Shown here: piece by piece, positions 1 through 41,672 of the stretch | How positions within the stretch are numbered: position 1 is the first letter of the stretch | Layout of the letters: every line of letters begins with the position of its first letter | Assembly: GCA_938034385.1 (NCBI GenBank) | Contig: CALHLC010000054.1 | Coordinates: 1 to 41,672, forward strand | Origin: an uncultured Bacteriovoracaceae bacterium | Lineage (GTDB): Bacteria; Bdellovibrionota; Bacteriovoracia; Bacteriovoracales; Bacteriovoracaceae | Direction of reading: 5' to 3' | Length of the DNA: 41,672 bases | Position numbers and translations under genes: made by a program | Notes under the pieces: model-generated | The model's database searches: none | Seen by the model: only the letters and a program-made list of their open reading frames with translations | Told to the model about the DNA's origin: nothing

Positions 1-2
1 AA

Positions 3-110
3 AAGAACAATCCAATCAGATGGAAAAAACAAACAAGAAATTGGGAGAAGATACAAAAAGTATCTTTAAATCCTGAGAAAATTGTGAAAGACTATCAAAA
101 GGTAGCCTAA
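3..110 (+). pseudogene. Possible 3' tail of a transposase/integrase-like gene (partial)
   Basis: One reading frame is open from the left edge to a TAA at 108-110 and gives 35 residues. They are rich in Lys, Arg and Trp, with an NPIRWKK stretch and VSLNPEK near the end. The composition and the 'NP.RW...RNW....LNPE' spacing remind me of the C-terminal tail of some DDE transposases, but I cannot name a family. The piece is cut by the window edge. The other two forward frames also end nearby, at 61-69 and 74-76. It precedes a gene fragment that has no start codon, which would fit a mobile-element scar. Confidence 0.25.
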
Positions 111-116
111 ATCTAG

Positions 117-515
117 GCGACACCTTTACGGTCATATACCATTGATGTCCTTGGAACTCTAGTTACGGAGTCTTCAGGTGATGAGTTAGGAGACCTTTCA
201 CATTATGCTCTTTTTGGAGATAAATGGTATGACAAATCTGCGGGTGTAATAGAGATGATCAAACAAAACGATGGCCAAGTTATTTTTATTGGTGGAGGAA
301 ATATTTTAGGAGATGAAATTCAAAGGGCCTATAATGTCGGGGTAGATTTTCATCTTATGAAAGGACCCCCTGGAGCTGCCCAAAGGTTTTCTAAACTATC
401 CAAGGAATTTAAAGATAAGTCATTTAAAGGTTTTGAAGACTTGGAAGTAAAATTAAAGAAATCATTTCCTAATATCAATTTGGGGTGTGAGGAATGGTTT
501 ATTTCGAGACCTTAA
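117..515 (+). pseudogene. Start-less gene fragment, possibly HAD-like hydrolase remnant
   Basis: The frame is open from just after a TAG at 114-116 to the TAA at 513-515, about 132 codons. The first ATG is only at 255, and no GTG or TTG in frame precedes it. The part upstream of that ATG still looks like protein (YTIDVLGTLV, then a Trp/Tyr-containing stretch), so the true 5' end seems lost. TIDVLGTLV resembles a decayed HAD motif I (DxDGTLV). VIFIGGGNILGDEI followed by GVDF resembles the motif III/IV region, where GD-ND-A-GV would be expected. These matches are loose. If translated at all, the product would be the 86-residue piece from 255. It shares its TTAA stop with the convergent gene on the minus strand. 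Confidence 0.35.
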
Positions 516-1372
516 TCACTAAGAAATTTCTGACATGGACCTAGGTAATGAGGTGAAATCTCATATTTATTAATGAGGTACTTCTTAGCATTTTGTACAC
601 TTCTTACTTCTTCTAAAGATACCCTCGTGATTCTTTGACCATTTTGATCTCTAGTAATTGAAAGTAGTGACTCCTTTAATGAAGTCATCTTTTCTTTTGC
701 ATGATCTAAAATCTGTGAAAATCTATCATGGAATCGTAAAAGCTTGCTTTTTTCGGCTTCAAATTGATGTAAGCTTGGTGCAAACCATTCATTTTTTAAA
801 TTAGCTCTGTTTTGATTTTGAATATTTTTAGATGCTTTAAATGAGGGGAATGGAAGGTATCCTTCTTCTAGCCAAAAGACATTTTCTAGTTGGTTTCCTT
901 GATAGAAATTGAGATTATCATCGATAACAATAAGCCAGGAGAGGTCCTCGTTGATTTTATGTAAATCTTTAGTGTATCGATCACTCCATTTTGAGGAAGC
1001 AGTGGATTTCGTGATAGGGGTTAAATCTTCTCTACTCAAAACTTTATGAGAAACTTCCCATAGGGACCTATTACTTGTTGGTAAGATAATTTCCTTTAAA
1101 AGCTTTTCATTTCTATCTCTTGATCCGCCGCTAAAAAAAGAAATTCTGACTTCATCCATTTCATATAAAGAATCTAAAACTTCTAAGGCCCAAGGAGTTA
1201 AAATATAGTTTACTACTTTTCCTTCTTCATTAATTGGGATCATATTTGATTGAGATCCGAATTTTATTTCTGAAACAATTGTGTAATCTATATCAAAAAC
1301 AAGGTCTATTTGGGAAAACGAATTTAAAGAAATTAATAAAAGTAGAATAGGTCTATAAATATATTTATTCAC
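512..1372 (-). CDS. Exported HAD-superfamily (FCP1/NIF-like) phosphatase
   Basis: This 286-residue protein has a Sec-type signal peptide at residues 1-20: Lys/Arg, then a Leu/Ile core ending in NSFS. The mature part opens directly with the HAD nucleophile motif, D27-I-D29-Y-T31. Motif II is FFSGG, with Ser81. Lys135 in YTKDL and Asp151/Asp152 in WLIVIDDNLNFY supply motifs III and IV. The KDL...DLSWLIVIDDN spacing is that of the FCP1/NLI-interacting-factor fold, in which these residues form a phospho-aspartate intermediate with Mg2+. An exported member would act in the periplasm or outside; its substrate cannot be read from sequence. The C-terminal ~110 residues are charged and probably helical. 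The ATG at 1372 is the first in-frame start and places the signal peptide correctly. Confidence 0.75.
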   Translation of the reverse strand: MNKYIYRPILLLLISLNSFSQIDLVFDIDYTIVSEIKFGSQSNMIPINEEGKVVNYILTPWALEVLDSLYEMDEVRISFFSGGSRDRNEKLLKEIILPTSNRSLWEVSHKVLSREDLTPITKSTASSKWSDRYTKDLHKINEDLSWLIVIDDNLNFYQGNQLENVFWLEEGYLPFPSFKASKNIQNQNRANLKNEWFAPSLHQFEAEKSKLLRFHDRFSQILDHAKEKMTSLKESLLSITRDQNGQRITRVSLEEVRSVQNAKKYLINKYEISPHYLGPCQKFLSD

Positions 1373-1480
1373 CTATAAATAATAACATCTAAAAGCTATA
1401 TAGGAGTAGAGATGTTGGGCGGAATAATATGCCTGTAAAGAAAATGATAATATTTGAGTGAAATTAGCCGATAAATAATC

Positions 1481-3487
1481 ATGAATCCTTTTTCTCTGAG
1501 AAAGTTTTTTATTCTCATTTTTATCTCTTATTTAGCAATAGGTGGTGAATGTGATCACTATCTTGAAAACCAAGTAAGAATTTCAGAACATACACACACA
1601 CAAATTAATAGGCCTTTGGATGAATTTATAGGTGAAAACATCTTTGATTATTCAGATGGAAATGAGTTACTTGAAACCTATTCTTCAATTAAATCAACTG
1701 ATAAAGATTTTAAAATTGGTGAGATCCGTTTTACTAAGAATCAAATCAAAACTTCTAATACTTCTGCAGTACCCTATGAGAGATCTTCTAATTTAAACAA
1801 CTATTTAATAAAGCTGATAAAAAATGGATTGGTCAGTAAAAAAGATCTTTTTCGTCTTGGGATTTTATCAGTATATGATCATATTAAAAATATACGTAAT
1901 GGACTTAATTTATCGAGGTTTGATTTTTTAAAAGATCTTCCTTTCAAAATTATTCCAGAAAATTCAGAGATTAGTCTTTTAGCTGAGGGAATTATAAAAA
2001 AGAGTATCATTGATGATGATATCAATCACTTTATTTATAAAAGAGAATTAAACCAAAGAAATAGTCCTCAGATGTCGAATCAAGAAGAGGTTGTTATTAT
2101 TGGAGCTGGGCCAGTTGCTCTCATCACTGCTATTAAGGCACTTGAGAATGGGAAGAAAGTTACAATTTTAGAAAAAAGAACTAGTTATGCTAGAGAAAAT
2201 ATTTTAGGGATGAACGCAGAATTTTTAAATTGGTTAGAGAAAACAACTCCCTCTTTGAAAAGATATATGAAAGCACTGGGAATATTTTTAGAACGACCAG
2301 GCTGGAAAGACCTGGGAGCTACTCCTGGAAACACTTTTTACTCAATACGTACACAACAATTAGAAAATGCTTTATCGTTGTACTTAGAGCAATTTAAAAA
2401 ACTAAGTAAAGAAGAAGATGCCTTGAAAATTATAAGAGGTGCGAATGTAGATAAAATAATAAAAAATGATTCTGGATATCAAGTCGATTATGTTCATGAG
2501 GCTAAAGAGTTTACTTTGGAAGATAAGAAGTTAGTTGTTGGCATTGATGGAGCAAGAGGTAAGAGCAGTAAAGCGATGAATATGAAAATACAAAAGACAA
2601 CGAATTCACATTGGACAGGGTTGGCCTTTTTTAAGATGACACCAGAGCAAACGTTACTATTTACTGATAAATTTAATAAAATAAATCTTAGAGAGATAAT
2701 GAAAAATAATCCACATAAGGAAAAGGTTTTAAAACAATTACAGGTTATGGGTTGGAATAAAGATGAATTTCCGGCTGTAAGGTTTTTTCAAAATGGCAGT
2801 CTCTTATATATGGCTTCAGAGATTCCAAGAAATATTGGTCCTCAGTTGAGAGGACAAACAGAAAGTGCTATAGCTGCAAGAGATCGTTGGTTTGAAGAAA
2901 TTAAGAACCTTTTAGTTCCGGAAGAATTTATAGGTAAAGTCCATCATTTTAGATCGGATCCTCCAACCAATACGCTTGATTTTGAACCTCAAGCTTTAGA
3001 ACAGTTTTCAGTAAAAATTCAAAATAATGAAAATAATGAAGGAGCATTTTTATTTGTTGGAGATAGTGCAGTAACTCCTCACTTTATGCTAAGAAGTGGA
3101 GTCAATAGTGGGTTCAAGCACGCTGAAATTTTAGAGGAAACAGTTTTTCAAGCGGATAATATAGCAACTGGTATTGAAAAGTTTGAAAAAAAGATGAACG
3201 TTGTAGTTAAAAAATCACTAGATTTACTTGTAGCAAAGAATTATTTTAAAGATGCACCATTTTTAAGATCATTAAATCAAAAAGAAAAAGAGACTAGCAA
3301 GATTTTAGAGTCAATATTTAGTGAGAACCCTATAGGGTATAGAGATTATATAGAGCCATTATTATTAGCTGGCTTTGATCCTAAGAATCAAAAAGAGTAC
3401 ATGTTCTTAGAGCTTTATCAGAATAAAGATTTAAAAAAAACTTTTGAAAGTCTATTGTTAGACGTTAAGAACTTCCATGGAAATTAG
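1481..3487 (+). CDS. Exported FAD-dependent mono-oxygenase-like oxidoreductase with long N-terminal extension
   Basis: This 668-residue protein has an N-terminal hydrophobic segment (residues 8-22) that looks like a Sec signal without a twin-Arg motif. About 180 residues follow that I do not recognise. An FAD-binding Rossmann motif sits at 204-213 (VVIIGAGPVA) with the ribose-binding Glu at 231 (ILEKR). Further on are the DG motif of flavoprotein hydroxylases (GIDGARG, about 355) and the second FAD contact (FVGDSAVTPHF, about 525), followed by a Gly/Asn helix start. This order is that of group A aromatic hydroxylase-type flavoproteins. Substrate and redox partner are unknown. A flavoenzyme exported by Sec would have to load FAD outside the cytoplasm, or the segment may be an anchor. 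It ends 10 bases from the convergent purA stop. Confidence 0.7.
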   Translation: MNPFSLRKFFILIFISYLAIGGECDHYLENQVRISEHTHTQINRPLDEFIGENIFDYSDGNELLETYSSIKSTDKDFKIGEIRFTKNQIKTSNTSAVPYERSSNLNNYLIKLIKNGLVSKKDLFRLGILSVYDHIKNIRNGLNLSRFDFLKDLPFKIIPENSEISLLAEGIIKKSIIDDDINHFIYKRELNQRNSPQMSNQEEVVIIGAGPVALITAIKALENGKKVTILEKRTSYARENILGMNAEFLNWLEKTTPSLKRYMKALGIFLERPGWKDLGATPGNTFYSIRTQQLENALSLYLEQFKKLSKEEDALKIIRGANVDKIIKNDSGYQVDYVHEAKEFTLEDKKLVVGIDGARGKSSKAMNMKIQKTTNSHWTGLAFFKMTPEQTLLFTDKFNKINLREIMKNNPHKEKVLKQLQVMGWNKDEFPAVRFFQNGSLLYMASEIPRNIGPQLRGQTESAIAARDRWFEEIKNLLVPEEFIGKVHHFRSDPPTNTLDFEPQALEQFSVKIQNNENNEGAFLFVGDSAVTPHFMLRSGVNSGFKHAEILEETVFQADNIATGIEKFEKKMNVVVKKSLDLLVAKNYFKDAPFLRSLNQKEKETSKILESIFSENPIGYRDYIEPLLLAGFDPKNQKEYMFLELYQNKDLKKTFESLLLDVKNFHGN

Positions 3488-3497
3488 AATATAGCTT

Positions 3498-4763
<1,266 letters not shown>

Positions 4764-4860
4764 TTAGATCTCCTTTACTTATCCAAGTCAATGTCTCATA
4801 ATCTTCTATAGTTGGAAAAGCTAAACTTCTTGATAGTCTCTTACGAGAGTGTGTGTTTTT

Positions 4861-4884
4861 TGACTAGAAATAGTCAGATAGAAT
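4861..4884 (+). promoter_or_regulatory. Inverted repeat and -10 box in the purA/purB divergent region
   Basis: TGACTA-GAAA-TAGTCA (4861-4876) is a perfect 6-bp inverted repeat with a 4-base spacer. A -10-like TAGAAT follows at 4879-4884, and the purB AAGGA ribosome site is about 30 bases further on. A TTGACT begins at 4860, but its 13-base distance to TAGAAT is too short for a normal sigma-70 pair. I therefore read the repeat as a possible operator set against the -10, or as a short hairpin. The regulator is unknown. Confidence 0.4.
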
Positions 4885-4924
4885 TCTTTCCCCTAATCCC
4901 TAAATTAAAACCAAGGAATACATA

Positions 4925-6211
4925 ATGATACCTCGTTATGATAGATCTGAGATTTCATCTATCTGGAGCGAGGCCCAAAAGTTTCAATTCTATTTAGATG
5001 TAGAGTTAGCTTTAATTTCGGCCCTTGAGAGCAAATCTATAGCTCCTCGTGGAAGTGCTGAGGTTATTCGAGGCTCAGTTGAGATTAGGCCTGAGCGCGT
5101 TAGAGAGATAGAAGCCGTCGTTCATCATGATATCATCGCATTTTGTACTATGATTACCGAACAACTTGGACCAGAACATGCTCGGTTTTTCCATTATGGA
5201 GTCACAAGTTCAGATATTATTGATACAGCTATTACTCTTCAAGTTAGAGAATCTTTAAAGCTCATTATTGATCAATTTGATGGTTTTTTATCTTCTATTA
5301 AAAGCGTTATTGGAAGAACATCTGATATTTTAGCCATGGGAAGGTCTCACGGGATTTTTGCTGAACCATTAATTTTTGGATCAAAGTTTTTAAGTTTTTA
5401 TACCGAATCTTTAAGAAACTTTGAGACTTTAAAGAACTTATATGAAAATGAGCTAACTGCTCAATTTAGTGGAGCAGTAGGTAGTTATACCATTTTGGAT
5501 CAAGAAATTGAAAAGCTTGCGGCTAAATCGTTAAATCTTAAAGTTGAAGATATTTCAACGCAAATTATACCTAGAGATAGAATCGCTCGAATTGTAAATT
5601 GTATTTCAATTAGTGCTACAAGTATGGAGAGAATGGCCATAGAGATAAGGCATCTTCAACATAGTGATGTTGGTGAAGTGTTTGAAGGTTTTTCTAAAGG
5701 TCAAAAAGGCTCATCGACTATGCCTCATAAGAAAAATCCAATTTCTTCTGAGAATCTAACTGGTATGGCCAGAATGTTAAGGTCTTATTCACAAGTAGCG
5801 ATGGAAAATATTTTATTATGGCATGAGCGAGACATTTCTCACTCATCAACTGAGAGATTATACCTTCCAGATTGTTTTGGGCTTTTTTATTATTCTTTAA
5901 AAAGAATGAGTGGAGTACTTGAGAATCTAGTTGTTAAAACTGAAACAATTGAGAATAAAGTAAAAAAGAATTCAATGTATTTATCAAGCTTTTATCTACA
6001 CGTACTTTTAGTCAATACAGATCAAAGAAGAGAGGACTTATATAAAGCTGTTCAAGAGGCATCTTTTGAGGTGATGGAAAATGGCGGAGACTTATATGAG
6101 ATTTTAAATAATAAATTTCCAGAAGCACTTCTACCTAAAATGGATTTTGAAAAATTAAAAGATCATTACAAGCAAAGGTTTAAAGATACATTAGGGCGAG
6201 TTTTTAAATGA
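4925..6211 (+). CDS. purB: Adenylosuccinate lyase
   Basis: PurB cleaves fumarate from SAICAR (IMP pathway) and from adenylosuccinate (AMP branch). The 428-residue protein carries the fumarase/aspartase superfamily signature GSSTMPHKKNPISSEN around residue 260, whose flexible loop holds the catalytic Ser. It also has FFHYGVTSSDIIDTA and MGRSHGIFAEP with the catalytic His. Length matches the ~430-residue bacterial form. AAGGA lies seven bases before the ATG. It heads the pyrimidine gene run: its TGA overlaps the ATG of pyrB (ATGA), so both pathways share a transcript. Confidence 0.97.
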   Translation: MIPRYDRSEISSIWSEAQKFQFYLDVELALISALESKSIAPRGSAEVIRGSVEIRPERVREIEAVVHHDIIAFCTMITEQLGPEHARFFHYGVTSSDIIDTAITLQVRESLKLIIDQFDGFLSSIKSVIGRTSDILAMGRSHGIFAEPLIFGSKFLSFYTESLRNFETLKNLYENELTAQFSGAVGSYTILDQEIEKLAAKSLNLKVEDISTQIIPRDRIARIVNCISISATSMERMAIEIRHLQHSDVGEVFEGFSKGQKGSSTMPHKKNPISSENLTGMARMLRSYSQVAMENILLWHERDISHSSTERLYLPDCFGLFYYSLKRMSGVLENLVVKTETIENKVKKNSMYLSSFYLHVLLVNTDQRREDLYKAVQEASFEVMENGGDLYEILNNKFPEALLPKMDFEKLKDHYKQRFKDTLGRVFK

Positions 6212-7089
6212 GAAATTTTTTAAGTATTAAAAATTTAACTAAAGAAGATCTACTTCATCTAATAGATTTAAGTGCTAAATTTAAAAATGGTGATATTGGA
6301 CTATATTCAAAAAAATCAAAACACGTTTTAAAATTATTCCTAGAGCCAAGTACAAGAACGGCTCTTTCATTTGAAATTGCATGTAAAAACCTTGGTGTGA
6401 ATTTCTCTATTCTTGATTTAGAAGATTCAAGTCTGACTAAAGGTGAAAGCATTTTAGAGACATTAAAAAATGTTCACGCATTAGGTTTTGAAGCTGCAAT
6501 CATTAGAATTAAAGAAGAAGGGATATTAGCTGATATTGCTGATACTCTCGATATAAGTCTTATTAACGCTGGAGAAGGTAAGATTGAACATCCCTCACAG
6601 GCCCTATTAGATGCAATTACAATTCATAATGAATTTAAAAGTCTTGATGGTTTAAAAATTGGAATTATTGGAGATATTAACCACTCACGCGTAGCTTCTT
6701 CTAATGTAGATCTATTAAGTAAATTTGATTCTGAAGTGAGTGTCTTTCAACCTAGTGAATTTGGTCCATTAAATGACTCTAAGTTTACATCTGAAGATGT
6801 TGATTTAATTTATAAAAACTCAGATGTCATTATGGTGCTTAGAAATCAATTTGAACGTCATCAAAATATAGATGTTTCAAAAGATCAGTATCTAGAAAAA
6901 TATGGTTTAAATATTAAAAGATTAGAGAACTTAAAAAAAGATGCCATTGTTATGCATCCTGGTCCTTTTAATCGAGGAATAGAAATCTGCGATGAAGTTT
7001 TAACTCATGAAAAATGTAGGTTTTATAAACAAGTAGAAAATGGAGTGTATGCGAGAATGGCAATTCTAAAAGAGGTTTTAAATGGATAA
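6208..7089 (+). CDS. pyrB: Aspartate carbamoyltransferase, catalytic chain
   Basis: This enzyme condenses carbamoyl phosphate with aspartate, the committed pyrimidine step. It has 293 residues. FLEPSTRTALSFE is the carbamoyl-phosphate site (FxEPSTRT), IEHPSQALLDA carries the HPxQ motif, and MHPGPFNRGIEI is the aspartate-loop signature. It has the length of a catalytic chain alone, and no regulatory chain gene (pyrI) is nearby. The ATG overlaps the purB stop, and its 3' end overlaps the pyrC start by eight bases. That overlap fits co-translation, and possibly complex formation between PyrB and PyrC as seen in some bacteria. Confidence 0.96.
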   Translation: MRNFLSIKNLTKEDLLHLIDLSAKFKNGDIGLYSKKSKHVLKLFLEPSTRTALSFEIACKNLGVNFSILDLEDSSLTKGESILETLKNVHALGFEAAIIRIKEEGILADIADTLDISLINAGEGKIEHPSQALLDAITIHNEFKSLDGLKIGIIGDINHSRVASSNVDLLSKFDSEVSVFQPSEFGPLNDSKFTSEDVDLIYKNSDVIMVLRNQFERHQNIDVSKDQYLEKYGLNIKRLENLKKDAIVMHPGPFNRGIEICDEVLTHEKCRFYKQVENGVYARMAILKEVLNG

Positions 7090-8359
7090 GGTTCTTCTTA
7101 AGAACGCTAAAGATATATTTGATGATGCAGTTGATGTTTTAATTGTTGGAAATAAAATTTCAGCAATTGGAGAGATTCATGGAACTAGTGATGCTAGAGT
7201 GATTGATGCCAAGGGTGCAACTGTCCTTCCAGGGCTTATTGATATGCAAGTTCATTTAAGAGACTTTGCTCAGGCCTATAAAGAAACTGTAAGAACTGGA
7301 ACAATGGCCGCTAGTCGTGGTGGTTTTACAAGTATTGCTTGTATGCCAAATACAACTCCTTGCCTTGATAGTTTAGAAGTCTTAGAAAAACTAACTGAGA
7401 AAGTATCTGAATCAGCAAAGTGTAAAGTGGTTCCCATCCCAGCGATGACTAAAGATATAGCTGGAGTTGAAGTTGTAGATTATAAAATTTATGAAGATTA
7501 TGGAGTGGTTGCTATTACTGATGATGGACGTGGCGTTCAAGATGATAAGGTCATGAGAGAAGTTTTTATTCATGCTAAAAAACATAATTTAAAACTTATG
7601 CAACATTGTGAGGTTGAGCAAATCTCTCAAGGAGCTCCTTTGCATAAAGGAGAAAAATCGGATCAATTAAATGTTCTTGGACAAACTGGATTAGCTGAGA
7701 GTGAAATGGTTAAGAGAGATATTGATCTTCTTAGAGAAATAGGTGGGCATTATCATGTACTTCATATCAGTGCTAAAGAATCGATTGAGCATGTGAGAGC
7801 TGCTAAAAAAGAAGGTCTCAATGTAACTTGTGAAGTAACTCCTCATCATCTTCTATTATGTGATGAAGATATTCCTGGAGCTAACACTCATTATAAAATG
7901 AATCCACCTCTTAGAGGGAGAGCAGATTTAGTTGCTCTTAATGAAGCCCTTTTAGATGGAACAATTGATATGATCACCACAGATCATGCTCCACATACAG
8001 AAGAAGAAAAGTCTAAAGGATTAGAGCAGGCCCCATTTGGTATCGTTGGATTAGAAACTGCTCTAGCACTCATTTACACAAATTATGTAAAGAGTGGAAA
8101 ACTGAGCATGGAAAAGCTAGTTGATTTAATGTGTATTAAACCCATAGAGATTTTTGGCATAAAAAATGGAACTTTTAAAAGTGGAGAGCTTGCAGATTTA
8201 TGTTTGGTTGATTTAGAAAAACCAAAAACTGTAAGCCCTGATGAATTTACTTCTAAAGGAAAAAATACTCCTTTTACTGATTTAGAATTGTTTGGATGGC
8301 CGATATTAACAATTTGCGAAGGCAAAATAACTTATAAAGACGAAAATTATGATTTTTAA
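7082..8359 (+). CDS. pyrC: Dihydroorotase, class I, with altered metal motif
   Basis: PyrC cyclises carbamoyl aspartate to dihydroorotate. The 425 residues have the class I (amidohydrolase) plan: PGLIDM at 50-55, GGFTSIACMPNT, TDDGRG (147-151), MQHCE (His175), HVLHIS (His228), MNPPLRGR and TTDHAPHT (Asp301). The first metal motif, normally HxHxR, reads Q56-V-H58-L-R60. The codon is CAA where CAT or CAC is expected. The remaining ligands look intact. Either the metal site works with Gln, or this chain is a partly inactive partner of PyrB like the pseudo-dihydroorotases of some ATCase complexes. The start overlaps pyrB and the 3' end overlaps carA by 11 bases. Confidence 0.92.
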   Translation: MDKVLLKNAKDIFDDAVDVLIVGNKISAIGEIHGTSDARVIDAKGATVLPGLIDMQVHLRDFAQAYKETVRTGTMAASRGGFTSIACMPNTTPCLDSLEVLEKLTEKVSESAKCKVVPIPAMTKDIAGVEVVDYKIYEDYGVVAITDDGRGVQDDKVMREVFIHAKKHNLKLMQHCEVEQISQGAPLHKGEKSDQLNVLGQTGLAESEMVKRDIDLLREIGGHYHVLHISAKESIEHVRAAKKEGLNVTCEVTPHHLLLCDEDIPGANTHYKMNPPLRGRADLVALNEALLDGTIDMITTDHAPHTEEEKSKGLEQAPFGIVGLETALALIYTNYVKSGKLSMEKLVDLMCIKPIEIFGIKNGTFKSGELADLCLVDLEKPKTVSPDEFTSKGKNTPFTDLELFGWPILTICEGKITYKDENYDF

Positions 8360-9425
8360 TGGAAAACTAGTTTTAGAAGATGGAAGTGAGTTTCGAGGTG
8401 TTTTGATTGGAGCTAAGCTTGCTAAATCAGAAGTTGGAGAGGTTGTTTTTAATACCTCCATGGTTGGTTACCAAGAGATCCTTTCTGATCCAAGTTATTG
8501 TGACCAAATCATTTGTATGACTTATCCATTAATTGGAAATTATGGGGTGAGTGAAGAGTTTTTTGAATCTCGTGATATTTTCTGCAAAGGTTTGATTGTA
8601 AAAGATATTTGTTCTTATCCATCTCATTTTAGTAACGATAAGACTTTAGAGAGTTTATTAAAAGAAAAAGAACTTTGTGGCTTAACTAACGTAGATACGA
8701 GAGCACTTACAAAAAAATTAAGAGAACATGGAACAATTAAAGGAATGGTTGTTTCTATTAATAAAGATACTTCAGAAGTCGTAGCAAAATTAAAAAATAG
8801 TGTTCTTGAAAAACAAGTTAGCAAAGTGAGTTTTTCTGGGGAGCAAATTTTTGAAACTAGAGGAGCCGAAAAACATATCGTTTTATATGACTTTGGTTCA
8901 AAAAATAATATTTTAGAAAATTTAAAGAAATCTTATAAGGTAACAGTTGTCCCTTTTGATACTTCTTTTAAGAGAATAAAAGAGATTAACCCTGATGGAA
9001 TTTGCTTATCTAATGGTCCGGGCGATCCCGAGGAGTTACAAGATGTGATCGGAGTAGTTAAACAACTCCAAGAAGAATATCCGATCTTTGGTATATGTTT
9101 AGGTCATCAATTACTTGCTCTAGCCAATGGAGCAAAAACTGAAAAAATGCTCTATGGGCACAGGGGAGGAAATCACCCTGTAAAAGATTTAGAAACGGGG
9201 AAGGTTTATATAAGTTCTCAAAATCATGGTTACGTTGTAACTGATGATTCGCTTGAGCAAGCAAATTTGATTCCATGGTTTATAAACGTAAATGATAAAA
9301 CTGTTGAAGGGATTAAAGTAAAAGATAAAGCAGCAATTTCAGTTCAATTTCATCCTGAGCATTGCCCGGGACCAAGAGATACAAACTTTCTATTTAACGA
9401 ATTTAAAAAATTAATGGAGTCATAA
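8349..9425 (+). CDS. carA: Carbamoyl-phosphate synthase, small (glutaminase) subunit
   Basis: CarA hydrolyses glutamine and passes ammonia to CarB. The N-terminal half has the CarA-specific start (LVLEDGSEFRG, then EVVFNTSMVGYQEILSDPSY). The C-terminal half is a class I glutamine amidotransferase: SNGPGDPE, the nucleophile Cys in FGICLGHQ, and the His/Glu pair in FHPEHCPGP. Its 358 residues are close to the usual ~380. The ATG lies inside the last codons of pyrC. The stop TAA is followed without a gap by the carB start codon. Confidence 0.97.
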   Translation: MIFNGKLVLEDGSEFRGVLIGAKLAKSEVGEVVFNTSMVGYQEILSDPSYCDQIICMTYPLIGNYGVSEEFFESRDIFCKGLIVKDICSYPSHFSNDKTLESLLKEKELCGLTNVDTRALTKKLREHGTIKGMVVSINKDTSEVVAKLKNSVLEKQVSKVSFSGEQIFETRGAEKHIVLYDFGSKNNILENLKKSYKVTVVPFDTSFKRIKEINPDGICLSNGPGDPEELQDVIGVVKQLQEEYPIFGICLGHQLLALANGAKTEKMLYGHRGGNHPVKDLETGKVYISSQNHGYVVTDDSLEQANLIPWFINVNDKTVEGIKVKDKAAISVQFHPEHCPGPRDTNFLFNEFKKLMES

Positions 9426-12400
9426 TTGAAAAAGTATAAAAAGGTTTTAGTCATTGGTTCAGGACCAATTATTATCGGCCAAGCGGCTGAATTTGATTAT
9501 TCAGGTTCACAATGTTTACAAGTTTTAAAAGAGCTTGGGATTAAAAGTATTCTTATTAATTCAAATCCTGCAACAATCATGACTGATGAGACAATGGCAG
9601 ATGTTGTGTATTTAGAACCAATCACTGATGAATTCGTAAAAAAGATTGTTATTAAAGAAAGACCAGATGCTGTCCTTAGTTCCTTTGGTGGGCAAACGGC
9701 CCTAAATATTTCAAAGTCTTTAGCTGAGTCTGGATTTTTTAGTAAATATAATGTTGATGTTTTAGGCTCTAATCTTGAAACCATTAAAACAGCAGAAGAT
9801 AGATTTTTATTTCGAGAAAAAATGATGATGATGGGCATAGCTGTTCCTGAAGGTCAGATCGTCTCGACGATGGAAAAAGGAGCTGAAGTTTTAAAAGAAT
9901 ACGGACTTCCTTTAATTATTAGACCTGCTTATACCTTAGGTGGAGCTGGTGGTGGATTAGTTCATACTGAAGAAGAGTTTCATGAAATTTTATCTAAAGG
10001 TCTTCATCTCTCATCGATTACTCAATGCTTAGTTGAAAAAAGTATTGCTGGATATAAAGAAGTTGAATATGAAGTTATTCGAGATAGAGATGATAATACG
10101 GTCATTATTTGTAACATGGAAAATATTGACCCAGTAGGAATTCACACTGGAGATAGTATTGTTATTGCTCCGTCTCAAACATTATCTGATACAGATTATC
10201 AAAACCTAAGAGACTTATCTATAAATGTTGTAAAAGCCTTGAAAATTGAAGGGGCGTGTAATGTACAACTTGCACTAGATCCTCATTCAAAAGACTGTAT
10301 TATTATTGAAGTGAACCCACGGGTAAGTAGATCTTCTGCTCTTGCTTCAAAGGCAACTGGATATCCTATTGCTAAAATTTCAACTTTCATCGCTCTTGGT
10401 CAGTGTTTAGATGAAATCATTAATCCAATTACAGGAAAAACTTATGCTTCTTTTGAACCAAGTATAGATTATATTGTTTCTAAGATTCCGCGGTGGCCAT
10501 TTGATAAGTTTCATACGGCAAATAGAAAGCTTGGTTCACAAATGAAAGCTACTGGTGAGGTCATGGCCCTTGGTAGAACTTTTGAAGAATCATTTTTAAA
10601 AGCTGTACGATCACTAGAGTTAAAATATGATCACCTGCAAGATCCCTACTTTACTGGGTGGAATAAGGAAGAACTTCTAGATTATATTGCAAAACAAGAT
10701 GATAGAAGAATCTTTGCAGTTACTGAGTTTCTTAGAATAGGTGGCGACCTTGAAGTGATCTATGAAAAAACAATGATAGATCGGTTTTTCTTAAATAAGT
10801 TTTTAAAGATTATTAAAGTAGAGCAACGACTAGCTAAAGAAGAATTAGATGAGAATTTCTTGTATTATGTAAAATCTTTAGGTTTTACTAGTAGTGCAAT
10901 AGCTCGTTTTTCTCATATTCCTATAGAGGAAGTCGAAAAGAAATTGGAGACTTATAAAATCTCACCAGTAGTTAAGTTAGTTGATTCCTGTGCTGCTGAA
11001 TTTCCTGCAGTAACTCCATATTTTTATCAAACTTATGAACAATATGATGAGTTTGAAGCTGAGCCTGAAAAGAAAATCGCAATTATAGGTTCTGGTCCTA
11101 TACGAATTGGTCAAGGAATTGAGTTTGATTATTCTTGTGTTCACTCTCTACTAGCTTGTAGAAAAAGAGGCTATAAAACCATCATGATTAATAATAATCC
11201 TGAAACTTGTTCAACAGATTTTTCTATGTCGGATAGATTATATTTTGAACCTTTATTTAATGAAGATGTTTTAAATATTTTAAAGCGAGAAAAACCTGAG
11301 GGAGTGATTGTTCAATTTGGTGGACAGACTTCTATTAATTTAGCTCAAGAAATTCATGATGCAGGTTTTAAAATTCTTGGTACGACTATAGAAAACATTT
11401 CAAAATCAGAAGATAGAAAGCAATTTGAAAAACTATTAGACGATCAAGCAATTAATAGGCCTATTGCCTTAACTTTATCTAGTAGAGATGAGTTAGATAG
11501 CATTCTACCACAACTTGTCTTTCCAGTAATGGTTAGACCTTCATTTGTTTTAGGTGGTCAGTTTATGGAGATAATCCATGAAGAAGATGATTTAAGACAA
11601 TATTTAAAACAAGATATATTAATAAACGATGATGCTCCACTTTTATTAGATCAATATATTGAAGGTCTTGAAATAGAAGTTGATGGGATTAGTGATGGAG
11701 AAAATGTATGTATTCCAGGTATTATGGAACATATTGAAAGGGCCGGAGTTCATTCTGGAGACTCGATGGCTGTTTATCCGCCGGTACGATTATTTGATAA
11801 TGTAAAAGAAACAGTTATTGAAATGACTACAAAGCTAGCAAAAGCGTTATCTATAAAAGGAATTTTTAATATTCAATATATGTATAAGAAAGGAAAAGTC
11901 TATGTAATTGAAGTTAATCCAAGAGCAAGTCGGACGGTTCCATTTTTATCAAAAATGACTGGTATCTCTATGGCCCAAGCTGCCACTGATTTAATGTTAG
12001 GAGCGAACTTTCATGATATTGGTTTAGTTAATGGATTATATAAAACTCCAGATTTTTTCTCTGTAAAAGTTCCTGTTTTTTCTTTTGATAAATTAATAGG
12101 AGTTGAACCAGCTCTTGGCCCTGAAATGAAATCTACCGGAGAAGTTATCGGAAGAGATAAGAGTTTATCGCTTGCCTTATATAAAGGTTTATTGGCTGCT
12201 GGGATAGAATTACCTCATTATGGAAACGTACTCTTTACTTTATCGGATCGAGATAAGGATGAGACTATAGATCTAGTGGAAAAGTTTGAAAGACTTGGTT
12301 TTCTTCTTCATGCAACCGAAGGAACTGCAAAGTATATTAAAGATAAAACTGGGTTTGATGTGAAAGTTGTTCCTAAAATAGGTAGTGCTGAATATAACCT

Positions 12401-12596
12401 CGAAAATTATATTTTAGATGGGAAGCTTGATGCGATCATTAACACTCTCTCTAAAGGAAAAAAATCAAATACTGATGGGTTTTACTTAAGAAGAGCAGCT
12501 ATGGAGAGAAAGATACCTTGCTTCACATCTATTGATACGGCTCGAGTCTTTGCTGATGTCATTGAGTATAGAAAAAAACAAGAGATGAGTGTGTGA
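9426..12596 (+). CDS. carB: Carbamoyl-phosphate synthase, large subunit (TTG start)
   Basis: CarB makes carbamoyl phosphate from bicarbonate, ammonia and two ATP, for both pyrimidines and arginine. The 1056 residues show the internal duplication: SGPIIIGQAAEFDYSG in the first half, SGPIRIGQGIEFDYSC near residue 550 in the second. Each half has an ATP-grasp domain (RPAYTLGGAGGG; RPSFVLGGQ). A C-terminal MGS-like allosteric domain (about 925-1056) would bind UMP, IMP or ornithine. Only TTG is available as start. It directly follows the carA TAA, with GGAG six bases before it at the end of carA. The 3' end overlaps pyrF by four bases (GTGA). Confidence 0.97.
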   Translation: MKKYKKVLVIGSGPIIIGQAAEFDYSGSQCLQVLKELGIKSILINSNPATIMTDETMADVVYLEPITDEFVKKIVIKERPDAVLSSFGGQTALNISKSLAESGFFSKYNVDVLGSNLETIKTAEDRFLFREKMMMMGIAVPEGQIVSTMEKGAEVLKEYGLPLIIRPAYTLGGAGGGLVHTEEEFHEILSKGLHLSSITQCLVEKSIAGYKEVEYEVIRDRDDNTVIICNMENIDPVGIHTGDSIVIAPSQTLSDTDYQNLRDLSINVVKALKIEGACNVQLALDPHSKDCIIIEVNPRVSRSSALASKATGYPIAKISTFIALGQCLDEIINPITGKTYASFEPSIDYIVSKIPRWPFDKFHTANRKLGSQMKATGEVMALGRTFEESFLKAVRSLELKYDHLQDPYFTGWNKEELLDYIAKQDDRRIFAVTEFLRIGGDLEVIYEKTMIDRFFLNKFLKIIKVEQRLAKEELDENFLYYVKSLGFTSSAIARFSHIPIEEVEKKLETYKISPVVKLVDSCAAEFPAVTPYFYQTYEQYDEFEAEPEKKIAIIGSGPIRIGQGIEFDYSCVHSLLACRKRGYKTIMINNNPETCSTDFSMSDRLYFEPLFNEDVLNILKREKPEGVIVQFGGQTSINLAQEIHDAGFKILGTTIENISKSEDRKQFEKLLDDQAINRPIALTLSSRDELDSILPQLVFPVMVRPSFVLGGQFMEIIHEEDDLRQYLKQDILINDDAPLLLDQYIEGLEIEVDGISDGENVCIPGIMEHIERAGVHSGDSMAVYPPVRLFDNVKETVIEMTTKLAKALSIKGIFNIQYMYKKGKVYVIEVNPRASRTVPFLSKMTGISMAQAATDLMLGANFHDIGLVNGLYKTPDFFSVKVPVFSFDKLIGVEPALGPEMKSTGEVIGRDKSLSLALYKGLLAAGIELPHYGNVLFTLSDRDKDETIDLVEKFERLGFLLHATEGTAKYIKDKTGFDVKVVPKIGSAEYNLENYILDGKLDAIINTLSKGKKSNTDGFYLRRAAMERKIPCFTSIDTARVFADVIEYRKKQEMSV

Positions 12597-13270
12597 TAAA
12601 TAAAACAATTGTTGCCTTAGATTTTCCAGACTTAGAGTCTACAAAGAAATTTGTAGATAAAGTAGGGAGTGAAATTGAATTTGTAAAAGTTGGCATGCAA
12701 TTATTTTATTCAGAAGGTTATAAAGTCATCGAGTATTTAAAAGATAAAAATTATAAAATTTTTTTAGATTTAAAACTTCATGATATACCAACGACAGTTT
12801 CAAAGAGTTTGAAAGTCATTGATAAGTTAAATATTGAAATGGTTAATGTCCATGTTCTTGGTGGGTATGAGATGCTAAAAAGGGCCCAAGAGTCACTTTC
12901 TAATACCTCTTTATTAGGAGTGACTGTTTTAACAAGTCATGACCAAAAAGAGATTAGTGAGCTCTCATTAACTAAGGATATTGCTAGTTTAGTTTGTGAT
13001 TATCATGACTTGGCTTATAAAGCAGGTCTGTCTGGGATAGTTTGTTCAGCGCAGGACCTAGAGCACTTCAGTGTTAAAGAAGGTTTCTTCTATGTCACTC
13101 CAGGAATCAGGTTAAATCAAAATCATGATGATCAAAAAAGAGTAATGAAGCCTCGTGATGCTTTTGACAATGGGTCTACTCATATTGTGATAGGGCGTGA
13201 AATTACAACTGTTCAAGATCCACTTGGATTCTTGGATCAACTCAAGGAGCATTATGAAAGAGATTGCTAG
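12593..13270 (+). CDS. pyrF: Orotidine 5'-phosphate decarboxylase
   Basis: PyrF removes CO2 from OMP to give UMP, the last step of the pathway. The 225 residues form the short bacterial type. IVALDFPD begins the first strand. FLDLKLHDIPTTV is the signature carrying the catalytic Asp-Lys-Asp array (DxKxxD). VTPGIRL and HIVIGREIT bind the phosphate. The start is GTG, overlapping the TGA of carB; the first residues after it match the family N-terminus, so no longer form is expected. The pyrE start lies within its last codons. Confidence 0.95.
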   Translation: MINKTIVALDFPDLESTKKFVDKVGSEIEFVKVGMQLFYSEGYKVIEYLKDKNYKIFLDLKLHDIPTTVSKSLKVIDKLNIEMVNVHVLGGYEMLKRAQESLSNTSLLGVTVLTSHDQKEISELSLTKDIASLVCDYHDLAYKAGLSGIVCSAQDLEHFSVKEGFFYVTPGIRLNQNHDDQKRVMKPRDAFDNGSTHIVIGREITTVQDPLGFLDQLKEHYERDC

Positions 13271-13835
13271 AGAGTTAGTTGAAATTAATGCTTTTAATAT
13301 AAGTGAAGTTGGTTATTTATGGGCCAGCGGAATTAGATCACCATTTTATTGTGATAATAGAAAAATTTTATCATACCCATCTTTATGGAAAAAAATTGTT
13401 AAATTATTTTGTGAGCAATTACAAGACCATGAATTTGACGGGATTGCAGGTGTTGCCACAGCAGGCATTCCACATGCTAGTGCTATTGCTTATGAAATGA
13501 ATTGTCCTTTAATCTATGTGAGATCCAGTGCTAAGGAGCATGGTAGAAAAAATCAAATAGAAGGTGATGTTAAAGATATTAAATCTGTTGCTCTTATTGA
13601 AGATTTATTCTCAACAGGAGGAAGTGCTCTTAAAGCCGCTAAGGCCTTAGAATCAAATGGCATCGAAGTCAAAGTCATAGCTTCAATCTTTAGTTATGAA
13701 TTAAAATCGTTACGTGAAAATTTTCAAGATTATAAATATTTTAGTCTTTTAAATGTAGATGATATGATTTCGATTCATAATCTTGATCAGAAAAAATTAG
13801 CTTTAGTAGAGAGCTTTTTAAAAGAGTTAAGATAA
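13254..13835 (+). CDS. pyrE: Orotate phosphoribosyltransferase
   Basis: PyrE transfers PRPP phosphoribose to orotate to form OMP, the step before PyrF. The 193-residue product has the type I phosphoribosyltransferase PRPP motif VALIEDLFSTGGSALKAA and the early SGIRSPFYCDNR that contacts orotate. I chose the ATG at 13254 over in-frame upstream codons. AAGGAG stands just before it, within pyrF. The residues from this ATG (KEIARELVEI) match the start of the family, and the extra upstream codons are the pyrF reading region in another frame. It overlaps pyrF by 17 bases and is followed with no gap by pyrD. Confidence 0.94.
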   Translation: MKEIARELVEINAFNISEVGYLWASGIRSPFYCDNRKILSYPSLWKKIVKLFCEQLQDHEFDGIAGVATAGIPHASAIAYEMNCPLIYVRSSAKEHGRKNQIEGDVKDIKSVALIEDLFSTGGSALKAAKALESNGIEVKVIASIFSYELKSLRENFQDYKYFSLLNVDDMISIHNLDQKKLALVESFLKELR

Positions 13836-14804
13836 GTGTACGAAGTATTTAAAAAACTATTATTTCAAATTGACCCAGAAGTTGCTCATGACTTTACGCT
13901 TAAACAGTTTTCTAAAAATCCATTTTATTTAAAAAGAATGTTTCCCGGGATAGACCCTAATGAAATGGCTGAAGTGAAAAGTGATAATATGACTTGGAGA
14001 AATAGGCTAGGACTGGCTGCTGGGTTTGATAAAAACGCGATAGCCCTAGATTTTTTAAATCACTTAGGTTTTGGTGCGATAGAAATTGGAACTGTGACTT
14101 TGAAGGCCCAGGAAGGTAATGAAAGACCGAGAATGTGGAGGCATCCTGAAGAATTCTCACTTAGGAATGCTTTAGGTTTCCCATGTAAGGGAGCAGGCTT
14201 TGTTAAAGAAAATACAAAGTTATATGACGGAGCAGCAACTTTAGGGATTAATGTCGGAAAAAATAAAAACACTTCCTTAGATGATTGTGCTAGCGAGTAT
14301 AGAGAATTAGTTAAAATCTTTGAAGAAGATGCAGGGTATTTAGTTATTAATATCTCTAGTCCAAATACAAAAAATTTAAGAAAGCTTCAAGATCAAGTAT
14401 TTTTAAAAGAAATCTTGGATGAAGTTAATCAAGAGAGAAGATTAGGTGTTCCTTTATATATAAAAATTTCTCCTGATGAAGATTGGAGCGATTCAGATAC
14501 CTTTGTTGAGTTTTTAATAGAGGAGAATGTTCAAGGCCTAGTGTGTACCAATACAACCATTCGTAAGGATTGGGGAAGAGGAGGTGCATCGGGAGGTTGT
14601 TTAAAAGCTATTGCTCGAGAGACTCAAAAGAAGTTTTTGGAGAGCTCAAGAAAATTTTCTCAGTTTGATATTATTGCAGCCGGTGGAATCAGTGAGAGAG
14701 AAGACTTAGAAGACTTACATGATGCAGGGTGTGATTTCTTTCAGGTTTATACTGCATTGGTCTATAAAGGTCCTTCTATATTAGATCTAGGTAGGACTTT
14801 CTAA
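13836..14804 (+). CDS. pyrD: Dihydroorotate dehydrogenase, quinone type (class 2)
   Basis: PyrD oxidises dihydroorotate to orotate using FMN and passes electrons to membrane quinone. The 322 residues begin with the short amphipathic helix typical of class 2 (FKKLLFQIDPEVAHDFTL), which touches the membrane. They continue with GLAAGFDKNAIALDFL (FMN site), GTVTLKAQEGNERPRMWR, and NISSPNTKNLRKLQ with the catalytic Ser loop. CTNTTI and AAGGI near the end also bind FMN. The start is GTG immediately after the pyrE TAA. It is the last gene of the run that begins at purB; a hairpin overlaps its stop. Confidence 0.95.
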   Translation: MYEVFKKLLFQIDPEVAHDFTLKQFSKNPFYLKRMFPGIDPNEMAEVKSDNMTWRNRLGLAAGFDKNAIALDFLNHLGFGAIEIGTVTLKAQEGNERPRMWRHPEEFSLRNALGFPCKGAGFVKENTKLYDGAATLGINVGKNKNTSLDDCASEYRELVKIFEEDAGYLVINISSPNTKNLRKLQDQVFLKEILDEVNQERRLGVPLYIKISPDEDWSDSDTFVEFLIEENVQGLVCTNTTIRKDWGRGGASGGCLKAIARETQKKFLESSRKFSQFDIIAAGGISEREDLEDLHDAGCDFFQVYTALVYKGPSILDLGRTF

Positions 14805-14841
14805 GATGTCGATAAAGAAATATAATTGTTTCTTACATCTT
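14803..14841 (+). terminator. Possible hairpin terminator after pyrD
   Basis: AAGATGT (14803-14809) can pair with ACATCTT (14835-14841). Inside that, AAAGAAA can pair with a TTTCTT, with a bulge on the left arm. The structure overlaps the pyrD stop codon, where the operon should end, but no clear run of T follows. It may be a weak terminator or an mRNA-end stabiliser. Confidence 0.3.
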
Positions 14842-14900
14842 ATTTACATTATCTGCCTTAAAACTTACTTTTCAACTCAAGATCAAGAAAGGAATATCTA

Positions 14901-15827
14901 ATAAAAAGTTTTAAAGTTTTATTTTTATCAGTCTGCTTACTAGGCCTAAATTCTCATAGTGAGATTATAGATGGAGATATAGTTAAGTCTAAGGATTATC
15001 AAAGCGTTGTAGGGTTAGCTATTTCAACAGCTACTGGTTCAGGAATTTGTACTGCGACTTTATTATCAACTCAGACTCTTCTAACAGCAGCACATTGTGT
15101 TCTTAGTTTTGAAAAAAATAGACTTACCGGCAAAGAAGAGCCTTCTTTTAATGATATTGTTGTAAAGGTCATACTTAATAAAAAAGTAATTTCTATTCCT
15201 GTGAAAACAAAAGATATTCATGTAAATCCAGAATCTGCAAGTTATGATAAAGAGACGAAGAAATATATTATTAATCCTATGGCAGACCTTGCAGTCATTA
15301 CATTTAAAAAGAATTATAAGCTTAAAAACATAAAGTTTCCAAAGATATTAGTGTCTAAGCATCCGGTATCTCTTGTTCATAAGAGAGATTATGATTCATC
15401 ACTTAGTTTAGAAGAATTATATAACTTAGAGTTTAGAAAATATGTTGCAGTTGGATATGGAGTAAATAGTTTCTTTAGTGCACCCGATGCCCCAATTGTT
15501 AAGAGATCTGGATTCATGAAATTATTGCCATTTCACGAGATTGGTGATCATAAACATAAACAACCATTACAAACATTACCTAATGATTATTTAAATAAAG
15601 ATGAAAATGATTATGCTAAGCAAACTGGGAATGGAGATTCAGGTGGTCCATTGTTTGATAAACTTGGAAACCTTGTTGGAGTAACTCATGGAGGATATCA
15701 GTTTGATGTAAGTAAAGAAAGTTCATTATCAAACTCAGTTTTTGTACCTTTATATCAAGATCAAAATATTGTATTTTTTGATTCACTGATGAAAAAAGGT
15801 AAAGTTAAGATCGGTTATTTCAAATAG
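14901..15827 (+). CDS. Exported trypsin-like serine protease (S1 family), apparent ATA start
   Basis: The reading frame holds a complete chymotrypsin-fold protease: His65 in LLTAAHCV, Asp129 in MADLAVITF and Ser247 in GNGDSGGPLF. Ahead of these is a textbook signal peptide, KSFKVLFLSVCLLGLNSHS. No ATG, GTG or TTG lies in frame between the upstream stop and the GTG at 15201. A GTG start would leave out the signal peptide and His65. The codon before the signal peptide is ATA at 14901, with AAAGGA about seven bases upstream, exactly where a start should be. So either ATA is used as a rare start, or the gene lost its ATG by one base change. A TTTACA at 14843 with a poor -10 17 bases later is a weak promoter candidate. 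An exported protease fits a predatory or degradative life. Confidence 0.75.
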   Translation: MKSFKVLFLSVCLLGLNSHSEIIDGDIVKSKDYQSVVGLAISTATGSGICTATLLSTQTLLTAAHCVLSFEKNRLTGKEEPSFNDIVVKVILNKKVISIPVKTKDIHVNPESASYDKETKKYIINPMADLAVITFKKNYKLKNIKFPKILVSKHPVSLVHKRDYDSSLSLEELYNLEFRKYVAVGYGVNSFFSAPDAPIVKRSGFMKLLPFHEIGDHKHKQPLQTLPNDYLNKDENDYAKQTGNGDSGGPLFDKLGNLVGVTHGGYQFDVSKESSLSNSVFVPLYQDQNIVFFDSLMKKGKVKIGYFK

Positions 15828-15838
15828 AGAACATTATG

Positions 15839-15861
15839 GCCTGTCTAGAAAATAGACAGGC
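15839..15861 (+). terminator. Stem-loop downstream of the trypsin-like protease gene
   Basis: GCCTGTCTA-GAAAA-TAGACAGGC is a perfect 9-bp stem with a 5-base loop, starting 11 bases after the protease stop. It is followed by TGTAAAAAATACTATTTTT, so the T-run is not adjacent to the stem. It is most likely the terminator of the protease gene, and it insulates the lipoprotein gene that follows. Confidence 0.6.
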
Positions 15862-15915
15862 TGTAAAAAATACTATTTTTCACCAATATTATTCAGTAGA
15901 TAGTAAAATTAGAAG

Positions 15916-16818
15916 ATGAAGTTAGTTCTACTTTTATTGATACTTTTAGGTTGTGGACAACACCAACCTAGTCTTTTGGTTGAAGAAGATGGAAAGTATC
16001 AAGATAAAGAAGTATCTCCGAAGCCAGTTGAAGAAATTGAAGATCATTATGATCCAGCAACAAAGCTCGATCTTAGCTTTTCAACTCCTGATAATCTTCC
16101 CGAAGATTTTATAAATTATGGTGATACTTGTGAACAAGCACAAGGAGAAAGAGAATTCAACTATTATGCTACTAAGATTGAAGATCTTGGAGGCAATAGT
16201 GTTAATCCATATATTAATGATACTTATAGTGATGATATAATTGGTTTTGATAAGTATTTAGATGATAGTGGGATTAAGCACTTTAGTGCTAAAGAAGTAG
16301 CTGAGTCTGGACGAGCTTCTATTTTAAAAAAATGTAAGATGAAAAATTTATTACCCCCTAAAGGTTGTTGGGTTAGATCTGCTGTCTTATTACTAATGGC
16401 CGAAAAAATACGTTCTCATATAGGACGTCCTATTCTTGTCACAAGTCATTATAGAAATAAATGTTATAACAAAGGTCTTTATGAGGCCCTTGATAAAAAA
16501 GAAGTTAATAGTGATCACTTATTAGCAAGATCGATTGATTTAAGTGTTAATGATAGTCGAATAGGAAAAATTGAAGTTAGAAGGAAGATTCAAAGCTATC
16601 TTTGTGATAATTTCTGGTTTGATCGATATTATAACTCGATTTTTAATTATTATCCTTATGAACCTAATATTTCTGCTGGGTTTGGAACTACTCAGATTCA
16701 TTTAGGGCTAGATTCACCTAAAGGGAAAAGGGCCTGGTCTTATAATGGTGCGAGTATTTTAGCAGAGCCTGAATCTCGAAAATGTTTTTATGATGATAAA
16801 ATCATTCTTCCTCAATAA
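15916..16818 (+). CDS. Lipoprotein with M15-type (D-Ala-D-Ala carboxypeptidase-like) metallopeptidase domain
   Basis: This 300-residue protein has a short lipoprotein signal, with Leu-rich core and lipobox LLGC (Cys13). An acidic linker follows. The C-terminal half fits peptidase family M15: VTSHYRNKCYNKGL corresponds to the 'SGYRS..N' segment. SDHLLARSIDLS gives zinc ligands His201 and Asp208, and TTQIHLGLD gives the third, His262. Enzymes of this family cut D-amino-acid-containing peptide links in peptidoglycan. As a lipoprotein it would sit on the inner or outer membrane and act on the wall of its own cell or of prey. AGAAG lies directly before the ATG. Extra Cys residues (such as 140, 151 and 183) suggest disulfides. 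Confidence 0.65.
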   Translation: MKLVLLLLILLGCGQHQPSLLVEEDGKYQDKEVSPKPVEEIEDHYDPATKLDLSFSTPDNLPEDFINYGDTCEQAQGEREFNYYATKIEDLGGNSVNPYINDTYSDDIIGFDKYLDDSGIKHFSAKEVAESGRASILKKCKMKNLLPPKGCWVRSAVLLLMAEKIRSHIGRPILVTSHYRNKCYNKGLYEALDKKEVNSDHLLARSIDLSVNDSRIGKIEVRRKIQSYLCDNFWFDRYYNSIFNYYPYEPNISAGFGTTQIHLGLDSPKGKRAWSYNGASILAEPESRKCFYDDKIILPQ

Positions 16819-16904
16819 ATCTTTCAGTGTTTAGTTCTTTTACAATGATTTATAATTTTTATAACTTAAAGTAGAGAATAGGTAAGAGATGATAAAATTT
16901 AAAC

Positions 16905-17762
16905 ATGAATATCTTCAGATTTGTAAGTGTTTTTATTCTTAGTTTAAATGTTTTTGGTTCAGACATTTTTGGATCTACTAACTTAAATAATCCCATCCAA
17001 AATGCACTTAATAGAAATGTTCCAGTATTAGTAAAGTTTGAAATGAGTAGAGGATGTGCACCTTGTATCGCACTGGATCGAATTATTGATGAAAACTTAG
17101 ATAAAGACAAGATGGAAGTCGCAACTATAGATCTGTTAAGAGTAAATAGAATAAAAAGAAAAAGAGTGAAGAATTGTTCTATCTATAATGATCAAGGTGA
17201 TGTTGATCAAGATGAAACTTTGTATTCCAAGTTTGTTACTTGTTTGTACATTATCGCTGGAACACCTGCATATTTATTTCTTGATCCAAGCAAAGAGACT
17301 GTCCTTAGCTTAGACGGCAATAACTATAATAGGTTAAAGTACAAAGATCTTCTTGGCAAAATAGTATATGATAAATTCAATCCTAATGATTCTAATTCAA
17401 CTAAAGAAGTAATTAATCATTTTCAAAAAATATATTCTAGAGATGACCATGGGAGTAGTATTTCTCTAAAGAGTATTTATTCAAAATTCATAAACCCTAG
17501 TGAGGGAGAAAGCTTAAATCAAGATAATAATTCACTATTGGATAAACATAATGAACTAAGAGGTTTTGAATTGAGATTAAAGGACTTTGAACTAGAATTG
17601 AAATTGAGAGAATCTAAAATAAAATTTTCTGAAGAGAATTTAAAGAGAGATAAAGAATCCTATAAGAGGAACTTAAATATTTTAAACGAACGTCTATCTA
17701 AGGTTATAAAAAGAGAGAACGAAGTTATGAGGTTGCAACTAAAATTAAAAAATACTAGATAG
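16905..17762 (+). CDS. Exported thioredoxin-fold protein with C-terminal coiled coil
   Basis: This 285-residue protein has a signal peptide ending at about 18 (FILSLNVFG). A thioredoxin-like domain follows: VPVLVKFEMSRGC51-A-P-C54 is the active-site CxxC after the second strand, and AGTPAYLFLD carries the cis-Pro loop. An insert between them contains two further Cys (KNCSIYN and VTCLYI). The last ~75 residues are almost entirely charged, with heptad-like Leu/Phe spacing (LRLKDFELELKLRE), so a long coiled coil is likely. It probably handles disulfides or senses redox outside the cytoplasm. The partner is unknown. No strong ribosome site stands before the ATG. It ends three bases from the convergent purM stop. 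Confidence 0.65.
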   Translation: MNIFRFVSVFILSLNVFGSDIFGSTNLNNPIQNALNRNVPVLVKFEMSRGCAPCIALDRIIDENLDKDKMEVATIDLLRVNRIKRKRVKNCSIYNDQGDVDQDETLYSKFVTCLYIIAGTPAYLFLDPSKETVLSLDGNNYNRLKYKDLLGKIVYDKFNPNDSNSTKEVINHFQKIYSRDDHGSSISLKSIYSKFINPSEGESLNQDNNSLLDKHNELRGFELRLKDFELELKLRESKIKFSEENLKRDKESYKRNLNILNERLSKVIKRENEVMRLQLKLKNTR

Positions 17763-17765
17763 TAC

Positions 17766-18686
17766 TTAGTTAACTTTACCCAGGATGATAGCATTGCTTG
17801 GAAGATCATTCTCTGACTTTTCATTAACAATTAAAACAAGACCAATTCCCATATTAAATGTTCTTCTCATTTGAACGTCGTCTAACTTACTTCTACTTTG
17901 CAACTCTTGAAAAAGTGGAATCTTCGGTAGGTTATCTACACTATAAGAATAATCTGAATTTATTCTTTGAATATTTTCAAATCCTCCACCAGTAATATGA
18001 GCAATTCCATGTATCATTTTAGGTTGCTCTTTTAAAAGTGTGAGTATTTGATTTGAATAAATAGTTGTAGGTGTTAAGCACTTCTTTAATAATTCTGTTT
18101 CATTTTTACTTATGAGTTTTCTGATTAGTGAAAAGCCATTTGAGTGAGGGCCACTTGATGGGAGTCCTACTATAAGGTTATTCTTCTTTACCTTTGACCC
18201 ATCAATTATTCTTGATTTAGAAACTTCGCCAACACAAAACCCTGCAAGATCATATTCTTCATTATTATACATCCCAGGCATTTCAGCTGTTTCTCCACCC
18301 ATCAGTGCTATATTATTTTGCTCACATGCTTTGGCTATTCCTCTCACAACTTCAGTGTGTATAGTTAGATCTAGCTTGCCAGTTGCTAGATAATCTAGGA
18401 AGAAAAGAGGCTTTGCCCCAACACATACTAAATCATTCACACACATGGCTACTAAATCTTGACCTATAGTATGATGAATACCTAAATCTAGAGCAAGCTT
18501 TAGCTTAGTGCCAACTCCATCTGTTGCAGCAGCTAAGTACTTTTCACCTTGATCATAAAGGGCACAAAACCCTCCAATACCAGCAGCAACATTTTTATTT
18601 AAAGTTTTTTTAGAAAAAGGCTTTATTCTTTCAACAAAGAGATCACCTTTCGTAATATCTACTCCAGCATCTTTATATGTAATCAT
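17766..18686 (-). CDS. purM: Phosphoribosylformylglycinamidine cyclo-ligase (AIR synthetase)
   Basis: PurM closes the imidazole ring, turning FGAM into AIR with ATP. The 306 residues start with MITYKDAGVDI and hold the family marks AAATDGVGTKLKLA, QDLVAMCVNDLVCVGAKPLFFLDY, MGGETAEMPGMY and GLPSSGPHSNGFSL. The fold is that of the PurM/PurL superfamily. It is shorter than the usual ~345 because the C-terminus ends soon after MGIGLVLIV; no frameshift is evident. AGGAG lies seven bases before the ATG. It is the last gene of the minus-strand purine operon, 10 bases after purH. Confidence 0.96.
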   Translation of the reverse strand: MITYKDAGVDITKGDLFVERIKPFSKKTLNKNVAAGIGGFCALYDQGEKYLAAATDGVGTKLKLALDLGIHHTIGQDLVAMCVNDLVCVGAKPLFFLDYLATGKLDLTIHTEVVRGIAKACEQNNIALMGGETAEMPGMYNNEEYDLAGFCVGEVSKSRIIDGSKVKKNNLIVGLPSSGPHSNGFSLIRKLISKNETELLKKCLTPTTIYSNQILTLLKEQPKMIHGIAHITGGGFENIQRINSDYSYSVDNLPKIPLFQELQSRSKLDDVQMRRTFNMGIGLVLIVNEKSENDLPSNAIILGKVN

Positions 18687-18696
18687 TTTTTTTCTC

Positions 18697-20229
18697 CTAA
18701 TGATTAAAATGTCTCATTCCTGTAAATTTCATCGCAATATCTAAATCATCACAAGTATCAATCACCATTTGGTCATTCTTACTTCCACCAGGTTGAATAA
18801 CTTGATCTATATCAATTTCTGTACACAATTTCACAATGTCATCAAATGGAAAGAATGCATCTGATATAAGTATACTGCTTTCAATGGCCTCAGTAAGTTC
18901 AGGGTTCTTCTTATACTCGTAATGCTTTTTAGCGGCGAGTGCGAAACTATCTAATCTATTTGGTTGAGCACAACCTGCTCCGGAAACCCAAAGAGTTGAA
19001 TTTGACCTTGAAACAATATTAACTGCATTACTTTTTAAGTATTTGCAGGTAATTACACCAAATTTCCCTAAGTTTTTTTCATCAAAAGAACTTTTGGTAA
19101 CTGAAGTGACTTCAGTGGCATAGTCTAAATCAGTATCTTGAATAAGATCTAATCCTGTCAGTTGGCGAATTGATTTTTCTTTTAAGGTTTTATAAGGACT
19201 GATTTTATAAATCCTTATGTTTTTTTTCTGAGTTAATATCTCAAGAGCGTGATTTGAAAAACTGGGAGCCATTACTATTTCTACAAATTTAGTACTAATA
19301 AACTTTGCAGCATCTTCATCGATTTCTACATTTGAGCAAAGGATACTTCCAAAAGCACTGATAGGATCACAACTCCAAGCCTTTTTTAGGGTTTGTTCAA
19401 TAGTAGAGCTTTGACTACTTGCAACTCCACAAGGAGCTCCATGCTTATAAACAGAGAAATGAGTAAAGTTAGGTAATAGTAAATTTAACTCAGAAATTAA
19501 GTTAAGAGAGTTTTCCATATCGAGAAAATTATTATAACTAAATTCTTTACCATGGAGCTTTTGACCGTTTAATAAAGATGGTCCAGAGTGATTAGGAATA
19601 TAACTTGCACTTTGATGAGGATTCTCACCATATCTAAGACTATGATTTTCTACAGAAAAGGCCTGTGCTATCAATCTATCGTATTGATAAGTGTGAGAGA
19701 AAATCTTAAATGCCATGCTTTTTCTAAAGTTTAGATCTGTTGCTCCTGAATATTTCTCCAATTGTTCTATCAATGGCTCATAATCTTCAAGATGAGTGAT
19801 AGAGCATGTATGCTTATAGTTTTTGGCTGCAGCTCTTAAAAGAGTAGGGCCACCTATGTCTATCGATTCTATGAGCTCATCTAGATCTTTTGTAGTCTTC
19901 ATTTTTTTTTCAAAAGGGTATAGATTACAAACAACTAAATCAATTGGTAATAGATTAGCTTTTTCCATATCCTTCATATGAGATGAATTATCTCTATCAA
20001 ATAAAATTCCTGCACTTACTTGATAACTGAGCGTTTTGACTCTGCCATTTAAGATTTCAGGATTATTTGTAATTTCATCAATAGAAGTTACAACGTATCC
20101 ATGATCTCTTAAATATTTAGCACTTCCTCCACTTGAGATGATTTCTATCTCAAGTTTTTTTAAAGTACTTGCAAGGGTTTCTAGATGAGTCTTATCTGAA
20201 ACAGAAATTAAGCATCGTTTTATTTTCAT
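18697..20229 (-). CDS. purH: Bifunctional AICAR transformylase / IMP cyclohydrolase
   Basis: PurH performs the last two steps to IMP: formylation of AICAR with 10-formyl-THF, then ring closure. The 510 residues show the MGS-like cyclohydrolase domain first (CLISVSDKTHLETLA, ISSGGSAKYLRDHG, NGRVKTLS). The transformylase domain follows (RYGENPHQSASY; VYKHGAPCGVAS with the catalytic Lys-His pair). The family end is GMRHFNH. Length is normal. Its ATG overlaps the purQ stop (ATGA), so it is co-translated with the FGAM synthase genes. Confidence 0.97.
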   Translation of the reverse strand: MKIKRCLISVSDKTHLETLASTLKKLEIEIISSGGSAKYLRDHGYVVTSIDEITNNPEILNGRVKTLSYQVSAGILFDRDNSSHMKDMEKANLLPIDLVVCNLYPFEKKMKTTKDLDELIESIDIGGPTLLRAAAKNYKHTCSITHLEDYEPLIEQLEKYSGATDLNFRKSMAFKIFSHTYQYDRLIAQAFSVENHSLRYGENPHQSASYIPNHSGPSLLNGQKLHGKEFSYNNFLDMENSLNLISELNLLLPNFTHFSVYKHGAPCGVASSQSSTIEQTLKKAWSCDPISAFGSILCSNVEIDEDAAKFISTKFVEIVMAPSFSNHALEILTQKKNIRIYKISPYKTLKEKSIRQLTGLDLIQDTDLDYATEVTSVTKSSFDEKNLGKFGVITCKYLKSNAVNIVSRSNSTLWVSGAGCAQPNRLDSFALAAKKHYEYKKNPELTEAIESSILISDAFFPFDDIVKLCTEIDIDQVIQPGGSKNDQMVIDTCDDLDIAMKFTGMRHFNH

Positions 20230-20972
20230 AGACTTTTCCTTGATAAAACATATTCTTTTGCATTTTTGAATAATTTCAAAGCTTTGGTTGTTTCAAAATT
20301 AAATTCTGAATTTTTCGGATCAAGCATTTTATAAAGTCCTGCTTCAGGATGAGGCATTAAGCCAAGAGTTGTTCCATATTTACAAGTTAACCCTGCAATA
20401 TTTTTATAAGATCCATTAATTTCTTGATCATAATATAAGACTGCTTCTTTATTTAAGTTCACCTCTCTGTCTTTAGAAAATGAAACTCTTCCTTCTCCAT
20501 GCCTTATTGGTAAGCGTAATTTATCTAGTCCCTTAGTCCAAATACATTCAGAGTGAGAGTTTATATCTAAATCAACCCAAAGGTTAATAAATTTTCCTGA
20601 TGTGTTTTCATCTAGCGAAACTGATTGAGATTGATCTGGATCAAATACTCCAAGGTAGGTGAGAGCTTGAAAACCATTACAAATTCCTATAATCGGTTTT
20701 TTTGCATGATAGAACTCATTAAAATCATCTTTTAAATATTGCTCAATTTTTAAAGACAAAATCTTTCCACTTTTAATTTCATCTCCAAAACTAAAACCTC
20801 CCGGAAGAGCGAGGATATCGTAATCACTTAGTTTTTTTGCACCACCAATTAAATCTTGAATATGAATGATGTCGGCATGAATATCAGCAAGGCTGAAAGC
20901 TCTTTTGGTCTCTGATTCACAATTAATTCCATCCCCACTTAGGATGATGGCCTGAACTTTAGAATTTTTCAT
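20226..20972 (-). CDS. purQ: Phosphoribosylformylglycinamidine synthase, glutaminase subunit
   Basis: PurQ supplies ammonia from glutamine to PurL. It is a class I glutamine amidotransferase of 248 residues. The GGFSFGDE motif is typical of PurQ, the nucleophile Cys is in IIGICNGFQAL, RHGEGR is conserved, and LMPHPEAG holds the His/Glu pair. It overlaps the end of purL by 14 bases and the start of purH by four, as expected for subunits of one complex. Confidence 0.96.
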   Translation of the reverse strand: MKNSKVQAIILSGDGINCESETKRAFSLADIHADIIHIQDLIGGAKKLSDYDILALPGGFSFGDEIKSGKILSLKIEQYLKDDFNEFYHAKKPIIGICNGFQALTYLGVFDPDQSQSVSLDENTSGKFINLWVDLDINSHSECIWTKGLDKLRLPIRHGEGRVSFSKDREVNLNKEAVLYYDQEINGSYKNIAGLTCKYGTTLGLMPHPEAGLYKMLDPKNSEFNFETTKALKLFKNAKEYVLSRKSL

Positions 20973-23853
20973 TGCTACTCCATAAGTTTTCTAAAATTTG
21001 TAAGTCGATGTTTGAATCATTGATCTTGATATTAAAATCTTTAGTAGTTTTTCCTATTTTGTGAAACTCTGGATGTTTATTTAAGATATCACTGACTTGT
21101 TTTTTAGCACTAACTAAAAAACTTCCACTTAATTCATTAAAGAGAAAAGCTAATTGATTAAGCTCATTTGGTAATATTTGAGCTCCAATCCTATTCCCAA
21201 AGCATGATTCAGCCAAAGCTGTAATTAGCCCACCATCGGAAATATCATGAATACTAGAAAAGACATTTTCACTTATTAATGAATGAACTAATTTATAAAA
21301 TTTAGAGTTAAGATCAGTATCAATTATACTTGGTTCACAGTCATCAAGTTTATAAAGATAAGTGAGCTCAGAAATACTGAGTTTAAAAAAAAGATTCTTA
21401 AGTTTATAAGGAGTGGCAAGATAGATATCATCACCTGTGTCTTTAAAACTAGCACTTTGAATATTATGAATATTTGTCTTCCCAACAGCTGTGACTAAAA
21501 GTGTTGGTTCTATGGCGATTGAAGTATTTGTTTTTTCATCATAAAAGTTATTCTTCATTGAATCTTTCCCACTTATTAAAGGGGTAGAGTAATCCATCGC
21601 CGCTTCATATAGCCCTTGGCAAGATCTTACTAATTGGGCCATCCTGTAGCGAGCTTGGGGGTTCTTAGGGCTCTCAATTGGATCGGCCCAGCAAAAATTA
21701 TCTAAGATAGCAATATGATTTGGATCGGCTCCTACACTTATAAGGTTTCTTATGGCTTCATCAACGCTGTGTTTTGCCATCAGATACGTATCAAAATATG
21801 AAAGCTTAGGTGCAATTCCACAGCTTATTGATATGGCATTATCCATTTCTCCTCCGTATTGGTGAAGCCAAACAACACTTGCATCATTTGGTGAATTATA
21901 TTTCAAACCATCAAAAGTTTTTAAAAGTGTACTCGATTTAACTTCTTGATCGTATTGAGAAACATATTGTTTCTTACTTCTAACATTGGGAGTTGAAATA
22001 ATTTCTTTTATAATTGTTGAGAGATCACTTGGAAGTTCAGCTCTCAGATCTTTTTTATGCCAAAAAGATCTGGAAGTGCTTGGCGAGTAATGGGCCTTAA
22101 GTTTTAGATCAATATCTTGATTATGTAGAAAGTCTAAGTTGAGATAACCTACAAGTTCATTATTATAATTTACATGCAAATAACCAGAATCTGTAAATTC
22201 ACCAATATGAGTGGCTTCAACATTATATTTTGTAGCAAGTTTTTCAAACTCATCAATCTTTGAGGGATTAACCGCCAAAGTCATTCTCTCTTGGCTTTCA
22301 CTAATCATTATTTGAAAAGGTTGAAGACCTGGGTATTTAAGAGGAACTCTTCCTAAATCAATGATGGCTCCATTAGTTTTTTCTGCCATCTCACCAACAC
22401 TAGAGCTTAGTCCACCAGCACCATTATCAGTAATACCGCTATACAAAGATTGGTCTCTAGCATCGAGAATAAAATCCATCACCCTTTTCTGGGTGAATGG
22501 ATCACCAATTTGTACAGCACTTGATGGTGAAGATTCATCTAATTCAAGAGAGCTAAAGGTAGCCCCATGAATTCCATCAAGACCAACTCGTCCGCCAACC
22601 ATATAGATGAGATCACCTTTTTGATAAGGCTTTTCAAAGCTTTCATGTTCTCCAATAGTATGGGGGAGAACTCCTATCGTTCCACAATAAACGAGAGGTT
22701 TACCCATATAATTATCATCAAAAACAATGGCACCGTTTACTGTTGGAATACCAGATTTATTTCCACCATCTTTTACACCTTCATGGACACCATCGAGAAT
22801 TTTTTTAGGATTCATTAAAGTCTCTGGAAGTTTCATTTTATCGATATTTTTTTCTGATCCAACACAGAATACATTTGTATTAGCTATAGGCATGGCTCCA
22901 AGGCCGCACCCAAGAATATCTCTATTCACTCCTAAGATTCCAGTTAAAGCTCCACCGTAGGGATCAAGAGCAGAAGGAGAGTTATGAGTTTCTACCTTGG
23001 CACAAATATCTAAAAATTTATCAAATCTAACTATTCCAGCATTATCGTGAAATAAGCTTTTGCACCAATCCACTTTTTTTTGTTCAATAAGATCATAACT
23101 AGCTTTTTTAATTTTATCTTTAAAGAGTGAATTTAATTTCATATCTCCTAGTTTTATAGGCGTATCAGCTGATTCAGTATACTCAATTGATGAAGAAAAG
23201 ATCTTATGTTTACAATGCTCACTCCATGATTGAGCAATAACTTCTATTTCTAAATCAGTTGGGTTATTGAGTTTTTTTGCTCGTTTTTTATCTGATGAAA
23301 AATAATTCTTTAAGATTTGTATTTCATTTAGATTTAAGGCCCAGCAATTTTCTTGAGATAGTTTTAAAAAATCCTGATCGCTTAAATTTAGGTCGTATTG
23401 ATTAACATTTATTTCAGTTTTAGTTTCTTCTATTGTCTTTAAGTCTATAAAACGATCGGCGAAATCTTTTGATGTCGTAGAGTCAGTAGAGAAACTATTT
23501 AGTAAATTATTTCCAAAATCAGAGAAATTGGATTCTTTGAATTCGTTATTAGAATAAAAGATTTCTCCAGTTTGAACCTTTACATTTATTTTAAACCTAT
23601 CTTCAATACATTCTTTTACAGAGTTTGCAAGGTTATCTGTTACACCAAATTTAAAAGTTTTATCAAGGAAAAATTTAAACTCACTAGTAGAGTGATTAGT
23701 GATAATATTTTCTGAAATTGAAGAACCTAAAATTTGATTTGAAATTTTCTCTATTAGAGTTGTGTCTAATTCATCTGATTGAATATAGTAAACTTTTGCC
23801 ATGTGATTTGAATGTTGATCTTTTGGCATAATCTCAATTCTACATTTATTCAT
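20959..23853 (-). CDS. purL: Phosphoribosylformylglycinamidine synthase, fused PurS-PurL subunit
   Basis: This enzyme turns FGAR into FGAM with ATP and ammonia. It has 964 residues: longer than the small PurL (~740), shorter than the single-chain form (~1300). The first ~90 residues (RIEIMPKDQHSNHM onward) look like a PurS module. The synthase part follows, with AQSWSEHCKHKIFSS (catalytic His), ETHNSPSALDPYGGALTG, GGRVGLDGIHGATFSS, MISESQERM in the first half and ISGKDSMKN in the second. So PurS is fused while PurQ stays separate, an arrangement I associate with delta-type proteobacteria (PurSL). The ATG at 23853 lies in the purN 3' end, and the N-terminal residues support this start over the internal Met18. 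Confidence 0.95.
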   Translation of the reverse strand: MNKCRIEIMPKDQHSNHMAKVYYIQSDELDTTLIEKISNQILGSSISENIITNHSTSEFKFFLDKTFKFGVTDNLANSVKECIEDRFKINVKVQTGEIFYSNNEFKESNFSDFGNNLLNSFSTDSTTSKDFADRFIDLKTIEETKTEINVNQYDLNLSDQDFLKLSQENCWALNLNEIQILKNYFSSDKKRAKKLNNPTDLEIEVIAQSWSEHCKHKIFSSSIEYTESADTPIKLGDMKLNSLFKDKIKKASYDLIEQKKVDWCKSLFHDNAGIVRFDKFLDICAKVETHNSPSALDPYGGALTGILGVNRDILGCGLGAMPIANTNVFCVGSEKNIDKMKLPETLMNPKKILDGVHEGVKDGGNKSGIPTVNGAIVFDDNYMGKPLVYCGTIGVLPHTIGEHESFEKPYQKGDLIYMVGGRVGLDGIHGATFSSLELDESSPSSAVQIGDPFTQKRVMDFILDARDQSLYSGITDNGAGGLSSSVGEMAEKTNGAIIDLGRVPLKYPGLQPFQIMISESQERMTLAVNPSKIDEFEKLATKYNVEATHIGEFTDSGYLHVNYNNELVGYLNLDFLHNQDIDLKLKAHYSPSTSRSFWHKKDLRAELPSDLSTIIKEIISTPNVRSKKQYVSQYDQEVKSSTLLKTFDGLKYNSPNDASVVWLHQYGGEMDNAISISCGIAPKLSYFDTYLMAKHSVDEAIRNLISVGADPNHIAILDNFCWADPIESPKNPQARYRMAQLVRSCQGLYEAAMDYSTPLISGKDSMKNNFYDEKTNTSIAIEPTLLVTAVGKTNIHNIQSASFKDTGDDIYLATPYKLKNLFFKLSISELTYLYKLDDCEPSIIDTDLNSKFYKLVHSLISENVFSSIHDISDGGLITALAESCFGNRIGAQILPNELNQLAFLFNELSGSFLVSAKKQVSDILNKHPEFHKIGKTTKDFNIKINDSNIDLQILENLWSSNEKF

Positions 23854-24415
23854 TTAAACTCCTATGACTAAGGATAAGTTGTTCATATACTTGTGGATAA
23901 AAAATACGCTCAATCTCTTTGCCACGTTCTATGAAACAATCTAAATCTTGAGATGGATTCTTGGAAAAACATACTTGGGAAATAATCTCACCAGTATCCA
24001 CACCTTCGTCTACATAATGAATGGTAATTCCACCGTAATCATCACTAGATTGGAAACTATCTCTATAACCATGAATTCCTTTATATTTAGGGAGAAGACT
24101 AGGATGTATATTAATAATCTTTCTAGGAAAAGCATTTAATATTGTTGGTTTTAATATTTGCATATAACCGGCTAAGAAAATTAGATTAACTTGGTTAGAT
24201 ATTAAAAACTTAAGGATATTATCTTCTTGTTGAACAGACTTTTCAAAAACATGAACAGTTTCATTATATTTTTCCATCCGAGAAATAAAACTTGAACTTG
24301 GATTATTGGTAATTAATACAGGAGTCTCTACTGAAGCAATATTTTTTGACTTCAAGTATAAACTCTCAGCTATAGACCCTGAAAGACTTGCAAAAATAGC
24401 ACTCTTTATCTTCAT
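23846..24415 (-). CDS. purN: Phosphoribosylglycinamide formyltransferase (folate dependent)
   Basis: PurN formylates GAR with 10-formyl-THF. The 189 residues include the folate/catalytic signature: IINIHPSLLPKYKG has the catalytic Asn and His, and GITIHYVDEGVDTGEII has the catalytic Asp. The N-terminal phosphate loop, usually a GNGSNL-like sequence, reads SLSGSIAES and is diverged, but the fold and length fit. Its ATG shares one base with the purD stop (TAATG). The last eight bases overlap purL. Confidence 0.93.
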   Translation of the reverse strand: MKIKSAIFASLSGSIAESLYLKSKNIASVETPVLITNNPSSSFISRMEKYNETVHVFEKSVQQEDNILKFLISNQVNLIFLAGYMQILKPTILNAFPRKIINIHPSLLPKYKGIHGYRDSFQSSDDYGGITIHYVDEGVDTGEIISQVCFSKNPSQDLDCFIERGKEIERIFYPQVYEQLILSHRSLNE

Positions 24416-25704
24416 TAACTCCCTATATCAGTTCTGAAATACTCTCCTTCAAAACCTACATATTCTAAGGCCTCATATGCTTTAGAGATGGCCTCTGATC
24501 TATTTGATGCCTGAGCAGTAATTCCTAAAACTCTTCCACCAGTGTTTATTAAGTGATTTTCTTCTTTAGATACTCCAGAGAAAAATAACTTTCTAGATTT
24601 ATCTTTAAAAAATTCAGGATTAATTGAAATTTGATTATTTAACTTTAGAGGAGTCTCAATACCAGGATAACCTCCACTTGCTTTGACAACATGACAAGTT
24701 GATTGACTTGAGAGTTGAAACTGATCTTTTACAAGACTTAGTTTTTTATGAGCACATGCATGAAAAATTTTAGCAAGGTCTCCATCTATTCTTGGTATAA
24801 TGACTTGGGCCTCAGGATCACCAAAGCGTGTATTGAATTCTAAGACTTTTAAATCTCCATTATGGCATCTCATAATTCCAGCAAAGAGTATCCCTTGGAA
24901 TTGTATGTTTTTTTGTTTTAAAGAAATAAACAATTTATCTAAAATCTGTCTTTTGATAAATTGTCTTTCATCATTACTAATCCAATCTGCAGGAGAATAA
25001 CAACCCATTCCACCTGTATTGTGACCAGTGTCTCCGTCTCCTTGCTTTTTATAATCACAAGCATCTCCTATATAGAGATGATCAACTCCATCACTGATAG
25101 CAAAGGCAGAGAGCTCTTTTCCATCTAGTTTTTCTTCAATTAAAACATGTGTTGGATTTTCAAGACTTAAAGGATTATCTAAGCATAAAAGCTTAAGGTC
25201 ACTTCTTGCTTGCTCTACCGTATCACAAACAAAAACTCCCTTACCGCTAGCGAGTCCATCTGCTTTGATGACTAATCCATTTTCAAATGGCCAAGAGTTT
25301 ATATATTTTAGTGCATCTTCATATTTCGTAAAAAAATCAAAGTCAGCAGTATCTATCCCACTATCTCTCATAAGTTTCTTAGAATGAAACTTAGATGATT
25401 CCAACTTAGCACCTTGTCTTGATGGCCCTATGGTTGCAATACCATTTTTTGAAAGAGTATCGGCCATTCCAAGCTCTAAGTATTTCTCTGGTCCTATGAC
25501 GGCCATAGAAATAGATTCTCTCTTACAAATCTTCTCAAGTGTCTCAAAATCGGTTGGGTCTTCATTAATACAGGCTATATCATCTAATAAAGTAATCCCG
25601 GGATTTCCAGGCATGACAAATACTTTATCAACTAGGGGAGATAGAGATAGCTTCCATGAGATGGCATGTTCTCTTGCTCCTTTACCTAATACTAATACAT
25701 TCAT
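24415..25704 (-). CDS. purD: Phosphoribosylamine-glycine ligase (GAR synthetase)
   Basis: PurD joins phosphoribosylamine and glycine with ATP. The 429 residues start with VLVLGKGAREHAI, the family N-terminus. The ATP-grasp core follows, with VIKADGLASGKGVFV and LEFNTRFGDPEAQV (metal and glycine site). The TGHNTGGMGCYSPA segment is also typical. Length is normal. The ATG overlaps the purC stop (ATGA). Confidence 0.97.
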   Translation of the reverse strand: MNVLVLGKGAREHAISWKLSLSPLVDKVFVMPGNPGITLLDDIACINEDPTDFETLEKICKRESISMAVIGPEKYLELGMADTLSKNGIATIGPSRQGAKLESSKFHSKKLMRDSGIDTADFDFFTKYEDALKYINSWPFENGLVIKADGLASGKGVFVCDTVEQARSDLKLLCLDNPLSLENPTHVLIEEKLDGKELSAFAISDGVDHLYIGDACDYKKQGDGDTGHNTGGMGCYSPADWISNDERQFIKRQILDKLFISLKQKNIQFQGILFAGIMRCHNGDLKVLEFNTRFGDPEAQVIIPRIDGDLAKIFHACAHKKLSLVKDQFQLSSQSTCHVVKASGGYPGIETPLKLNNQISINPEFFKDKSRKLFFSGVSKEENHLINTGGRVLGITAQASNRSEAISKAYEALEYVGFEGEYFRTDIGS

Positions 25705-26663
25705 TGTCGTCCTTTATAATATTGTTGGAAGTAATGCTCTATTTGATAATCATCACTAGTTTTTTTACTTTCAACAAGTTTTGAAAGTGTATTGGTAAAA
25801 GCTCTGTATAAGTTTTGAACTTGTTCTAAGACTTCACGCGGTAGATGATCTGGAGTCAGGTGATGTTTTGTCATCTCATCTTTCCAATTAGTTTGAAAAT
25901 CTGTTTTGAACTTTTGAAGGTTACCAAACCAAAGTGTAGATTTATAAAAATCTCTAAGAAACTCTTTTGATAATAAAACGCCATGGCGCTCAATTCTAAG
26001 CTCATCCAGTCCAATCGTATCAACAAGAAATATATTTCTATTCTCATCAAAAGCAAATTCTAATTTCCCATCGATGAGATCTAATTGATTTTGAGAAAAC
26101 AAATCTTTAAGTAAAATTGCTACTCTCTGGGCCAAGCTAATTAGATTTGAAAGTTCATCCTCACTTAAAGAAGATATCTCTTTTGCTTCTTTATAATCTA
26201 TATACCTATCACTTGCTTCAAGTTTAGTAGAAAATTCAACTAAAGGATGAGCAAATTCATAATTTGTAAAATCAAGATCAGAAAATTCAACTCTATCAAT
26301 TTTTTCTTTAAAAGAAGCAGTATTGAAAATCTTAAATCTAAATATAACTTCAAGCGGAATTAAGCACGAATGACTGGTGGGAGTATAATATGAAACGGGA
26401 TTATCATAGGGGACATGAATTTTTTTCACTTTCAAAGTATCTTGATCATGACCAATATAATGATTAGGAATATTATGTTGGTTTAGATATTTAAAAAACA
26501 AAGATCCCATAGTCGCTAAAGACTGACCTTTATTTAAAATATGATCAGGCATTTCTCCCCAATCAAAAATTGAATATCTATCACTAAATTTAAATACAAT
26601 GTCACTATCACTTTTGTAGATATCTTTTACTGATCCTGAATATATCAACTCATTTGTTAGCAA
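25701..26663 (-). CDS. purC: SAICAR synthetase (TTG start)
   Basis: PurC joins CAIR and aspartate with ATP to give SAICAR. The 320 residues match the longer, diverged form. IYSGSVKDIYK replaces the common GKTK..Y opening. DRYSIFDWGEMPDHIL.KG is the SDR.SAFD-type segment, and PLEVIFRF corresponds to the R(N)-containing strand. LIDGKLEFAFD and VDTIGLDELR carry the metal/aspartate site. The start is TTG: GGAGGAG stands six bases before it, inside the last codons of purF, and no better start is in frame. It overlaps purF by 14 bases and purD by four. Confidence 0.9.
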   Translation of the reverse strand: MLTNELIYSGSVKDIYKSDSDIVFKFSDRYSIFDWGEMPDHILNKGQSLATMGSLFFKYLNQHNIPNHYIGHDQDTLKVKKIHVPYDNPVSYYTPTSHSCLIPLEVIFRFKIFNTASFKEKIDRVEFSDLDFTNYEFAHPLVEFSTKLEASDRYIDYKEAKEISSLSEDELSNLISLAQRVAILLKDLFSQNQLDLIDGKLEFAFDENRNIFLVDTIGLDELRIERHGVLLSKEFLRDFYKSTLWFGNLQKFKTDFQTNWKDEMTKHHLTPDHLPREVLEQVQNLYRAFTNTLSKLVESKKTSDDYQIEHYFQQYYKGRQ

Positions 26664-28083
26664 GAAATTCTCCTCCCGTTGGATATTTTCCAGTTAAGCA
26701 AGCACTGCAAATCTCATCGCCAAGAACATCTTTTAAATCATCTTCAGTTTGATAAATGACTCTATTGCATCCTAAGAGATCAGTAATTTCTTCTTCAGTC
26801 TTATTAAAGGCGATAAGATCTTCAGAGTTTGGAAAATCTATACCATAACCACAAGGGTGAGTGATAGGTGGACAAGTAGAAGCAAAGTAGATCTCTTTTG
26901 CTCCTGCATCCTTTAACATCTTTACTATTCTTTTCGATGTAGTTCCCCGAACTATACTATCATCAATAACCAAAAGGTTTTTTCCTTCTATATCTTCTTT
27001 AATAGGTAGAAGCTTTAACTTTACAGCATTTTCTCTAGAGTCTTGAGTATTTAAAATGAAACTTCTTTGAATATATCTATTTTTATTTAAGACAGGTCTA
27101 AGTGGTAGAGATAGATTTTCAGAAATTGCAGTAGCCGCAATTTTACTAGTTTCAGGGACCGGGACTACAAAGTCTGGGGATATTTCATTTTTATCTATAA
27201 GCTTTTGTATTTTATGACTTAAAGATTTCCCGAGGTTTAATCTTGAAGTATAAATACTCTTCCCATCAAGAGTACTTTCAGGATTAGAAAAATAGACCCA
27301 TTCAAACATACATTGTTTTTTAGGTTGTTGATCTACGATTGAAGAGTGGAGTTTTCCTTTTTTAGAGATAAAAATAATTTCTCCTGGTTCAAGATCACGC
27401 TGAACTTTATAGCCTAAAAACTCCAAGACAAATGACTCACTAGAGAGACAAAAACTATCACCTTCATCAGTAGTCTTTTTTCCAAGAAGCAGAGGTCTAA
27501 TCCCATTTGGATCTTTGCAGGCAAATAATCCAAAGGGAGCAATAGTTCCAACGATAGAATATCCACCTTTTGCATACTCAAATAAATATCTAATAGCACT
27601 AAAGAGAATTTCGGGATGAAATTTAGTATGTTCAACCTCATTTTTCTTCAAAATATAAGATAAGTGATCACTAATGAGATTAATTAAAATCTCTCCATCA
27701 TTTTTTGAAAATAAAAATCTCTTCTTCTTTTCATTTAAAAAGTTCTTTAGCTTATCAAAATTTACAAGGTTTCCATTATGAGCAATACCCAATCCATAAG
27801 GGTAGTTAAGAGTCATAGGCTGAACGTCATTTAAATCAAGTGATCCTACAGTTGAATATCGAGTATGACCTATACTCATTTGTCCTTTCATGGCTTGAAG
27901 AGACTCTGGAGTAAAAACTTTATCTACGTAACCTTGATTTTTTTCTAAACTATAAACATGTTTTTCAAAATCATAGTTGAGAATACCGGCTGCATCTTGT
28001 CCGCGATGTTGTAGCAGCAGAAGCCCTTGATATGTTTCTAAGGGAGCCTTGGAAGTACCTATGATGCCGATGATTCCGCACAT
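26650..28083 (-). CDS. purF: Amidophosphoribosyltransferase
   Basis: PurF makes phosphoribosylamine from PRPP and glutamine, the committed purine step and usual feedback point. From the ATG at 28083 the protein is 477 residues and begins Met-Cys-Gly, so removing Met exposes the Ntn glutaminase nucleophile. LLQHRGQDAAGI, IGHTRYSTVG and VIDDSIVRGTTSKRI (PRPP loop) are diagnostic. Cys residues in KKQCMFEW, THPCGYG and CSACLTGKYPT match the iron-sulfur ligands of the Bacillus-type enzyme. An in-frame TTG at 28113 would add exactly 10 codons, giving an 11-residue leader before Cys like the Bacillus propeptide. It lacks a ribosome site, whereas AGAAGG precedes the ATG. First gene of the operon. Confidence 0.95.
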   Translation of the reverse strand: MCGIIGIIGTSKAPLETYQGLLLLQHRGQDAAGILNYDFEKHVYSLEKNQGYVDKVFTPESLQAMKGQMSIGHTRYSTVGSLDLNDVQPMTLNYPYGLGIAHNGNLVNFDKLKNFLNEKKKRFLFSKNDGEILINLISDHLSYILKKNEVEHTKFHPEILFSAIRYLFEYAKGGYSIVGTIAPFGLFACKDPNGIRPLLLGKKTTDEGDSFCLSSESFVLEFLGYKVQRDLEPGEIIFISKKGKLHSSIVDQQPKKQCMFEWVYFSNPESTLDGKSIYTSRLNLGKSLSHKIQKLIDKNEISPDFVVPVPETSKIAATAISENLSLPLRPVLNKNRYIQRSFILNTQDSRENAVKLKLLPIKEDIEGKNLLVIDDSIVRGTTSKRIVKMLKDAGAKEIYFASTCPPITHPCGYGIDFPNSEDLIAFNKTEEEITDLLGCNRVIYQTEDDLKDVLGDEICSACLTGKYPTGGEFLANK

Positions 28084-28110
28084 AGAAAAAGACCTTCTTT
28101 CAAAGTTTTT

Positions 28111-28134
28111 CAATATATGTTAATTCACATATTG
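28111..28134. promoter_or_regulatory. Inverted repeat in the purF/purK divergent region
   Basis: CAATATATG and CACATATTG are 9-base arms that are inverted copies with one mismatch, separated by TTAATT. The repeat lies in the ~100-base space between the divergent purF and purK starts, where an operator for the whole purine set would be expected. TTGATA at 28132 with a weak -10 about 17 bases later could serve purK. The binding protein is unknown. Confidence 0.35.
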
Positions 28135-28183
28135 ATATTTTTTACTACACTAATACTGTACTCGTTTAAGGAGAATATTGGCA

Positions 28184-29239
28184 ATGTCAGCTCTAACAAA
28201 AAGAGTAGGGATCCTTGGTTCAGGTCAGCTTGCTTGGCTTTTGAATGAATCTTCAAGGAATCTTAACATTCAAACGAAAGTTGTTGGAGCTCAGGGAGAC
28301 CCTGCGCAAAGAAATAGTAGCTCCTTTTTAGATAGCATTGATGAAGCAGAGATTGGAGAGTTCTTTAGAGATTGTGATGTATTAACTCTAGAGAGTGAGT
28401 TTCATAGTGTCGATTACTTAAGAGAGATTGAAAAACTTAGTGGAAAGACTTTTTATCCTCACCTTGAAAGTTATGATTTAATTAATACAAAGTTAAAAGA
28501 AAAAGTAATCTTTAATAAGTATTTTAAGGTTATTCCATTTTATGAGTCTCCACCAAGTTTTCCATGTATGATGAAGCATAGTTCTGGTGGCTATGATGGA
28601 TATGGCAATACCATCATTAAGGATGAATCTCAGAGTATCGCCTCTAGTAAAGAGCATTTCTTTGAACCATTGCTGGATATAAAGCGTGAAATAGCGACCA
28701 TTGCTTTTTCTAATCAAGACTCAGTAGTTGTCTATCCTTTTGTCGAGACTATTCAGAGAAATTCACAATGCTTTGAAGTTAAAATTATTCAACAAGATTT
28801 TTTAGAGCTTAGAGAGAAAATTAAACAAGTGATGAAAGATCTTGATTATATTGGATCTTTGGCCTTCGAGTTCATTCAGACCAAGGATAATAACATTTAT
28901 TTTAATGAGACTGCTCCTCGGGTTCATAATAGCTTTCATTTAAGTAGTGATTGCTTTGAAATTTCTCAATTTGAAAATCATTTACGCTCAATTACTGGTT
29001 TGGAAATTCTACAACCTGGGAAAGTTTCTAATTTTGGCGGGATGATTAATCTAAGTTTTGTAAACAGACCTAAGAACCTAAGTTTTGATTTTCAAAGCAG
29101 TGAGATACAAGTATATGATTATCAAAAAACCTTTCGACCTAATAGAAAAATGGGTCATATAAATTATAGGGCCGATAATAAATTAAATGCTCAAGCATTA
29201 AGGTCACAAATTCTTATGAAGTTAGAAAAAAGTATTTAA
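28184..29239 (+). CDS. purK: N5-carboxyaminoimidazole ribonucleotide synthase
   Basis: PurK carboxylates AIR with bicarbonate and ATP to N5-CAIR. It starts with RVGILGSGQLAWLL, the PurK N-terminal fold. Also present are DVLTLESEF (usual T.E.E), the ATP-grasp Lys/Gly region (MKHSSGGYDGYGN), IYFNETAPRVHNSFHLS (metal site) and a ~350-residue length. AAGGAG lies 10 bases before the ATG at 28184 and 4 bases before an in-frame TTG at 28178. I prefer ATG, but two extra residues are possible. It is divergent from purF and seven bases upstream of the purE TTG/ATG pair, so purK and purE are one transcript. Confidence 0.94.
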   Translation: MSALTKRVGILGSGQLAWLLNESSRNLNIQTKVVGAQGDPAQRNSSSFLDSIDEAEIGEFFRDCDVLTLESEFHSVDYLREIEKLSGKTFYPHLESYDLINTKLKEKVIFNKYFKVIPFYESPPSFPCMMKHSSGGYDGYGNTIIKDESQSIASSKEHFFEPLLDIKREIATIAFSNQDSVVVYPFVETIQRNSQCFEVKIIQQDFLELREKIKQVMKDLDYIGSLAFEFIQTKDNNIYFNETAPRVHNSFHLSSDCFEISQFENHLRSITGLEILQPGKVSNFGGMINLSFVNRPKNLSFDFQSSEIQVYDYQKTFRPNRKMGHINYRADNKLNAQALRSQILMKLEKSI

Positions 29240-29248
29240 GGAGTATTG

Positions 29249-29719
29249 ATGAAGGTTGCAGTAATTATGGGAAGCGATAGTGATTGGAAAATCATGAAGG
29301 ATGCTTGTGATGTTTTAGATCAATTCAATATTGAATATGAAAAAAAAGTTGTTTCTGCTCATAGAACTCCAGAGTTAATGATGGAATTTTCTAAAAATGC
29401 TCATTTGGATGGATTTGCTATTATTATTGCTGGAGCAGGTGGGGCAGCTCATCTTCCAGGCATGGTCGCCAGTCATACAATTTTACCAGTCATTGGTGTC
29501 CCTATAAGCTTAAAAAACTTGGAAGGAATAGATTCTCTATTATCTATTGCTCAGATGCCAAAAGGCGTTCCAGTTGCCTGTATGGCGATAGATAATGCTT
29601 ATAATGCTGGTCTTTATGCTGCTAGAATTTTATCTCTCAATAGCGAAGTTTTAGTTGAAAAACTTAAAAGCTTCAAAGAAGAAAAAAAAATTGAGTCATT
29701 AAATAAAACCTTAGGATAA
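29249..29719 (+). CDS. purE: N5-carboxyaminoimidazole ribonucleotide mutase
   Basis: PurE moves the carboxyl group of N5-CAIR to carbon 4, giving CAIR for PurC. The 156 residues have every class I mark: [10 protein letters not shown] (phosphate site), [10 protein letters not shown] with the catalytic His, [12 protein letters not shown], the LPVIGVP strand, and [12 protein letters not shown]. The start is the ATG at 29249, with AAGGAG five bases upstream. The TTG just before it is less likely. The presence of both purK and purE shows that the bacterial two-enzyme route is used. Confidence 0.97.
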
Positions 29720-29772
29720 ATTTATTTAAAAATCGAGCATTTAACTCTGTTTTATCCTTTAAAAATTTCTAC

Positions 29773-29778
29773 TATAAT
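29773..29778 (+). promoter_or_regulatory. -10 box upstream of the beta-barrel protein gene
   Basis: A perfect TATAAT lies 20 bases before the ATG at 29798. The matching -35 position 17 bases upstream (about 29750) is poor. GAGGTGAG just before the ATG serves as ribosome site. Confidence 0.4.
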
Positions 29779-29797
29779 TTATAGAAGAGGTGAGTCT

Positions 29798-30901
29798 ATG
29801 AAGTTTATAGTTCTATGTTTATTAATTGCTAATTTAGGTTTTTCTTTAACTATTGAGAAAGTCTTTAATCAAAATATGACCATTCAAAATGAAGGTAGAT
29901 CCTATCTAAAAGGTCAGAACTATTATTTCAAAGCTAACGGTGCCTTAGTTATTGCTCAAGCAGTTTTAACTTCAGGTGATAAAACTATGTTTGTGATTAC
30001 TAAAGGGATTCAGCATGTTAATGAGGGAATCAAATTAATTTCGTTAAAGAGAAAAAAAGGAACTCAAAGGACTCAAACTAGCCAAGTAAAAACCACTCAA
30101 GAGAGACAAACAATCATTTCTGAAAGTGATCATAGTTTTCAAGACCTTCCAACTCAAGACCTTCAAGATAATACTGGTCAAATTGAAGCAGAAGGAGAGG
30201 CATCTGATAGTGAACTTCATGAAGTTCATGAGTCTGAACTTGATCATGTTGATGACCAAAGTAGTGTTGATGAAGTTACTTATGAACCCGTAATTCCTAA
30301 AGACCCAAATCGATTTAGACGACATCGTTTATACTTAGGGCTTGGTTATCAAACAACCGGCAGCTTTGATACTAATACTGTAAGGGGAACTTTTTATCAA
30401 TTTGAGCGATATTCAAGTTTAGCTTTCAATATAGGATATAAATTCTTTTTTAGTAAGTTAATCTTTGCTGGTGTTCATTACAGGAAAGGATTATCAAAAT
30501 CTCAAGAAGTTTCAGAATTTACTCTTAATAAAATTTTAGACAGAAGAGAAGAGTTTAAAACAAGTCCTATGGATTTAAGTTTAATGGCAGGGGTTAAGTT
30601 CAAAGGTTTCTTACTCTCACTAGGATATGCTCTTTATACAGAGTATCAAATCTCCCAAGATAAACTTTTTGGAGAACTTGCTGATAAGGTTTTTGGTAAT
30701 GGGATTAGAATTGCTCTAGGCTATGAGTTATTTTTCAGTGATCGATTTGGAATCTTATTTGAAGGGGATTATATTCCGATGAAGTATACAAAGTTTAGAA
30801 ATACTGACGTCACCTCAGGTCAAACTACAAATTTAGAATTTAAAGAAAGTATTTCAACCAATGTCGCTGGTGGAAATGTGAGCTTTTTGTTTCGTTTTTA
30901 A
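29798..30901 (+). CDS. Predicted outer-membrane beta-barrel protein with acidic linker
   Basis: This 367-residue protein has a signal peptide at 1-16. Residues 17-90 form a small N-terminal domain with alternating hydrophobic strands. Residues 95-165 are a Gln/Thr- then Glu/Asp/His-rich linker with HEVHESELDH-type repeats. From RHRLYLGLGYQ (about 178) on, alternating aromatic/polar strands run to the end. The C-terminal residues are FLFRF: a terminal Phe, as in proteins inserted by the BAM machinery. The barrel looks like 8-10 strands, as in OmpA/OmpW-like porins, but I cannot assign a family. The stop lies in a TTAA shared with the convergent gene. Confidence 0.6.
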   Translation: MKFIVLCLLIANLGFSLTIEKVFNQNMTIQNEGRSYLKGQNYYFKANGALVIAQAVLTSGDKTMFVITKGIQHVNEGIKLISLKRKKGTQRTQTSQVKTTQERQTIISESDHSFQDLPTQDLQDNTGQIEAEGEASDSELHEVHESELDHVDDQSSVDEVTYEPVIPKDPNRFRRHRLYLGLGYQTTGSFDTNTVRGTFYQFERYSSLAFNIGYKFFFSKLIFAGVHYRKGLSKSQEVSEFTLNKILDRREEFKTSPMDLSLMAGVKFKGFLLSLGYALYTEYQISQDKLFGELADKVFGNGIRIALGYELFFSDRFGILFEGDYIPMKYTKFRNTDVTSGQTTNLEFKESISTNVAGGNVSFLFRF

Positions 30902-33561
30902 AAGCCCTTGGTATTAGTTAGTGATCTAAGGAATGCGTCAACATCATCGCCACTTCCACTAGGTCGTTTTCCATCACCTCGGCCAAGACTATCTTGAGAG
31001 TCTTGTTGTTTACAGATATCTACGTGTTCAGAGTACTCTGCTATGGAGTTGGTTATATCTTTTCCAAGATCAATTCTTCTATTCTCAAAGTTTTCAACTA
31101 CTCGACCTTCAGCTTTGTTACAAGCTTTTCGAAGCTCTCGCTGTTTAGTTGGATCCTCTTTTACTTTCTCTGACATATTTTCTAATAAAGAACACTTATG
31201 TTGAGCATCTTCGATATTTCCAGAACATTCGTAATCAGAAGAACAAAGGCTCTTTTTAGCGTTTCGAGGTTCTTCGATAGCTTTGCTTATTTCTTTAAAT
31301 TTTTTTATTTTTTTCTCTATATCAGAAGGAATCTCTGCCCGATTCGGTAATGAGTTATAGGCTTCGATAATCTGTTCAACCTTTTCTGTATCTGCTCCTT
31401 TTGCATTCGCTACTGCTCGACAACTTCCAGAATGTTCCTTAACTATACCAGCAACAGAGTTCAGTGCAGATTCACATTGCTCTAAAGCCGATTGCTTATC
31501 AGTAAGGATTTGTTTGCTTTTAGCTATTTCTTTATTAATTAGTTCTTCAAATTTCGTTTTAGTGTTTTCTAATTGTTGTTTTAAAACGACTTTTTGTTTT
31601 CTAAAGGCCTCTATCAAATCTTTAGAATCCATCGAAAATAGATCTATTCCTAAGTCATCTTCCAACTCGCCAAAACCTTTTTCTTTCACTTCACCTTTTA
31701 AAAGTCTATCTATGTCACTTAGACTAAAGTCTCCTGAAGCATCTCTAGCAAGCCCAAAGCTCTCAACTGTCTTCATTGTGTTATCATATTTTTCTTTCAT
31801 TGCGATAATCTGATCTCTTCTCTTTTTAACATAGTCAGTAATAACTTTATTAAATTTTGTCACATTTTTCCTGACAGTATTTCTTGTATTATTAAAATCT
31901 TTTTCAATCTTCCCTAAACATTTTTGAACATTTTTAGAACATGTATTTGCTTTCTTTAAACAAAAATTTTGATCTATTGAAAAAGGTTTATTTTCTTTAC
32001 TACAAAAATCACCCTTCATAGCGGTGTTGTCACTTTTACAATTAATCATAGTAGATCTCAATGATCTTTTGACATCTTTTGAAAAGTTTTTCTTATCTTT
32101 TTTTAATTCAATTGCGATCTTTTTAACTCGTGAAATAACATCTGAAACTCTAAAATTATTAACTCTTGATTGACTGGTTTTTCCTGATTGGCAATTCTTA
32201 TAAAATTGTAAAACTAAATTATAAGGATTCCATTTATGAGCAGCTCCTTGGCTGGCGTAATCTGATCCTAATCTCACATATGTTTCATTTCTTCTATAGC
32301 GAGGATCATATATATAGCTTTTTATCTGCTTTAGCTTGGCTTTCATACTTACTTGATCATTATCTAGAATAGAAGACATCATTCTCGAGATTTCTGAAGT
32401 AGGTGAAGAATCCCCAGTTTTATAAGTGGTATTGTCATGAGTAATTCTTCGATCTTTATCATAAACAGAGTTAAATATTTTTACAAAATCGCTTTTACCA
32501 CCAGTAACTGAACTATAAAAACATTTCATTTCTGATTGATTCTTCCAAGTTTTAAATTCTTGAGCAATATCTACTGTATCTATATTTTTCTTAGATAGTT
32601 TTTTAATTATCCCACTATAAGGTGTTCCTCCAACATATTTCTTAAGTTCATCTTGGTAGTTAGTAAACTTAGAGTTATATTTATCTTTTAAACCTTGAAG
32701 TGTAGAAGTATAAGTAGCAGAAGAGGAGAAACTATCAGCACCAGAAACTTTAGAGTTAAGAGTATCTAGTTTTCCTAAACCTCCGTTGCCAGCTAAGGTA
32801 GATACATGGTTTATAAATGTATTTAATCTTGTCGGAAGAGCGGGATCTTTAGAAAAATTTTCTTGATGTTCTAGAGTCTCTTTATTTTGATTAATGAGTT
32901 CTCGTAATCCACCTTTACCTTGACTACCCATTGCATCGAAGTCATCAACTCCAGCAATAGATCGACAAGAACTATCTCTATAAATTTCAGAAAACTTAAT
33001 ACCTTTACCAGTATAAAGAGCATTATAATCTTTTACTAAGTCTTCTCTAAAAGGAACTAATACATCACTTGAAAATTTTGCGTGTTCTTTTTCTACATTA
33101 GTCCACTCTAAATCTATATCTCTAATATTATTATCAAAAAGAGTGACTAAGGCCTTATCTTTATTGCCATCACATTGGTATAATTGGCTTTGATAGTTAC
33201 CCAATTGAGTTCTAGCAAATAGTACCTGTTGCTCAGTTCGAGAATCAATCGAGGTTGCATTATCTCCAGCAGGACAAGCAGGTATTTGTAGCCCAGGTAA
33301 AGTTCCAAGATTACAACCTAATTTATCTAATGGAGATGCACTTAAATTTCCTTGAGCATTTGCAGGATTTCGATTTTGACCTGTATATCGATCAACAGCA
33401 TAACCAGCAGCGTAGGGAAGGACTTTGGATCCTACATCTTTAATTGATTCCCAGGCGCTACCCCAGCCACTTTTTTCACTACCGGAGCTTTGGGCCCTAA
33501 GTGGGACAGAAAAAGTCTCAAATAATAAAATATAAATTAAAAATCTAAATTTTGTTTTCAT
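30898..33561 (-). CDS. Large exported helical protein, function unknown
   Basis: I do not recognise this 887-residue protein. It has a signal peptide (core FLIYILLFETF, cleavage near LRAQ, about 23). The mature part is mainly helical and charged, with many Lys, Asp and Glu. Cys residues are scattered in pairs and cluster near the middle (NCKSDNTAMKGDFC, then FCLKKANTC), which suggests disulfides. Long heptad-like stretches between about 560 and 720 should form coiled coils. The C-terminus is Gly/Ser/Asp-rich. No catalytic motif is evident. It could be a periplasmic or surface structural protein. It stands alone, divergent from argS. Confidence 0.55.
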   Translation of the reverse strand: MKTKFRFLIYILLFETFSVPLRAQSSGSEKSGWGSAWESIKDVGSKVLPYAAGYAVDRYTGQNRNPANAQGNLSASPLDKLGCNLGTLPGLQIPACPAGDNATSIDSRTEQQVLFARTQLGNYQSQLYQCDGNKDKALVTLFDNNIRDIDLEWTNVEKEHAKFSSDVLVPFREDLVKDYNALYTGKGIKFSEIYRDSSCRSIAGVDDFDAMGSQGKGGLRELINQNKETLEHQENFSKDPALPTRLNTFINHVSTLAGNGGLGKLDTLNSKVSGADSFSSSATYTSTLQGLKDKYNSKFTNYQDELKKYVGGTPYSGIIKKLSKKNIDTVDIAQEFKTWKNQSEMKCFYSSVTGGKSDFVKIFNSVYDKDRRITHDNTTYKTGDSSPTSEISRMMSSILDNDQVSMKAKLKQIKSYIYDPRYRRNETYVRLGSDYASQGAAHKWNPYNLVLQFYKNCQSGKTSQSRVNNFRVSDVISRVKKIAIELKKDKKNFSKDVKRSLRSTMINCKSDNTAMKGDFCSKENKPFSIDQNFCLKKANTCSKNVQKCLGKIEKDFNNTRNTVRKNVTKFNKVITDYVKKRRDQIIAMKEKYDNTMKTVESFGLARDASGDFSLSDIDRLLKGEVKEKGFGELEDDLGIDLFSMDSKDLIEAFRKQKVVLKQQLENTKTKFEELINKEIAKSKQILTDKQSALEQCESALNSVAGIVKEHSGSCRAVANAKGADTEKVEQIIEAYNSLPNRAEIPSDIEKKIKKFKEISKAIEEPRNAKKSLCSSDYECSGNIEDAQHKCSLLENMSEKVKEDPTKQRELRKACNKAEGRVVENFENRRIDLGKDITNSIAEYSEHVDICKQQDSQDSLGRGDGKRPSGSGDDVDAFLRSLTNTKGF

Positions 33562-33663
33562 TTCCCCTCAAACTTATGCCTTAAAGCCTTTATCGGAAGA
33601 CTTTATAGAATAGTTTAATTATACTCTAAGGTATTAACTTCAAACTAAGCTTTAGAGATTAAG

Positions 33664-35418
33664 ATGAGAAAATCAGCAGTAAACGAAATAAAACAGAGCA
33701 TAATAGGGCATTTAAAGGCCTTCTTAGATCAATCTAATTATAATGTAACTATGAGTGATATGGAGCTCTATGAGCAAATAAGTGCTCCTCCCAAGTTCGA
33801 AGCTGGTCAGTATGCTCTTCCAATGTTCTTATTATCAAAGCAATTAAAGAGAAAGCCTGTTGATCTAGCAATGGAGTTTGTCAGCTTCTTAAATGACAAT
33901 AATAGTGGGCAATTTAGTGAAATAAAAAATCTTGGGCCTTATGTAAATTTCCATTTAAATTTTGAGACTTTTATCTCTAAGACTCTAACTAGTATTCATG
34001 ATCAAAGCTTCTTTCAGCAAGACTATTTTACTGATCATCAGAAAACGATGATTGAATATTCTCAACCTAATACTCATAAAGAGCTTCATGTTGGACATAT
34101 GAGAAATTTATGTCTTGGAAATTCTATAGTTAGGATCTTACGATTTGTCGGAACTGATGTTATTGCTTCTACTTACCCGGGAGATGTTGGGACTCATATC
34201 GCAAAAGCTCTTTGGTATTTGAAGAAAAATAACTTGAGTGCACCGGATGAAAATAAAGGTGCTTGGCTTGGAGAACAATATTCTAAAGCTAATAGTCTAC
34301 TAGTAGAGCAATTGGGCTCTGAGCATGAAAGTAGAAATAGGCAAGAGTTGACTGCAATCCTTAAAGAATTAAAGGAAGGAACTGGAGAGTATTTTGATCT
34401 TTGGAAGGAAACAAGGCTTTGGTCTATAGATCTTATGAAATCAATTTATAAATGGGCCGATGTCGAATTTGATGCTTGGTTTTTTGAGTCTGATGTTAAC
34501 GAACAATCTCTAAAACTTGTGGAGCATTATTTAGAAAAAGGCTTTTTTAAAATCGACGAAGGAGCAGTTGGGATAGACCTTGATGAATATAAATTAGGTT
34601 TTTTCATGGTAAGAAAGTCTGATGGTAATGGACTGTATTCCACAAAAGATCTTGAGTTAGCTCGTAGGAAATTTCAAGATTATAAAATAGAAAGAAACCT
34701 ATATATAGTTGATCAAAGGCAATCAAGACATTTTAAACAAGTTTTTAAAACCTTAGAGCTTATGGGTTTTGAACATGCTAACAAATGTGAACACCTTGCC
34801 TATGAATTTGTTGAATTAAAAAATGGTGCCATTAGTTCCAGAAAGGGAAATATTGTTGCATTGGAGGATTTAATTAAACAAATGGAGAGTACTATTATTG
34901 ATAAGTATTTATCAAAGTATTCTGAGCAATGGACTGAAGAAGAAATTTTTAAAACAGCCAAGATTATAGCTAACGGTGCGATTAAGTATGGGATGCTCAA
35001 GATTGATTCGCAGAAAAAAATAGTTTTTGAAATGGATGAGTGGTTAAGATTAGATGGAAACTCGGGGCCATATCTTCAATATACGTATGCACGAATTCAA
35101 TCTATTTGTGATAAGGCCGGTAGTATAAACCATGATTTTAATAAAGACTTAGAAACTCTTAAAGAAAAGAAGATAGTTTTTAAATTATCTCAATTTCACT
35201 GTGTGGTTCAAGAAGCAGGGCTTAAGTCTTCTCCTAGTTTGATTTGTCATTATCTCTATGATTTATGTCAGGACTTTAATAGCTTCTACGCTGATCATCC
35301 TATTATGAATCAAGAAGAAAATATAAAAAATGCAAGGCTAAGTTTAATTAAAAGTTTTTCTGAAGTTCTAAAGAAATCTTTAGAATTACTTGGTATTGAG
35401 TGTCCGCTTAGAATGTAG
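33664..35418 (+). CDS. argS: Arginyl-tRNA synthetase
   Basis: ArgS charges tRNA-Arg. The 584 residues hold an N-terminal Add-1-like tRNA-contact domain (1-100). The class I HIGH box reads HVGH (142-145) within IEYSQPNTHKELHVGH. The arginine/ATP pocket is TYPGDVGTHIAK. A degenerate KMSKS loop reads ISSRKGN, as usual for ArgRS. An all-helical DALR anticodon-binding domain follows, with LQYTYARIQSI and a C-terminus close to the family (KKSLELLGIECPLRM). The ribosome site is poor (AGAG). Its last 33 bases overlap the convergent protease gene. Confidence 0.95.
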   Translation: MRKSAVNEIKQSIIGHLKAFLDQSNYNVTMSDMELYEQISAPPKFEAGQYALPMFLLSKQLKRKPVDLAMEFVSFLNDNNSGQFSEIKNLGPYVNFHLNFETFISKTLTSIHDQSFFQQDYFTDHQKTMIEYSQPNTHKELHVGHMRNLCLGNSIVRILRFVGTDVIASTYPGDVGTHIAKALWYLKKNNLSAPDENKGAWLGEQYSKANSLLVEQLGSEHESRNRQELTAILKELKEGTGEYFDLWKETRLWSIDLMKSIYKWADVEFDAWFFESDVNEQSLKLVEHYLEKGFFKIDEGAVGIDLDEYKLGFFMVRKSDGNGLYSTKDLELARRKFQDYKIERNLYIVDQRQSRHFKQVFKTLELMGFEHANKCEHLAYEFVELKNGAISSRKGNIVALEDLIKQMESTIIDKYLSKYSEQWTEEEIFKTAKIIANGAIKYGMLKIDSQKKIVFEMDEWLRLDGNSGPYLQYTYARIQSICDKAGSINHDFNKDLETLKEKKIVFKLSQFHCVVQEAGLKSSPSLICHYLYDLCQDFNSFYADHPIMNQEENIKNARLSLIKSFSEVLKKSLELLGIECPLRM

Positions 35419-36264
35419 ATCTACTTTATGAGATCCTACCACTTTTCCATTCACTTCATGGATACATTCTCCACTTGCCATTAAATGAATAAGAATTCGA
35501 ACTTGTCCAAAATCATCTTTTTCCATTTGACCTTGATTAACACCTGTTGGATCTTCTTCTTCACTTTCAATGCTTGCATGAATTGCAACAGCAGAATTCC
35601 CTGCTACTAAAGAATTTGTATAACTAGTGACTAGTTCATAATTATAAGCAACATTTGCTCTATCTAGATCTGTTGCTACTCGATTTGAATCTGTTAAACT
35701 GATCGAAGGAATCATGACTGAACTTTCAGAAAAAGATGAATGTGAAAGACCAATGAAATGACCTAACTCATGAAGCATTACTGTTTCAAAATCATAATTA
35801 AATGAATCATCTGCATCAGTAGAGAAAGTATAAGTTTCTTCATTCATTAGAATATCAGCATGAGAAATAACTACTCCTCCTGCTTCATTTTGAAATCCAA
35901 ATAGTTGAGTTACAGCTAAAGCTGTAGATGGTAACTCAGAACTCCAAGTATTTAATTTATAAACTCCCATCTCACTATCATTATATTCAGCAAGATTTGC
36001 ATATTCTTTATTTGGCGTCGAACCGGCCATTGTGAAAAATTGTAGTTTATTCTCTACAGCAGTAGTCCATTCAGCAGCTGAATCTGTAATGGCAGTCAGT
36101 TCAGGACCTGCTGCATAATCACTTGCAATCTTAAGTCGTATTGGTAAATCTGAATCAATCCATCTAGTAGAATCTGAAGCTACGGCTTTTGATTCTTCAG
36201 TAGCAGCTTTTTCACAAGAAAAGAATACAAAAGAGAGAGTGATAATAAATTTTAGAGTGTCCAA
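35386..36264 (-). CDS. Zinc metalloprotease lipoprotein, matrixin-like (TTG start)
   Basis: This 292-residue protein has a lipoprotein signal, FIITLSFVFFSC, with Cys17 as the likely lipidated residue. The extended zinc motif H165-E-x-G-H169-x-x-G-x-x-H175 (LHELGHFIGLSHS) and a Met-turn Met184 (SSVMIPS) place it among the metzincins, near family M10. No clear cysteine-switch propeptide is seen. The start is TTG at 36264, with AAGGA six bases upstream. A short reading frame with a stronger ribosome site ends just before it. Together with the neighbouring subtilisin-like gene it suggests extracellular protein digestion. The 3' end overlaps argS by 33 bases. Confidence 0.8.
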   Translation of the reverse strand: MDTLKFIITLSFVFFSCEKAATEESKAVASDSTRWIDSDLPIRLKIASDYAAGPELTAITDSAAEWTTAVENKLQFFTMAGSTPNKEYANLAEYNDSEMGVYKLNTWSSELPSTALAVTQLFGFQNEAGGVVISHADILMNEETYTFSTDADDSFNYDFETVMLHELGHFIGLSHSSFSESSVMIPSISLTDSNRVATDLDRANVAYNYELVTSYTNSLVAGNSAVAIHASIESEEEDPTGVNQGQMEKDDFGQVRILIHLMASGECIHEVNGKVVGSHKVDLHSKRTLNTK

Positions 36265-36274
36265 ATCTGTTCCT

Positions 36275-36310
36275 TCAATATACGTACAACTTATTCGAAA
36301 TGATCAACAT
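36275..36310 (-). CDS. Possible 11-residue upstream reading frame before the metalloprotease
   Basis: On the minus strand GGAGGAG lies nine bases before an ATG that opens MLIISNKLYVY and a TGA. The TGA overlaps the ribosome site (AAGGA) of the metalloprotease TTG start. The layout resembles a translated leader that could couple or control initiation at the weak TTG. No conservation can be tested here. Confidence 0.3.
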   Translation of the reverse strand: MLIISNKLYVY

Positions 36311-36466
36311 TCCGCGAAACTCCTCCTGAATTCCTTAACTTGATATAAATTGTACGGTAAATGTAAACTTCATTAAAAATTAGATACTTATAAGGAATTA
36401 TTACGATTATTGGATCTTAGGGTTGTAAACTTTTTTGGGCAAAAGGTCTTTTTAGTAAGTTTAAAA

Positions 36467-37486
36467 TTACTTAGAAGCTAAGATTAATGCATTGTATGCA
36501 TTTAACTTTCCACCCTGAGACTTTCCACTAAAAAGACTCTTATGAGTAGAACTTTTGATGATAAGTTCTTTAATCGTTTCAACATCTAAGTTTGGATTTG
36601 AAGCTAAAAGCATTGCTGCAACACCGGAAACAAATGCTGTAGCTTGGCTCGTTCCGCTCATAGTGTATGAACCTTTTATATGAGAAGACTCAATTGATTT
36701 ACCAGGAGCCATTATATGAACTGTATCAACTCCGTAATTTGATCTATTGAAAAATTCAAGATTTTTATCATAAGCTCCAACACTTAAGATATTTGAAGAT
36801 CTATAGCTAGCAGGAAAGTATCTATTTTTTCTTATATCAATATTTTTCCCATCATTTCCTGAAGCTGCTACGATAAGGATATTTTTTCTTTTTGCAAGGT
36901 CAATAAGTTTTTTCTCTCTTACCATTAATTCGTGCTTTGCGACCTTACCACCACCAGAGTAGTTGATAATATCTACATTACTTTTGATAGCAAATTCTAA
37001 AGCTTTTAAAAGATTAATCATATTATCATCACCTGAAGCTTTCTCATTATAAAATTTAACTGGTAAGAACTTAGCTACTGGAAATACTGATTTGATAATT
37101 CCTGTTACGTGAGTTCCATGTCCATGATTATCAAAAGGAGTGTAAGAAATCTTGTCAGTTTTATAAGCGTTAGAAAAATCTCTTCCGAAATTTTTTGTTG
37201 TTGCTTTAGCAAATCTACCGTTAACGATAGTGAAGATATTTTTATTTAAAAACGAATGTTGTGGATCAATACCAGTATCAATAATAGCAATTCTTGGAAT
37301 TCTTTTTACTTTTAAACCTTGAAGTGCTTCGAAGGCCTTGATCCCACCTATTCCAGCTTTTGTTCCCCAAGAGCTAAAGTTTGAGTGAGTTGCTAAATAA
37401 GCAAGCTTCTTTGTCACTTGTAACTCGTTAGCAGTTGCAAGATTGATTAGATTGATAAAAAGTAAAAGTGATATTAAAAGTTTCAT
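36467..37486 (-). CDS. Exported subtilisin-like serine protease (S8 family)
   Basis: The gene encodes 339 residues from the chosen ATG. It has a signal peptide (KLLISLLLFINLINLATA) and a short pro-region with no obvious I9 inhibitor domain. The S8 triad is in order: Asp70 in IAIIDTGID, His123 in HGHGTHVTG, Ser280 in MSGTSQATAF. The oxyanion Asn is in AASGNDG. I took the ATG at 37486 because the signal peptide begins there and GGGGG lies four bases upstream. The upstream in-frame ATG at 37516 would put 10 polar residues before it. It is a single gene; the 200 bases downstream separate it from the metalloprotease. Confidence 0.9.
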   Translation of the reverse strand: MKLLISLLLFINLINLATANELQVTKKLAYLATHSNFSSWGTKAGIGGIKAFEALQGLKVKRIPRIAIIDTGIDPQHSFLNKNIFTIVNGRFAKATTKNFGRDFSNAYKTDKISYTPFDNHGHGTHVTGIIKSVFPVAKFLPVKFYNEKASGDDNMINLLKALEFAIKSNVDIINYSGGGKVAKHELMVREKKLIDLAKRKNILIVAASGNDGKNIDIRKNRYFPASYRSSNILSVGAYDKNLEFFNRSNYGVDTVHIMAPGKSIESSHIKGSYTMSGTSQATAFVSGVAAMLLASNPNLDVETIKELIIKSSTHKSLFSGKSQGGKLNAYNALILASK

Positions 37487-37602
37487 TTTGCCCCCAAAAT
37501 TATTCCCTACAATCATTTTAAATGAGTGGGCTATATGAAAGAGCTTAAAGATGCAAGTTTTAAGAGATTTTAAGTAGTTAGCTAAAAGGAGGATGAAAAA
37601 AT

Positions 37603-37644
37603 ATGATAAAGAAAGTTGGCGTTCATCAAAATGATCAATTATAA
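37603..37644 (+). CDS. Possible 13-residue reading frame with strong ribosome site
   Basis: In the 170-base gap between two minus-strand genes, the plus strand has AAAAGGAGG at 37584-37592. It is followed after 10 bases by an ATG that opens MIKKVGVHQNDQL and a TAA. The ribosome site is among the best in the window, yet no plus-strand gene follows. It could be a tiny peptide gene or chance. Confidence 0.2.
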   Translation: MIKKVGVHQNDQL

Positions 37645-37657
37645 GCGTTTAGAGTTT

Positions 37658-39829
37658 TTAGACTGGAATAAAGTGAACAAAGAGTCCTATATAGAAATCT
37701 CCATCAAATCTCTGTCTTCTTCCATGTGCAAGTCGAGCACTTTCATATAATACCATTTCACCAGGTTCCATTAAAATCTGAGATTCCTTTTTTTCATGAT
37801 TAAAAATATCCAAAGGCCAAAGAGTATCAGATTTATGATCAACACAAATGGTTGCACTAATCACATGGGTTTGAAGACGATCGACATGCATCTTTAACCT
37901 AGATCCTCTTCTATAAGATCTAAAACCATAGGTTGCAGTAGAAGCTAAATTTCTTCCACTCCATTGCTCTAAGATTTTCCTAATATCATCAGTGACTCTT
38001 GATCTTGTTTCTTCATCTATTGGAGAAAAGAGAGTTCCGACACTAAAATCTGTACTATCTATATGTCCTCTAATACCAGCATCTTCTGGATCATCAGAAA
38101 CCATACAATATTCATCTTTAAAGTGATCCTTTGCTTCTTCATAAGAGCTTTGAATTAACTTCCAAGTGCTAGAAGGAATAGTGATTTTCTTAAATCCCTC
38201 ATTCGTAAAAATGGGAACATCACTTACTTTTTGATAATCTTCCCTAGATTTTAATGTTTTTTTATCACTAAAGACTAAATCATTTTGTGAAAATTGATCA
38301 ATCTCTTTGGTCTGATTTTGTTTTGAAAGTAATTCTTTTGAACGTTGCTCAAAATCTTGAGGTGAATAAGTTAATGGTTTTGGATGGTAGTAGGGGAATT
38401 GTCTGTACCACTTTGTAATTATATATTTCTTCCCTTTTTTTACTGGCAACCCAGCATGAAGAGTATCAAATTTTTGATTACCATATATATCTATATTTTT
38501 CCAAAAAACTGCCATTCCTGGTTCTGGCTTAATGAGTAAACTATGATCAGGGAATTCTGTTTCCCCGCCTTCCTCAACATGATTTAAAAAGACCATTAAT
38601 GACCAAGTTCTATCACCTTGAACGGCGAAACGCTCATCTCCTTCTGGATTATGAAAGAAATCATGATGATGTTTGAATTCCTCACCAACTTCATATACTT
38701 GACCTTGTACTCCCTCTGAAAATGAAGGATGAATTCCTAAAAATGCTGATAACTTATTATTAATTGACTGGATAAATGGATCATCATTATTAAAGTATGC
38801 TGAACTACTTGTTCTATGTTGAGAATACTCAGTTTTTCCTGCTCCAACTACAACTGTAGATTTTTGCTTATGTTCATCTATTATTTTAATTAATTGCTGA
38901 CATTCTGTATTAGATAAAACTCCATGTTCATGAAGAATTTCAGTAGGAGGTCGTTTACAAATCTCTTGCCCCCCTTGTCCATGAGAATTGTCTAACTGGG
39001 GTTGGCTCATTTGTATATTATTATCTCCCTTGGCCCTTTCTCTAAACCACTTAGTCATAATATATTTTTCCCCATCTAAGATTGGTTCACCAGTGTGTCT
39101 TAAATCATGATCTGGATTTCCATAGAGATCTAAATTTTTCCACATTACGGCCATTCCCTTTTTTGGAGAAATACGTTTGTTTAGTCTTGGGAAAAATGTA
39201 TCGCCTCCCTTCTTTACATCGTTAAGATATATCATGAATGTTGTTGTTCTATTTCCTTGCTCTTTGCAGTTAGCTTCGTAGCCTTTTCCTTCAAACCAAT
39301 CTGTATGTTCCTTAAATTCTTGACCAACATCATAATATTGTCCTTGAATTTTCTCTCCTTGATTATATTTTTCATTTGCAGCATTACATATTTTTTCATC
39401 TAGATTTTTAATGAAATCTAAGTCGGTTTCATTTATATAACATGTAGAACTTGTTCTGAAATGAGAGTATTCATCTTTACCTTCAGCATTAACTGTTTGT
39501 GACCTTACTTTATTCTTTGAAATATAATCTATAAATTGCTCACATTCGTTATCATTTAGGAAATTCTCTAAGATATATAGTTTATTAGGGTGAACCTCTT
39601 TTATGAAATAATTATGTTCTTTAGTTTGAGTTTGAGAGGTAGGGATGTTTTGTGTTTGTGTTGTTTGAACACCCTGCGGTTGATTGTTTTTTAGCTCTTT
39701 TATTTCGTTCGTTAGTTGTTCTATTTTTTCTAGAATAGGATCAGAGTTTATGGTGATAGAGCTTTGGATGTTTTTATCTTCACTCTCTTCTTCAAAGTTT
39801 TTCAGAACATTAATTAAACTTTTAAACAT
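37658..39829 (-). CDS. Triple-domain 2-oxoglutarate/Fe(II) hydroxylase (two prolyl-4-hydroxylase-like domains plus a third 2OG domain)
   Basis: This 723-residue protein has no signal peptide. Residues 1-50 are helical and 51-72 a Gln/Thr-rich linker. Domain 1 (about 80-265) has His175-x-Asp177, His245 and Lys255. Domain 2 (about 295-475) has His388-x-Asp390, His458 and Lys468. Both are P4H-like and share EYS-HRTSS, QGQ-Y-VG-EFK, PGMAV/KGMAV-WKN and KY-TKW segments, so they look like a tandem duplication. A spacer (475-540) leads to domain 3 (about 543-723), a different 2OG fold with KMHVDR (His648, Asp650), His702 in ARLAHGRR and GDFY-GLFVHF at the end. All three keep the 2-His-1-carboxylate iron site, so all may be active. 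AGGAG lies inside the last codons of the upstream gene, so the two are translationally coupled. Substrate unknown: protein side chains or a small molecule. Confidence 0.85.
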   Translation of the reverse strand: MFKSLINVLKNFEEESEDKNIQSSITINSDPILEKIEQLTNEIKELKNNQPQGVQTTQTQNIPTSQTQTKEHNYFIKEVHPNKLYILENFLNDNECEQFIDYISKNKVRSQTVNAEGKDEYSHFRTSSTCYINETDLDFIKNLDEKICNAANEKYNQGEKIQGQYYDVGQEFKEHTDWFEGKGYEANCKEQGNRTTTFMIYLNDVKKGGDTFFPRLNKRISPKKGMAVMWKNLDLYGNPDHDLRHTGEPILDGEKYIMTKWFRERAKGDNNIQMSQPQLDNSHGQGGQEICKRPPTEILHEHGVLSNTECQQLIKIIDEHKQKSTVVVGAGKTEYSQHRTSSSAYFNNDDPFIQSINNKLSAFLGIHPSFSEGVQGQVYEVGEEFKHHHDFFHNPEGDERFAVQGDRTWSLMVFLNHVEEGGETEFPDHSLLIKPEPGMAVFWKNIDIYGNQKFDTLHAGLPVKKGKKYIITKWYRQFPYYHPKPLTYSPQDFEQRSKELLSKQNQTKEIDQFSQNDLVFSDKKTLKSREDYQKVSDVPIFTNEGFKKITIPSSTWKLIQSSYEEAKDHFKDEYCMVSDDPEDAGIRGHIDSTDFSVGTLFSPIDEETRSRVTDDIRKILEQWSGRNLASTATYGFRSYRRGSRLKMHVDRLQTHVISATICVDHKSDTLWPLDIFNHEKKESQILMEPGEMVLYESARLAHGRRQRFDGDFYIGLFVHFIPV

Positions 39830-39831
39830 CT

Positions 39832-40929
39832 TTATCTCCTTGCCTGAAGACTTTTAGGGAGGTAATGAACATAAATATATCTAGAAAACTCTCCATCTAA
39901 TCTTTCAGGAAACCCGTATTCTAACTTGGCACCTTCATAAAAACACATTGAACCTGGTGGAAAGTCTACTTGTTGAGTTTCTCCTGATCTGACTTGGAAA
40001 GTTAATGGCCAAGATTTATTAGAGATTTCGTCGACTTTAATTAGCACACTTATAATATTGCATTCTAGATTATCTCTAGAGTATTGAGTTTGTGTACCCC
40101 TCCGAAAACTTCTGATACCAAATGTGTTAACTGGTTCAAGTTGTTCTTTTGACCAAGCTTCAGCTAAAGGGAGAAGATCTATTAATAACTGAGTTCTTAA
40201 TGAATCCGAAATAAATGCTGTTGCAGTTGCAATAGAGAAAATATTCGAATCAAATAGAGTTTCGAGACTAGAATTAGAATCAGATTCATATTCATCGGAA
40301 AAGCTATTTTTTAATCTATTATATTCTTGTGTGATATTAGTCCAGGTTTTTTCAGGAACTGTGAATACTTCAAATCCTTTTTGAGTGTACAGAGGAAGAT
40401 TATCAAGGTTTTTAATGATGGATACTTTTGGTAGATCAGTACTTCCAGCATTATCACTAGATTTTTTTCCACAACTAATAGCAAGGACATACTTATCTTC
40501 AGCTAAATCAGGAGACTCATGAATGATAGGAGAGACAACTCTCGTATTCCAATAAAGAAGCATTCCTGATTCTGGTCTAATTCTCAAATCAAAATCAGGC
40601 AAAAAAGTGTCTGAGAAGTGATCATTGATACTATTTAAAAAGACCATATAGAATTGATTACATGCTAAGTGATCTTGATTTAAATCTTCATTATTCAGAT
40701 TTAAAATTTGAAAATTTATATCACTTCTGTTGGTGTCTTGTAATTCAGGGAGATTACTTAAAATAGTATCTTGAGAAATAAGGTCTTGATCCCATTCATT
40801 ATCAAGTATTGCTTGGGCCTGATTAGTACTCATGAAAATATGAAGATGTTTAAATGGTAAGTTTTTCTCTTTTTTACACATTTCTTGAGATTGAGGAATA
40901 GGAAAAACAAAGTTTGGTTCTTGTTGCAT
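39832..40929 (-). CDS. Degenerate partner of the triple 2OG hydroxylase (probable pseudoenzyme)
   Basis: The 365 residues align with the last two domains of the downstream gene. FYMVFLNS, IRPESGMLLYWN, and a KYVLA after a surviving His137 mark the end of a P4H-like domain. Its front half, with the HxD pair and the HRTSS segment, is missing or unrecognisable. The second part follows domain 3 closely (YTQKGFEVFTVPEKTW; TFGIRSFRRG; SWPL; GEFSRYIYVHYLP). The iron ligands are changed: HVD became Ser284-Arg285-Asp286, and the distal His became Tyr338. Fold kept and metal lost suggest a scaffold or regulatory subunit. No ribosome site precedes the ATG, but a promoter lies directly upstream. The stop is two bases from the next start. 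Confidence 0.75.
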   Translation of the reverse strand: MQQEPNFVFPIPQSQEMCKKEKNLPFKHLHIFMSTNQAQAILDNEWDQDLISQDTILSNLPELQDTNRSDINFQILNLNNEDLNQDHLACNQFYMVFLNSINDHFSDTFLPDFDLRIRPESGMLLYWNTRVVSPIIHESPDLAEDKYVLAISCGKKSSDNAGSTDLPKVSIIKNLDNLPLYTQKGFEVFTVPEKTWTNITQEYNRLKNSFSDEYESDSNSSLETLFDSNIFSIATATAFISDSLRTQLLIDLLPLAEAWSKEQLEPVNTFGIRSFRRGTQTQYSRDNLECNIISVLIKVDEISNKSWPLTFQVRSGETQQVDFPPGSMCFYEGAKLEYGFPERLDGEFSRYIYVHYLPKSLQARR

Positions 40930-40937
40930 ATTGGAGA

Positions 40938-40967
40938 ATTATATAGGAAAAGCTTAAAATTTGTCAC
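40938..40967 (-). promoter_or_regulatory. Sigma-70-type promoter of the 2OG hydroxylase pair, leaderless layout
   Basis: On the minus strand GTGACA (40967-40962, five of six consensus bases) is followed after 18 bases by a perfect TATAAT (40943-40938). Only eight bases separate TATAAT from the ATG at 40929, so transcription should start at or next to the A of the ATG. The absence of any ribosome site agrees with a leaderless mRNA. Confidence 0.65.
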
Positions 40968-41011
40968 TAGCTGGATTGACTTAAAAGCACAAAATTAACG
41001 CATAGCCAGAA

Positions 41012-41527
41012 TTAATCGAGCTGGTATTTATTGGTATAGTCTTGAGCTAGCGATTGATTTTGTTCATGCTTATATAAAATTTGATTTCCACATACTAAAA
41101 CATCTAAATTCGTTCCCATAAAGCAATGAAATGCGTCTTCAGGAGTACAGACAATTGGCTCACCTCTTACATTGAAACTAGTATTTACTAGGATTGGACA
41201 CCCTGTGAATTCATAAAATTTATCTATCAATTGATGATATTTTCTATTGGTTTCCTTATGAACAGTTTGGACTCTTGCTGAATAGTCTACATGAGTAATT
41301 GCGGGAACCTCTGACTTCACAATGTTTAGCTTTTCTATTCCAAAAAGTTTTTGCTCCTGTGAAGACATGGGAATTTGTTTGTCATCATGTACATCTGAAA
41401 CCAATAACATATAAGGGCTATCAGTTTTAAGGTTAAACCAAGATGTTAAGTGTTCTATTAAGATAGAAGGGGCAAATGGTCGAAAAGATTCTCTAAATTT
41501 AACTTTTAAATTTAGCTCCTTTTGCAT
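41012..41527 (-). pseudogene. Carbamoyltransferase, C-terminal part only (5' part cut by IS element)
   Basis: These 171 residues match the C-terminal domain of the NodU/CmcH-type O-carbamoyltransferases. They begin with LNLKVKFRESFRPFAPSIL and SPYMLLVSDV and continue with ITHVDYSARVQTV and ILVNTSFNVRGEPIV, then end in a DAFHCFMGTNLDVLV segment. Intact members have about 550-610 residues, with an ASKHA-fold domain first that forms carbamoyl adenylate. That domain is absent here. The frame begins within a few bases of what looks like the end of an IS3-type element, so I infer insertion into the gene. The rest should lie beyond the window. It is upstream of, and on the same strand as, the 2OG hydroxylase pair, so the pathway may have included carbamoylation. 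Confidence 0.8.
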
Positions 41528-41532
41528 ATGTG

Positions 41533-41672
41533 TGACCTTTCCCCCTTATTTCATACCACTATCAAACTCGGTTTAACATAGTTTTTTTCTATTTTTATAA
41601 TTTTAGCTTTTGGTGCAGGAGGTCTGTAATTCAATGAACTATGTGGCCTATAATGATTGTAATGATACACCC
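41533..41672 (-). mobile_element. IS3-family insertion sequence, terminal part
   Basis: The element runs off the right edge. Its proposed end is TGACCTTTCCCCC (41533-41545), with the TG start and C-rich inverted-repeat style of IS3-family ends. Six bases inside this, the reverse strand holds the stop of a transposase frame. The carbamoyltransferase frame resumes a few bases outside. The other end and the target duplication are not in the window. Confidence 0.7.
41551..41672 (-). CDS. IS3-family transposase OrfB, C-terminal part (partial)
   Basis: On the minus strand the last 39 codons read VYHYNHYRPHSSLNYRPPAP, then a Lys/Ile-rich tail and a TGA (41553-41551). YN..RPHSSL.Y.PPAP is the well-known end of the rve (DDE) integrase core in IS3-group transposases. 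The gene continues past the window edge. It has no frameshift in the visible part, so the element may be intact. Confidence 0.85.
   Translation of the reverse strand, partial: VYHYNHYRPHSSLNYRPPAPKAKIIKIEKNYVKPSLIVV

Follow-up and report, generated by a model that had tools for sequence, protein, structure and literature searches.

Genes at the locus

Close to the end of the window (the whole stretch of 41,672 nucleotides analysed here) lies a gene for a 723-residue protein with three domains of the 2-oxoglutarate (2OG)/Fe(II) oxygenase type, arranged P4H-P4H-D3. It is preceded on the same strand by a second oxygenase-family gene, a carbamoyltransferase fragment and the end of an insertion sequence. 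In the following list and below, G000 is the window's own genome and G003 a sister species of the same genus (Bacteriovoracaceae MAG CALIJZ01).

37658..39829, minus strand: triple 2OG/Fe(II)-type oxygenase gene (P4H-P4H-D3), 723 aa, ATG start; two PF13640 matches; orthologue in G003
39587..39829, minus strand: N-terminal region, aa 1-81, glutamine/threonine-rich tether; 41% identity between species
39026..39586, minus strand: D1, aa 82-268, P4H-like, H175/D177/H245, 2OG Lys K255; PF13640 and solved P4Hs
38378..38947, minus strand: D2, aa 295-484, P4H-like, H388/D390/H458, 2OG Lys K468; PF13640 and phrog_61
37661..38239, minus strand: D3, aa 531-723, third DSBH domain, H648/D650/H702; phrog_2954, AF2 model and alignment (n=31)
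39832..40929, minus strand: pseudo-oxygenase, 365 aa, with a degenerate P4H-like and a D3-like part; D3 homology, orthologue in G003
41012..41527, minus strand: carbamoyltransferase of the NodU/CmcH type, C-terminal 171 aa only; PF16861, 2.8e-51
41551..41670, minus strand: IS transposase, C-terminal part only, at the contig edge; rve_3 5.7e-4, below the curated cut-off

Stops run throughout the plus strand over 37658-39829, opposite the open reading frame (ORF) of the triple gene, and a search for RNA families and tRNAs across the window found none. A sequence-only reading had described three H-x-D...H triads in one chain, and all nine residues were found exactly at the positions listed above. 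A survey of domain order in related genomes retrieved the same P4H-P4H-D3 ORF in G003, at 70% identity. An assembly or sequencing error joining separate genes is therefore ruled out. Identity between the two proteins amounts to 72-78% in the three domains and 40-50% in the tail and linkers.

The two P4H-like domains

Profile searching of D1 and D2, as the sequence-only reading had suggested, gave two PF13640 matches in the 723-aa protein (E 1.1e-32, 113.3 bits), above the curated Pfam cut-off of 27, the best stretch lying in D2 at aa 375-476. D2 also matches phrog_61 (1.4e-54), and with the whole protein phmmer retrieved solved P4Hs of bacteria, human, algae and viruses (best 2.6e-28). In both domains the 2OG-binding Lys takes its usual +10 place after the distal His (K255 in D1, K468 in D2). 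They are 40% identical to each other, and thus no nearer to one another than to a separate two-domain paralogue described below (46% for D1, 43% for D2). Their grouping in the tree has a support of only 47/71, and a duplication is neither shown nor rejected by this tree, in which the window's D1 and D2 branches have about double the length of the G003 branches.

Fold and metal site of the third domain

The assignment of the third domain to a different family is supported; D3 has no PF13640 match and is a DSBH fold by model. The Pfam scan of the D3 region found no family; the aspartyl/asparaginyl hydroxylase model gave no match in these scans, whose sensitivity is limited. The free-standing D3 of cyanophage S-SCSM1 scores 17.1 bits against PF13640, below the cut-off of 27. 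The D3 region does match phrog_2954 (6.7e-18), a phage family which, like phrog_3531, carries the PHROGs label 'ferrochelatase'. Judged by the fold of D3, which is that of a 2OG oxygenase-type domain, the label is wrong.

The structural evidence comes from an AlphaFold (AF2) model built from 31 relatives (mean pLDDT 92.7, pTM 0.88). Structure prediction, also advised by the first reading, yielded a prolyl-hydroxylase-type DSBH fold, which aligns with PHD2, Pseudomonas P4H, PBCV-1 vCPH and others with Z 14-15 along the entire domain, residues 9-193 (Foldseek, VIA-align), the Foldseek E being about 2e-7 for PHD2 and bacterial P4Hs. The best structural matches include PHD2 and the Pseudomonas enzyme solved with EF-Tu. 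Fold alone connects D3 to the P4Hs: hhalign of D3 against P4H profiles gave no link (0.1% probability), and the D3 profile retrieved a single chance-level match from PDB sequences.

Six residues are invariant in all 31 aligned D3 sequences, namely H648, D650, H702, R704, R637 and H655. The triad is thus no chance motif. The 2OG anchor looks different. After the distal His of the triple protein, the +10 position is occupied by F712 and the +12 position by I714; an Arg is found at +12 in 24/31 relatives, and this is the position of Arg230 in OGFOD1 (His218+12; PMC4396695). The earlier description of three 'full' sites therefore stands for the iron triads of D1, D2 and D3, but D3 has a Phe at the +10 position of the 2OG-binding Lys. 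The iron site of D3 is thus complete and its 2OG anchor non-canonical, R704 or R637 being candidate residues that could bind 2OG instead.

Could D1 and D2 then be the only catalytic domains, with D3 iron-binding, 2OG-incompetent and used for substrate binding, a role proposed for the C-terminal DSBH of OGFOD1/Tpa1p? The residues at +10 and +12, where P4Hs have Lys and OGFOD1 has Arg, would fit such a role, as would the absence from the triple protein of the Arg that most relatives keep and the neighbouring gene, in which the D3 fold persists without a metal site. We nevertheless consider it somewhat doubtful, given that H648, D650, H702 and R704 are invariant in the 31 sequences while the second domain of OGFOD1 has lost its metal site, and that R704 or R637 may take over 2OG binding.

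The pseudo-oxygenase and the upstream genes

The C-terminal part of the neighbouring 365-residue protein is 34% identical to D3 and matches the D3 profile at 1.4e-46. Its iron site is incomplete, the HxD motif becoming SxD (S284/D286) and the distal His becoming Y338. In the P4H part, the HxD stretch is missing and only the equivalents of the distal His and of the Lys are left; this N-terminal assignment is the weaker one (hhalign probability 48%, E 2.9e-5). The model follows the same division, with a confidence mostly of 87-98 in the D3 part and a pLDDT of about 30-70 in the P4H part. The ORF is intact in G003, at 59% identity, and is separated from the triple gene by a 2-nucleotide gap in both species. 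Its sequence makes it a candidate bacterial pseudo-2OG-oxygenase subunit.

Further upstream, the carbamoyltransferase fragment is 89% identical to residues 438-611 of an intact 611-aa gene that occupies the same place in G003. In the window it is cut by the IS end, and the contig finishes at 41672. G003 shows a one-strand order of membrane protein, B12-type radical SAM, SDR, SGNH, SxtJ, carbamoyltransferase, pseudo-oxygenase and triple oxygenase. A search of the window's own genome for two genes of this upstream cluster found no other carbamoyltransferase copy and no radical SAM homologue.

Distribution and the wider P4H-D3 family

At E <= 1e-10, among 59 relatives, only G003 gave matches besides the window's own genome. 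These two genomes are also the only ones of 369 from the phylum with a strong D3 match, two further genomes of this set giving weak ones (5e-9 and 7e-8). Both species carry in addition a two-domain P4H-D3 paralogue of 409-410 aa, between parB and ATP synthase genes. The subtilase adjacent to the triple gene (window 36467-37516) is 97% identical between the species versus 59-70% for the oxygenase pair (37658-40929), and the pair thus evolves much faster than this neighbour.

Outside the phylum, D3 was found in at least 78 viral contigs, two Colwellia and one Bowmanella, the same search retrieving G003. Four architectures occur among the matches listed: D3 alone, P4H-D3, an O-FucT-D3 fusion and P4H-P4H-D3. 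The last is restricted, among these matches, to the window and G003; the collection scans were pattern-based, the one of cellular genomes giving five loci, and this uniqueness of the triple form applies to the sequences searched. A P4H-led scan of viruses listed 80 ORFs, 68 with P4H-D3 and 12 with P4H alone, and none of these 80 carried two P4Hs. Where D3 is free-standing, its neighbours often include an independent PF13640 oxygenase, an O-FucT and a carbamoyltransferase, cyanophage S-SCSM1 being one example, and D3 adjoins a carbamoyltransferase in several viruses. Since 68/80 of the listed viral P4H ORFs carry D3, and since free D3 is often found beside a PF13640 oxygenase, P4H and D3 belong together, and across the wider family P4H is usually accompanied by D3.

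Glycosyltransferases recur at these loci. O-FucT (PF10250) is encoded downstream of some viral P4H-D3 genes, and the viral 632-aa ORFs of L077, L081, L086, L087 and L089 join it to D3 in a single polypeptide. Three viral P4H-D3 loci (L066, L022, L074) have both O-FucT and PF11397 'GlcNAc', a family to which the Skp1 hydroxyproline GlcNAc-transferase belongs. O-FucT and PF11397 gave no match in four bacterial genomes, the window's own included, where the controls were likewise silent. Next to viral P4H-D3 genes, the large ORFs code for structural proteins of the virion and for a muzzle protein of the crAss-like type.

Two side observations concern this family. The Bowmanella homologue (L103:7293-8552) has an intact D3 triad and a degenerate P4H region, which makes two instances of domain decay within the family. 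A large terminase gene beside D3 in marine viral contigs (L051:7137-9482) contains an apparent intein (Intein_splicing 6e-7, Vint 8.5e-6, both below the curated cut-offs).

Proline-rich repeats

Pro-rich repeats were found in a same-strand ORF, usually the adjacent gene, at 10/14 non-redundant P4H-D3 clusters versus 0/14 P4H-less D3 clusters (Fisher p 1.5e-4), the repeat-bearing viral clusters being largely related crAss-like phages. A second scan, whose set partly overlaps the first, gave 7/11. The repeats are of the types (TP)n, (SPTP)n, (PPT)n or PPTPPT, and (VPP)n. In Colwellia, the neighbour of the P4H-D3 gene has a (TP)n linker and resembles alginate lyase in sequence.

Such tracts also occur in G000 and G003, each with several proteins that contain long PTPNPTPNP or SPTPTSPTP stretches, some ending in a short Cys-rich C-terminus. 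They are found in these two genomes only:

L173:3-278, L174:130-348, L171:2-394, L172:2-403 and L191:4233-4832: (PTPNP)n / (SPTPTSP)n proteins

Most of these genes lie at contig ends, the assemblies breaking inside or beside the repeats. The DNA motif for TPNPTP gave 13 hits in G000 and 31 in G003; of the other 114 genomes, which include G001 and G002 of the same genus, six have one occurrence each and the rest none. All these associations are correlative. The (PTPNP)n genes do not adjoin the oxygenase genes in either species, and because G000 and G003 are sister species, the co-occurrence of repeats and oxygenases counts as a single evolutionary event. The earlier suggestion of a repetitive protein substrate has thus gained indirect support, from the repeats adjoining P4H-D3 genes and from the confinement of multi-copy (PTPNP)n tracts to oxygenase-bearing genomes.

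MnmE was also considered as a substrate. The gene mnmE is close to that of the two-domain paralogue, and in both species MnmE has Pro-rich 8-residue repeats, encoded by 24-nt tandem repeats (L006:5032-5179, L015:15012-15197) as GPIEPLSS-like or GPIGPNPS-like octapeptides. The MnmE proteins of several further Bacteriovoracaceae, relatives without these oxygenases among them, also have GPIEP/GPIGP motifs, and the link with MnmE was therefore dropped.

Proposed function and alternatives

The reading we favour, with a probability of roughly one half, is that the triple gene would encode a multi-site protein hydroxylase of Pro-rich repeats. D1 and D2 would hydroxylate prolines in a Pro-rich repetitive protein; D3 would perform a second oxidation of the same protein or serve as an iron-binding docking domain; and the pseudo-oxygenase, with its D3 fold and lost iron ligands, would probably be a subunit that binds the substrate or acts as a scaffold. 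In relatives, glycosylation of the hydroxylated repeats, by transferases of the O-FucT or hydroxyproline-GlcNAc type, would probably follow. In the organism itself, the likeliest substrate class appears to be the (PTPNP)n/(SPTPTSP)n proteins of this genome and its sister. This marine bacterium is related to predatory bacteria, and its triple protein probably modifies the Pro-rich repeat proteins which, among close relatives, are encoded in quantity only by carriers of these genes.

The gene order in G003 points to another possibility. Both oxygenase-family genes end a one-strand cluster that looks biosynthetic, for a glycan or a small molecule, and the association of D3 with carbamoyltransferases extends to several viruses and cyanophage S-SCSM1. 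The protein could accordingly be a tailoring enzyme, its domains oxidising a glycan, lipid or small-molecule metabolite of the radical SAM/SDR/SGNH/SxtJ/carbamoyltransferase cluster. This appears unlikely, however: both oxygenase-family genes have stayed open in the window genome, although its carbamoyltransferase is cut and a radical SAM homologue was not found there; peptidyl prolyl hydroxylases are the nearest relatives of D1 and D2; and the neighbours of viral P4H-D3 genes encode Pro-rich and virion structural proteins, not enzymes of metabolite pathways. Given the radical SAM, SDR, SxtJ and carbamoyltransferase genes of G003, the substrate may also be a peptide natural product.

Known prolyl hydroxylases offer a further model, a fixed site in a conserved protein such as EF-Tu or a ribosomal protein, and the EF-Tu-complexed Pseudomonas enzyme and PHD2 are indeed among the best structural matches of D3. 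Three tandem domains with a pseudo-partner nevertheless suit many sites better than one, and the genes are missing from nearly all relatives, although EF-Tu is expected in all of them; a fixed site is thus quite improbable. Least likely of all is that the genes of the window species are relics decaying since an IS element removed the rest of the cluster: the cut carbamoyltransferase with the transposase end at the contig edge and the long D1 and D2 branches would agree with it, but the frame is open over all 723 aa with every triad complete, and the overall dN/dS of the triple gene is about 0.09, a value averaged across the two lineages and with dS close to saturation.

Comparison with known systems

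The folds and the chemistry discussed here are known; what is new is the architecture, a domain family outside Pfam and a conserved pseudoenzyme partner. In the literature library searched, there was no published description of the P4H-D3 or triple architecture or of the D3 'ferrochelatase' proteins, and nothing on prolyl hydroxylases of crAss-like phages or Bacteriovorax. The triple protein can be set beside several related systems. The solved PF13640 P4Hs (PDB 5iax, 3itq, 5hv0 and PBCV-1 vCPH 5c5t) resemble D1 and D2 in sequence, in the HxD...H triad and in the +10 Lys, but they are single-domain proteins, whereas two copies are joined here to a third family. The viral and Colwellia P4H-D3 proteins have the same two families in the same order as D2-D3, with one P4H instead of two; their loci often include a neighbouring gene for a Pro-rich repeat protein or a glycosyltransferase, and neither kind lies near the triple gene in the window.

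A structural study of 2015 described tandem DSBH domains in 2OG oxygenases as known only in eukaryotic uS12 hydroxylases, and most or all prokaryotic prolyl hydroxylases as single-domain (PMC4396695). These uS12 prolyl hydroxylases (OGFOD1, Tpa1p, Ofd1) share with the present protein a tandem arrangement in one chain and an N-terminal domain of the prolyl-hydroxylase type (PMC4396695). In OGFOD1/Tpa1p, however, there are two DSBH domains, the C-terminal one having no metal site (PMC4396695), and the group is confined to eukaryotes, whereas here there are three domains, all with complete triads, D3 keeping its three ligands. A prokaryotic protein with three DSBH domains and complete iron triads thus stands beside a two-domain family that is widespread in marine viruses.

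The Skp1 pathway consists of prolyl hydroxylation followed by sugar transfer (PMC11570480). The Skp1 prolyl hydroxylase and Gnt1 of Dictyostelium and Toxoplasma would offer the same hydroxylate-then-glycosylate logic, PF11397 being found beside some viral P4H-D3 genes; that system acts on a single site and belongs to eukaryotes, whereas the window genome gave no PF11397 match in a search whose control was silent. The link of these oxygenases with Pro-rich repeats and with hydroxyproline-type glycosyltransferases raises the question of whether hydroxyproline-rich glycoproteins exist in phages and bacteria. Plant and algal hydroxyproline-rich glycoproteins of the extensin type contain repeats of the SP/TP kind. 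It can be proposed, tentatively, that marine phages and a few bacteria would make extensin-like glycosylated hydroxyproline repeats by means of P4H-D3 proteins, and that Bacteriovoracaceae would do so with three iron sites and a dedicated pseudo-partner, in what might be the first prokaryotic prolyl hydroxylase with several catalytic domains. The likeness to extensin-type glycoproteins lies in the SP/TP repeats as likely hydroxylation sites; the difference is that the present proteins are bacterial and viral, and their hydroxylation putative.
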